IMG/VR virus record: IMGVR_UViG_3300023222_000452
Coordinates: 1 to 44,307 of that record
Length of the DNA: 44,307 nt
Source: a virus
Reading direction: 5' to 3' (one strand)
Both the position numbers and the translations under genes were made by a program. The notes beneath the pieces are model-generated. The model ran no database searches and was not told the DNA's origin. It was given only the letters and a program-made list of their open reading frames with translations. Below, piece after piece: positions 1-44,307 of this stretch; position 1 is the first letter of the stretch, and every line of letters begins with the position of its first letter.

Positions 1-144
1 ATTTTTTAGTTAAATCATTAACATTAAAGAAATTACCTGACTGCCATTCACTAGGAATGGTAAATGTACGCTGAATCCAATTTGAGTTTGGTGGCTCTTG
101 GTTTGTAGATGTAGCAGTAGCCTCATATCTGAATCCATCAGATG
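1..144. repeat. Terminal direct repeat, left copy (circular assembly overlap)
   Basis: These 144 bases are identical to the last 144 bases of the window. The repeat lies inside one long reading frame that stays open across the join, so it is best read as the overlap of a circular or circularly permuted molecule rather than a biological terminal repeat. Unique length is about 44,163 bp. Confidence 0.95.
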
Positions 145-1096
145 CAACAACAAACGCACCAAATTGGAATGTAGTATCTTCATCCCATATGCGAGCTCGT
201 GTAAAAAAGTCTTGAGCTCCCTGATACTTTGTCCAGTCTCCTAGGTAATCACCTGCTTCCTGACTGCATCTTAAAGTAATATTGGTGGCTCTTTCTGGGT
301 CTTCATCGGAATGATTTTCTAAAATATTTGTATTTGCTTCTTGAGGATCATCTCTTGGAAAATGAGCTAGTGTGACATTTGGAATATTAGTAAAAGTTTG
401 TGAGGTGTTATTTTCATTAAATCCTTGTGCGTAGGCTTGAATGTTTACCTCATCTAGCCCTGTATTTGCATCATGATCATAATTTGACTTGAATCTGATA
501 AATGGAGGCTGAAACGTTCCTCCTCCTTCTACTGGCTGTCCTTCAATGTCACCTATTTCATCAAAAACATTTTTGAGTTTTTTCCCATCAAAATAAAAGC
601 TATTGTTTGTATCACTTGAAAGATTATTCCCTGTTTTAGTTACAGGATCAAAAGTAGGAGATAGGACAGTAGGATCAGATGACCCTTTGTTTATGTTTAG
701 TTGTTCAATCACTTGATTTAGTGTTTCTTGGTTTGATCTTTCTCTTACCACCAAATCTATAGTTCTTTTCCAAAGGTTTTCTGACTGGTGAGGGCATGTC
801 AATATTAATTGGATTCCAGAACCTGAGAGTCTTTTTCGATTAATGTTTCTCACATGGAATACATCTCTTTCGGTATTTCCATTAACCCCTTCATACTCTA
901 GGTATAATCGATCAAACTGTTGGATTTCCTCACCCTGAGTTAGAAATTCCCCGTTTGCACTAGATAGAGTAACTATGATACTTTGTGGAATTGTTTCAGT
1001 CCATTCTATAACAGTAAATGCGTTTGATAAATCAACATCTGCACCATGATCTTTTAGGATTAATAATACATTACTGTACGGAGTGAACTCACCCAT
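1..1096 (-). CDS. Tail/baseplate hub protein, N-terminal part (gene spans the circular join)
   Basis: N-terminal 365 residues of a 977-residue protein whose rest is at 42326-44163. The ATG overlaps the TAA of the preceding tail gene (TAATG), so the two are translationally coupled. The start MGEFTPYSNVLLIL is followed by beta-rich sequence (VIEWTETIPQSIIVTLS, then FDRLYLEY), a pattern like the first domains of phage hub proteins of the gpD/gp27 type. Position after the small tail genes and before a large fibre supports a hub or tail-tip role. The frame is open with no stop from 1096 through base 1 into 44163. Identification is by pattern and gene order only. Confidence 0.7.
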   Translation of the reverse strand, partial: MGEFTPYSNVLLILKDHGADVDLSNAFTVIEWTETIPQSIIVTLSSANGEFLTQGEEIQQFDRLYLEYEGVNGNTERDVFHVRNINRKRLSGSGIQLILTCPHQSENLWKRTIDLVVRERSNQETLNQVIEQLNINKGSSDPTVLSPTFDPVTKTGNNLSSDTNNSFYFDGKKLKNVFDEIGDIEGQPVEGGGTFQPPFIRFKSNYDHDANTGLDEVNIQAYAQGFNENNTSQTFTNIPNVTLAHFPRDDPQEANTNILENHSDEDPERATNITLRCSQEAGDYLGDWTKYQGAQDFFTRARIWDEDTTFQFGAFVVASDGFRYEATATSTNQEPPNSNWIQRTFTIPSEWQSGNFFNVNDLTKK

Positions 1097-1635
1097 TAAA
1101 CATCCAATCCCCTACTTCGTCTAAATATTAAAACTATGTCAGATTGATTTGTGTCGTATTTGTTTGTCTTTTTGAAATCAACAAAGATTAATCCCACCTC
1201 AGAACCTGCGGTGTTATTAGGAATTAATGTATTGGTACTGTCATTGTTATCTAGAATTCCAAATCGTCCTGCGTTCCACACGTTTTTAATTACTTGTGCT
1301 TCATCTTTCCATTTCTGTAATAATATTAGAAATGCATTATTCCCACTATCTGCATCTCCGCGTGTGTTTGTTATTCGTCCCGTAACTGTATAGGTTCCTC
1401 CTATAATTGCTAGTGGTTGAACTATTCCATCTGGTTTTTCTGCAGTAAGGTTTGCACCAATTCCTTCGGTATCTCTTTTTTCAATGGTAAAAATAAAGGC
1501 GTGTTCTTTTGAAGAGTCTTTTGGATCAGGAGCTCCTAAATTATTAAAGTCAATTCTATCAGAAACTGTTTGATCATCATCTGTATTAGTAACTCTAAAG
1601 ATATTGATAATCTTTGCTTCAAGTGAATCACCCAT
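1096..1635 (-). CDS. Tail protein of unknown function (179 aa)
   Basis: Starts MGDSLEAKIINIF two bases after the stop of the upstream gene and overlaps the hub gene by TAATG. The protein is beta-strand rich with no membrane segment; segments such as GGTYTVTGRITNTRG and AFIFTIEKRD suggest a beta-sandwich. Lying between a coiled-coil tail protein and the hub, it may be a distal-tail-like adaptor, but no family is recognised. Confidence 0.75.
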   Translation of the reverse strand: MGDSLEAKIINIFRVTNTDDDQTVSDRIDFNNLGAPDPKDSSKEHAFIFTIEKRDTEGIGANLTAEKPDGIVQPLAIIGGTYTVTGRITNTRGDADSGNNAFLILLQKWKDEAQVIKNVWNAGRFGILDNNDSTNTLIPNNTAGSEVGLIFVDFKKTNKYDTNQSDIVLIFRRSRGLDV

Positions 1636-1637
1636 AA

Positions 1638-2177
1638 TTAATCAACACCCCCAAATGAAGAAGTCTCTCGTTCTATCCCCTGCTTAGTAATATCATTATC
1701 AAAGTCATTAAAGGAATTGTAAGAGTCTCTTGGGGATGAAGTTCCAGGGGTAATTGTATAAATCGTTTGAGCTTGTCTAGAGTCAAGTAATGCCTGCTGT
1801 TGTAATGATACGAATACGCTTATCCTGTCATCAGCTATGTCTATGAATTTTTTGGTGAGCTTGCTTAGGTTGAGTAGTTTACTGATGAAAAATCCTGATG
1901 CCAAAAGAATAGGTGTGATAAATGGAATGGCTGTTTTGAATTGATTAACAAAAAGATTAATTCCTTTGGTTCCCGATAATTCATCTACTGGAAATTCTTC
2001 TGCAAACTCTCTTTTTGTAATCTGTTTTGCTTTTTTTGTTTGTTTTGTTTTTTGCTTCTTTTTTTGTTTCTGTGCCTGTTTTATTACATTATCATTGGCC
2101 TTGATTAACTTCTGGGCTTGTTGCTGGTTTATGGATGATAAATCATATTCAATTTGCATAATTTTATCGACAGCCAT
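1638..2177 (-). CDS. Short coiled-coil/hydrophobic tail protein, candidate miniature tape measure
   Basis: 179 residues. The first third is helical and extremely Lys/Gln rich (KQAQKQKKKQKTKQTKKAKQ), the middle has a hydrophobic helix (around PFITPILLASGFFISKLLNL), and the tail is Ser/Asp rich. It sits where a tape measure normally lies, between the tail-completion genes and the hub, and no long tape measure exists elsewhere. If it is the length ruler, the tail would be very short. Role inferred from position and composition. Confidence 0.7.
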   Translation of the reverse strand: MAVDKIMQIEYDLSSINQQQAQKLIKANDNVIKQAQKQKKKQKTKQTKKAKQITKREFAEEFPVDELSGTKGINLFVNQFKTAIPFITPILLASGFFISKLLNLSKLTKKFIDIADDRISVFVSLQQQALLDSRQAQTIYTITPGTSSPRDSYNSFNDFDNDITKQGIERETSSFGGVD

Positions 2178-2179
2178 TA

Positions 2180-2689
2180 TTACACACTCACCATCTGGTT
2201 CAGGCTAGCTGCTATTTGTTTTTCATAACTGTCCTTGAATGCCTTCTCATTTTTGTTAATGTTTGTCTCAATTATTAATAGTCGTTTTATTCCACTAGGA
2301 TGAGATTTTCTTCTAAAAATCCTTTTTCCACTTCCTTTGTCAATCCAAGATAACGACTTACCTTTTATTGGTAAAGTAGGATTAGGATGAAAAGTTCCCT
2401 CTTCTCTACCTTTTGATACATCAAATCCTGAATCAGACACATATTCAGAAATAAAATGAATTTTTGCACCATTGGGAGTTTGTTCTATAGAACCAACAAA
2501 TGTTTTGTCTATGATTTTTTTTGAGAAATCATTTGTTTCCATATCTGTATGAATATCAGTCAATACTGCCTCATCAGCTGCCCTCTCTAGTGCCTTTTTT
2601 TGTAGTGTGACAATATTTGCAGATAAGGCTCTTAGTTTTTGATTGAATGCCTTTAGTTCAGATAGGGTACGAATTACAATTTTGGTCAT
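2180..2689 (-). CDS. Head-tail joining/tail completion-like protein (HK97 gp10-like)
   Basis: 169 residues with an N-terminal helical stretch (TLSELKAFNQKLRALSANIV) and a basic C-terminal part (SLSWIDKGSGKRIFRRKS) ending in an amphipathic helix. This layout and the position next to the presumed tail tube recall HK97 gp10-type completion proteins. Two bases separate its stop from the next gene start. Assignment is tentative. Confidence 0.7.
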   Translation of the reverse strand: MTKIVIRTLSELKAFNQKLRALSANIVTLQKKALERAADEAVLTDIHTDMETNDFSKKIIDKTFVGSIEQTPNGAKIHFISEYVSDSGFDVSKGREEGTFHPNPTLPIKGKSLSWIDKGSGKRIFRRKSHPSGIKRLLIIETNINKNEKAFKDSYEKQIAASLNQMVSV

Positions 2690-2701
2690 TTGTTTATCCA
2701 G

Positions 2702-3217
2702 TTAACCCTCATTGTTTGCAGTGGCTTGTCTTCTTACTTGGGTGATAACAGTTATCTCCCCTGAAATTACCACATCCTGCACACCTTGATCTAATACCTG
2801 ATCTATTGGTACATCCGTTACCCTTCCGGTAAATATCAAGTTAAGGAAACTATTACTATCAGCATCTACTGCCTTCATTACTGGTGCAAATGTGATACTT
2901 GATGGTGTGCCATTTGCAATATTTTCAATCCATTTGGATAATAATAATTCATCAGAAGGACTAGCTGCAGTATCATAAAGTGACACAAGATTTTTGAGAT
3001 TAAATGAATATATTCCTAAAATATCATTAACTTTGGTGTAGATGGGACCAGCAGTATCAATCCTATCTATATCCCACTCATCCATTGATGGTGTAAAGTT
3101 CCACGCAGTAGCAAATGCTAGTTTTTTGGCGTTTGTATCATCTGCCCACTGGACAAAAGTACCGTTCTCCTCATATGTGCCTGTACGATCTTTAGTGTTT
3201 AGAATAGTTTGTGTCAC
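2702..3217 (-). CDS. Probable major tail (tube) protein
   Basis: 171 residues, GTG start (MTQTILNTKDRTGTY). Beta-rich sequence with a C-terminal section (GRVTDVPIDQVLDQGVQDV then ISGEITVIT) like that of tube proteins, where a late strand pair describes source/tube properties. It is the first gene after a palindromic element and a T-rich gap, consistent with its own promoter for a highly produced subunit. Inferred from order and composition. Confidence 0.6.
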   Translation of the reverse strand: MTQTILNTKDRTGTYEENGTFVQWADDTNAKKLAFATAWNFTPSMDEWDIDRIDTAGPIYTKVNDILGIYSFNLKNLVSLYDTAASPSDELLLSKWIENIANGTPSSITFAPVMKAVDADSNSFLNLIFTGRVTDVPIDQVLDQGVQDVVISGEITVITQVRRQATANNEG

Positions 3218-3256
3218 GAAATAGGTTTTTGTATAAAGTTTTTTACCTTTGTTAAT

Positions 3257-3269
3257 TTCTTATTAAGAA
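3257..3269. promoter_or_regulatory. 13-bp palindrome TTCTTATTAAGAA upstream of tail tube gene
   Basis: Perfect 6+1+6 palindrome, about 40 bp before the GTG of the tail tube gene. The same exact 13-mer occurs at 32891 and 34426, each between structural genes, and a shorter form (TTCTTATTAAG) at 7275. On the minus strand it reads as a TATA-like CTTAATAAGAA. Probably a late promoter or operator element. Confidence 0.5.
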
Positions 3270-4037
3270 TTAATTTTTAATATCCATAGTAAGTATTTGA
3301 GTTTCTACTTCAGTTCTTGGACCAGAAGCTATCAGGGTAGAAAGGTTAACCAGTCTGTCATCAACCACTCCACCTTTGGTAAATGTAATTGTAATATCGT
3401 TTCCTGCAAATATCTGAGTTTTTATTAGATTTTCATCAGATACAGATACTGCCACCTCAACTGATAGTATACCATTGTTTCGTATTTTGGTAAAGATTTC
3501 TTCAGAATCAGTTGCTAAATCCAAGTCCTTTAGGATTCCTGCCTCATCTGTAACCACATTAATCACATCGATTGTTCCCACCGTTGGAAGTGTTATTGTT
3601 ACCTTATCACCTACTATCCCTTCCCCATCAGTTGAGGATATGGCCTCAGATGTAACTCTAATAGTAGAAACAACTCTGGCAAGGGGGAATGTTTCTGATT
3701 TCCTATCCCATCCTTGCACTACCTGAACAAACTCATCAGTTGTCTGTAATGCATCAAGGGAATTAAAAATTTGATCCTCTGTAGCTTTAATGTCAGGCTC
3801 TTGGTCAGCTCCTGTGGCTCTAGTTCTAACGTATAGGTGAACTAGGAAAACCTGTTTGGTTGTTTTAGTTGGGAGTCCTTCAATCTCTTCTTGCCCTGTA
3901 ATGTTTTGAATGTCTATAGTAGGATATTTTCTGTGAGATTCATTTTTCTCCACATATGCGTTGATTCGTTTTATGTCGATATTGGTAAAATTTATGGTTT
4001 TTAATTGGGTTTGAATTTGGATAGCAGTAAGTGTCAT
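3270..4037 (-). CDS. Structural tail protein, possible tail terminator (255 aa)
   Basis: Overlaps the upstream 55-aa gene by ATGA. Residues 1-110 contain a fold-like pattern seen in tail terminator/completion proteins (RKYPTIDIQNITGQ, then VFLVHLYVRTRATG), followed by a beta-rich C-terminal region with repeated strands. No family is recognised with confidence; the location between capsid genes and tail tube fits head-tail closure. Confidence 0.65.
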   Translation of the reverse strand: MTLTAIQIQTQLKTINFTNIDIKRINAYVEKNESHRKYPTIDIQNITGQEEIEGLPTKTTKQVFLVHLYVRTRATGADQEPDIKATEDQIFNSLDALQTTDEFVQVVQGWDRKSETFPLARVVSTIRVTSEAISSTDGEGIVGDKVTITLPTVGTIDVINVVTDEAGILKDLDLATDSEEIFTKIRNNGILSVEVAVSVSDENLIKTQIFAGNDITITFTKGGVVDDRLVNLSTLIASGPRTEVETQILTMDIKN

Positions 4038-4201
4038 GGAACCTCTTCTGATATTGATGGCACAATAGTTGCTATAAAGTCTTCAATCTGTTCATCTAGA
4101 TTTTGATTGGGAACTGTTCTTTTGTAATATTGTATGCCTCTTATTTGATCTGCATGTACAGAAATACACAATGGTTTTTTTAGATTCTTTTTGAAGTGCA
4201 T
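4034..4201 (-). CDS. Small hypothetical protein in head-tail region (55 aa)
   Basis: ATG overlaps the TAA of the upstream gene (TAATG) and its TGA overlaps the next ATG, so it is tightly coupled on both sides. The product MHFKKNLKKPLCISVHAD... ends in an acidic segment. No family recognised; the perfect coupling is the main support for coding. Confidence 0.7.
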   Translation of the reverse strand: MHFKKNLKKPLCISVHADQIRGIQYYKRTVPNQNLDEQIEDFIATIVPSISEEVP

Positions 4202-4776
4202 TATTCTTTCTTTGCTGTTGTATTTTTGACACGTACAATCTTTTCAATGTGATTTTTCATTACCTCATCTACTGGTGTTTTAAAGAATGTGTCCTCATCA
4301 ACTGATATTGGATAGGTAGTACCCTTTAACATTTGAAAAGTTGTAATCTGGTTTAGTCCAATATCACCTACAATACTTTTCATTAGTTTGGTGTTTTCTT
4401 CAGTTACTGGTATGGTATAATCCCATATCCGTTTTCCTTTAACTAGAACTTTGAATTTCTCTTTGGTTACCTGATTTTCTCTTTCTTCCCATTCTGCTGC
4501 TTCATAGATACGTTTACCAGGAGTTTCAGGATCTTTTGAGAATGTTCTTTTGCCTATGGCTGTTACATTTCTACCCAACCAAGCAAAGTCTTTTGATTCT
4601 TCAGACACATCATAATCTCCTCTCTGTTCATCCTCACCGTAAAATCGTACTATATATGCAAAGTAATATTCACCCTTGGTTCTTTTTTCTTTGGATATTG
4701 TGATTGCTCTCCATTTTTTATTCCATTCAAATTTTTTAAGATCAGTGATATATGTAGGATGGATAATTAGGCTCAT
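4201..4776 (-). CDS. Hypothetical structural-region protein (191 aa)
   Basis: First gene after the capsid gene, with its own AT-rich leader holding CTTATTAATAAATATT-like sequence. Lys/Glu-rich, mixed alpha/beta, with aromatic-rich strands (YYFAYIVRFYGEDEQ). No membrane segment. It may be a head-tail connector or tail accessory protein by position, but the sequence shows no recognised domain. Confidence 0.7.
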   Translation of the reverse strand: MSLIIHPTYITDLKKFEWNKKWRAITISKEKRTKGEYYFAYIVRFYGEDEQRGDYDVSEESKDFAWLGRNVTAIGKRTFSKDPETPGKRIYEAAEWEERENQVTKEKFKVLVKGKRIWDYTIPVTEENTKLMKSIVGDIGLNQITTFQMLKGTTYPISVDEDTFFKTPVDEVMKNHIEKIVRVKNTTAKKE

Positions 4777-4875
4777 GTTATTAAGAATAATAAATCTTAT
4801 TAATAAATATTATGATATTTACAGTATAAACTTAATAAAAATAAAATAAGATAAAAGAGAAAAATAAATCTCTAA

Positions 4876-6069
4876 CTAACTTGGCGGTGCTAATGGCGTG
4901 TATACACCAGTCATTTGAATACCTGTAACTTTGTTCAACACTGCAGCCAAGTGATGATCTAATATGGCATAGTTCTGAGTTGCCAAGAATTCATCTACTT
5001 TGGTGGCAATCCTAGTTGGTCCCTCCAATAGAATGCCTGTTGCCTCACTTCCCACATCTGTAAGTAGTGCTACTCCTTGTGTGATGAACTGGTCATTTAC
5101 TTCAGTTACTCCAGTGAATCCTTTGAATGGTCTGGTTCCAGGGGCTAGTTCTGTAGTATCTACAGGGTTAACTATACCTCTTAGGAAAGAGTTTGTATCG
5201 TATATTTTGCCACCTATTTGATGTAATCCGATTCTATCAAACTTTCCACCTACATTAGTACCCTCAATACTTTGTGTGACTATTCGGGTAATGTCTGTAG
5301 TAGGATCATTTGTAGAACGGTCTGTACCTGCGACAAATGTATCCCATGCAGTTCCTGCTATAGTGTCAAGTTCTGCAATTAATGCAGTTACTACATTAAA
5401 TGATTTGCGTTGCAACACTTTGGTTCCAGCAACTGTTACGGAATCTTGGAATGGATTGTGTACATTCTTTCTAATGGACTCATCAGAAATTCTAATCCAC
5501 ATGCCAAACTTGTTAGTTTCTAAGAGTCGTCTTTCATACTCTATACTTTTGACTCGTGGCATTGTCATTTCTGGGATTTGTTCCATTCCCTCCATTTTGA
5601 TTACTTTATCAAAGTTTAGGATAAGTTCTTCAGTTGCAACTCTTTTCATGAGTTCTACACCTGCATATGCTCTGTCTTTAAGACCATACAATTGTGAGAA
5701 TATTCTGACAACATTTACTGCCGGATTATCAGTTGATAGCATTGCTGCTTCTTTTACTCTGTGTCCGGATAGATGAGAATGAAATTCATCCAAATCTGTA
5801 GTAAGATCACCATCCAAACTTGCTGATGGTAAGCCATCTCTAAAGTTTTGAGAGTCTGTTCCATCTATTCTTGCTTGGTCAATTAAACGAATATTGTTTG
5901 AACCGACTTCTGCGTTGTAAATGGCTGTTGCATTGATTTCATTTGTGAAACCATGATCTGGTTGCTCAAGTGTTGAATATACAATACTGTCTCGGGGATT
6001 AATCCAGAACTGATCAAACATTTGGCCATGATTATCATGACGCATTCGCATTTTAGTCATTTTAATCAC
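4876..6069 (-). CDS. Major capsid protein, HK97-fold type
   Basis: 397 residues, following scaffold and decoration genes in the classic portal-protease-scaffold-decoration-capsid order. A helical segment (VKEAAMLSTDNPAVNVVRIF) and the strand/loop region around MWIRISDESIRKN, with later GILLEGPTRIATKVDEF, agree with HK97-type capsid proteins where a spine helix, E-loop and P-domain alternate. The start is one of several clustered ATGs (MIKMTKMRMRHD); it overlaps the decoration gene by 8 bases. No long N-terminal scaffold domain is present, matching the separate scaffold gene. Confidence 0.75.
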   Translation of the reverse strand: MIKMTKMRMRHDNHGQMFDQFWINPRDSIVYSTLEQPDHGFTNEINATAIYNAEVGSNNIRLIDQARIDGTDSQNFRDGLPSASLDGDLTTDLDEFHSHLSGHRVKEAAMLSTDNPAVNVVRIFSQLYGLKDRAYAGVELMKRVATEELILNFDKVIKMEGMEQIPEMTMPRVKSIEYERRLLETNKFGMWIRISDESIRKNVHNPFQDSVTVAGTKVLQRKSFNVVTALIAELDTIAGTAWDTFVAGTDRSTNDPTTDITRIVTQSIEGTNVGGKFDRIGLHQIGGKIYDTNSFLRGIVNPVDTTELAPGTRPFKGFTGVTEVNDQFITQGVALLTDVGSEATGILLEGPTRIATKVDEFLATQNYAILDHHLAAVLNKVTGIQMTGVYTPLAPPS

Positions 6070-6595
6070 TTGCCTCCACGAGTTGGAACCAGCCTATTTC
6101 ATTTGCTGTGAGTGGTTGATCAGGAATTACACCTACGCTAAGATTTTCTGCAAAATCTGCAGCTAAATTTCCTCTACTAAATACACCTGCCTCTCTACCA
6201 AAGTAACGAGCATATCTTCTTTGGTTAGAAGTTTTAGCCCACGGTATGATTTGACCAGCATTAACAGTATTCACCTGAACATAATCACCAGGATTTAATG
6301 TTCCAGTTTTTAGTTCCATTGCTACCATTTGACCAGGTACTACTCCTCGGATTTCTAGATCTCCTATTGAACCACCAGAATTATCTTTAGACTCTACAGG
6401 TACAAATGGAGCATAGTTTCCAGTTGCTAATGTATTAGTTGTAATTGTAATTACACCATCTACTTGAAAACATGGAGTTCCTTTTGCAATATTTTCAGCT
6501 GCTTCACGTCTAGATTTTTGGTCATCATTAAATCCAGGGGTGTCACCTGCTTCAATTTGTCTAGTAGGAGATGTACTAAATGATGCAGAACTCAT
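6062..6595 (-). CDS. Capsid decoration/stabilising protein
   Basis: 177 residues, rich in Gly and beta strands with phrases typical of gpD-like or other decoration proteins: KGTPCFQVDGVITITTNT, VVPGQMVAMELKTGTLNPGD, YVQVNTVNAGQ. The ATG overlaps the scaffold gene stop at one base. Position directly before the capsid gene supports the role. Confidence 0.7.
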   Translation of the reverse strand: MSSASFSTSPTRQIEAGDTPGFNDDQKSRREAAENIAKGTPCFQVDGVITITTNTLATGNYAPFVPVESKDNSGGSIGDLEIRGVVPGQMVAMELKTGTLNPGDYVQVNTVNAGQIIPWAKTSNQRRYARYFGREAGVFSRGNLAADFAENLSVGVIPDQPLTANEIGWFQLVEASD

Positions 6596-7233
6596 TAGAA
6601 CTTGCCTCCAGGTAAGTAATTTTGATTTGATTGGGTATCATCGAAATTATCCAAGTCAAAAGTGCCGTCTTCTATTTGGGCTTGTTTAATTGACTGTGCA
6701 ACTTTACCACCAAGTAAGGCTTGAGCCTCATTAACTTGAGCTTCCAATATTCCTACTGGTTGAGTTCTTGCCATGAATTCAGTAACTTTGGATTCTCGCA
6801 TTGGCACTGGGAAGAGTTGTGCATATTTCTGAGCGAGTTTTTCTTTCTGAGAGTCTTCTTTAATTGTTTCATTCTCTTTTTTTAATTCTTCAAATTGAGC
6901 TTGTAATTGTGAGAATCTATTTCTAAGATCATTATCATCTTCTTGATCATTACCTAATCCATGATCGGCTGCTCCATGCATTGAGTTATCTTCTTCAGGT
7001 ATTTCCTGATTATTCTGAGTTACATCAATGCCCTCACCTCCTTGTTCACCAGGGATTGATTCTTGAATTTCAGAACCGATTTCAGCTATCGTTGCTGCCA
7101 TTTCGATAATAGGATTGATAGCTTCTATTGCTTCATCAGGTGACATTGTGCCGCCTATCTGTGCGGTTTTAAATGCGTTTACAGTTGTAGCTAATGTTAA
7201 GCTAGCTTGTTTAATTGAAATTTTATTTGCCAT
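6595..7233 (-). CDS. Scaffolding protein
   Basis: 212 residues, strongly acidic and Gln/Glu rich, with a central coiled coil (FSQLQAQFEELKKENETIKE) and a basic/helical end, the usual composition of phage scaffold proteins. It lies between the protease and decoration/capsid genes. A TTCTTATTAAG element about 40 bp before the ATG may give it a promoter. Confidence 0.75.
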   Translation of the reverse strand: MANKISIKQASLTLATTVNAFKTAQIGGTMSPDEAIEAINPIIEMAATIAEIGSEIQESIPGEQGGEGIDVTQNNQEIPEEDNSMHGAADHGLGNDQEDDNDLRNRFSQLQAQFEELKKENETIKEDSQKEKLAQKYAQLFPVPMRESKVTEFMARTQPVGILEAQVNEAQALLGGKVAQSIKQAQIEDGTFDLDNFDDTQSNQNYLPGGKF

Positions 7234-7269
7234 TTAAAAAATTACTTGAATGATGAGTTATAACTAACT

Positions 7270-7290
7270 CGATTTTCTTATTAAGTTTGT
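7270..7290 (-). promoter_or_regulatory. TATA-like element before scaffold/capsid genes
   Basis: Contains TTCTTATTAAG (7275-7285), a shortened form of the 13-bp palindrome found at three other structural-gene gaps. On the minus strand it reads CTTAATAAGAA about 42-50 bases before the scaffold ATG. Confidence 0.4.
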
Positions 7291-7304
7291 AAATTATTTT
7301 ACAG

Positions 7305-8215
7305 TTAATTATTTTTCTTTCTTCTCATACCGTATATGGGAACAGCTTGCGTTTCGGTTATATCAGTGGATAGTAATGCTATCTTTTCTTTTGCAAACTT
7401 TGTTTCAGTTGCTAAGATTGATTTTTCTGATGCAAATGATTTGGTACATTGAGTAATGGTTCCGTTACATGTTCCGTCATATGTGGCCTGACTTCCGTAT
7501 GCAGGTCTGTCCTTTAATCCAGTAAGATTTGTAACTCTCCACTTTGATATTTGTCCTTCAGGTTCTGACATGTCATCTTGAAATATTGAGATGCTACAAA
7601 ATGGTGGCATTTGGTGATTTGTAAATTTAGGATCTCTAGTCATTATGGTTCTCCAAAATTGTTTCTCAGTATCAAAAAATACTTTTTTCATTTGGGCTAC
7701 ATGGTATGGTTCCTGGAACTTTAGGTTGTCCTCAAAAATATCAGGGTTTAATCCTGCAACTTGATCTGCATGGTTTTTCAAAAAGTGTAAAATATTTGGA
7801 TGCATGAACTTGTCCCCGTATGGAGAATTTTCTATAAACTCGTTTGATGATACTACAAATGGTTTTCCTATTGCTGATTCAATGTTTTTAGGAATTGATT
7901 GCTCTGTTACTCCCCACTCGTTCCCGTTTATTTCATCACCTGCAATTAAAAAGTATGAATCCTGTTGTCCTTCAATGTCTGGATCTGGTGTAAATTCTGT
8001 ATCTAATGAAGCCGTTAATACCCTAAGCTTTTTTTTTGTGCAAATTTATTTCTAAATGAATATGATAATAGATTAACTTGTGTGAGTTGTGCTTCCCTGC
8101 TAAATCTTTGTAAAGATGATTCTCTTTGTTTGTTTAGACATATTGCGACTGCTTGGTCTTGTGGTTTTCCTGCTCTAACTTCTTTACTTATACATTCAGA
8201 GTCTGCAGCTACCAT
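7305..8215 (-). CDS. Prohead protease candidate, split in two frames by a 9-A run
   Basis: Two frames together make a protein of about 303 residues. The first frame (8215 to stop at 8015, 66 aa) carries an N-terminal motif CISKEVRAGKPQDQAVAICL like those seen ahead of phage maturation proteases. The second frame is open from the A9 run at 8029-8037 to 7305; its only ATG (7805) is internal. Across the shift the text reads as one domain: INGNEWGV, IGKPFVVSSNEF, then PPFCSISIF, with the Ser-containing strand late as in Mu-I/HK97-type prohead proteases; a His near KFMHPN may be catalytic. A -1 shift on A-AAA-AAA, or one extra A, restores the frame. Could also be a sequencing indel. Confidence 0.65.
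8029..8037 (-). other. Slippery A9 run at the protease frame junction
   Basis: On the coding strand the upstream frame reads CAA AAA AAA AGC and the downstream frame reads AAA AAG CTT. This is a classical -1 slippery heptamer context, and also a transcriptional slippage site. One additional A would fuse the frames. Confidence 0.6.
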
Positions 8216-8217
8216 GC

Positions 8218-8298
8218 TTAGAGATTATTGTACTGGTTAATTAATCCGTACCTCTCTGTGTGATAGCTACCAAAGCACTTTTCGTACTCACATTTCAT
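8218..8298 (-). CDS. Possible 26-aa Cys-containing peptide upstream of protease gene
   Basis: MKCEYEKCFGSYHTERYGL... with two Cys and a His; stop lies two bases before the ATG of the protease N-terminal frame. Small size makes it uncertain, but it fills the gap exactly and resembles the other tiny Cys/His proteins of this genome. Confidence 0.35.
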   Translation of the reverse strand: MKCEYEKCFGSYHTERYGLINQYNNL

Positions 8299-8340
8299 CG
8301 AGGCTTCTAAAATTAATAAAAGAAATGTATCTAATAAAGT

Positions 8341-8937
8341 TTAAAATTGCCCAAGGTTCTCACCTGTTACTCCATCCAGATAAAAGCACCTACAGTTGGG
8401 ATGAGTCTGACTAGGAATTTTAACTCGTTTTACATCATCTATGGAATACACTGTTCCCTCCAATGGAAGGCAGATAATATCATCTACCTTGTTGTCTCGC
8501 TGTGTCATGAATATTACTGGGCGCTTCTTTTTCTTTATTATATCAATAATTTCAGTGTCATCATTTAGTGCAGTGGTAAGTATCTTGGCAAATGATACAG
8601 ATAGTCCACCAGAGATTAATGCATTAGTAAAGGCTGTAACAATTACATCATCATCATCATCTATAACTTTTGGGGGATTCTTTAGTTCTACTAATTGAAC
8701 TGATTCTGTTACTTGTACAGCTAGTTTCTTTGATATTCCTGCGTCAGTTAGTGCTTTAGTGAATGTGATAGATTGTCTATCTGATAGTGTAAAATTAGTA
8801 CCTGATCCAATAACTCTGATTAATGCTTGATTTCCTGATAAATTGTTTAGTACCTGCGATGCTGTACCTACTGCAAAGCCTGATGATAATAATGCTTTAA
8901 TGAATCGCTCGTTTTCAGTTTCTACTTTGGCTGACAT
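8341..8937 (-). CDS. MuF-like minor head protein
   Basis: 198 residues. The C-terminal part holds the MuF signature: ICLPLEGTVYSIDDVKRVKI (Cys156) followed by HPNCRC (179-184), the conserved end of phage Mu gpF-type minor head proteins that accompany the portal. The N-terminal part is built from three related segments starting FIKALLSSG, FTKALTDAG and FTNALISGG at residues 12, 59 and 103, an internal triplication replacing the usual MuF N-terminal domain. It lies right after the portal gene. The family is known to help head assembly or carry fused enzymes; no toxin domain is seen here. Confidence 0.75.
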   Translation of the reverse strand: MSAKVETENERFIKALLSSGFAVGTASQVLNNLSGNQALIRVIGSGTNFTLSDRQSITFTKALTDAGISKKLAVQVTESVQLVELKNPPKVIDDDDDVIVTAFTNALISGGLSVSFAKILTTALNDDTEIIDIIKKKKRPVIFMTQRDNKVDDIICLPLEGTVYSIDDVKRVKIPSQTHPNCRCFYLDGVTGENLGQF

Positions 8938-8950
8938 TATTTAATTAATA

Positions 8951-10672
8951 TTATTTTCGAGATAGTTTCTTTTTGGCTATTTTATTTTGAATGTCCATGT
9001 GTTCTTTGGCTGATTTTAAAAGATCAACTTTATTTTGTATCACTTCATCTCCATTATTCACACCACTCCAATTATTCCCATGTGAATGCCAAGTTTTAGA
9101 TAGTTCTGGTCTATCATTTCCCCATACAGATGGAGTATGCCAGCTATTTCCACGATTCCCCCATGTGGAATGATTCTGTTTCTCCCATGTCTTTCTAGTT
9201 GGCGAGGTATCAGTTCCTTGAGTCGGGGAATCCTTCATCATGTCTCGTAATCCATATCTCTCCATTACTAGCTCCATTGTGGTAAATCCATTATCCACTA
9301 GCTGCATCATAATATTCCATTCTTCAGGAGGAATCTCTGTAGCAAATACTGGCTTTTCATAGTTTTGTGTAATTTTTATTGGAACGTGATCTATATCTTC
9401 TGGTTCCACCATAAATAAGATAGCAAGTATCCTATCATAGAACTGGTTTTCTAACGTCTTTTCATATCTTTCCTGAGATGGTTTAATCTCATCATTTAGT
9501 AATGAATCATTTTCCTCCCTGTTTGCATTACCTCCCATATTTCCAGTGACACCTTTTGATAACTGGAATAATGGAACGTGGTTATACCCTGCAATTCCCT
9601 CTATGCATGTTCGCTCTATTTCTAAGAGAGCTGAGATATTACCAGAATTAGTAGCACCATTAACTACACTTACTGAATGGGGTACTGATACGTCAGCGTT
9701 TCCAACATTGGCAATATCTGCATTAAAATCCTCAAGAATTGCTTTGGCCTCTGTATACTTTGATGTTGGGAGATCATGCTGGTAAATGTTTGGTGTCCTC
9801 CATGTTCTATTTGCAGCATTAATCAAATCCCTTGCATAAATAATTAGTAATACCTGTCCCAAATCATCAATGGCCTGAACTGCTGAGACCCCATAAAAGT
9901 CCCCAAAGAGTTCCAGGTTCTTTGAATTATTAAAATAGATACAACGATTAGCATCTAACAATGAACCATTTGATGATAACCCTGTTACTTCTACTCCTAC
10001 AAGTTCTCCATTATCAAAATTTACTATCGGTCTTCTTAGTAAATCTGGCCTGATTAATCGTAACGCTACAGGTAATACATATTGTCCGTCCTTGTTTCTA
10101 GTTTCAGGAAACATTCCAATTGCTGTTCTTCCTTGTTCTCGCTCAAAGAGAAACGCATCATACACCAAACTATCCAAATCCAATGTGGTGGCGTACTCAT
10201 CCATCCATATTTTAATCTCGTCTGGTGTCATTTTCTCACCTAACAAGGGAACATCAATCTTTTCAGTTTTCCATGTATCAAGATCTTCTTCTCGTATCTC
10301 CTGGTTCAATCTAGGGAGTACTGACCTGGTTGATTTTTGTATAGTTAGCTGTTGTAAGATTTGATTGGCTTTGAGGACAGCCCAATTATTTCTCATTAGT
10401 ACCCTCCACAATGCTCGCTCTTCTGGGAGGGATGGATCAACTGATGGATATATTGTAAGGTTTTTGAATGGTGCAATTTTCTTTAATGCTTTTGAATCTT
10501 TGCTGGTCTCCAGTCCTCGTCTAGTGGTTGGTTTACGCATTCCAGTAGTTGCCCATGAAGGAATTTGTGCAAATCTTTGGGGACCTGCTTTGAATGCATT
10601 TACATCAAGGTCTAACTCTAATGCAGGGACTGATCTTGCAAATGGCTTGACTTGTTTTTTATTTTTACCCAC
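8951..10672 (-). CDS. Portal protein
   Basis: 573 residues, GTG start (MGKNKKQVKPF). Mid-protein features fit SPP1/HK97-type portals: EREQGRTAIGMFPE and LRLIRPDLLRRPI (wing/stem strands), then the ISALLEIERTCIEG-IAGYNHVPLF segment and GGNANREENDSLLNDEI. These resemble the portal region around the long helix and tunnel loop. It precedes MuF and protease genes. The C-terminal tail, about residues 490-540, is an unusual Trp/His/Asn-rich stretch (STWGNRGNSWHTPSVWGN) before a Lys-rich end. Confidence 0.85.
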   Translation of the reverse strand: MGKNKKQVKPFARSVPALELDLDVNAFKAGPQRFAQIPSWATTGMRKPTTRRGLETSKDSKALKKIAPFKNLTIYPSVDPSLPEERALWRVLMRNNWAVLKANQILQQLTIQKSTRSVLPRLNQEIREEDLDTWKTEKIDVPLLGEKMTPDEIKIWMDEYATTLDLDSLVYDAFLFEREQGRTAIGMFPETRNKDGQYVLPVALRLIRPDLLRRPIVNFDNGELVGVEVTGLSSNGSLLDANRCIYFNNSKNLELFGDFYGVSAVQAIDDLGQVLLIIYARDLINAANRTWRTPNIYQHDLPTSKYTEAKAILEDFNADIANVGNADVSVPHSVSVVNGATNSGNISALLEIERTCIEGIAGYNHVPLFQLSKGVTGNMGGNANREENDSLLNDEIKPSQERYEKTLENQFYDRILAILFMVEPEDIDHVPIKITQNYEKPVFATEIPPEEWNIMMQLVDNGFTTMELVMERYGLRDMMKDSPTQGTDTSPTRKTWEKQNHSTWGNRGNSWHTPSVWGNDRPELSKTWHSHGNNWSGVNNGDEVIQNKVDLLKSAKEHMDIQNKIAKKKLSRK

Positions 10673-10712
10673 AAATTATAGCGTTTAGACTTTATAATAA
10701 ATTTTCATTGTT

Positions 10713-11432
10713 TTAGAAATATTTCTTGCTTTTAAATATATTGTATGTGTCCATGTTATTTTTAATTTTGGAGCTAGTTTTAGAATCTACAAATAACTCA
10801 CCTAACAGTTCCTCCTCGTATGATGGATGTTTTGGCTTTTCAGGTGTTACGCCTTTCTGAATTATAAATGGCATAACACCGTGTTGTAGGTGATGTCTGC
10901 CTGCAAAACAGCAAATCATTAATGCCCTAGTCAGATTATCTAACTCATCTCCTGGTGCATAATAGGATATAGTACCTGATTCTGTGGTATGTTCAGTAAA
11001 CATCTCCACTTGAGACATTAGCTTTTTCATGGTATCAGTTGGGTTTGGAGGAAACTGTATCTTGTGGTCTTGCTTTAGGGACAATAATAACTGAGTCATT
11101 TCTGTCTGGTCCATGACTTTAATTTTTTCAATATCTTCTGGGTCCTTGAGGTTTTTCTGGGTGGTTATGGTATGCATTACAAAGCCTACTTTATGTTCAA
11201 TATTTCTGATTAGGGACTGTCCAATTAATTGATCAGCAAAAGTATCCGTCCATTGTATTTTTTTGTGTAACTCTTTGACATCTGATGGTATTTGATTTAG
11301 GTCATCTCTACTCCATTGTTTTGCCAATCTTACATATGCAGTTTTTTTCTTTTCATCTAGCTCAATACCAACCATTCCAAATGACTTTCTCTGTTTTGTA
11401 TGGGAGAATGCTACGATGGTATCATTATTCAT
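10713..11432 (-). CDS. Degenerate paralogue of the terminase nuclease domain
   Basis: 239 residues, overlapping the functional nuclease gene by ATGA. It aligns along its length with that gene: YVRLAKQWSRDD against YIRHAKQFWNEP, IQFPPNPTDTM against IQYPSNKSVDM, and a C-terminal ALMICCFAGRHH against CKLIGCNAIRIW. The first metal-binding Asp (GD10P) is replaced (S10H) and the Glu of LEKN is lost; only the late Asp of DELDNL remains. It is therefore probably a catalytically dead RNase H-fold protein, possibly a structural or regulatory partner in packaging. A 60-residue extension follows the domain. Confidence 0.7.
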   Translation of the reverse strand: MNNDTIVAFSHTKQRKSFGMVGIELDEKKKTAYVRLAKQWSRDDLNQIPSDVKELHKKIQWTDTFADQLIGQSLIRNIEHKVGFVMHTITTQKNLKDPEDIEKIKVMDQTEMTQLLLSLKQDHKIQFPPNPTDTMKKLMSQVEMFTEHTTESGTISYYAPGDELDNLTRALMICCFAGRHHLQHGVMPFIIQKGVTPEKPKHPSYEEELLGELFVDSKTSSKIKNNMDTYNIFKSKKYF

Positions 11433-11980
11433 TGCTGATTATCCCACCAAATTCTAATCGCATTACAGCCAATTAGTTTACATAGAAATAAATCATCATG
11501 ACGATTTCGTTGTCTCTTATAAGATACATGACCTGACGGTGCAGTAATCCCTACCATCTCGTTTTGTTGGTTTAGTAGTTCTGCCATGTCTACAGATTTG
11601 TTTGATGGATATTGAATGGTGTGTTTTTTGTATTCTGTTTTAAGCCATCCTATCATGTATGGTTTGTCTACTGCCCATCCTTTGGAACGGTTCTTTTCGG
11701 TCATATTCCCAGTAGTTGATACATAGATGATTGGTAAATCTGCAAACGCTTTTGATACGTTCTCATAGTCAAAGTTCTTTTCTAGTATTATCATGTCAGG
11801 TTTTACCTTCTTTTGTAGTGTAAGAAAGTGATTTGCAACTATTCCATATGGTTCATTCCAGAACTGCTTTGCGTGTCTAATGTATATTTTTCTTTCAGGG
11901 TATGTTGCTTCTAATCCTACTGCACCAAACGCATCTCCACTTTTTGCAGGATCCCCAATTAGTATCTTAAGAGTTTTCAA
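11429..11980 (-). CDS. terL (nuclease part): Terminase large subunit, separate nuclease domain
   Basis: 183 residues, TTG start one base after the stop of the zinc-ribbon gene. RNase H-like terminase nuclease: Asp10 in ILIGDPAKSGDAFGAVGLE, Glu67 in MIILEKNFD, and Asp162/Asp163 in RHDDLFLCKL, the three acidic positions that bind the metals. It would cut concatemeric DNA during packaging. Unusually it is not fused to the ATPase, which is encoded about 840 bp upstream with three small genes between. An AGGT motif 5 bases before the TTG may be the ribosome site. Confidence 0.75.
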   Translation of the reverse strand: MKTLKILIGDPAKSGDAFGAVGLEATYPERKIYIRHAKQFWNEPYGIVANHFLTLQKKVKPDMIILEKNFDYENVSKAFADLPIIYVSTTGNMTEKNRSKGWAVDKPYMIGWLKTEYKKHTIQYPSNKSVDMAELLNQQNEMVGITAPSGHVSYKRQRNRHDDLFLCKLIGCNAIRIWWDNQQ

Positions 11981-11981
11981 A

Positions 11982-12119
11982 CTAATTACCTAGCTTGATC
12001 CCCCCATTTCTTTTTCCACATTTTGAGCATTGTCTTTTGTCTGCTGTTCCTATGTAGTAATGACCGCATTTACAAGAGAAAAGATATTGAGGCACGTATG
12101 TTATATTATAACTATCCAT
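11982..12119 (-). CDS. 45-aa zinc-ribbon protein (paralogue 1)
   Basis: MDSYNITYVPQYLFSCKCGH... with CKCG and CSKCGKR, a four-Cys zinc ribbon. It is nearly identical to the protein at 25195-25341 (same first 14 residues and the end IKLGN) and related to 20902-21021. The codons for residues 3-7 contain the palindrome GTTATATTATAAC that also forms the operators of its operon. Likely a small nucleic-acid-binding regulator; function unproven. Confidence 0.8.
   Translation of the reverse strand: MDSYNITYVPQYLFSCKCGHYYIGTADKRQCSKCGKRNGGIKLGN
12100..12112. promoter_or_regulatory. Intragenic copy of operator palindrome GTTATATTATAAC
   Basis: 13-bp perfect palindrome 4 bases inside the start of the zinc-ribbon gene. 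Identical copies lie at 12628 and 12662, and in the paralogous locus at 25322, 25574 and 25608. Confidence 0.6.
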
Positions 12120-12121
12120 TA

Positions 12122-12343
12122 TTAAGCTCTCACAACCATTTTATGAGGATTAGGAATTTCTGGGTGTGTGTACATTTTATTGAACTTTTCAACATGAACA
12201 ATCATTTTTGATTCCTCTTTTGTTTTATAATGACATCCTACACAATGAAATGGATTGTTAAATGCTCTTTCTTTTTTCTGAATGTATAATCTGTGTAATC
12301 TACGTTGATTAGCCAAACGAGCTCTTAAACCCCCTCTACCCAT
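12122..12343 (-). CDS. C2H2-like zinc-finger protein (73 aa)
   Basis: Basic N-terminus (GRGGLRARLANQRRLHRLYI) followed by CVGCHYKTKEESKMIVH and a second His (MYTH), a C2H2-type finger. ATG is one base inside the upstream stop region. Probably a DNA- or RNA-binding protein. It lies in the cassette between the two terminase halves. Confidence 0.7.
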   Translation of the reverse strand: MGRGGLRARLANQRRLHRLYIQKKERAFNNPFHCVGCHYKTKEESKMIVHVEKFNKMYTHPEIPNPHKMVVRA

Positions 12344-12627
12344 CAGTTATCAGCCTCCTCTAATCTTCTCATTCTATTCCAACCATTTGCTCCCCATGAA
12401 TCCTCTGGGTCTAATTCTGTATCATAGTTCTCACCATGTACTTTGACATTATCAATTTTGTCTTGTTCTGTCATTTCATACTTGAAACGTTTGTCGGTAT
12501 AGCTCTCAGTCAAAGAAAATTCCTGAACTTTACCAGTTGCTCTATCTACTAAGACAAGGTTGCCTATCTTGCTGTTGAACCATGCTTCTTTGAACATAGC
12601 ACTTCTAATTTTTGTTGTTGTATTCAT
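12343..12627 (-). CDS. Hypothetical protein, first gene of operator-controlled cassette (94 aa)
   Basis: MNTTTKIRSAMFKEAW..., C-terminus very acidic with Trp (EDSWGANGWNRM). Its ATG directly abuts an operator palindrome at 12628-12640, implying a leaderless or near-leaderless transcript. No family recognised. Confidence 0.7.
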   Translation of the reverse strand: MNTTTKIRSAMFKEAWFNSKIGNLVLVDRATGKVQEFSLTESYTDKRFKYEMTEQDKIDNVKVHGENYDTELDPEDSWGANGWNRMRRLEEADN

Positions 12628-12674
12628 GTTATATTATAACAACTTGTTATTTATAACACTTGTTATATTATAAC
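12628..12674 (-). promoter_or_regulatory. Promoter with palindromic operators flanking a TATA box
   Basis: Two perfect copies of GTTATATTATAAC (12628-12640 touching the ATG, and 12662-12674) are 34 bp apart. Between them an imperfect copy GTTATTTATAAC (12646-12657) reads TTATAAATAA on the minus strand, centred about 25 bases before the ATG, as expected for a TATA box of a leaderless archaeal gene. The locus at 25574-25620 has the same geometry. Confidence 0.65.
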
Positions 12675-12696
12675 ACTTTCTTTTATATAATAAAAT

Positions 12697-12729
12697 GTAT
12701 TTTCCTTGTTTTTTAGAATATTTTATCCA
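12697..12729 (-). promoter_or_regulatory. Conserved upstream element, copy 1
   Basis: GTATTTTCCTTGTTTTTT, 6 variable bases, then TTTTATCCA (plus-strand orientation). The same two blocks with the same 6-base gap occur at 22181-22213, each about 20 bp upstream of a distal operator palindrome. Possibly an activator or enhancer-like site shared by two operons. Confidence 0.55.
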
Positions 12730-12819
12730 AGATGGAAGGGATTCCAATAAATGGAGTAAAAATTAGACATTAATAGAAAGTGTTAAAAACTTAATAAGAT
12801 TTATGTTCCATAATGTTAC

Positions 12820-13836
12820 CTATTCCCATTCCACATTTTCTTTTTGTAGTGTATCATCATCTATTTCCCACTCATCCATACCTTGTTGATCATCGATAGT
12901 TATAGTTCCAAATATGCTGTCTCGTCCTGCTGAAGCCTTACACATGTATTCCTGCTGTGGGTCTTCAGTACTGCTTGAAATCATTTTATCCACTTGGGAT
13001 TGTGTGTATAGATTCCCAATTGCTCTTTGTATAGTGTATTCCAAAAATACGAAATCAGTACTCTTTTCAACCCATATTTTATAAAACATTTTTAGTGGTC
13101 CTTTGAATGTAGATACTAGAAATAGATCTGCAGCGTTAGAACGAATGATAGGCATTACACTGTTAAATACAGGAGTGTCATCAACTAGTTTCCATTTTGC
13201 TGATTCATCCATGAAGATACATGCGTATTTAGTGTCACCCGTTATTGCTTCCTCAGATGCTGGGAATGCCTCTATTGTAGTTCCGTTAATAATTGAGAGT
13301 ACGCTTGATTTAATTCCATTAGGTACGACACTCTGTATATGAATGAATAACTGCATGAATCTACGTAAATTTTTGTTTGCTAGTTTGCCATTTACAGCTG
13401 CTATTATGCCAACTTTAGATCCTACATACCTACTAAAGCAAAAGTGAAATATTACTCTTAATACAATCTCTGTAAATCCCATTTGCCTACCCTTTAGTAT
13501 ATGAAACATGTGTTCTAGTCTGTCCCAATTGTCCTGTGTCATAGTATCAGGTTTTGTGACTGCAGCAAATACTGCCTCAATAAACTCTAACTGATAAGGA
13601 GTAGGTGGCATTTCTTTCTTTGTTGCTGCGTGTACTGGTAAACCAGATACGTGCATGGTACAGCAAAAATCGTCATAGTATGATGGATTAGTGAGATGTT
13701 TTGTATTATCACCACACCAAAATGGAAGGTTTGCCATTTTTTGACATATCTCTTGAGGTGATAGATTAGTATTATCAGTTTTAGGTTTTTGTTCCAGTTG
13801 AGTTAGATGAGTATCAATATTCATGAACTGACACAA
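12820..13836 (-). CDS. terL (ATPase part): Terminase large subunit, ATPase domain only
   Basis: 338 residues. Walker A-type loop KGRQMGFTE at 115-123, Walker B CIFMDE at 206-211, and a coupling motif region VSTFKG near residue 240. This is the packaging motor ATPase. Sequence ends about 100 residues after the coupling motif, without the RNase H nuclease, which is the separate gene at 11429. TTG start adjoining the TGA of the upstream gene; an ATG four codons later is an alternative. Cys-rich N-terminal region (QEICQKM, FWCG, DFCCTMH) is unusual. Confidence 0.8.
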   Translation of the reverse strand: MCQFMNIDTHLTQLEQKPKTDNTNLSPQEICQKMANLPFWCGDNTKHLTNPSYYDDFCCTMHVSGLPVHAATKKEMPPTPYQLEFIEAVFAAVTKPDTMTQDNWDRLEHMFHILKGRQMGFTEIVLRVIFHFCFSRYVGSKVGIIAAVNGKLANKNLRRFMQLFIHIQSVVPNGIKSSVLSIINGTTIEAFPASEEAITGDTKYACIFMDESAKWKLVDDTPVFNSVMPIIRSNAADLFLVSTFKGPLKMFYKIWVEKSTDFVFLEYTIQRAIGNLYTQSQVDKMISSSTEDPQQEYMCKASAGRDSIFGTITIDDQQGMDEWEIDDDTLQKENVEWE

Positions 13837-14166
13837 TCAATTCATTATCTTTCCGTTGTTATCCCTTACTATAGTTAACATAATATCTGGATTAAACATG
13901 TATTCTTTTCTTATGTGTGAGGGGATTGGATTATCTCTATCTTTCTCTAATGCTAGTATTCTCTTCTCATAATTCCAACTCTTTGTAATAGTAGATGATA
14001 TGTTTACTAGAAATCCTACTTTTCCTCCTAACTCCATTAAATGTTCAGTGTCCTCAACTGATTCTTCATGTGTTTTTTTGAATTTGTGAAATCGTTTTCC
14101 TAATTCATCTATGATTGTGTTTAAAAGTAATACGTTATGTTCAATCTTGGATTGTCCTTTTTTCAT
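13837..14166 (-). CDS. Helical protein next to terminase, candidate small terminase subunit
   Basis: 109 residues, mostly helical with heptad-like Leu/Ile (NVLLLNTIIDELGKRFHKF). Stop adjoins the terminase ATPase start. Position and helical character fit TerS, but no helix-turn-helix is obvious. Confidence 0.5.
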   Translation of the reverse strand: MKKGQSKIEHNVLLLNTIIDELGKRFHKFKKTHEESVEDTEHLMELGGKVGFLVNISSTITKSWNYEKRILALEKDRDNPIPSHIRKEYMFNPDIMLTIVRDNNGKIMN

Positions 14167-14231
14167 ATAAATAATAGGTACCCCTAGATATTATTAAAAT
14201 GTTATTAAGATTTATTTATTTATTAATAAGA

Positions 14232-14279
14232 TTATCCAAACATGTTTAGTTTTCGTTGTACGTTGTCATTACTTTTTTG
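14232..14279 (-). other. In-frame extension after nuclease stop, encoding shared C-terminal peptide
   Basis: Directly after the TAA of the PD-(D/E)XK nuclease the same frame continues for 15 codons (QKSNDNVQRKLNMFG) to a second TAA. The last 13 residues match the C-terminus of the 120-aa protein at 29269 (SDDNVQRKLNMFG) with six synonymous base changes and one amino-acid change. No start codon lies ahead of the peptide in this frame, so expression would need readthrough of TAA-CAA or a corrected sequence. Confidence 0.55.
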
Positions 14280-14729
14280 TTATCCTTTTAGAAATGTATG
14301 CAGTTTTTTTGTCCATTCTTCAGATTTGTATTCTGATTCCCATATTTTGAGTAGTTTGAATCCTGCAATACGGTATAATTGATCTCGGTGTTCGTCTCTC
14401 TTTGATTCCTCGACATGGCCTTTCTTACCTAGTTTACCCATTTTTTTTCCTGGTTTTGGTTCTTCCTCAAATTCTATGATTAATCTGTGTTCAAAATCTA
14501 GAATATCAGGACATTTGATTTCATTTCCTTGTTGTTTTGATTCTTCCCACGACTTTGATTTTGGTGGGTGATGATAACCTATTGCAGTGAATTCTATTGC
14601 TGTTTCCCATGATCCTGAATCTACTTTGAATTGGTATGGTAGTTTGTTTTGTTTGCAATAATGTACACATTCACAATATATTTTGTGGAGGTTTTCAATA
14701 TCAGCTTCTCCCATTATTTCTTTCGCCAC
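14280..14729 (-). CDS. PD-(D/E)XK endonuclease, Vsr-like
   Basis: 149 residues. PDILDFEHRLIIEFEEE (residues 74-90) has the Asp and ExE pattern of restriction-type nucleases; RDQLYRIAGFKLLKIWESE follows, as in Vsr/DUF559-like enzymes where the end of the fold reads GF-x-(I/L)-x-x-(I/F)-W. The start overlaps the Dam-type methylase gene by 16 bases, suggesting a paired modification/cleavage function or a packaging-associated endonuclease. Possible C-terminal readthrough extension, see 14232-14279. Confidence 0.65.
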   Translation of the reverse strand: MAKEIMGEADIENLHKIYCECVHYCKQNKLPYQFKVDSGSWETAIEFTAIGYHHPPKSKSWEESKQQGNEIKCPDILDFEHRLIIEFEEEPKPGKKMGKLGKKGHVEESKRDEHRDQLYRIAGFKLLKIWESEYKSEEWTKKLHTFLKG

Positions 14730-15271
14730 ACAATAACTCGATATGCATTTCTTGAGGAATGTTTTGTCTTTCTGCCATTCTTGAAGAACTTTGGTCTTTT
14801 TAATATGGGGTGGTTCTCAGTGATTAGTTTGGTTTCTGATTCAATTAGGTTATGCCATGTTCCCATAGACTGACAATTCGTAGGAACTATCATACAGATG
14901 TTAATGTTGTATTTTTTGTGTTGAGAGTCAGCACGTTTGATAAATTCCTCGTTTAGTGAATGGGGGGGATTACACCATACATCTCCTAGAGTAATCCAGT
15001 CTTGATGTAATGCATCAGATAAGTAATCATTACATTTTTTGTTGTACTGTGTAGCTGCTACATCTAATTCAAATGATAAATCATATTGTTTTGATAATCG
15101 TTTGATTAATTCTGGATCTGATTCGTAACTGTCCTCATTAGGTTCTGATACATCATCAAATGATTTTAACCCTGAATCACATTCTCTACATATTCCTCCA
15201 GTGTCTGTACGTCTTCCACAAAGTTTAGTACATTCCGCAAGTAAACAGTCATTAAAAATTATATCATTCAT
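14714..15271 (-). CDS. dam-like: DNA N6-adenine methyltransferase, phage Dam type
   Basis: 185 residues. FELDVAAT (68-75) and DVWCNPPHS (98-105; NPPH is the catalytic D/NPPY motif) with DALHQDW between them are diagnostic for phage-type Dam (PF05869-like) enzymes. They transfer methyl from SAM to adenine N6. An N-terminal Cys cluster (C9, C14, C18, C28, C31) probably binds zinc and is an addition to the usual domain. Overlaps the nuclease gene. Confidence 0.8.
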   Translation of the reverse strand: MNDIIFNDCLLAECTKLCGRRTDTGGICRECDSGLKSFDDVSEPNEDSYESDPELIKRLSKQYDLSFELDVAATQYNKKCNDYLSDALHQDWITLGDVWCNPPHSLNEEFIKRADSQHKKYNINICMIVPTNCQSMGTWHNLIESETKLITENHPILKRPKFFKNGRKTKHSSRNAYRVIVWRKK

Positions 15272-15359
15272 TATTATTCCTATGACATTTACAGATACAA
15301 TCTCTATTGTCTTGGTGACAACATGTGGTGGTATCTTTGAAATTTATGTATCTACACAT
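15264..15359 (-). CDS. 31-aa Cys/His-rich peptide
   Basis: MCRYINFKDTTTCCHQDNRD then CICKCH. Overlaps both neighbours by 8 bases, which is the common packing here. Eight Cys/His in 31 residues suggest metal binding. Confidence 0.5.
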   Translation of the reverse strand: MCRYINFKDTTTCCHQDNRDCICKCHRNNNE

Positions 15360-15534
15360 TTTTCTTCATTACCTTTAACAACGATTCACGAACTTCTTCC
15401 AAGTAACTATACTGTGTTGATTTTGATATTTTCCAACTTGTACATTTTGCATTCAAAATTTCCATAGTAGCACCTCGAAGAGCCATGTTTCTTAGCTGTA
15501 TGATTCGAGTGTGTCTAATTTCGTAGGATTTCAT
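15352..15534 (-). CDS. Small basic protein (60 aa)
   Basis: MKSYEIRHTRIIQLRNMALR..., helical and basic, possibly nucleic-acid binding (AILNAKC, then SKSTQYSYLEEVRE resembling a helix-turn-helix end). Preceded by an AT-only stretch suitable for a TATA box. Confidence 0.55.
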   Translation of the reverse strand: MKSYEIRHTRIIQLRNMALRGATMEILNAKCTSWKISKSTQYSYLEEVRESLLKVMKKNV

Positions 15535-15559
15535 AGTAGTAGTGTATTCTTCTTTAAAA

Positions 15560-15648
15560 TAATAATAATAAAATAAAAAATAATTTTATTATTTATTATA
15601 TAATAATAATACACTGTCATACATACGTCATACATACGTATGTCATAC
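15560..15648. promoter_or_regulatory. AT-rich promoter region with short tandem repeats
   Basis: 15555-15610 is almost purely A/T (TTATTATATAATAAT). Next to it GTCATACATAC is repeated in tandem at 15616 and 15627, running into a 12-bp palindrome ACATACGTATGT (15632-15643) and another GTCATAC. This lies just after the stop of the ribbon-helix-helix gene, so it may be an operator for the operon starting at 15534. Confidence 0.45.
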
Positions 15649-15657
15649 AGACAGGTC

Positions 15658-15987
15658 TTATCGTAGAGGTTTGAGTTCATACCTTTTTTCCTTCTCCATT
15701 TGAAATGCCATGAAGAATCCATCCAATTCACTATCAGAAAGAGCACCAGTCCAATCAAAGACTTGGTCGTTTGTTACTAATTCCTGCATTTTCTTTCTAA
15801 ATTCTTCAGAAAGTTGTGGATTTTTCATCATTTCCTTGTAATGGTATAGTTTAATTCCAATTTTTGTGAGTTCACGAATAGCTTGAGAGGTGTTAGGATA
15901 GTTGTTTGATTTTATAACATCATCCAAGTCATCTAGAATGTAATTATCCCATCGTGTACTAATCATAGTTGAGCGTTTTATTGGCAT
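15658..15987 (-). CDS. Ribbon-helix-helix DNA-binding protein (109 aa)
   Basis: N-terminal STMISTRWDNYILDDLDDVI then NYPNTSQAIRELTKIGIKLY has the strand-helix-turn-helix pattern of MetJ/Arc-type regulators. The C-terminal half is helical. Overlaps the 54-aa gene by 10 bases. The tandem-repeat palindrome just downstream is a candidate target. Confidence 0.7.
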   Translation of the reverse strand: MPIKRSTMISTRWDNYILDDLDDVIKSNNYPNTSQAIRELTKIGIKLYHYKEMMKNPQLSEEFRKKMQELVTNDQVFDWTGALSDSELDGFFMAFQMEKEKRYELKPLR

Positions 15988-16142
15988 TCTTTCTCTCCTA
16001 CAATATACTCTCTAGGAATATTGAATGATTTTGGTACTTTTGTTATCTTATTTGCGATATTTTGTAACTTTTTAGATTGAGCTCTCTGTGAGTTTCCATG
16101 TAATAGGTGATTCATTGCACTCTCAAAAGGAGTTGTAGCCAT
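15978..16142 (-). CDS. Small basic hypothetical protein (54 aa)
   Basis: MATTPFESAMNHLLHGNSQR..., start coupled by TAATG to the upstream gene. Lys/Gln-rich helix in the middle. No family recognised. Confidence 0.65.
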   Translation of the reverse strand: MATTPFESAMNHLLHGNSQRAQSKKLQNIANKITKVPKSFNIPREYIVGEKECQ

Positions 16143-16324
16143 TATCTCCATCTTTCCTTGTATATTGAAACTTTACGACCCCTATTGGAATTGTCATACA
16201 CTTTGGTTTTTTTCCAGTTTATTTTTCTTGGTTCTTTTACTGCATCAAAATCCCCTATTGTTTTAATTTCATGGATAAGATTGTCTATTGTTCCATGAGC
16301 TGCTAGAATTCCATGAATAATCAT
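16142..16324 (-). CDS. Small hypothetical protein (60 aa)
   Basis: MIIHGILAAHGTIDNLIHEI..., C-terminus highly basic (NRGRKVSIYKERWR). ATGA overlap with the HNH gene. No family recognised. Confidence 0.65.
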   Translation of the reverse strand: MIIHGILAAHGTIDNLIHEIKTIGDFDAVKEPRKINWKKTKVYDNSNRGRKVSIYKERWR

Positions 16325-16770
16325 AAGAGAACTAACTCCATTTTTTTACGTTGATTAAATTGATGTTTTCTTATTTGTGTACAAATTCTACAATGTCTAT
16401 CCGGTGATCTATTTTTTCTTGGAGCTATGTAGGTATTTTCTTCTGAATATTCATGTCCTTGTGGACAGTGAGTTTTAGTTGTTTGATTTATACCTGCTAA
16501 TCCTCGTCTACAATTTTCTTTTTGAGTTACAACTTCTAAATGGTCTGGATTCACACACTTTCTATTTCTGCAGAGATGATCTATTTGAAGTCCTTTTGGG
16601 ATTTTACCTTTAATGGATTCATAAGATAAACGATGAGAATATTGCAGTTTTTTATTATAGTAAAATGTACCATAACCATTATACGATATATTAGATACCC
16701 AATTCCAACACGTAGAAGTTTTATCTACTTTAGACCAAAATCTTTCATCTAACATATTTCCAGTGATCAT
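16321..16770 (-). CDS. HNH endonuclease
   Basis: 149 residues from the ATG that overlaps the upstream stop (TAATG); an earlier ATG would run through the upstream gene. HNH fold: YSHRLSYE (His46), IDHLCRNRKCVNPDHLEVVT with Asp64-His65 and Asn74-Pro-Asp-His77 plus zinc Cys67/Cys72. A second Cys/His cluster (HCPQGHEY and RHCRIC) follows, as in HNH proteins of phage homing or packaging type. Could be a mobile homing enzyme, though it sits cleanly within the operon. Confidence 0.85.
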   Translation of the reverse strand: MITGNMLDERFWSKVDKTSTCWNWVSNISYNGYGTFYYNKKLQYSHRLSYESIKGKIPKGLQIDHLCRNRKCVNPDHLEVVTQKENCRRGLAGINQTTKTHCPQGHEYSEENTYIAPRKNRSPDRHCRICTQIRKHQFNQRKKMELVLL

Positions 16771-17075
16771 TACAAAACACGTTCCCATTCTGCGTCCTGA
16801 CGCCAGGACTTTAATACAATCCAACAAGTAACTTGGTGGAATTTGGCTGCATACTCACATACTCTATCTTTTTCTTTAGGTGAAATGTAGGCCTTTGTTT
16901 TGGAATATTTCAGTTGAGCTTCACAGTATCGCCCATCTTGTTCTACCCAGTACACATCCATTACTCCTTTACTTGCAAAGAATCGTTTTGCAATTATTGC
17001 CCTTCCTGACTTTAACAAATCATTACAGAATCTACTTTCATAGGAAGCACCTTTTCTGTAATTGAAATTTGGCAT
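16770..17075 (-). CDS. Hjc-like Holliday junction resolvase / small PD-(D/E)XK nuclease
   Basis: 101 residues. RKGASYESRF (Glu13), FFASKGVMDVYWV (Asp40) and RYCEAQLKYS (Glu52, with Gln54 before Lys56) follow the Hjc layout of Glu, Asp and ExK-type residues; the usual ExK is ExQ here. Archaeal Hjc resolves four-way junctions, fitting branch removal before packaging. Lies between winged-helix and HNH genes. Confidence 0.65.
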   Translation of the reverse strand: MPNFNYRKGASYESRFCNDLLKSGRAIIAKRFFASKGVMDVYWVEQDGRYCEAQLKYSKTKAYISPKEKDRVCEYAAKFHQVTCWIVLKSWRQDAEWERVL

Positions 17076-17341
17076 TATACCCTCCAGGTGTAAGCCATTC
17101 TTCTTGAAACCTTACAAAGTCGTTTATTATCTTTGGTGATTTGTCCTAGTTTTTCTAATTCATTAGTTCTAGGTGTAATACTGTTAATTGGAATTCCCAT
17201 GAACTGACTTATCTCTAAATTTGTGGGGAAGGTATTTTTTGTATAAATAATATGATTAATGGTATCTAATACTGCTCTTTGTCTTTTACGTAGTTCTTTT
17301 TTGATTTGTTGATAGGCATCTAAGCTTGTGTCCATCATCAT
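17075..17341 (-). CDS. Winged helix-turn-helix protein (88 aa)
   Basis: KRQRAVLDTINHIIYTKNTF then TNLEISQFMGIPINSITPRT and NELEKLGQI form helix-turn-helix and wing. Typical of small viral regulators. Overlaps SSB (ATGA) and the resolvase gene. Confidence 0.7.
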   Translation of the reverse strand: MMMDTSLDAYQQIKKELRKRQRAVLDTINHIIYTKNTFPTNLEISQFMGIPINSITPRTNELEKLGQITKDNKRLCKVSRRMAYTWRV

Positions 17342-17793
17342 TTCTTTGCCTTCCTATTCATAAAGTCAGAATACATCTCTTGGACCATCTCAAAAGTTTG
17401 TGCAATCATTTCATTTACTGTAGAGGTGTGAAATTCTTCTTGAGAGGTATGTTTGACTACTTTACTTTCAATAGTACTAGAATTAGTAGGTAATTGTGAT
17501 ATTTCATTTAACTTGTAGAATTTACCAAGAGATAGTTGGGGTTCACCCTTGTAGTCAGTCCAGTATGCGTTCTCTAAGGTGTATGTTTTCCCATCAATTA
17601 TCTCTCCAATATCATTATTCCATAATGTAAGATTCATGGCACTTGATTCATCTTTGATCACTGCAGTTTGTTTCTGCCACTCATCACCTGTTTTTGTGGT
17701 TCCTGACTTTAGTTCTCCAATAGATACAACAATAAATCTAATATTCCCTTTACCTTGTGATTTGGCTTCTTTAATGGATATGAACTCAGTCAT
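17338..17793 (-). CDS. ssb-like: OB-fold single-stranded DNA-binding protein, RPA-like
   Basis: 151 residues. SGTTKTGDEWQKQTAVIKDE, then MNLTLWNNDIGEIIDGKTYT, LENAYWTDYKGEPQLSLGK is the strand pattern of archaeal RPA/SSB OB folds. The C-terminal 50 residues are polar and helical. Binds ssDNA during replication or recombination; the only clear replication-linked protein seen. Confidence 0.8.
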   Translation of the reverse strand: MTEFISIKEAKSQGKGNIRFIVVSIGELKSGTTKTGDEWQKQTAVIKDESSAMNLTLWNNDIGEIIDGKTYTLENAYWTDYKGEPQLSLGKFYKLNEISQLPTNSSTIESKVVKHTSQEEFHTSTVNEMIAQTFEMVQEMYSDFMNRKAKK

Positions 17794-18008
17794 ATTGGAA
17801 TCTCCATAATTTTTTTAGCGTTTTTTTGATGATAGCAATCTAACCCATGAACATAAGCGAGACATTCGCAATACACATGTTTAGGGTCGTCTGAAATCTC
17901 GCCAACATAAAGTATCTTTTTTCTGTCAATGTCGTCTTTATCAAACACGTGATACAAGTACCCATGATTTGTAGTGGATTTCATTACTACTTGATTTTCT
18001 TGAGTCAT
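17790..18008 (-). CDS. SWIM-type zinc protein (72 aa)
   Basis: YCECLAYVHGLDCYHQKNAK gives CxC...CxH, the SWIM zinc motif, preceded by short beta strands. ATGA overlaps on both sides. Probably nucleic-acid or protein binding. Confidence 0.65.
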   Translation of the reverse strand: MTQENQVVMKSTTNHGYLYHVFDKDDIDRKKILYVGEISDDPKHVYCECLAYVHGLDCYHQKNAKKIMEIPI

Positions 18009-18271
18009 AGGATCATCTCATCTATTTGCTTCTCTACGTTTGCACGTGTGGCAGGAGTCATAAAGTCAAGGGGATTGTAGAATGAACAATCAGTATTAAT
18101 TCCTTTTTTAGTACGGTTAAATGATAATGACTTTAGATTGTTTTCCATACAATATTTCCAAATGAATCCAGCATGTTTTTCAAAATCTTCTATTTCGACT
18201 TTATGCTGTATCTTGTCTAATTTGTCAATACATTGTAATTCTGATTTTGCAAGTTGTGGAAATTTTTTCAT
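18005..18271 (-). CDS. Hypothetical protein (88 aa)
   Basis: Helical, MKKFPQLAKSELQCIDKLDK..., with a C-terminal helix. Tightly overlapped by neighbours (4 bases each side). No domain recognised. Confidence 0.6.
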   Translation of the reverse strand: MKKFPQLAKSELQCIDKLDKIQHKVEIEDFEKHAGFIWKYCMENNLKSLSFNRTKKGINTDCSFYNPLDFMTPATRANVEKQIDEMIL

Positions 18272-18453
18272 GATTCTTTCTCCACCTCAAAATTAAATTC
18301 TAAATTACAATCCAAACATTTCATATGAATTACATTCTTGGCAAACACAGCATCCTCATAGTATCTAAAATGTGGTACTCTCAGAACTTGCCCATCTTCT
18401 CCATCATCATAAGTAATGATGAACACCTTCGAGTTTAACAAAGATGTCATCAT
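18268..18453 (-). CDS. Small CxxC protein (61 aa)
   Basis: MMTSLLNSKVFIITYDDGED... with a single CLDC pair near the C-terminus. ATGA overlap with the next gene. Start codon overlaps the end of the frame at 18450. Confidence 0.6.
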   Translation of the reverse strand: MMTSLLNSKVFIITYDDGEDGQVLRVPHFRYYEDAVFAKNVIHMKCLDCNLEFNFEVEKES

Positions 18454-18728
18454 TTCTTATTATTCCCCTTTTCAATTTTGAGAATCATTTCTTCAGATGA
18501 TTCTATTTTTGATGAGGAGAGAAGGAGATCTGGGTACTTTGCGAGGAGATGCAAATTCTCACATATCAAGAGATACCCAAACCTACCCACCACGGATTTA
18601 TCAATAGAGTAACCTTTTGCTTTGAGTTCAGTAGCAACTTCTGAACTACTAATAATTCGATTTACAGAATCATTAAACTTTGCAGTTACTTGAATGATAA
18701 TTCCAGTGTTTTTATTATCTGATTTCAG
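18450..18728 (-). pseudogene. Open frame of about 90 codons without a normal start (frameshifted first gene of operon)
   Basis: The frame ends TGA overlapping the next ATG, and reads like protein (IIIQVTAKFNDSVNRIISSS, VVGRFGYLLICENLHLLAKY). Its 5' end has no ATG/GTG/TTG before residue 40; a CTG is at 18728 and a TAG at 18737-18735. A short frame with a good ATG (18762, MLRRKMMVVEV) precedes it one base out of phase. Explanation could be a sequencing indel, a programmed shift, or decay. Confidence 0.5.
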
Positions 18729-18762
18729 ATACCTCTACCACCATCATTTTTCGTCTCAACAT

Positions 18763-19171
18763 ATTTCAATAAACAATACTAATATTTAAAATATATTATA
18801 AATTATATTTTACTATGAGTATTAATCATATTATGTTATAGTAAACTTCTTATTTTAATTGATGAAAGAAAATAATGTTGCGTTAGTTACCTAGAATTAT
18901 ATCTCCGTCAAAATCGTCTCAACAGCTATTTTGAACACTAACGCAACAGTCAAACTTTAATGATCATTTAGTTAATCTTTTTACTTTTATTAGATCTGAT
19001 CCACATATTTTGATTATTAGTTAATTACATAATTCTAAGTTAATTTGTTATTAATATAATTTTATGTTTAAAACTAAATTTTACAATATTATAAAATAAA
19101 GTAATTAACATGTAATTGTGATCATATAAATTAAATACGTGAGAAAATAAATAATACTTGAATTAAAAATT
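18763..19171. other. 409-bp AT-rich gene-free region between integrase and the next operon
   Basis: No plausible gene on either strand. Holds the promoter of the operon reading leftwards from about 18762 (TATA-like stretches at 18790-18830), the nested inverted repeats at 18877-18947, and very AT-rich sequence on the integrase side suited to termination. Confidence 0.6.
18877..18947. repeat. Nested inverted repeats beside integrase, candidate attP or replication element
   Basis: Outer arms GTTGCGTTAGT (18877-18887) and ACTAACGCAAC (18937-18947) are perfect 11-bp inverted repeats 49 bp apart. Inside, TCAAAAT (18908-18914) and ATTTTGA (18928-18934) are perfect 7-bp arms around a 13-bp centre. 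A paired core with arms next to a tyrosine integrase gene fits an attachment site. No tRNA-like sequence is visible there. Confidence 0.45.
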
Positions 19172-20368
19172 TTAATTAATATTTTTTAGAATTGATTCTC
19201 GAAATTTTGCCAAAGTCTGCTTCGTCTCTTTTTCAGATTGGAGTCTTGCTTCTTTTTCTTCTGTAAGTTTTTCTTCTAATTCCCCTACCTTTTTGTTTGC
19301 TTCTTGTAGCTTGCGAATCTTTTCCTTGTTTTTAGTCTGGTCAAATAGTAAGATGTATGGTGCTACCTCTACAAATAGTTCCAGTTTTTCCTCATCTGTT
19401 CTTCGTTGGTATGTTTGAAGATATGCACCATGTCCAACTATGGCATGGACTACATCGCCATCAAGAACTTTCAAAGCTTTTGTGATGAATCTGGCTCGAA
19501 ATGAGTATAGTGTAATCTTGTGTTCCCCTGTGGCCTCATATCTCATATCAAGCCCTAGATTATCCAATACTAGATTTAGTGAAAGTCTGACTGATGCCAG
19601 CATGTATGTGGCAAAAGTTTTGATTGCCTTGATTTTTGCCTTCTCTGTTTTTAGATGAGCATATTTTTTAAAAAGTGATTGTGGGACTATTTTTCTTTTG
19701 GTCCAGACAAATTCTTCATCTTGTATCTCTTTGAGTAATCGTGCAATGTAGGGCGTAGCTTCAATTGATGCATAGACGGTTCTAGAGATTCTTTTCTTTG
19801 TTAGATAATATGGAATCTCTATTTTGTACTGTCCATTGATCAAAGTATAATGTTTCTTTTGTGTACCCATTATCTCCACAGGTCGAGATCCTACACTTCC
19901 TTGAGTTAAAGTAAATCCTCTATTCCTCCAGTTTAATGCAGATACAATTGAGATAAATTCATCTTCTGATGGTGCATATTTTTCCTCCTGGATTAGTTCA
20001 GGCCACTCTAATTCCTCTTTGATGTCGTGAGCTGTAACTTTGATTTTCTTATACCAGAGATACTTGTTTAACCTTGAGAATGATTGCTTTACACTACCAT
20101 GAGATAGATCAAACTTTTCTGAAAGCCAATCAATGAATCCTTGAAGTATAGCAAATAGATCATCTTCTCGTTCATCTTCTGGGAGTGATTGGATATGAGT
20201 AATGAATTTGTCAGTATCTAGCTTGTTATATTCAGCATAAAGAAAATCATCAAATCTAGTTTTAGCTAGAGTACATGCACTGATTATACTGTCACTCATT
20301 TTATCTAGTCTGTCTTTTTGGAAGGTTTCCCAAGTTCGTTGTTTTTTTAGAGAAAGTTTTTGAGACAT
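19172..20368 (-). CDS. int: Tyrosine recombinase / integrase
   Basis: 398 residues. Catalytic residues: Arg162 (GSRPVEIMG), Lys191/192 (LTKKRIS), the YSFR box (Y288-R291) of archaeal integrases, His313 (VGHG) and the nucleophile, probably Tyr320 (YLQTYQR). A C-terminal coiled coil (about 350-395, NKKVGELEEKLTEEKEARLQ) is added. N-terminal helices act as the core-binding domain. Mediates integration, so the virus is probably temperate. ATG overlaps the upstream stop by TAATG; last gene of the operon starting at 22113. Confidence 0.9.
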   Translation of the reverse strand: MSQKLSLKKQRTWETFQKDRLDKMSDSIISACTLAKTRFDDFLYAEYNKLDTDKFITHIQSLPEDEREDDLFAILQGFIDWLSEKFDLSHGSVKQSFSRLNKYLWYKKIKVTAHDIKEELEWPELIQEEKYAPSEDEFISIVSALNWRNRGFTLTQGSVGSRPVEIMGTQKKHYTLINGQYKIEIPYYLTKKRISRTVYASIEATPYIARLLKEIQDEEFVWTKRKIVPQSLFKKYAHLKTEKAKIKAIKTFATYMLASVRLSLNLVLDNLGLDMRYEATGEHKITLYSFRARFITKALKVLDGDVVHAIVGHGAYLQTYQRRTDEEKLELFVEVAPYILLFDQTKNKEKIRKLQEANKKVGELEEKLTEEKEARLQSEKETKQTLAKFRESILKNIN

Positions 20369-20583
20369 TACCCTTCTCTCATAATTGTATTTTTTGAAAT
20401 TCTATGACGAATTTTATAATAAAACCAAATCAAATAGAAAGGCATTGTTCCAAATAGAATAAGACTGGAAATGAATCTAAACAATTCATATTCTGGGAAA
20501 AATATAATTAAGATCCAACAAGAGCTAACCGCACTTAATGCGATTAATCGTATGTAAATTGGTACTTCATTTTGTAGATTCAA
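20368..20583 (-). CDS. Small membrane protein (71 aa)
   Basis: TTG start overlapping the TGA of the gene before. Two hydrophobic segments (IALSAVSSCWILIIFF and ISSLILFGTMPFYLIWFY) then a basic tail. Coupled to the integrase gene. Confidence 0.65.
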   Translation of the reverse strand: MNLQNEVPIYIRLIALSAVSSCWILIIFFPEYELFRFISSLILFGTMPFYLIWFYYKIRHRISKNTIMREG

Positions 20584-20759
20584 CTATAATCTCTCCTTTC
20601 GGTTACATTAGATTTAATTTCTGTTATGATAATTTCTTTTGTATATTTCAATCCACATGAACAACACAAATATATTTTAGGAAATTGATGTCTGTTAGAC
20701 TGACAAATACTCATAGAATGTTTACACTTTACACTTTGATTGTTTTGTGATTTTTCCAT
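20580..20759 (-). CDS. Zinc-ribbon-like small protein (59 aa)
   Basis: CKHSMSIC...H...CCSCG arrangement. TTGA overlap with the following membrane-protein gene. Likely zinc binding. Confidence 0.6.
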   Translation of the reverse strand: MEKSQNNQSVKCKHSMSICQSNRHQFPKIYLCCSCGLKYTKEIIITEIKSNVTERRDYS

Positions 20760-20792
20760 ATTTTACTCAGGCACAAACTCCTTTAAAATGAT

Positions 20793-20836
20793 AGCTTTTA
20801 CACTCTCATTTTCTTGTAAATGAATGGGTAAAAGCT
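20793..20836. repeat. 9-bp inverted repeat in intergenic region
   Basis: AGCTTTTAC (20793-20801) and GTAAAAGCT (20828-20836), 26 bp apart, in the 140-bp gap upstream of 20759. Either an operator or a hairpin. Confidence 0.4.
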
Positions 20837-20864
20837 CTCATTTTTGCTTAGAAATCTTTTGGTA

Positions 20865-20901
20865 ATTGACTGAAATATTATCTAAAACGGATTATTTAGT
20901 A
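20865..20901. repeat. Dispersed noncoding repeat, copy A
   Basis: Plus strand CTTTTGGTAATTGACTGAAA then TATTATC...CGGATTATTT. Matches 28442-28485 over about 45 bases with some mismatches. Both copies follow directly after the stop codon of a minus-strand gene. Confidence 0.5.
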
Positions 20902-21021
20902 TCATCTTAAAGGGATTCCTTGAACAGTTTTAAAACAATTTTTAATGGAACATTGTGCCTTTTCTTTTTTGCCTACCCAGTGGTTCCCACAGGTGCAAGA
21001 GAATAGGTATTGATTAGTCAT
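20902..21021 (-). CDS. 39-aa zinc-ribbon protein (paralogue 3)
   Basis: MTNQYLFSCTCGNHWVGKKE then CSIKNC; the QYLFSC-x-CG block is shared with the zinc ribbons at 11982 and 25195. TAATG coupling to the gene upstream. Confidence 0.7.
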   Translation of the reverse strand: MTNQYLFSCTCGNHWVGKKEKAQCSIKNCFKTVQGIPLR

Positions 21022-21530
21022 TATTTTGTCATTCCCAATGATTTTAATTTGCTTCCTACAAAGTTTGGATGCTCTTTGAATAAGTGTGCTGTACTTGCTC
21101 TTGAACCTATACCACCAATATCATCAATGTGTACTTTATCTACACATATAGATTTCTCACTATCTCCAAAACTTATGAAATATGTTATTGTTTCAGTTGT
21201 AAAGTAACCGCATTCTTGATGGCAAGTCCAAGATTTTAAAATTGTTTCTAGATGATGTCCTGATTCTTTAAGAAATTGGTATCTAACTGAGTTCATTCTA
21301 TTCTGTCTTGGATCTAAGTGTTGGATTGTTAGTCCTTGATAGTCATGATCTTCTAAATAGAACTTTACTAAACTTTTTTGTTCTTTTGTTAAAATCTCTA
21401 AAATTGATTTTTTAGTTACTTTGTTTGTGCTTGGCTCTATTGGTTTGACTGAAAGTGAATTTAATGAAATTCCCAAAACTCTTGCTCTCATTTCTTGTCT
21501 TGTTTCTTTTGGTTGTTGAGTTTGAGACAT
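21021..21530 (-). CDS. Hypothetical protein (169 aa)
   Basis: Polar N-terminus, then a possible helix-turn-helix (KKSILEILTKEQKSLVKFYL), CHQECGYF, and DKVHIDDIGGIGSRASTAHL. Part of the integrase operon. No family recognised; DNA binding is possible. Confidence 0.65.
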   Translation of the reverse strand: MSQTQQPKETRQEMRARVLGISLNSLSVKPIEPSTNKVTKKSILEILTKEQKSLVKFYLEDHDYQGLTIQHLDPRQNRMNSVRYQFLKESGHHLETILKSWTCHQECGYFTTETITYFISFGDSEKSICVDKVHIDDIGGIGSRASTAHLFKEHPNFVGSKLKSLGMTK

Positions 21531-21799
21531 CAGTTCTCAGCCTCTTTTCTTGATTTAATTTCCCTCATGATTTCTCTTACTTTTCTATATTGTGATTTCT
21601 TAATCTCTATTTCTTGTATTTGTTTTCTCATCTTATTCTGTATTTGTGTTTGAGCTTTGATGTTATCTGTTTGTTGCCAGATTGAATCTTTTATCTCTTG
21701 TTTTGGGTAATCATCAGTATTCATTGACATTCTAAATATTTTGTCTACTGTGATTGTATTGTCTGAATTTACTTGTGTTGGGATAATTATTTTATTCAT
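21530..21799 (-). CDS. Coiled-coil small protein (89 aa)
   Basis: N-terminal short beta strands, C-terminal long basic helix (NKMRKQIQEIEIKKSQYRKV). Single-base overlaps with neighbours. Possible regulator. Confidence 0.65.
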   Translation of the reverse strand: MNKIIIPTQVNSDNTITVDKIFRMSMNTDDYPKQEIKDSIWQQTDNIKAQTQIQNKMRKQIQEIEIKKSQYRKVREIMREIKSRKEAEN

Positions 21800-22113
21800 T
21801 ATTTTATTAACTCCTGTTCCATGTCAATAATTGATCTCATTACTTCATGGCGTGTAACGTCTCTTGTTCTTCTTCTTTTACCATTCCGTGTAATTGAGAC
21901 TTTCAAAGTTAATCCATAATCACTTGTTTTGATTCCAAACACTTTGATTAAACCAGAATGCATTAAGAGGGCTTTAGTTCCTATGGGATATTCTTCTTTC
22001 ATACAAAGTAAAACAGCTTTATCATCTGCATCTTGTAGCATTCTTACTGAGTTTTTTGGATATGTACTTGGGTTTTCTAGTTCTATTTTTATTATTTGTT
22101 GTGTTTTAGTCAT
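21799..22113 (-). CDS. Hypothetical protein, first gene of integrase operon (104 aa)
   Basis: ATG merges with an operator palindrome. Contains LTLKVSITRNGKRRRTRDVT, an Arg-rich strand/loop that could contact nucleic acid, and a C-terminal helix. As first gene behind its own operators it may be the autoregulator. No family recognised. Confidence 0.65.
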   Translation of the reverse strand: MTKTQQIIKIELENPSTYPKNSVRMLQDADDKAVLLCMKEEYPIGTKALLMHSGLIKVFGIKTSDYGLTLKVSITRNGKRRRTRDVTRHEVMRSIIDMEQELIK

Positions 22114-22160
22114 ACTATCTAATAGTAAACAGTCTATTTAAAATATACTATCTAATAGTA
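22113..22160 (-). promoter_or_regulatory. Integrase-operon promoter with two palindromic operators
   Basis: TACTATCTAATAGTA at 22113-22127 (touching the ATG) and again at 22146-22160, start-to-start 33 bp; arms TACTAT/ATAGTA. Between them minus-strand TATTTTAAATA is at the TATA position for a leaderless start. Same geometry as the operators at 12628 and 25574 but a different sequence. Confidence 0.65.
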
Positions 22161-22180
22161 TTTGTTTTATATATCAAAAC

Positions 22181-22213
22181 GTATTTTCCTTGTTTTTTGT
22201 CAAATTTTATCCA
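22181..22213 (-). promoter_or_regulatory. Conserved upstream element, copy 2
   Basis: GTATTTTCCTTGTTTTTT, six bases, TTTTATCCA; matches 12697-12729 in both blocks and in spacing. Followed by an ATATCT...AGATAT inverted repeat near 22229-22251. Confidence 0.55.
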
Positions 22214-22283
22214 GTTTGGGAGTGAGATATATCTGCCCATAAAGTAGATATGAAAAAACAGATTAAAAGAATAAACTGTTTAT

Positions 22284-22469
22284 TTATTTTTCCAAAGCTT
22301 GTTGCTCTTTTAGATATGTTATTGTAAACTTCATTGCTAGCTGTGCATATAGGGCTTTTTCACTTGCCAGTAACTGAGTTAATGGTGCTGCATTAGCTAC
22401 GGTCAACTCTTCATGTCCTGCTAGAAATGCCTTGTAGCATCCTTGAAGTATTTGATCATCAGTTTTCAT
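22284..22469 (-). CDS. Helical small protein (61 aa)
   Basis: MKTDDQILQGCYKAFLAGHE... Shares its first seven residues and 21 bases with the next upstream gene, showing a duplicated 5' end. Helical, soluble. Function unknown. Confidence 0.6.
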   Translation of the reverse strand: MKTDDQILQGCYKAFLAGHEELTVANAAPLTQLLASEKALYAQLAMKFTITYLKEQQALEK

Positions 22470-22473
22470 ATAA

Positions 22474-22692
22474 TCACCAATTTTTCATACCTCGTTCCAT
22501 TGCAACGCTTACAATTATTGTAAATAATCCCACTCCCCCACAAATACAAACGACAATTAACATATCCCAATTTTCATAATAAACTACTTTGAATATGGAT
22601 ATAATCAGCATAACAGGATATAATAGAATTAAACCTATTACACCTAATACTTTTAAAATATCTTTTTTAGTTATTTGATCATCAGTTTTCAT
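22474..22692 (-). CDS. Two-helix membrane protein (72 aa)
   Basis: MKTDDQI start shared with the gene at 22284, then two hydrophobic segments (VLGVIGLILLYPVMLIISIF and MLIVVCICGGVGLFTIIV). Holin-like size, but no evidence of lysis function. Confidence 0.6.
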   Translation of the reverse strand: MKTDDQITKKDILKVLGVIGLILLYPVMLIISIFKVVYYENWDMLIVVCICGGVGLFTIIVSVAMERGMKNW

Positions 22693-22693
22693 T

Positions 22694-22807
22694 TTAATTC
22701 CTTAAAGGATTCCTTTTAGATATTGATTCTAAATATATTCTATAAAATTCTGCAATCTGTTTCTTAGTATATGGATTAATCCATTTATGTAATTTCAGTC
22801 TAGCCAT
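22694..22807 (-). CDS. 37-aa basic peptide
   Basis: MARLKLHKWINPYTKKQIAE..., ATG inside the end of the previous gene, stop one base before the next ATG. Basic helix. Confidence 0.5.
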   Translation of the reverse strand: MARLKLHKWINPYTKKQIAEFYRIYLESISKRNPLRN

Positions 22808-23063
22808 AATTCCTTATTCCTATTGATAGATCATGTTTTTTGAATGGGATTGGTATCTCTAAATATTTTCTTGATGTCAGTGGTGTACTGGACGAGAATA
22901 TTGTAAACTTTGCAAATCTGTAATCATAACAGTCTCTTATGGGATCAGGATGAAACCTTGCTCCCAATCTCTGTAGTATTGTGTAATATGGAATTGATAC
23001 GCTGTTAGTCTTTTCATCCTCAAAAATAACTGATGGGATTTTACCAAATATCTTAATCAGCAT
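22800..23063 (-). CDS. Hypothetical protein (87 aa)
   Basis: MLIKIFGKIPSVIFEDEKTN..., beta rich, no recognised motif. Overlaps the 37-aa gene by 8 bases. Confidence 0.6.
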   Translation of the reverse strand: MLIKIFGKIPSVIFEDEKTNSVSIPYYTILQRLGARFHPDPIRDCYDYRFAKFTIFSSSTPLTSRKYLEIPIPFKKHDLSIGIRNYG

Positions 23064-23068
23064 ATTAT

Positions 23069-23215
23069 CTAATCAAATCCGCATCTACTTCTTAATAATG
23101 ATAGTTTGATAAATTGGTATTCCTTGATATATCCAATATCACCGGCTGCCTCACAAGATAGTATAGCTTGTCCATCCTTAAAGTTTAATTTTTCATTTCT
23201 CATTATAGCTAGCAC
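23069..23215 (-). CDS. Small hypothetical protein (44-48 aa)
   Basis: GTG at 23215 or ATG at 23203 (MRNEKLNFKDGQAILSC...). Stop six bases before the next ATG. No motif recognised. Confidence 0.45.
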   Translation of the reverse strand: MLAIMRNEKLNFKDGQAILSCEAAGDIGYIKEYQFIKLSLLRSRCGFD

Positions 23216-23248
23216 AATTATTCCAGAACTATCTAGTATTTAACATCA

Positions 23249-23356
23249 TCAAGCCATATATCGACAGTACACACAGAAATTCTTGTTGTGTCTTTGTACT
23301 ACTGCTATACCATTACAACCTTTAACATCACATAGATTTGGCTTTTCTTTATTCAT
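23249..23356 (-). CDS. 35-aa zinc-ribbon peptide
   Basis: MNKEKPNLCDVKGCNG and FCVYCRYMA give C-x4-C and C-x2-C. TAATG coupling to the upstream gene. Confidence 0.6.
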   Translation of the reverse strand: MNKEKPNLCDVKGCNGIAVVQRHNKNFCVYCRYMA

Positions 23357-23640
23357 TAATAACCCCCGAATGGATCAGGCTTTTGAACTTGACTAAATGT
23401 AATATCTGATGGCCCACCATCCCAAACATGTTCTGCCTCAATGGCCATAACTGAACCGTGCAATCCATCGTCAGGCTTTCCTACCTTATCAGGTGTATAG
23501 TAACGAGAATAATATGTTCCAGTCCTGGATAACTTGATTAGTTCGGTTAGTTCGTTTGTGTGGTGGTCAATAATCCAGTTTAGTTTAGTTGGATCACTAG
23601 CTGGTAATACAATTTTGTAATAGTGTCTTGCGTGAGTCAT
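23356..23640 (-). CDS. Hypothetical protein (94 aa)
   Basis: MTHARHYYKIVLPASDPTKL..., mixed alpha/beta with His/Tyr-rich strands. TAATG overlap on both sides. No family recognised. Confidence 0.65.
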   Translation of the reverse strand: MTHARHYYKIVLPASDPTKLNWIIDHHTNELTELIKLSRTGTYYSRYYTPDKVGKPDDGLHGSVMAIEAEHVWDGGPSDITFSQVQKPDPFGGY

Positions 23641-23837
23641 TATTCTCTATATCCATCATAAATCTCTATTTCGTAATCAGGTAGTGTAGGATCTTCTTTT
23701 TTCTTTCCGTATTTGTAATAACGTGAGAAGATTAAAGGCTCCTTTTTTTCTTCATATAATTTAATTAAATCATCTAGAGTGTTTAGCTCAATAATTCCTA
23801 AATCATCACGAATTGTGTTCGTTAGGTGTATTTTCAT
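23640..23837 (-). CDS. Hypothetical acidic protein (65 aa)
   Basis: MKIHLTNTIRDDLGIIELNT..., ends in a strand-rich acidic segment. Overlaps neighbours by 4 and 1 bases. Confidence 0.6.
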   Translation of the reverse strand: MKIHLTNTIRDDLGIIELNTLDDLIKLYEEKKEPLIFSRYYKYGKKKEDPTLPDYEIEIYDGYRE

Positions 23838-24118
23838 ATCTCATCCTTTACCTTTGGTTGGAACTGTATTGGAGGATTAAATTTTAAAACTTGTATGTCT
23901 ATGGCTTCCCTATACATCATCCCTTCGGTAGTGTTAGGTAGTAAATCTCTTAACTCTTGTAACTGTAAGATTGTATTAATTTTTGATTGTGAAGCATATT
24001 TTGGCATGTGTATATCTTCCAATAATTTTCTTGCATAGGTATGGATTCCAATCATGTCATGTAAGTGATATTTTTCTCGGAATTTCTCCCATGTAGTAAA
24101 CTTCTGGATATGACTCAA
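23834..24118 (-). CDS. Hypothetical helical protein (94 aa)
   Basis: TTG start overlapping the TGA of the previous gene within the junction repeat. MSHIQKFTTWEKFREKYHLH..., helical. Last gene downstream of the repeated junctions. Confidence 0.6.
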   Translation of the reverse strand: MSHIQKFTTWEKFREKYHLHDMIGIHTYARKLLEDIHMPKYASQSKINTILQLQELRDLLPNTTEGMMYREAIDIQVLKFNPPIQFQPKVKDEI

Positions 24119-24264
24119 TTCTTTACATTCTCCTGGGAGTGTATTTCATGAGTAACTATTACATCTTGACCACATGGTAAATGTTGAATTTCCCAATAGA
24201 GTTCAGCTAATTCTGTGTGTAATCTATTCCATCTATTGTTTCTTAGCTTGAAAACAAAACTCAA
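24115..24264 (-). CDS. Junction-repeat cassette gene (49 aa)
   Basis: TTG start (MSFVFKLRNNRWNRLHTELA) and C-terminus HSQENVKN encoded by the junction repeat. The body is unlike its neighbours. The C-terminal eight residues are identical to those of the gene at 24261. Confidence 0.6.
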   Translation of the reverse strand: MSFVFKLRNNRWNRLHTELAELYWEIQHLPCGQDVIVTHEIHSQENVKN

Positions 24265-24419
24265 TTCTTTACATTCTCCTGAGAGTGTTGTACATCTATC
24301 TTAGTATCTTTGTCATAAAGTGATTCCAGATAATTCCAAGAATATATTTTATTTTTGAAAATAAAATGAAACTTTTCATCTTTAAAGACCATGTGACCAG
24401 TTTGTTGTGTTTCATTCAT
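24261..24419 (-). CDS. Junction-repeat cassette gene (52 aa)
   Basis: MNETQQTGHMVFKDEKFHFI..., C-terminus HSQENVKN. ATG lies 8 bases inside the upstream gene; another ATG at 24415 opens a different, less protein-like frame. Confidence 0.6.
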   Translation of the reverse strand: MNETQQTGHMVFKDEKFHFIFKNKIYSWNYLESLYDKDTKIDVQHSQENVKN

Positions 24420-24633
24420 TTTTTACGTTCTCCATATTCTGTTTTGCATAGATTTTATCACCACAATTAGCTAATGCGATACTAATTTCAATCTCATCTT
24501 CTAGATTGTATTTATGAATATTAGGTACTGTGTATGTTCCATCATAATCAGCTAAACCTGAAATCTGAATTATATCATCATCAGGTAAATTATCATTCCA
24601 ATATTTTTCTGCAGCTTTAGTGTATTTGTTCAA
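24412..24633 (-). CDS. Junction-repeat cassette gene (73 aa)
   Basis: TTG start in TTGA overlap; MNKYTKAAEKYWNDNLPDDD..., C-terminus NMENVKNE, a variant of the shared tail. Acidic, no recognised domain. Confidence 0.65.
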   Translation of the reverse strand: MNKYTKAAEKYWNDNLPDDDIIQISGLADYDGTYTVPNIHKYNLEDEIEISIALANCGDKIYAKQNMENVKNE

Positions 24634-24764
24634 TCCTTAATCTTCTCCATAGAGTGTATTTCTTTGAACTTCATACATCCACAGTCTGAATTATCACAAT
24701 ATGTAGAGTTCCAATGTTCGATAAGGATATGTCCACACTCACATTCTGCGTAGGTAGCACTCAA
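24630..24764 (-). CDS. Junction-repeat cassette gene, zinc binding (44 aa)
   Basis: MSATYAECECGHILIEHWNS then CDNSDCGC, several Cys pairs; C-terminus HSMEKIKD. TTG start in TTGA overlap. Confidence 0.6.
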   Translation of the reverse strand: MSATYAECECGHILIEHWNSTYCDNSDCGCMKFKEIHSMEKIKD

Positions 24765-24952
24765 TTCTTTACCGCCTCATCTTCTATTTTTTCTATAGGA
24801 AGTGTGTTTAGTAGTTTTAGACAATCTTCACATATTGGAGAATAATAGACATATCCTTTGTATTGTTTAAACTTGACATAGGGTTTTGAAGTTCCATATG
24901 CACCAAACCAAACTACATCATGACAAAGTAAACAATGTATTGATTCACTCAA
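24761..24952 (-). CDS. Junction-repeat cassette gene, zinc binding (63 aa)
   Basis: TTG start at 24952 chosen because it recreates the TTGA junction (MSESIHCLLCHDVVWFG); an upstream ATG at 24976 would overlap the previous gene by 28 bases. CLLC and CEDC pairs. C-terminus EDEAVKN. Confidence 0.65.
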   Translation of the reverse strand: MSESIHCLLCHDVVWFGAYGTSKPYVKFKQYKGYVYYSPICEDCLKLLNTLPIEKIEDEAVKN

Positions 24953-25152
24953 TTTTCTATCTCCTTCTCCATACATTCCAACTCTTTAAGATGGTCTTTA
25001 TCTTTTACTTTTCCTTTCTCTGCACAGTACAGTTGAGTCATGCCATTGTATAGTGTGATCTCATAGTATAGCTCGCCATCCTTTCTTGATGTACTGAATT
25101 TGACGTATCCGCCTTCAAAATAATTCTCATCAGGAGTTCTAATTACTTTCAT
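24949..25152 (-). CDS. Hypothetical protein, first before the junction-repeat run (67 aa)
   Basis: MKVIRTPDENYFEGGYVKFS..., beta rich, C-terminus CMEKEIEN resembles the shared tail. Its stop is the first TTGA junction. Confidence 0.6.
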   Translation of the reverse strand: MKVIRTPDENYFEGGYVKFSTSRKDGELYYEITLYNGMTQLYCAEKGKVKDKDHLKELECMEKEIEN

Positions 25153-25194
25153 GTTGTTGTCCCATACCTTTGCTTTAAAGTGTCGTGCGTTAGT

Positions 25195-25341
25195 TTAGTT
25201 TCCAAGCTTGATCCCCTCGTTTCTTTTACCGCACTTTGAGCATTGTCTTTTTTGTTCTGTTCCTATGTAGTAATGACCACATTTAGGATTTTTACACTGA
25301 AAAAGATATTGAGGCACGTATGTTATATTATAACTATCCAT
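25195..25341 (-). CDS. 48-aa zinc-ribbon protein (paralogue 2)
   Basis: MDSYNITYVPQYLFQCKNPK then CGHYYIG and CSKCGKR. Same start and end as the gene at 11982, but with CKNPKC instead of CKC. Contains the operator palindrome in its first codons. Confidence 0.8.
   Translation of the reverse strand: MDSYNITYVPQYLFQCKNPKCGHYYIGTEQKRQCSKCGKRNEGIKLGN
25322..25334. promoter_or_regulatory. Intragenic operator palindrome GTTATATTATAAC, second locus
   Basis: Same 13-bp palindrome in the same position, within codons 3-7 of a zinc-ribbon gene, as at 12100-12112. Confidence 0.6.
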
Positions 25342-25349
25342 ATTAACTC

Positions 25350-25460
25350 TCAACCCTCGTTACACTCACAATTAGTTCTAAATCCATTACCAAAACAGAC
25401 TGTACATTGATGAGAACATTCCATTGAAAGTCCTGATTTTAAACACCAGTTGCAGCTCAA
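25350..25460 (-). CDS. 36-aa Cys-rich peptide
   Basis: TTG start in TTGA overlap: MSCNWCLKSGLSMECSHQCT then CFGNGF and CECNEG. Seven or more Cys plus His, likely metal binding. Confidence 0.55.
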   Translation of the reverse strand: MSCNWCLKSGLSMECSHQCTVCFGNGFRTNCECNEG

Positions 25461-25573
25461 TAGTTCTCAAATCCTTTGCCACAAGCAATACAATACTCAG
25501 TTCCAAAACAAAAACCTTCACTGTTTATTGCTGGTTTCTCACATTTTCTTTTTTGTGTTATTGTTGTATACAT
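25457..25573 (-). CDS. 38-aa Cys-rich peptide, first gene of second operator locus
   Basis: MYTTITQKRKCEKPAINSEG then CFGTEYCIACGKG. ATG abuts the operator palindrome at 25574. Counterpart by position of the 94-aa gene at 12343. Confidence 0.55.
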   Translation of the reverse strand: MYTTITQKRKCEKPAINSEGFCFGTEYCIACGKGFENY

Positions 25574-25620
25574 GTTATATTATAACACTATCCCATATAT
25601 AATACTTGTTATATTATAAC
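25574..25620 (-). promoter_or_regulatory. Promoter with palindromic operators, second locus
   Basis: GTTATATTATAAC at 25574-25586 (touching the ATG) and 25608-25620, again 34 bp apart, with TATTATATATG between as TATA box on the minus strand. Confidence 0.65.
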
Positions 25621-25623
25621 ACC

Positions 25624-25731
25624 TTACCATTCATTCTCGTCCCCCACAGGTAAATTATTAATTATATTTTTCATTAATGTTAAAGAGATACAATCTCTAG
25701 GTGTGATGAATCTCCACACTATTTTCTTCAC
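25624..25731 (-). CDS. 35-aa peptide with GTG start
   Basis: MKKIVWRFITPRDCISLTLM... preceded by GTTCAGC directly before GTG, the same leader as at 26046 and 26161. Ends just before the second-locus operators. Confidence 0.45.
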   Translation of the reverse strand: MKKIVWRFITPRDCISLTLMKNIINNLPVGDENEW

Positions 25732-25753
25732 GCTGAACACTTACCTCGGATTG

Positions 25754-25897
25754 TCATTGCCAATGCTTCTCCCATCCATCATTTTCAATGTCAATCATAG
25801 TTTCACAGTCATAACAAATATCTTGCTTGTGTAATTTATGAATTGAAAAATAATATTCACATCTTTTACATTTCCTTCTTTCAATCCTTGAATCCAT
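25754..25897 (-). CDS. 47-aa zinc-ribbon protein
   Basis: MDSRIERRKCKRCEYYFSIH then CYDC give two CxxC pairs. An AGGAGA motif about 11 bases before the ATG. Confidence 0.6.
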   Translation of the reverse strand: MDSRIERRKCKRCEYYFSIHKLHKQDICYDCETMIDIENDGWEKHWQ

Positions 25898-25899
25898 GC

Positions 25900-26046
25900 T
25901 TAACGTTCTCTCCTATCGGTCAGGTACTGTTTGTGTAATTTTAAACCATAATCATTATGAAGGTTTAATGGAAGGTCACACCATTTACATGTAATAGGTT
26001 CTTTGGGTTCATCCCATCCTCTACCGAATCCTCTAGGTAGTGTCAT
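25900..26046 (-). CDS. 48-aa C2H2-like protein
   Basis: Start at 26046 chosen for the GAGGAAAGGTTCAGC leader just before the ATG (MTLPRGFGRGWDEPK); a longer frame begins at 26121 inside the upstream gene. CKWCDLPLNLHNDYGLKLH is a C2H2-type finger. Confidence 0.6.
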   Translation of the reverse strand: MTLPRGFGRGWDEPKEPITCKWCDLPLNLHNDYGLKLHKQYLTDRRER

Positions 26047-26068
26047 GCTGAACCTTTCCTCGATACTG

Positions 26069-26161
26069 TCATTGACCTGATACCTCAGCTGTATTTTTAC
26101 AAGTACAATAAGGATAATCATATTTCCATTTTCTATTGATACAGCTTACTTGATGTTTCAT
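26069..26161 (-). CDS. 30-aa peptide with CTC
   Basis: MKHQVSCINRKWKYDYPYCT..., preceded by AGAGGTTCAGC and ATG. Supported mainly by the shared leader. Confidence 0.4.
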   Translation of the reverse strand: MKHQVSCINRKWKYDYPYCTCKNTAEVSGQ

Positions 26162-26195
26162 GCTGAACCTCTTTCTTTAACGGTATTGTATTGGT

Positions 26196-26630
26196 TCATT
26201 TCTCCAGCTCCTGAATTATTGCATTTTGTGCGTTTATGACTTGTTGCAAGTCAGTTAGGATATGTTGTGATGTTACAGCTTTACGTGCATTTAACTTTTC
26301 AATACTTGTTGTTGTAAGTATAGCCTCTGCATCAGTATTTACCATATTATTCTGAAGCCTATCTACTGATTTCATTATTGACTCATACTCATGTATAAAC
26401 AAAAATCCACGGTCTGTAACTTTGAGTGGTTTAATGGTCATCAGTCCATGTTTTTCCAAGTTTATGATGATTTTCTTTATTCTATCATATGCCATCTGTG
26501 CAATTAATTGAATACGGGTTAATCCTATATTTGTCTCCCCTTCTACTGTTTGTTGGCTGATGTCAGTTTCTTTAGCTATTGCATGGAGAATGTCATATAT
26601 TATTTTTAGCCGGGTTCTTCTCTCTCTCAT
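26196..26630 (-). CDS. Winged-helix transcription regulator (144 aa)
   Basis: MRERRTRLKIIYDILHAIAK, GLTRIQLIAQMAYDRIKKII, GLMTIKPLKVTDRGFLFIHE: helix-turn-helix plus wing in the arrangement of archaeal winged-helix proteins abundant in ammonia-oxidising archaea. C-terminal helical tail. Start at 26630 avoids overlap with the gene upstream (stop 26641). Confidence 0.75.
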   Translation of the reverse strand: MRERRTRLKIIYDILHAIAKETDISQQTVEGETNIGLTRIQLIAQMAYDRIKKIIINLEKHGLMTIKPLKVTDRGFLFIHEYESIMKSVDRLQNNMVNTDAEAILTTTSIEKLNARKAVTSQHILTDLQQVINAQNAIIQELEK

Positions 26631-26640
26631 GGTATAATAA

Positions 26641-26826
26641 TCACATCTTTTTCCTCTTTTGTGCATTGTAGTGCTTGTTATCAATTTGATGTTTTATGAA
26701 CAGTTCTAATTTAATACAGTCAAACAATTTTCCACAGTCAACACATACCCAGTTGTAATCACAATCATAGATAGTTGAGAATGAAAAGAATTCTTTTAGT
26801 TTTTTTAAGATATTATTCAATTTCAT
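26641..26826 (-). CDS. C2H2-like small protein (61 aa)
   Basis: Start at 26826 (MKLNNILKKLKEFFSF), overlapping the previous gene end by 14 bases. CVDCGKLFDC then HQIDNKHYN supplies Cys and His of a finger. Confidence 0.6.
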   Translation of the reverse strand: MKLNNILKKLKEFFSFSTIYDCDYNWVCVDCGKLFDCIKLELFIKHQIDNKHYNAQKRKKM

Positions 26827-28024
26827 AGTGTATCTCCTGAGAATATTGTAAGGCTTCATTTGCTATTTTTAGTTTATAGTCTGCAAAGTTACAGTTTAGT
26901 CTAGTCCATACTTGGATGGTATCTAATGGAGGATCTTTACATTCATACTTGTATGGTGTGATACTTTGAGGTTCTACATAATTAGGATCTGTTACAATAA
27001 TTCCATGATTAAAGTATGTGGTGAAACTATTGTTGTCGTTATCCCATCCGTTAATAGCTAGAACATTATGATTTGGTATTCCATTAAAGGTCCAGTAAAT
27101 ATCTAGCTGTAAACAATTATGAAAATAACCATCCATGCAGGAAACAAGTGATGCATCTACTCTATAATTATTAATTATATCATTTTTGTCTACTAAAATA
27201 ACAGATTCTAATGCTGGATTTTCAATGTCATGTGAAGTGTTTTTAATGTCAATTTCCAATCTTGGCTCAAATGTATTAACTGGGGAACCAATCTCTTTTA
27301 CCATTCCAAACTGAATGTAATCAATATTGTATGCTCCTTGGTTCTCATACACTTTGATAGTCAAGTGATTTTCTTTGTATAAGTCGGTATACTGTGGAGG
27401 CATAGAAGTTTTAAAGTAATTTGCCTGGAATGATTTATTATTCAATGTCAAACCGTAATCAACAAATCTTTTTCCTTGATTATCAAGTCCTATCGTTGGA
27501 GCGGTACAATCATTACAACTGTCTTTCCCAGCATTGGGATAATCATCATTTGTGGGAAATGTTTCACTAGCTTCTGGTGGTGTAATGTTAGTGCCATTAC
27601 CTACTTCACTTAATACTACTTCTTCAAATGGTGGTGGTGGTGTTTCAGAAAGAACATTAAAGAATAATTTTGCAGATGGTGTTAATTGGTGATGTCCTTC
27701 CCCAACACAAACGACCCTATATTCGCCTGGAGTTAATTTGTATGGCTGTATTACAAGTTCACTTTCAGGTACTCCGATTTTAGTTGGGCCAATCCAATTA
27801 GTAATGACTGGATATTTACTATCAGTGTTATAGACACGCCATTGGAATAACTGGATTATGTCTGGGTTGTCTGGTGTGCATTGTATTGTGATGGTATCAG
27901 ATTCTTCATATTCTAATTGATTAGTTGTGAGTGTTACTTTACCGTGATAATATGCGTCTGCATCATCAAATGATACCATAACAACAAAAGATAGTAAAAA
28001 AATAACAAGTAAAAGATACTTCAT
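26813..28024 (-). CDS. Secreted protein of ammonia-oxidiser type with Ig-like domain (403 aa)
   Basis: Signal peptide (MKYLLLVIFLLSFVVMVSF to DADA, about 1-24), a beta-sandwich domain (30-125; LTTNQLEYEESDTITIQC), a Pro-rich linker, then a domain beginning CNDCTAPTIG (170-179) with KVYENQGAYNIDYIQFGMV and later LQLDIYWTFNGIPNHN. From memory this last domain resembles a secreted family frequent in Nitrosopumilus-type genomes. ATG overlaps the stop of the regulator gene (ATGA). Likely placed on the cell surface or released; function unknown. Confidence 0.75.
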   Translation of the reverse strand: MKYLLLVIFLLSFVVMVSFDDADAYYHGKVTLTTNQLEYEESDTITIQCTPDNPDIIQLFQWRVYNTDSKYPVITNWIGPTKIGVPESELVIQPYKLTPGEYRVVCVGEGHHQLTPSAKLFFNVLSETPPPPFEEVVLSEVGNGTNITPPEASETFPTNDDYPNAGKDSCNDCTAPTIGLDNQGKRFVDYGLTLNNKSFQANYFKTSMPPQYTDLYKENHLTIKVYENQGAYNIDYIQFGMVKEIGSPVNTFEPRLEIDIKNTSHDIENPALESVILVDKNDIINNYRVDASLVSCMDGYFHNCLQLDIYWTFNGIPNHNVLAINGWDNDNNSFTTYFNHGIIVTDPNYVEPQSITPYKYECKDPPLDTIQVWTRLNCNFADYKLKIANEALQYSQEIHYEIE

Positions 28025-28164
28025 TTGAAGTACTTCCTCAAAGAGTCATTTATGACCCTCGAGTAACTGTATGCTGTGTTTCTCCTTTTGATTACTTTTG
28101 CCTGTAAATCTCGGAGTTTTTTGTTTATATCCTCATCTATTATGATGGTTACTCGTTTTGACAT
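28021..28164 (-). CDS. Ribbon-helix-helix regulator (47 aa)
   Basis: MSKRVTIIIDEDINKKLRDL then AYSYSRVINDSLRKYFK: strand, helix, turn, helix of the CopG/Arc type. Coupled by ATGA to the secreted-protein gene, so it probably autoregulates both. AT-rich promoter upstream (TATGTGTAGTATATTAAT). Confidence 0.8.
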   Translation of the reverse strand: MSKRVTIIIDEDINKKLRDLQAKVIKRRNTAYSYSRVINDSLRKYFK

Positions 28165-28299
28165 TAAAGTATGATAGTATGTGTAGTATATTAATTTATC
28201 AAATTAAGTATGAATAATTAGTTTCAGAAATTAATTAAGATTTAGAAAAAATAGAGAGTTGACTTGTTAATCAATTTTAAAAAAAATAAGGTATTTTTT

Positions 28300-28380
28300 T
28301 TATGCTGTAGTGCCTATAATTGCTGCAACAGCTATTGCCAAGGCGGCAATACTAATTGTGTATGGTCCTATATCTGCCAT
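28300..28380 (-). CDS. 26-aa hydrophobic peptide
   Basis: MADIGPYTISIAALAIAVAA then IIGTTA, a single membrane-spanning segment with small residues. Own leader; no overlap. Could be a membrane or virion peptide. Confidence 0.5.
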   Translation of the reverse strand: MADIGPYTISIAALAIAVAAIIGTTA

Positions 28381-28441
28381 AAAAAGTATAATTCATCCCA
28401 TACATTTAAGCTATTTTATTTAAGATACTTTATTTAAGATA

Positions 28442-28485
28442 CTTTTGGTAAATAACTGAAATATTTTTTACAATGGATTATTTTA
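28442..28485. repeat. Dispersed noncoding repeat, copy B
   Basis: CTTTTGGTAAATAACTGAAA, ATATT, then ATGGATTATTTTAG. Matches 20865-20901. Preceded by a direct repeat TTATTTAAGATACT (28418-28445). Confidence 0.5.
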
Positions 28486-28701
28486 GCTGTTATTTTGTGT
28501 GGGATCTATTTGCAATACTTGAAATATCATTTTAACTTCAAATGGTGGGATTTTTCCATTAGATTTTATAGAAATAATTTTTTCACTTTTCTTATTGTAA
28601 ATATCAACATAGTCAGTATTTACCTGTGCTGTTATTTTACATCCAAAAAATTGTAGAATTTTTTGGATTTCATAACTGTTGCGCCAATTAGAATCTGTCA
28701 A
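28483..28701 (-). CDS. HicA-like protein lacking the catalytic His (72 aa)
   Basis: YEIQKILQFFGCKITAQVNT and KSNGKIPPFEVKMIFQVLQI follow the HicA helix-strand-strand-strand-helix pattern (EIxKxLxxxGF..., then P-x-H-x...). The usual SHH at the turn is replaced by NTDYVD, so RNase activity is doubtful. Overlaps the HicB-like gene by 14 bases. Confidence 0.5.
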   Translation of the reverse strand: MTDSNWRNSYEIQKILQFFGCKITAQVNTDYVDIYNKKSEKIISIKSNGKIPPFEVKMIFQVLQIDPTQNNS

Positions 28702-28891
28702 TTTCTATTACCTCGATCTCTGTAGTTTGTGAAACTTTTTGTAAAGCTTCTTTATGACCAGGTAATGCTTTAAGAAATTCATTTTTTAATTCTTCATCAG
28801 AATTTGCATGAATAATAATACCGGGATATTCTACTCCCTGACCTACACAATAGCCATCAAATGATTTTTTTTGTATATGCAAACCTTTCAT
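28688..28891 (-). CDS. HicB-like partial antitoxin (67 aa)
   Basis: KSFDGYCVGQGVEYPGIIIH, then ANSDEELKNEFLKALPGHKE matches the HicB N-terminal fold (strand, G-Y-x-V, PG, then helix). No DNA-binding domain follows. First of a two-gene unit with the HicA-like gene. Confidence 0.5.
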   Translation of the reverse strand: MKGLHIQKKSFDGYCVGQGVEYPGIIIHANSDEELKNEFLKALPGHKEALQKVSQTTEIEVIEIDRF

Positions 28892-29005
28892 GTTACTAAC
28901 ATTATGATAACGTCATATAACTATTTACGGTTTATTATCAACGAAATTGACTAATTCATAAATTGAGTTATAGCGAAAATCAGATGATATTTTAGATGAT
29001 TAGGA
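28892..29005. promoter_or_regulatory. Short gene-free promoter region
   Basis: AT-rich with GTTACTAAC next to the ATG and TTATATGACG upstream on the minus strand, likely the promoter of the HicB/HicA-like pair. Confidence 0.4.
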
Positions 29006-29272
29006 CTAGTCGTCATTTTCCACAAGATCCTTGTATGTCTGCTCTAGATCTTCAATCTCCTCTATGGCTTCTGGGTGTAATATTTTTGTTTCCTGGACCA
29101 GTCTTCTTAACACAAAGACTGATGCTTTTTTCATTAATTTAATGTCGGCACTTTGTTTTTTGAGGCTCTTGTAAAATACGTATAGTGAGGATGTGGCAAG
29201 TAAAATAACACCAATTAGTAGTGCAGTTAGAATGTCAATACCAATTTGGGTTATTACTTGTACCATAATCAA
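29006..29272 (-). CDS. Single-pass membrane protein with coiled coil (88 aa)
   Basis: Hydrophobic segment IGIDILTALLIGVILLATSS at the N-terminus, then a charged helix (EAIEEIEDLEQTYKDLVE). Overlaps the 120-aa gene by ATGA-type junction. Holin- or spanin-like shape, but unproven. Confidence 0.6.
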   Translation of the reverse strand: MIMVQVITQIGIDILTALLIGVILLATSSLYVFYKSLKKQSADIKLMKKASVFVLRRLVQETKILHPEAIEEIEDLEQTYKDLVENDD

Positions 29273-29631
29273 CCAAACATGTTTAGCTTTCTTTGAACGT
29301 TATCATCGCTTCTTCTTAGTGATACAGAATCAGGGGACGTATTTTGAACTCTAACAAAAAAATCAAAGGAAGTATCTTTCGAAAGATCAGGTGTTGGTCC
29401 TTCCAATACTCTAATGTCACCTTCTTCAGTTATTCGGGTGGATACCCCATCTTCTAAAATTCTAAAGAATGGTGGAATGAAAGAGTTTACTTGTTCTCTA
29501 GTTATTACCCATGGAATAAATGATGCACCAATTAGTATTACATCACCCACACCAGGCTTTAGTGCTACTGGTTTCTCAAAGTTGGATAACAGTTTAGGAT
29601 TTTGCGTATCAGTAAAGACTCGATAATTCAA
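29269..29631 (-). CDS. Structural-region protein ending in shared C-terminal peptide (120 aa)
   Basis: Beta rich (KPGVGDVILIGASFIPWVIT, IRVLEGPTPDLSKDTSFDFF). The last 13 residues, SDDNVQRKLNMFG, recur behind the stop of the nuclease gene at 14280. Follows the large fibre gene, so may be a fibre cap or chaperone; no family recognised. Confidence 0.65.
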   Translation of the reverse strand: MNYRVFTDTQNPKLLSNFEKPVALKPGVGDVILIGASFIPWVITREQVNSFIPPFFRILEDGVSTRITEEGDIRVLEGPTPDLSKDTSFDFFVRVQNTSPDSVSLRRSDDNVQRKLNMFG

Positions 29632-29635
29632 TTTA

Positions 29636-32512
29636 TTATGATCCTAATTGAGTCATTAGACACGCAAAGCTAATTATTTCAATATTTCCTGTTCCAGTAG
29701 AAGATTCTACAAAAAATGAAATTCGTTCACCTATGGCTACATCAACAAATCCTGTACTTGGTATAACTTGATCTTCCTCACTAGTTTGAATAGTTATAGT
29801 TAATGGTGGCTGAAGTACACCGTTTACTGCTACACCTACATCCATAGCTTCACTTTTACCATTAGTTCCCACTAGAATAACTAAATCGCTTATTCTCATA
29901 GCTGCAGGCAGTGGTATTTCTCTAAGTTCATTATCTCCATCAGGATCATCATGATCAAAAAATGAGAGGTATCTGTCAGCCCCTATAGTATGCCCTTGAC
30001 CAGTTCCAGCTATCATTGAAAATGCAAGTTCTGAGAATTTGGCTCTACGTAGTGCTCCTCCACTTGTCCTAAATAATAGTTCATCAGCTGATTCAGGTAC
30101 TGCTGGAGTTTGTCCAGCTATTAGATCTTCAGTAATGCTTAGAGTTGTAATGCCATCAACGGTAACAGCATCCATTCCTTTAGATGGAGTTCCTACAATG
30201 GAATTGATATGATTTCCATTTCTAAATAATTCTGTCCATTCACCACCAGCACCAAAAATTAATCCCATGTAATTCTGGACATCATTCATTACAAAATCCG
30301 CATCGTTGATTAAATTGAGAAGACCAGTATTTTTTACGGTAATTATATTGTTTTCTGATGGTGTTATGAGAAGCATTTCTCCAATCCCACCATCCTCAAT
30401 AAATTCAAGATCATCCACAGTTCCTGATTCTGCTGTTATGCGTGTGAATGTAGTTGTTGGAATTAGTCTATTAGTTGCAATAAGTGTGGTAGTGGATCGA
30501 GCATAATCTAAAGTTCCTAAATCAAGTAAAGTTCCTACATTTTCTAAATCATTTCCTTTCCAATCGGCAAATGTATCATCAAAGGTATATTCTATAATAT
30601 TATTTTCACGTATGAATAAAGTTCCCCCTTCATCTATGTCGATTTGCATATCACCTGCATTCACACGTTCTATTGATACATTAGCATCATCGCCAGTTCC
30701 AAATTGTAAGACTCCCATGTTGATTAAATTATTTCCATCCCAATCAACAGATCCATCTTGGAAATCGTAAGTGGTACTACCCATAATCATCTGTACTTTT
30801 ACACCAGCTTCTAGTTCGATTCCAGCATTTCCATTTACTCTTAGAGTATCATTAGTAAAACTTCTAGTAATAGCTAATATGTCATTGTTTATTCCTTCAA
30901 AATTTATTTCAAAAACATTGGTGATAAACTTGGCACCCATGTTCAGTGATTGAGTTTGAGTTCCTAATCCCGTGATTGCTGAAACTCCTGTAACAGTATT
31001 AGTCATAACTGCGTTCTCTAAATCATTATTACCCAAATCCAATGCTTGAGTTTGTACTCCTAGTCCTGTGATTAATGTAGTTCCTGTAACAGTATTAGTC
31101 ATAACTGCATTTTGTAATTCATTACCATTCCAATCAGATCGTATAGCTGAAAAATTATATTCTTCATCATCAGGGGTATCAAATATTCGTAAAACTATTT
31201 CTCCACCATTCTCAGTATCTAATTGTAGATCATTAATAGTACCTTCAGTAGTATTTCCACGTTGGATAGATACGTTACCAGTAGGTGGGGTGGTTGTTGG
31301 AGGTTGAAATTGTATCACTCCCATATCTGCTATACCATGCCTCTGAAAATTGGCGTTGTTAGGACCAAATTGATAAGTAAATTCACCTTCAACTTCACCA
31401 ATAGACATTCTAACTTGAGAATCACTAGCAGTATGTAATTCTAAATCATCTTCGTGTTGATGGATTCTATGATCTGTATCTTCAAATTGAATATCATTAG
31501 AACCCATGATTAAATTATTGAATTGTGTTACTATCCCATCTTTGCTAATCTCCCATATGATAGATCCATTGTTTGATATTCCAAGGATTGGTCTGGTATC
31601 AATGGCTGCAGCCGCTTGATGTGCATCAATGGCAATAACAGGATTAGTTCCCTCATCTGTGCCATCTACAATTTCCGCTTCTATTGTTAAAGCGATAGCT
31701 GTAGTGGTGGATAATGCTAGTTTTTGAACAGTAAGAAATTTGGCAGTAAAATCATTTCCTGCTGAAGTATTTTCAAGTGTAATTCTTCCTTGAGCAGAGT
31801 CAACATCAAAGTTATGGGAACCATCTCCTGTAGGAGTATTGATTAAAAAATCACTTTCCCCATCAGATGTTATGTTCCATCCATCGGTTCCTACAAAAAT
31901 AGTTTCAGGTACTTTAAGACTGTCAGAAATTTGCAAAGTTTGATCAGTAGGAGACTCTACAGCAGAAATGACAGGATTACCACCGCTGGCAGTATTGGTA
32001 AAAGTAATAGTAGCCAAAGCATCCATGGTACCTCCAGCTAATGGAAGGAATGTACCAGCCCCAAAAGCCAGCAGATCAGTATCAGTTCCCAAATGATCTA
32101 GGAAAAATAATGTGGTAATACCTAAGACATCCTTAACGTATAGTCTTCCTGCAGTTTCTAGTGGTACGGCAGGAGTTGTTATTTCTCGCATCTCAAGGAA
32201 TCCAGCTTGTAGAATATTGTTTATTCCCATGGATAGTGCTTGACTTTGAGTTCCTAATCCTGTAATTGATGAGAACACACCAGCAATTAACGCATTATTT
32301 GTTAATTGTCCACCTTCCGTATTATCTGAATGATCATGTATTGCTAAAGTAAAATCAGAAATTGTTGGAGCACCAGTAATTATAGGATCAGTAAGAATTT
32401 GAGCTAGTGTAACTTTGGATGATGTGATAGTGCTAAACGCCACCTCAAACTGTAATGCAGGATTTAATGGAGTAGCAAGTGGAGGCAGTCCAGAGATAGG
32501 TACTTGACTCAT
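29636..32512 (-). CDS. Large tail fibre/adhesin (958 aa)
   Basis: Repetitive beta-rich protein with recurrent short motifs: ITGLGTQTQALSMG-type (at least three copies), DWNGNELQNAVMTNTVTG and DWKGNDLENVG. Such strings form trimeric beta-fibre shafts. The C-terminal about 120 residues (TIGADRYLSFFDHDDPDGDN, then VGVAVNGVLQPPLTITIQTS) look like a receptor-binding or tip domain. Overlaps the 117-aa gene by TAATG. Confidence 0.75.
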   Translation of the reverse strand: MSQVPISGLPPLATPLNPALQFEVAFSTITSSKVTLAQILTDPIITGAPTISDFTLAIHDHSDNTEGGQLTNNALIAGVFSSITGLGTQSQALSMGINNILQAGFLEMREITTPAVPLETAGRLYVKDVLGITTLFFLDHLGTDTDLLAFGAGTFLPLAGGTMDALATITFTNTASGGNPVISAVESPTDQTLQISDSLKVPETIFVGTDGWNITSDGESDFLINTPTGDGSHNFDVDSAQGRITLENTSAGNDFTAKFLTVQKLALSTTTAIALTIEAEIVDGTDEGTNPVIAIDAHQAAAAIDTRPILGISNNGSIIWEISKDGIVTQFNNLIMGSNDIQFEDTDHRIHQHEDDLELHTASDSQVRMSIGEVEGEFTYQFGPNNANFQRHGIADMGVIQFQPPTTTPPTGNVSIQRGNTTEGTINDLQLDTENGGEIVLRIFDTPDDEEYNFSAIRSDWNGNELQNAVMTNTVTGTTLITGLGVQTQALDLGNNDLENAVMTNTVTGVSAITGLGTQTQSLNMGAKFITNVFEINFEGINNDILAITRSFTNDTLRVNGNAGIELEAGVKVQMIMGSTTYDFQDGSVDWDGNNLINMGVLQFGTGDDANVSIERVNAGDMQIDIDEGGTLFIRENNIIEYTFDDTFADWKGNDLENVGTLLDLGTLDYARSTTTLIATNRLIPTTTFTRITAESGTVDDLEFIEDGGIGEMLLITPSENNIITVKNTGLLNLINDADFVMNDVQNYMGLIFGAGGEWTELFRNGNHINSIVGTPSKGMDAVTVDGITTLSITEDLIAGQTPAVPESADELLFRTSGGALRRAKFSELAFSMIAGTGQGHTIGADRYLSFFDHDDPDGDNELREIPLPAAMRISDLVILVGTNGKSEAMDVGVAVNGVLQPPLTITIQTSEEDQVIPSTGFVDVAIGERISFFVESSTGTGNIEIISFACLMTQLGS

Positions 32513-32865
32513 TATGACGTCGAGAAAGCTGGCTTGAATCTCTTCTCAAGAGCTGATCTAGCCTTTACTCTTACCTCCTCTCTGTGTGTTTTTGCTTCTT
32601 CTGTATTATTTGACATTACCCAGAAATATGCAGTTTGTAATTCTATGGCTAGCTGTCTTAGCCATGTGGGTAATTCTGTAATATCTACGGTGAAATCAAT
32701 ATTTCCATTAAATAAATTCTCTAGCTCAGAACTTGCGTTTTCATTTGAGCGTGTTATCAAATCTAGTGTATTCTGATTTGTTGTTCCAACTTCATCTACA
32801 TCCTGCTCACACCGAGTATCATCGCCAAACTGTGGAAGAACTAGAGACATGTCAAATAATGTCAA
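32512..32865 (-). CDS. Helical protein, possibly head-tail adaptor like (117 aa)
   Basis: LDLITRSNENASSELENLFN, then LPTWLRQLAIELQTAYFWVM resemble the DUF1320/gp36-type head-tail adaptors, but the gene lies ahead of a fibre, so a fibre attachment role is equally possible. Confidence 0.5.
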   Translation of the reverse strand: MTLFDMSLVLPQFGDDTRCEQDVDEVGTTNQNTLDLITRSNENASSELENLFNGNIDFTVDITELPTWLRQLAIELQTAYFWVMSNNTEEAKTHREEVRVKARSALEKRFKPAFSTS

Positions 32866-32890
32866 ATAATTACATTTTACTATTCTTAAA

Positions 32891-32903
32891 TTCTTATTAA
32901 GAA
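32891..32903. promoter_or_regulatory. TTCTTATTAAGAA palindrome
   Basis: Exact copy, about 26 bp upstream of the ATG at 32865, in the gap after the beta-propeller gene. Confidence 0.5.
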
Positions 32904-32909
32904 ATTATT

Positions 32910-33827
32910 TTACAGTTGAAATGAACTAGATAAAGTAAATTGAAGTACCTTATTAAAACGATCGAGAACGAACATTTGGAAACCATCATTTGAGAATGTT
33001 AGACCAAAAAAAGTGCTACCAAATGGAGTTAGGTCAAATTCCTTAGTGGATTGTATTGTTCCTGTGGTAACATCAAAGTCATTAGACACAGAATATTGAA
33101 CTATCTTATTTGTCCCTATATCAAGTAGAAACATCTTGTTGGCAGTAGGAAATGCTATACTACGAGGATTTGTCACTCCTGATGGAGATGCGTTAAAAAA
33201 ACCGTCATCTACAGATACACCTTGAATTGAATAATTACTGGGTAGTGTAAATTGTTGTACTCCATCAGGGGTATTTGATGAAATAAATAGTTTTGAACCA
33301 ATATCATCGAATACAAGACCTGTGGGAACTGTTACTAGTGATTGTAAGTTTGTGGTTCTTGGTGTTGTACTTACAGTTGAAAGATCATATGCAGTTCCTG
33401 CTGCTCCAAATTGGAATACTTTAGAGGACTGATCTCCTGTAACAAATAATTCTGCTCCAGGAGGATCCCATTCCATACCAGTAGGAATATTCTCATTTGT
33501 TGAAGTATCAAACGTACCTGCAACTAGTGATACATTACTCTGAGTCATATCAAAGGGATTAATTAGAGAATATTGACGAATTAAATCATCGCCTGAGGAA
33601 ATTATGAACATTTTTGTTCCAGGGGTAGCAACAGGATCAAGATTGTTAAATTTGACAGCAGTTAAAAAAGAACCACCATCTACAGTATAAGTTGAAGTAA
33701 GTACAGGTGGACCTCCTCCTACTCCTGGAAACCCTTGAGGTGGTACGAATGAGTTTAGACGTTGGGCGATATTTTGTATATTGCCATTTAGTGGAGTACC
33801 AGGTCTTTGAAAGTGAAACCTTGTCAT
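32910..33827 (-). CDS. Beta-propeller fibre/adhesin (305 aa)
   Basis: After a Pro/Gly-rich start, repeats of about 45 residues recur: PTGMEWDPPGAELFVTGDQS, PTGLVFDDIGSKLFISSNT, PRSIAFPTANKMFLLDIGTN, FFGLTFSNDGFQMFVLDRFN, each followed by a VFQF/VQQFTL strand and YDLST-type end. This is the NHL/YVTN-like propeller pattern seen in some virus adhesins. Probably binds the host surface. Confidence 0.75.
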   Translation of the reverse strand: MTRFHFQRPGTPLNGNIQNIAQRLNSFVPPQGFPGVGGGPPVLTSTYTVDGGSFLTAVKFNNLDPVATPGTKMFIISSGDDLIRQYSLINPFDMTQSNVSLVAGTFDTSTNENIPTGMEWDPPGAELFVTGDQSSKVFQFGAAGTAYDLSTVSTTPRTTNLQSLVTVPTGLVFDDIGSKLFISSNTPDGVQQFTLPSNYSIQGVSVDDGFFNASPSGVTNPRSIAFPTANKMFLLDIGTNKIVQYSVSNDFDVTTGTIQSTKEFDLTPFGSTFFGLTFSNDGFQMFVLDRFNKVLQFTLSSSFQL

Positions 33828-34390
33828 TCTTCCAAGGCTAAAGTGAATTGTAATGGCTCTTGATCAGTATCACACCTAATTTGAAAGACATCACCTTTTC
33901 TTATAGGTAAACTTCGAAATGCCACACCTATTATATCTTGATCATTGTTTATTGGATAAGGTATACCATTTTTAAAAATAGATACTGTGCCATCAATAAT
34001 CAAATTAAAATCAAGATGTAAAAATGTCAAAAGTTCGTCTGGAAAATTATCAGGTAATGCAAATCCTCCCCCTGTGACTGCTGCCGTTACAGGTCCTGTA
34101 AATGATAAGCCGCCAGATACTATAACATACGATGTTACTTGTCCATTTGTAATCACTCCTTTAATTATAGCTCCTTTCCCATTCACTCCTGCCTCACTAA
34201 GTACAATAGTGGGAGGAAAAGTAAAACCAGATCCTAAAGCATTTGGTTGTACATCAGTTATTACACCACCTGATTCTGTTACTATAGCTGTAGCACCTGT
34301 TCCGCCACCATCTGTTAGCCAATCAAATGTAGCCTCTATTACACCTTCAAAACTTTCAATAATTGTAAATCCTGATTTCCCCATAATCAA
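33824..34390 (-). CDS. Structural protein with Gly-rich repeat domain (188 aa)
   Basis: TGATAIVTESGGVITDVQPN, ALGSGFTFPPTIVLSEAG is a motif common in phage fibre proteins (variants GSGYTxPPTV). C-terminal half is beta sandwich. ATGA overlap with the propeller gene. Confidence 0.65.
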   Translation of the reverse strand: MIMGKSGFTIIESFEGVIEATFDWLTDGGGTGATAIVTESGGVITDVQPNALGSGFTFPPTIVLSEAGVNGKGAIIKGVITNGQVTSYVIVSGGLSFTGPVTAAVTGGGFALPDNFPDELLTFLHLDFNLIIDGTVSIFKNGIPYPINNDQDIIGVAFRSLPIRKGDVFQIRCDTDQEPLQFTLALEE

Positions 34391-34425
34391 AAATAAATAA
34401 AAATTAGAATAAAAATAGTATCATA

Positions 34426-34438
34426 TTCTTATTAAGAA
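34426..34438. promoter_or_regulatory. TTCTTATTAAGAA palindrome between divergent genes
   Basis: Lies between the minus gene starting at 34390 and the plus gene starting at 34479, about 40 bp from each, so could serve both promoters. Confidence 0.5.
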
Positions 34439-34478
34439 AGTCACACACTTTATTATCTAAAGTAATATTTGTTTTATC

Positions 34479-34673
34479 ATGGCAACAGGCGATGTTTTAG
34501 TAGCAGTAGGTCAAGTAACTAAAGAAATAGGTACAGATCTTTCTGAGATTGCAGCAATTCCAGTAGCTAATTTTGCAGCCAGTAATACCAATGTAAATTT
34601 TTTCGTAATCCCTAGAGAAACAGAGGGGAAAAATGTTACATATGACGTTGTAGCAGTAGGATTAGATGCTTAG
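34479..34673 (+). CDS. Small beta-rich protein on plus strand (64 aa)
   Basis: MATGDVLVAVGQVTKEIGTD..., Ala/Val rich, no signal peptide. One of only two plus-strand genes. Could be a small virion subunit; no family recognised. Confidence 0.65.
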   Translation: MATGDVLVAVGQVTKEIGTDLSEIAAIPVANFAASNTNVNFFVIPRETEGKNVTYDVVAVGLDA

Positions 34674-34756
34674 ATAGATCGATAGATAAATAGATTTAAT
34701 TTTTAAAAACTTTTTTGTTATCCTTTTATACAAATTTTGTAAGATGATATAAAAAA
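34674..34756. terminator. Convergent gene end with T-rich tracts and GATA repeats
   Basis: Plus gene ends into GATAGATCGATAGATAAATA and T-rich runs (TTTTTTGTT), and the minus gene at 34757 ends from the other side. Suited to T-tract archaeal termination in both directions. Confidence 0.4.
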
Positions 34757-35128
34757 TTAATTCAATGTAATTAATTCTTGGTCGTCATACATGTTATCAT
34801 ATTCTACTAGTATGGTATACATTCCTCTTTTACTCAATTTGTCTATATCTGTAAAAGTGTGTGTAAAAGTGGTTAAACTATCACTGTTCACTTTATACCA
34901 TATCATGTGTGCTGTTTCTCCATCTGGATTAATTAGTTTGGCCGTTACAAAATCATTATCAGGTATTATTACTCTGATTACAACTGAAATTGTTTTCTGA
35001 TCTAAAGATTGACTTGTTGATAATAAATCAACACCATAATTGTCTGCAAAAACCATTGGGATAGTAGTGGCAATTATTATTATTGTACAAATACCAACTA
35101 ACAACATCATAGTTTTGTGATTTGTCAT
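34757..35128 (-). CDS. Secreted small beta protein (123 aa)
   Basis: Signal peptide MTNHKTMMLLVGICTIIIIA to VFADNYG, then a single Ig-like beta domain (VVIRVIIPDNDFVTAKLINP). Same style as the two other secreted proteins of this virus. Confidence 0.7.
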   Translation of the reverse strand: MTNHKTMMLLVGICTIIIIATTIPMVFADNYGVDLLSTSQSLDQKTISVVIRVIIPDNDFVTAKLINPDGETAHMIWYKVNSDSLTTFTHTFTDIDKLSKRGMYTILVEYDNMYDDQELITLN

Positions 35129-35173
35129 TTTATCCTAAAATATTAATAGGTAAATTTTCTATTTATGTAGATT

Positions 35174-35821
35174 TTATTTCTTATTAAGTTTCTCTGGGTC
35201 TTTAACTTTGTTTAGCTCTGCAAATTCCTTGTCCTGTAATTGTTGTTGTGATGCCTTAATTTTTTCAATTATAATTCCACTAAAGAGGATATGGACATAT
35301 GCCTCTATACAGTCAGTGGTCATCTTTTTTTCTATGATTTGTTTGGCTGTATCAATTTGTTCCTGCTGTCGTTTTAGTTGGGATTCAGGCATTTTTCCAT
35401 CTGTTTTTAATTTATCCACTATACTTTGTGCGTCTTTAATCATGGATGTGTTGTACTTGTTGTTTAAAATGTAATTTAGTTTGGACCAGTTTGTTATTTT
35501 AATCCAGAATGAATCGCCTATCAGATACTCGTATGGTTCTAATTTGCCTGAGAGATCTTTGGTGACCCATTGAGTATTTGTAGGAATTTCAGTCTTTTCA
35601 AATTCAATCTCATCAAGGGTAGTAGAATTCTCAATCTTTTTTCCATTCTCCATTGTTGTTACGTTTAAGGTTTTTTTAATGAAAACTTCTCCAGTTTCTT
35701 GGTTAATTCTTTGTGTTGCAGTATCGTACAGATGTTTTCTCTCGTTTTGCGGATTATCAAAACAACTCTGAAAGTCTACGATAATTTGTGGTGATAGATG
35801 TAGTGTGATAGTTTTTGCCAC
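35174..35821 (-). CDS. Hypothetical protein (215 aa)
   Basis: GTG start (MAKTITLHLSPQIIVDFQSC). Beta N-terminal half, long helical C-terminal half rich in Lys/Gln/Glu (QLKRQQEQIDTAKQIIEKKM). No signal peptide. TATA-like ATTATAAATAAT about 20 bases upstream. Confidence 0.65.
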   Translation of the reverse strand: MAKTITLHLSPQIIVDFQSCFDNPQNERKHLYDTATQRINQETGEVFIKKTLNVTTMENGKKIENSTTLDEIEFEKTEIPTNTQWVTKDLSGKLEPYEYLIGDSFWIKITNWSKLNYILNNKYNTSMIKDAQSIVDKLKTDGKMPESQLKRQQEQIDTAKQIIEKKMTTDCIEAYVHILFSGIIIEKIKASQQQLQDKEFAELNKVKDPEKLNKK

Positions 35822-35932
35822 TAGGTAAATTGAATTATTTATAATGTATTAAGGTTATGTATTGTTTTGATTAAATTATGTGTGTATAAGATAACCTGAC
35901 ATTGTAGCAAATGCTGCCCCCTTGTTCTACTA

Positions 35933-36370
35933 TCAAGTTAATTTAGGTGAAGTTCCTGCTGTTACTTCTAAAATAAACATATTTACTACATTAGCTGCTG
36001 CTGTACCACCCCTAGTTAATTTAATCAAATCATCGGCTACTGCTTTATTTCCTTTGGCTATTCCAGGATAAACCCAAGGGTTTACGGATCTTGCATCTCC
36101 TATCTCCACAGTTGTTCCATCAGGGAATTCTAAAGTTACGCTTGCATTAGATGCACCAACACTGATAAAAGACCACCCCATCAAATACCAATCTTTGCCT
36201 GCTGGGACAGTTTCAAAGGTTATTTCTCCTATAGTAGTAGCTAGATTTTGAAAGTTTTTTAATACTGCACCTGTTAATTCACCATTTGCTATTCTTGATA
36301 AATATTCTAAATCACCCATGTCTTCTCCCTCCACTTGAAATAGAATGAGCGGAAGTCCCATTATAGACAT
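35933..36370 (-). CDS. Structural beta protein, virion surface candidate (145 aa)
   Basis: ITFETVPAGKDWYLMGWSFI, VTLEFPDGTTVEIGDARS look like a fibre-tip/jelly-roll-type domain. Sits next to secreted proteins. Start MSIMGLPLILF; an ATG at residue 18 is possible. Confidence 0.6.
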   Translation of the reverse strand: MSIMGLPLILFQVEGEDMGDLEYLSRIANGELTGAVLKNFQNLATTIGEITFETVPAGKDWYLMGWSFISVGASNASVTLEFPDGTTVEIGDARSVNPWVYPGIAKGNKAVADDLIKLTRGGTAAANVVNMFILEVTAGTSPKLT

Positions 36371-36436
36371 AATAATTCAACAATTTCCAAGTATGACATC
36401 TTTGTTTTAAAGGTTTTTTTAATAGAACAAATAACT

Positions 36437-36507
36437 ATCAGTAGCCATCCTACTGGCGTGCGCAAGCTTTCATTAGGTCGTCTAATGGCACCAGTAAGAT
36501 GACTAGT
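36437..36507 (-). ncRNA. GC-rich structured RNA-like element
   Basis: In an AT-rich gap, two hairpins with 6-bp stems and 5-nt loops occur: CAGTAG/CTACTG (36439-36455) and CATTAG/CTAATG (36471-36487). They compete with a longer stem CATCTTACTGG/CCAGTAGGATG (36491-36501 with 36446-36456), whose one non-Watson-Crick pair is a U-G on the minus-strand RNA but a mismatch on the plus strand. A TATA-like ATTATAATAAAA precedes it on the minus strand. No ORF covers it. Not a tRNA. Could be ncRNA, a leader switch or a processing site. Confidence 0.55.
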
Positions 36508-36553
36508 ATTTTATTATAATTTTCTTAAATAAATCTGATTAGATTTTAATTAA

Positions 36554-37471
36554 TTAAGATAACAGATCTAGCTGTTCCTGTAGGCATTCAATTATGCCAT
36601 CATACAAACTAGATAGTGCCAAAGAATGACCTATTCTATCTGTAAATAGTTCTATTTGATTAGTTTGGTTTCTACTAATTGCTCGGTCTAGTTTCTCATA
36701 GTATAGTTCAGTTTGATTGTCTGTAACATTTTGTGCGTGTTGCCATTGTTGTAGAGTGTTGTTCCATTTTGCTATTTCATGATCTGACAGTGTTAGGTAT
36801 GATGAGTTATGGTATAATTCCTCTTCTTGTAATGTGGCATAATCAAAAGTCGTGTTTGCTGTACTGTTGTTGTAATGAGCACTTAATGAGTATATTCCAT
36901 GTGTGGATATTGATGTGTTGTTTCCAGTAAGTATTGTTGTATTGAAATGATTGGTACTATTCCTTGTGATATTGTGAACTGGAGATAATGCACCATTAGG
37001 TAATTCTAACATTATGCTTATTGAGGTACCGTTATGTGGGTTTGTTAGTTGACCTGATACTAGGATTGATTCTCCTATGTGGTATGATTGTTGATTTGTT
37101 GTTATTGTTATAGATTCAATGATGATATTGTTAGTAGATCTGTAATTATCCCCATATTGTACTCTGACTTCGTAACCCTCAATTCCAATACTCATATCAT
37201 AATGAGCTTTAAATGTATGTGAATAATTTCCATCAGGTTGTGGTAGAGCTAGTCCAATATGCATCAGATTCTTCTCAGGACTTATAATCATTATAGTTAC
37301 AGCTTGTTCATAATCTGCTAGAGTTTTAACAAAACCAGAAACGGTTATAATTTCATCCGCATTGTAAAATGTTTTATCAGTAGTTACAGTAATTTCATTA
37401 GATAATTCTGCAAATGAATATGAGATTAATATCATTGGTAAAATTGCTAAAAGTAATAGATATTTCAACAT
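36554..37471 (-). CDS. Secreted two-domain beta protein rich in glycosylation sites (305 aa)
   Basis: Signal peptide (MLKYLLLLAILPMILISYSF), two successive Ig-like repeats starting NEITVTTDKTFYNADEIITV and SITITTNQQSYHIGESILVS, then a region with many N-x-S/T sequons (ITRNSTNHFNTTILTGNNTS) and a helical end. These repeats are typical of archaeal cell-surface proteins. Likely displayed on the cell or virion. Confidence 0.75.
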   Translation of the reverse strand: MLKYLLLLAILPMILISYSFAELSNEITVTTDKTFYNADEIITVSGFVKTLADYEQAVTIMIISPEKNLMHIGLALPQPDGNYSHTFKAHYDMSIGIEGYEVRVQYGDNYRSTNNIIIESITITTNQQSYHIGESILVSGQLTNPHNGTSISIMLELPNGALSPVHNITRNSTNHFNTTILTGNNTSISTHGIYSLSAHYNNSTANTTFDYATLQEEELYHNSSYLTLSDHEIAKWNNTLQQWQHAQNVTDNQTELYYEKLDRAISRNQTNQIELFTDRIGHSLALSSLYDGIIECLQEQLDLLS

Positions 37472-37514
37472 AAAAAATATTCTAGAACTAGATTATTTAT
37501 TCTAAGTGAAACTC

Positions 37515-37622
37515 TTAATCTAAAAATGGTTTTTTACAACGTGTACAATGAAGAATCTCACCTGATTTCTTCCATGTAACCTGTTTGTAGTCACAACATG
37601 GAGTAGTAACAAATCTTCTCAT
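37515..37622 (-). CDS. 35-aa zinc-ribbon peptide
   Basis: MRRFVTTPCCDYKQVTWKKS then CTRCKKPF: CC and CxxC pairs. Coding support is the motif and clean stop. Confidence 0.5.
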   Translation of the reverse strand: MRRFVTTPCCDYKQVTWKKSGEILHCTRCKKPFLD

Positions 37623-37740
37623 AAGAATTAATTATTTTACTTGTATTAAAATAGTTAGTGTTAATTATGGTAAATATTTAATTACAATATCATTAATAAT
37701 TAACCAATGTCCAAAAATACAAAAAAGAAGAGGATAATTT

Positions 37741-38643
37741 ATGAATAAAATCTTTAGTATAATTGGTATCATTGCTGTATTATTTGTAAGTGTACAGTAT
37801 GCTGATGCTGTAGAAATACTTTTAGAAGGAGAGAGTAAAAATCATGGAATTTTCATAGCCATACAAGGTAATGATAATATTATGATGTGGGACACTGTTG
37901 ATGGATATTCAGAATATTTTGATTCCAAACAGAAAATCTACAAGTCTGGTGGTTTCTCATTGAAAAATCCAGAATCAGGAATAGCTGTATGGGGTCATCC
38001 TATTAATGATGTTCAATACAAATTGGTTATTCTAACTAACGAGGGAATAGTAAGGATGGTTGGTAATGTAATTACTAACAATGACATTGATACCAAACAA
38101 GATGATACCAGTACTCATCCTATTAGAATAGAACCAAAAAGTTCTGTTGGTGCGGATATTACAAAATATGATGTCCCTACAATAACTAGAGATGATAAAA
38201 AAACATCAATGTTATTAACATTGAAAACAAATCCTATAACCTCATTCCTTCATGGAGATAGATATGATATGAACGGAAAAATTCTTGATGTAAGAACAGG
38301 AAAAATTCTTGAAGGTGCAGAAATAACTGTTCAAATATCTAGAGATGGTTATGTTATACGAGAACTTGATGATATTTCTAGTAAGGCCGGTACAGTAAGA
38401 CTCCAATTTAACAACATGTCATACCCTGAATTTTATCCGTCATTTTGTTATCAAGTAAAAGCTGAAATAAAATATGGAAATGTGACATCAACTTGGAAAG
38501 ATGACTTTAACATATCAAATGTCAGAGCTGGTACACTGGATTTTTCATGGTTAGAACAAGCCCAATGGGGTTATCTGCCAAATAGTTTCAGGGAAATTCC
38601 ACCTGTTTTCTTGACAGCAGACAAAAAGTGTAATGGGGTTTAA
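37741..38643 (+). CDS. Secreted protein on plus strand (300 aa)
   Basis: Signal peptide MNKIFSIIGIIAVLFVSVQY to ADAVE, then a beta-rich ectodomain (YDMNGKILDVRTGKILEGAE, ITVQISRDGYVI). AGAGGATAATTT just before the ATG is a plausible ribosome site. Opposite strand to almost everything else, suggesting separate control. Function unknown; probably surface-directed. Confidence 0.75.
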   Translation: MNKIFSIIGIIAVLFVSVQYADAVEILLEGESKNHGIFIAIQGNDNIMMWDTVDGYSEYFDSKQKIYKSGGFSLKNPESGIAVWGHPINDVQYKLVILTNEGIVRMVGNVITNNDIDTKQDDTSTHPIRIEPKSSVGADITKYDVPTITRDDKKTSMLLTLKTNPITSFLHGDRYDMNGKILDVRTGKILEGAEITVQISRDGYVIRELDDISSKAGTVRLQFNNMSYPEFYPSFCYQVKAEIKYGNVTSTWKDDFNISNVRAGTLDFSWLEQAQWGYLPNSFREIPPVFLTADKKCNGV

Positions 38644-38670
38644 CCCTTTTATTTTTTCCCTCCTCTTTTT
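38644..38670. terminator. T-rich convergent gene end
   Basis: CCCTTTTATTTTTTCCCTCC and TTTTTTTAAG between the plus gene and the minus fibre gene. Confidence 0.4.
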
Positions 38671-41600
38671 TTAAGATGTGATATAACTTGTTACTTGGAA
38701 TCTTGCCCATTCCCCTCCAACCAATTCCGTTTTAATGTAAAGTGACCTTGCAGTACCTAATCCGTACATTCCATGTGCACCAATAAAATCTCCAAATAAT
38801 ACATCTAAATCATTAATTGATGGCGGATTATTATTATTACCAGATACAGGCATTTGTAAAGTTCCAAGTGAACCACCACTATCCAGATTATCAGGTTCAT
38901 CATTAATGAAATAACTAATTACTCCTCCTGATGAAGCCTTTAGTATGGTTCCAGTTAGAAATTCAATATCTGCCTTGCTGGTGCCTGATCTTCCTACTGT
39001 TTTCATAAAGTCTATATCTCCTCCGTTAGCTCTTACTGTGGAAATTAATCTTCCAGCATCTGTTACATTTTCTAGTTCTGCTCTTATTTTTGCATAAGTT
39101 GTTTTAGCTCCTGAATCATTTACAATAAAATTAATTGGTGGTAATATATCATTCATAGATGGGGAAGCATCTACATTTGTTAAGAAAAATCCTGTAGTAT
39201 CAAAAATATAATCAAAGTTAGAAGTTGGGGCAAATTTTATCTCGTTTGTCAAAGAATCCGCAACAATCATTCTATCTATTCCAGTACCATTAATCAGGTC
39301 TACTGCAAATCTTCCGTTTTCAGATGTATCTGATACATCAGCTGCCTCAACGGATATGGATCCGTACTCTGTATCATTTCCTGCACTGTCCTCTCCTCTA
39401 AATTGAATAGTACCTAGAGCGACATCATCTACAGTCATAGTGGTATCATTTCTAGTTAATCGAAGGATTGCTTCTTCTTCTGTTTGGTCTGATTCTAATA
39501 TCATAGAACCACGAAAAGAATGCAAGGTGTTTGTATTGATTAGACCAGCTCCACCAATAATGGAATAGCTGTTATTGGTACCTACAGCATTAGAAGTACC
39601 TTTACTTGTAACATCAAAAATTATTTTTCCATTTTCTACACCATCTGCAAATCCTGCAGTTAGAAATCCATATTGAGCATACTGAGTCCCTGAAGTACCA
39701 GCACTGTTTCCGCTAAAAAATCTTTCAAACTGAATTATTTTATTTACAGATAATGTGACTTGACTGTCATCCCAAAATACATTCCATTGCTCTAGTGGTG
39801 CAGCAGTAAACCCTCTATAATCTATAAAACCAATATTACTTGAATTTACTTGTAATGTGTATTGTAAATTTGCACCGTTTGAAAGTAATAATTTAGGTTG
39901 AGACGTGGTTACTTCTTCTACTGATAACACTACATTACCATCTTCGATGGAACTTTGAACTCCAATATCACTAAGATTTCTAGCTATCGCTCCTGAAAAT
40001 ATAAAAACATCTGTTCCGTCTTGTGTAAATTGACCTACTACAAGAGGATTACTAGTTGGTACATTCAATTGAAGTATTGGAGTGCTTACCCTACCTGTTG
40101 GTAAATTGGTAGGGTCAACAATAATACCACTGCTATCAATACGTACTTGAGATACATCATTAATGTTAAAATCATGTGATTCTCCAGTTGGTACGTTATA
40201 TTCAAGATTACTGTTAGTACCATCTATTCCGATTCCATATGTATTTCCAGGAAATGTTTCAATTCCAGCAAACAAAATACTTTTGGCGTTGTTAATAATG
40301 TGTGAGGACATGTTAAGCTGTAAAACCCCACTATTGTTTTCAAATTTTGCAATGGTGGAACCGCCCCCAAGAAAATTATGGTCTTGATTCGTATCAACTT
40401 GATATGACAAACCTTCTCCAAGTGAATTAATTGATTGACTTGCTTGGAAAAAATCAAGATTAAACAGTCCTTGTATAGTGGAGGATCCACCATCAAAATC
40501 AATATTATTTAAATTCAGTAAATCTTGTAATCCTGCGTTGTGATTACCAGTCCAAGGTCCAAAGAACTCACCGCCAGAACTTGATCCCACAGATGTAGCA
40601 TGAGTAACTACTGTACCACCATCTATGGTATACAACATTACAGATGTTCTAGTACCAGCTACTGTAGATACAACTGGAGGATTTGTCAAACTTAGGGGCC
40701 AGATAGGTGTAGCAAAATCACCAATTTCATTAACATCAATGATAACTAGCACACCTTCATATTTTCCTGATGGTGGTAAATTAGAGAAATCAAAAACTGT
40801 ATCAGCAGTCATTGTTAGTATATTGGGATTTTTACTCCAGTCGATAACTGATACTGTCGGAGCAGTTTGTTGAGTTATGACATTGGGTGTGAGTATTATG
40901 GGCTCTGTAAGTCCACCGCCCCCACTACTAACAGTTGAGGATGTCAGTCTCCATGAGCCACCACCTATTGTAGGATCAAAAACAAATGTAGCTATGGCTA
41001 CCCCTAATGTGGAAATGTTACTATCCAATGTCAAATCTTGATCATCAGGCATTACAATATTTCCACGCTGAACAGTACCGCTAGTTCCTGGAGTGGAACT
41101 TCCAATACTTCCTAGATCATATGTAAATGTAGTAGATCCAGTAATGGTAATTATTGCATCATCAATATCAAAAGTTGTTGTACTGTTGATGTTTACTGTG
41201 TCTCCTGTAACTAACAAACTTGTATCATCTATTGTAACTGTAATAATATTATCAGTGTCATTCCCAACAATATTTGAAATGTTTTTGAAAACACCATTTT
41301 TGATTACCTGGATGGTTTGGTTTGTTACTTGATATACCAACTGTTGACCATTAAACAAAGCACCATCAAAAAAGAACACTTCATTGTTAGGAGCTACTGG
41401 TGCAGTTGATTGTAGGTATGATGATGTGATTGGTACCCTCCCATCAGAATCAACAAATACAAAATCAGGATCATATGCTATTGGTCCAAACATCACACCC
41501 CCCGATGTACGCAAAAAATCTCCTGCAGTCCCACTAACTTCACTTACTGATACTAATCTCCATGCACCAAATCCCTCAACGGATGGATCAAAGATTAGAG

Positions 41601-42318
41601 TTGCAACAGGTATACCGTTAGGTGCTACAGTAGCATTAAGAGTTACGTCATTTCCGTCAGGTGTCAGAATATTACCATTCTGTACTATCCCTTTAGTTTC
41701 AGGAAATATACTTCCTAGTGCAGAATATGTGAATGTTATTGAATCAATTACTGTAACTGTAACATTACTAATATTGAAATTATCTGTATCAAGGATATTT
41801 GCTTTGGCTCCCGTCAACATGTTATGATCAGCTGAGGTAACTACTGTAACGGTTCCAACTCCGCTAATGCTATCAATACTTAAGATGGTTGCAGCCTTTA
41901 GTACTAAGATTTGTGATTCTGTTCCTTGTAAAATAAGATATTGTCCGTTCTTGTCTGCTCCATCAATGAATAATAAATCATCAGGAGATCCTTGTCCTGT
42001 AACTAACATATACGAGGAAGCCTTTGATAATCCATCCTGATCAGGTTCTATGTTTATTCGTCCATCCTCCACTCTTACTAATGCAGGATTAAATGCAATA
42101 CTGCCAATCATGGCACCCCCAGATGTTGGTAAACTGTTAGTTCCAGGATTATTGGAACCATAAACGGGACCGTTCCCTAATGCACCGCCCTGACTTAATG
42201 CCCTGTCTGAATATTTTCGTGCCTTTCTAAGATATGCATCTGCTACTCCGTCTATTGCTTCAGTGATTCTATCTTCAGGTGTTCTACGTTTTCGAATTCC
42301 AGTACTTCCACTACTCAT
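38671..42318 (-). CDS. Very large tail fibre with internal tandem domain (1215 aa)
   Basis: N-terminus basic and helical (attachment to the hub side), then two homologous domains of about 190 residues beginning TSGGAMIGSIAFNPALVRVE and TSGGVMFGPIAYDPDFVFVD, each ending IFDPSVEGFGAWRLVS or VFDPTIGGGSWRLTSS. A third unit and long Ser/Gly-rich beta shaft follow; the end holds FGDFIGAHGMYGLGTARSLY. Lies after the hub gene. Likely the main receptor-binding fibre. Confidence 0.75.
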   Translation of the reverse strand: MSSGSTGIRKRRTPEDRITEAIDGVADAYLRKARKYSDRALSQGGALGNGPVYGSNNPGTNSLPTSGGAMIGSIAFNPALVRVEDGRINIEPDQDGLSKASSYMLVTGQGSPDDLLFIDGADKNGQYLILQGTESQILVLKAATILSIDSISGVGTVTVVTSADHNMLTGAKANILDTDNFNISNVTVTVIDSITFTYSALGSIFPETKGIVQNGNILTPDGNDVTLNATVAPNGIPVATLIFDPSVEGFGAWRLVSVSEVSGTAGDFLRTSGGVMFGPIAYDPDFVFVDSDGRVPITSSYLQSTAPVAPNNEVFFFDGALFNGQQLVYQVTNQTIQVIKNGVFKNISNIVGNDTDNIITVTIDDTSLLVTGDTVNINSTTTFDIDDAIITITGSTTFTYDLGSIGSSTPGTSGTVQRGNIVMPDDQDLTLDSNISTLGVAIATFVFDPTIGGGSWRLTSSTVSSGGGGLTEPIILTPNVITQQTAPTVSVIDWSKNPNILTMTADTVFDFSNLPPSGKYEGVLVIIDVNEIGDFATPIWPLSLTNPPVVSTVAGTRTSVMLYTIDGGTVVTHATSVGSSSGGEFFGPWTGNHNAGLQDLLNLNNIDFDGGSSTIQGLFNLDFFQASQSINSLGEGLSYQVDTNQDHNFLGGGSTIAKFENNSGVLQLNMSSHIINNAKSILFAGIETFPGNTYGIGIDGTNSNLEYNVPTGESHDFNINDVSQVRIDSSGIIVDPTNLPTGRVSTPILQLNVPTSNPLVVGQFTQDGTDVFIFSGAIARNLSDIGVQSSIEDGNVVLSVEEVTTSQPKLLLSNGANLQYTLQVNSSNIGFIDYRGFTAAPLEQWNVFWDDSQVTLSVNKIIQFERFFSGNSAGTSGTQYAQYGFLTAGFADGVENGKIIFDVTSKGTSNAVGTNNSYSIIGGAGLINTNTLHSFRGSMILESDQTEEEAILRLTRNDTTMTVDDVALGTIQFRGEDSAGNDTEYGSISVEAADVSDTSENGRFAVDLINGTGIDRMIVADSLTNEIKFAPTSNFDYIFDTTGFFLTNVDASPSMNDILPPINFIVNDSGAKTTYAKIRAELENVTDAGRLISTVRANGGDIDFMKTVGRSGTSKADIEFLTGTILKASSGGVISYFINDEPDNLDSGGSLGTLQMPVSGNNNNPPSINDLDVLFGDFIGAHGMYGLGTARSLYIKTELVGGEWARFQVTSYITS

Positions 42319-42325
42319 ATTTTCA

Positions 42326-44307
42326 TCATCCTATGTCCTCTGGATATAATCGTGTAATCACACCATAAGTTTCCTCAACTCCCCCTGGACCTGACGGAGT
42401 CTTTGAGAATGTCCTAGTTATTTTATCAACTACCATTTTTATGGTATTTGGTATTCCATCTGTAGTTTCACTAATCATTTCAGCATCAGTAACATACACA
42501 GGATCACCGTGTCTTAAATCAACTTTGAATCGTCCTGATGTGGATAGTGTGAATTTCTGACTTTTGAATCCAAATATTTTTTCCAGTCCCAATACGAGAT
42601 TCTTTCCTTGTGGATAACGAAATATACTTTCATTATCAACAGTTTGAGTTTCTATATTTCGGGATGGTAATGAATCAGGGGTATCATTGTTTGTAATGAT
42701 TAGTGGTTTTGGTTTTCGCCAGCCATCAATAGATAATTGTACTTCAGATTTTAGATCAAATGGATTTCCTGTTATTTTATACCTTCCTTGGTTGTCATAG
42801 GAGTCCTTTGAGAAGATACCACCCCACACAAATTCACGTGGATCAAAACCGTCGGTACTGTCAGGTTCTGCTGCACTAAAAAATAATGGAATTCCTGGGA
42901 CTCCTTTGTATTGTTTACCTGGCAAACTCCCTACTACTTCTATGGTATCGTTGGTTCTACCTATTGTTAGATTATCAACTACTCTAATCTTATCATTCCT
43001 ATCTACAAGAAATATTCCAAAAGAGTAATCACCTTTTGAATCTAGTGTAGTTTCAAATATAGAGCCTGAACCAAATGTGGTGATTAATTGAATCCATGTG
43101 GCAAATCCCTGAATTGGGTAACGTGTTTCTATCTCTGGTCCGAATATCTTTAGTGTTCCGTCTGGCCCCCTGTTCAAATTATCAAAATCAAATGTAGATA
43201 GAGATACAATCTCACCTATTGTAGCACCACCAAACGGTACAGCATTAGATGATACTGGATTAGTAGCCCAAAAGTTAAGCCATATTCCTCTATTCCAATC
43301 ATGTAGCTGGGTAGCTGATGGTGTGATGTCAGGTTTAGTCTTTACGAATACTGCAGAGTTTTGATCTACATCATCTCCCAGTATCTGAGTATTTCCTACA
43401 TCTATTCTGTTATTATCATCATCATACTTTATTCTATGCAGACACTCAAATGGTCTGCCATCTACGAACTGACCAAACTTTAGCAATGCTCCAAAATCCC
43501 CAAATATTGCAGTAACATCCAAAAAGTCTATTAATTGATATGATCCTTTTACCCAGTTGGCATTTCTTGTCCCAATATTACACACACCATTCCCATCTAC
43601 AAAACTAAGGAGACCTTGACAGGGTTCCTTTACCCATGAATCTCCTTGATAAAAATCCACAACTTCCTGATCTTGAAGTGTCTGTTTTTCCTTGAACACA
43701 AACCATGTTCCTGTTCCATCCAAATCACGGTCTACATATTGATTGATGTTTCCAGCAAACGATACACCATTAGGATCAGTTCCTACAAAGTCTCCACTAC
43801 CTCCCTCTATTCCCGTACTAGGGTCTATAGCTAACATTTTGAATCCGTCAGGTATTCTTGTTCCTCCAAATTTTAGTATGCTAGGAATGTTGGCAGGATT
43901 TATTGACACAAATCTAACATATGTACGTGGATGTAATGTGTCCTCAATGATACTATTAGCATCTACTGCTCTAGTTCTACCATCATCTTGATCTGCGTGA
44001 ATAGCTCCTGCAAAGCTGTTTATCCAGTCTTGTGCATTGTTTTTAGTTTCTGGGGAATAATCAACTGGTGGTGCAAAGTATATTCGTGTCCAAAACTCAG
44101 GGTTTGGTGGCTCGTTAGCTGTAATGGCAGTATGTGCCTTTATGGACTTCCATGCTATCTTGAATTTTTTAGTTAAATCATTAACATTAAAGAAATTACC
44201 TGACTGCCATTCACTAGGAATGGTAAATGTACGCTGAATCCAATTTGAGTTTGGTGGCTCTTGGTTTGTAGATGTAGCAGTAGCCTCATATCTGAATCCA
44301 TCAGATG
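42326..44307 (-). CDS. Tail/baseplate hub protein, C-terminal part (joins 1..1096)
   Basis: Residues 366-977 of the hub protein; bases 44164-44307 repeat the start of the window. The C-terminal part includes GYFNVND-like beta strands, FWTRIYFAPPVDYSPETKNN, and a final section with KVDLRHGDPVYVTDAEMISE, like ring-forming tail-hub domains. A shorter start at 43909 (GTG) exists but the frame is open from 1096 across the join. Confidence 0.7.
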   Translation of the reverse strand, partial: SDGFRYEATATSTNQEPPNSNWIQRTFTIPSEWQSGNFFNVNDLTKKFKIAWKSIKAHTAITANEPPNPEFWTRIYFAPPVDYSPETKNNAQDWINSFAGAIHADQDDGRTRAVDANSIIEDTLHPRTYVRFVSINPANIPSILKFGGTRIPDGFKMLAIDPSTGIEGGSGDFVGTDPNGVSFAGNINQYVDRDLDGTGTWFVFKEKQTLQDQEVVDFYQGDSWVKEPCQGLLSFVDGNGVCNIGTRNANWVKGSYQLIDFLDVTAIFGDFGALLKFGQFVDGRPFECLHRIKYDDDNNRIDVGNTQILGDDVDQNSAVFVKTKPDITPSATQLHDWNRGIWLNFWATNPVSSNAVPFGGATIGEIVSLSTFDFDNLNRGPDGTLKIFGPEIETRYPIQGFATWIQLITTFGSGSIFETTLDSKGDYSFGIFLVDRNDKIRVVDNLTIGRTNDTIEVVGSLPGKQYKGVPGIPLFFSAAEPDSTDGFDPREFVWGGIFSKDSYDNQGRYKITGNPFDLKSEVQLSIDGWRKPKPLIITNNDTPDSLPSRNIETQTVDNESIFRYPQGKNLVLGLEKIFGFKSQKFTLSTSGRFKVDLRHGDPVYVTDAEMISETTDGIPNTIKMVVDKITRTFSKTPSGPGGVEETYGVITRLYPEDIG
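44164..44307. repeat. Terminal direct repeat, right copy
   Basis: Identical to 1..144. Supports a circular or circularly permuted genome. Confidence 0.95.

Follow-up and report, generated by a model that had tools for sequence, protein, structure and literature searches.

Along the viral contig studied here (an IMG/VR record of 44,307 bases, analysed over its whole length and hereafter called the window), six consecutive borders between small genes look alike, and the genes that they join do not. The question raised by this locus is whether these borders are elements in their own right, at which genes can be exchanged, or only the by-product of the signals that closely packed genes need.

The window probably derives from a tailed virus, with a thaumarchaeal (Nitrososphaeria) host being likely rather than proven. 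Its large terminase matches Pfam Terminase_6N and its capsid protein PHROG 1650 (major head protein), whereas the host assignment follows from a single distant terminase match, the top-listed one among known phages, to the Nitrososphaera provirus Pro-Nvie1 (22.6% identity). Searches of the terminase and the integrase against species genomes gave no match, nor did those of the capsid and KxIRTP proteins (see below) against annotated phages.

Six further contigs were retrieved with the terminase, the portal and the KxIRTP protein as baits: G001 and G002 from metagenome 3300022690, G003, G004 and G006 from metagenome 3300023443, and G005 from metagenome 3300026541. The head, packaging or tail genes of the window are common to G001–G004, with proteins mostly 70–98% identical; at the nucleotide level, core genes of the window and of G001 and G002 are mostly 82–94% identical (also given as 83–90%). 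G005 and G006 are devoid of the structural genes of the window, G005 having other structural ORFs instead. The ends of the window (1 and 44304) map approximately 140 nt apart in G003 (L023 15580–15723), so that the window probably represents an almost complete genome, circularly permuted or circular. Furthermore, 64 bp located upstream of a gene (34376–34439) resemble L023 4811–4874 and L025 15986–16049, which adjoin the portal genes of G003 and G004, respectively; this likeness could reflect a common promoter.

The six borders belong to a variable array of small genes, flanked by a probable tyrosine recombinase gene (19172–20368, assigned by motif reading, Pfam giving no match) and by a region shared with G001, which resumes from 28.23 kb. 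The limits of the array were drawn after inspection and its gene calls are mechanical, some of the tiny ORFs possibly lacking translation. Its features are as follows.

22400–28200 (−): the whole variable array, approximately 25 small co-directional genes
23834–24118 (−): gene of 94 aa with a TTG start
24115–24264 (−): gene of 49 aa, short weak similarity to L010 7404–7634 of G002
24261–24419 (−): gene of 52 aa, body detected in the window alone
24412–24633 (−): gene of 73 aa, weak similarity to L020 9302–9460 of G005
24630–24764 (−): Cys-rich gene of 44 aa, body detected in the window alone
24761–24952 (−): gene of 63 aa with a Cys-rich start, body detected in the window alone
24949–25152 (−): anchor gene KxIRTP, 67 aa, of no known family; it occurs in five viruses, where different genes follow it
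25149–25205 (−): leader micro-ORF of KxIRTP, 18 codons (27–31 codons in G001, G005 and G006)
25195–25353 (−): zinc-ribbon-like gene, 83% nucleotide identity over 159 nt to window 11983–12132
25728–25757 (−): family B micro-ORF MTIRGKCSA (CGAGGTAAGTGTTCAGCGTGA)
26043–26072 (−): family B micro-ORF MTVSRKGSA, sharing an ATGA overlap with its neighbours at both ends
26158–26199 (−): family B micro-ORF MNQYNTVKERGSA

Palindrome pairs TGTTATATTATAACA, exactly 34 nt apart, were also observed before a core gene (12627–12675) and within the array (25573–25621). They are kept in G004 (L025 18026–18074), and G002 displays TGCTATAATATAGCA pairs with identical 34-nt spacing (L010 4580–4628); as both half sites changed together in G002, these palindromes are probably paired operators.

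All six borders lie on the minus strand, between 24112 and 24987, and each is a tight stop/start junction between genes of that strand. The sequences repeated at these borders, called linkers below, are the following.

24113–24149 (−): J1, family A, ATGAAATACACTCCCAGGAGAATGTAAAGAATTGAGT; ends gene 24115–24264 and provides the TTG start of gene 23834–24118
24259–24295 (−): J2, family A, with the 20-mer of J1; ends gene 24261–24419 and provides the TTG start of gene 24115–24264
24407–24447 (−): J3, family A, ATG version, GCAAAACAGAATATGGAGAACGTAAAAAATGAATGA
24628–24664 (−): J4, family A, GAAATACACTCTATGGAGAAGATTAAGGATTGA
24758–24792 (−): J5, weak variant, GATGAGGCGGTAAAGAATTGAGT
24946–24976 (−): J6, TGTATGGAGAAGGAGATAGAAAATTGAGTG

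A sequence-only reading had described the six borders as variants of a single 20-mer, a description which is fair for two to four of them and generous for two. Indeed, GGAGAATGTAAAGAATTGAG is exact at 24114–24133 (J1) and 24260–24279 (J2), and no other site comes within three mismatches, for a chance expectation of 0.02 matches at that tolerance (none of 100 shuffles reached two). The longer repeat around this 20-mer spans 37 nt, over which J1 and J2 are 89% identical, the value for J4 being 73%. J3 and J4 are clear variants, whereas J5 and J6 are weak ones, sharing mainly the Shine–Dalgarno (SD) motif and the AATTGAG part. The protein tails encoded at the six borders are SQENVKN, SQENVKN, NMENVKNE, SMEKIKD, EDEAVKN and CMEKEIEN. 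The same reading had each TGA overlapping a TTG start, and this stands for J1, J2, J4 and J5, where the overlapping TTG is the earliest possible start of the downstream ORF; J3 uses ATG, and J6 has an additional in-frame ATG 24 nt upstream (24976). A stop/start overlap with the SD motif inside the upstream gene is directly visible at J1, J2, J4, J5 and J6.

The pattern proved to be broader than first described, as the linker runs approximately 15–20 nt upstream of the ribosome site and is present in relatives. When the stretch around J3 was compared with G005, the sole blastn match was the linker itself (41 nt, 90%); ATACACTCTATGGAGA, the part of J4 upstream of the ribosome site, is repeated exactly at two borders of G001, and the first 23 nt of J6 are exact in G001, G005 and G006. 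A second linker family (B: CGAGGTAAsTGTyCAGCATGA and similar) occupies window 25728–26199; the window, G001 and G006 contain it as 9-codon micro-ORFs or at the ends of genes, and G005 has a partial copy. Linkers are found in G005 and G006 despite structural genes unrelated to those of the window.

In the arrays, gene content differs from one virus to another. Approximately 4 of the 25 array genes of the window (at least 25 aa) are matched by a relative in the complete G001 array, and most core genes have a relative in G001 (the fragments G003 and G004 do not cover the array). Few array proteins have a relative in any other array: the KxIRTP protein (five viruses), a winged-helix protein (HTH_45), the product of the small gene 28021–28164 and a few others. 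As a bait in viral contigs, the protein encoded at 23834–24118 found no relatives. No duplication is detectable among the gene bodies between the linkers of the window, which agrees with their earlier description as dissimilar. Moreover, the array genes of G002 stand at a different place in the genome, between the portal gene and a neighbour that abut in the window. Window 11983–12132, the partner of the zinc-ribbon-like gene, adjoins packaging genes, and their similarity indicates that genes also pass between the core and the array.

The G002 gene next to the portal (L010 10103–11515, +) contains an intein (Pfam Intein_splicing, 6e-11), absent from the window and G001. Inside it, an antisense ORF of 231 aa (L010 10706–11401, −) combines a weak match to a restriction-endonuclease family (MTES_1575, 1e-4) with an HTH, and might be a homing endonuclease.

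Where similarity stops can be seen at the gene KxIRTP. Downstream of it, the window, G001 and G006 are 95–100% identical over positions −16 to +6 relative to the next start, and past the linker, from +6 to +30, identity falls to 17–42% as three different genes begin. In G005, KxIRTP ends differently and is followed by two other genes and then by the 23-nt block TGTATGGAGAAGGAGATAGAAAA, which forms part of a 17-codon micro-ORF and has unrelated sequence on either side. At this departure from the usual KxIRTP end (L020 10291–10350, −), two copies of TGTTACCAGTAACA are separated by approximately 30 nt and may mark another insertion. The sequence-only reading had predicted that gene content would vary between junctions that are kept, and relatives do hold the linkers and exchange the genes; neither a fixed gene order with drifting junctions nor the homologous tails of one duplicated gene, the two outcomes that would have spoken against that reading, was seen. 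One true gene duplication does occur, in G005 (L020 8636–9309, −), where 9079–9309 is 76% identical to the C-terminal half of 8636–9082 and both duplicates end in a family A linker.

Linkers in the relatives were also sought with a position matrix built from the six borders of the window only, hence a test independent of the copies chosen in relatives. Across 144 kb of relatives (both strands), approximately 10 array borders in G001, G002, G005 and G006 scored 15.6–32.6 against a shuffled maximum of 14.4. Just above this null, non-linker matches were also recorded at the two copies of the duplicated G005 gene body (16.9 and 19.7) and at three places in core genes (14.9–16.0). A matrix restricted to the upstream part of four borders is too weak by itself, about half of its top 12 matches being array borders with E near or above 1, so that the upstream extension rests on the aligned copies and on two pattern searches. 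ACACTCTATGG, upstream of the SD motif, has five exact matches in 188 kb (both strands), every one at an array border, although array coding strands make up 6.7% of the searched bases; for ATACACTYTATGGAGA, a tolerance of up to two mismatches gave six matches, all at array borders, and the reversed pattern gave none. All clear linker matches fall within an array and on its coding strand, and many array borders, J5 included, are weakly linker-like or have no obvious linker. In viral contigs, a stricter linker pattern returned none; two contigs retrieved with a looser pattern (L012 and L013) turned out on reading to be chance matches in unrelated DNA.

Most copies keep the tail in the same frame, as would be expected if the shared C-terminal peptide (xHSxENVKN) were a functional protein tag serving, for example, targeting or degradation. 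This explanation is nonetheless very improbable. Among 14 aligned copies, differences are about equal at all three codon positions, with 68 synonymous versus 468 non-synonymous codon differences and hence no synonymous excess (the copies were picked for matching, so that the figures on conservation characterize the family without testing it). Linker DNA is also found in another frame (near L020 8881, VGECKGMSEK, running on into the next gene), without a stop inside a fused ORF (L008 15755–16120, QEIQNMENVKHGLF), and as micro-ORFs in G005 (MIHAIHFMEKED, MTHARQLFTNVKEEKENE and MKHFNIRRECMEKEIEN) and G006 (MTHARQYYN). As far as codon positions and frames indicate, the linker is thus a DNA or RNA element more than a peptide tag.

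The linkers also carry recognizable translation signals. With a gene caller that rewards neither SD motifs nor overlaps, an SD-like motif precedes 56 of 96 array genes (58%) versus 43 of 156 core genes (28%; p = 1.5e-6), and stop/start overlaps join 49 of 92 array neighbours (53%) versus 52 of 150 core neighbours (35%; p = 0.005). In the linkers (consensus CAATACACTCTATGGAGAATGTAAAGAATTGA), the GGAG sits 8–11 nt before the start. The combination of overlap and SD motif is the arrangement shown to give termination–reinitiation in Haloferax volcanii and Escherichia coli (PMC6728339), and the next gene is probably translated in this manner, such coupling being read from the sequence.

These signals could in principle account for the resemblance by themselves: in an AT-rich genome, the need for an SD motif and for overlapping stop and start codons would make borders alike, gene bodies evolving fast and without any exchange. 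The composition of J5 and J6, largely reduced to these signals, and the GGAG core, which forms the most constant columns of the linker, are in keeping with such a constraint. It is nevertheless improbable as the explanation, since similarity extends 15–20 nt beyond the SD motif (mean pairwise identity of 65% over the 15 nt upstream, with invariant columns A-10, A-7 and C-6), an upstream identity which constraint is unlikely to produce. The block identical in G005 between unrelated flanks points the same way, and the genes between linkers vary in number and in length, a variation that divergence by itself does not produce.

Alternatively, a site-specific recombinase could act at the linkers, much as one does at the attC sites of integrons. 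A few kilobases away lies a probable integrase gene that G001 and G005 also possess, and a family B-like linker precedes the integrase gene in G005; the linkers, however, lie inside coding sequence and their spacing varies by whole codons, and we give this possibility hardly any credit. A foldable site at each cassette end, as in integrons, was not found in the linkers. The hairpin (attC) reading was rejected as such, single-strand folding of the six linkers being overall no better than that of shuffles (z-scores −1.7 to +1.2).

Linkers repeated across unrelated genes and genomes, a loss of similarity at their edge and a turnover of genes between them are what is observed. The explanation that we favour, and consider likely, is that translation-coupling linkers delimit a mosaic accessory array in which genes are gained, lost and replaced at the linkers. 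In this view, at least two linker families, of approximately 25–40 nt, have copies at many gene borders of the array, each combining the end of one ORF, an SD-like GGAG or GAGG and a stop/start overlap (AATTGA or ATGA). A gene ending in a linker would function before any gene starting at one; as any linker end fits any linker start, genes could be exchanged without breaking the chain, and linker-only micro-ORFs would probably be remnants left after the loss of a gene body. The comparison of arrays gives good support for a turnover of genes at the linkers, and we infer homologous recombination between linkers to be a main route of exchange. More tentatively, the linkers may be standard connectors, recombination between copies inserting, deleting and swapping genes with the chain kept and the array circulating among archaeal tailed viruses with unrelated capsids. 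If so, the same short sequence would offer both homology for exchange and a guarantee of expression.

The main rival is illegitimate recombination followed by selection, accepted as the other model of how phage mosaics arise (PMC3233612), in which joins are random, those with working translation survive, and breakpoints come to lie at borders without linker guidance. The many array borders that are not obvious linkers would fit it. It does not predict linker repeats within one genome, such as the two exact 20-mers of the window or the five close copies found within G005, and we regard it as rather unlikely.

Several known systems resemble these arrays in part. T4-type promoter stem-loop cassettes, with a similar motif in the haloarchaeal virus HGTV-1 (cited in PMC3950731), share with them repeated elements before small genes, a variable region, a proposed role in shuffling and, for HGTV-1, an archaeal tailed virus. 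As described there, those elements are promoters with stem-loops, whereas the linkers hold no stable hairpin and resemble translation signals. The SAS/ESAS sequences of cluster K mycobacteriophages (13-bp GGGATAGGAGCCC, half of them with 17-bp inverted repeats; PMC3203893) are also comparable: like the linkers, they are repeated SD-containing sequences with which many small non-structural genes of one orientation begin, they are absent from structural genes, and they exceed in similarity what rRNA pairing needs. The linkers are nonetheless not SAS: GGGATAGGAGCCC within 3–7 bp of starts was not found, the GGAG being further off, and they have another consensus, no inverted repeats and an included upstream coding end with TTG/TGA overlap. 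Gene pairs undergoing termination–reinitiation in archaea and bacteria (PMC6728339) display the same stop/start overlap and SD motif inside the upstream gene; there it characterizes gene pairs in general, and neither a repeated linker nor gene exchange goes with it.

The nearest counterparts are the boundary (linker) sequences of phages (PMC3233612), which are likewise short conserved sequences at borders, with different flanking genes in different genomes, and proposed to supply homology for exchange. The present linkers differ from them in recurring inside a single genome, in encoding the last residues of the upstream protein, in carrying a ribosome site and overlapping stop and start, and in belonging to a probable archaeal virus. 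For phage mosaic breakpoints at gene borders, guidance by boundary sequences and random joining with selection are the two models (PMC3233612). Here the linkers recur both inside a genome and from one genome to another, their existence has a plausible explanation in that each is a start site and a coupling overlap, and the array in which they lie changes in content beside a core that is 83–90% identical. The guided model is thereby directly testable in a population of these viruses. Taken together, the linkers suggest a simple rule for adding small genes to a polycistronic viral array.
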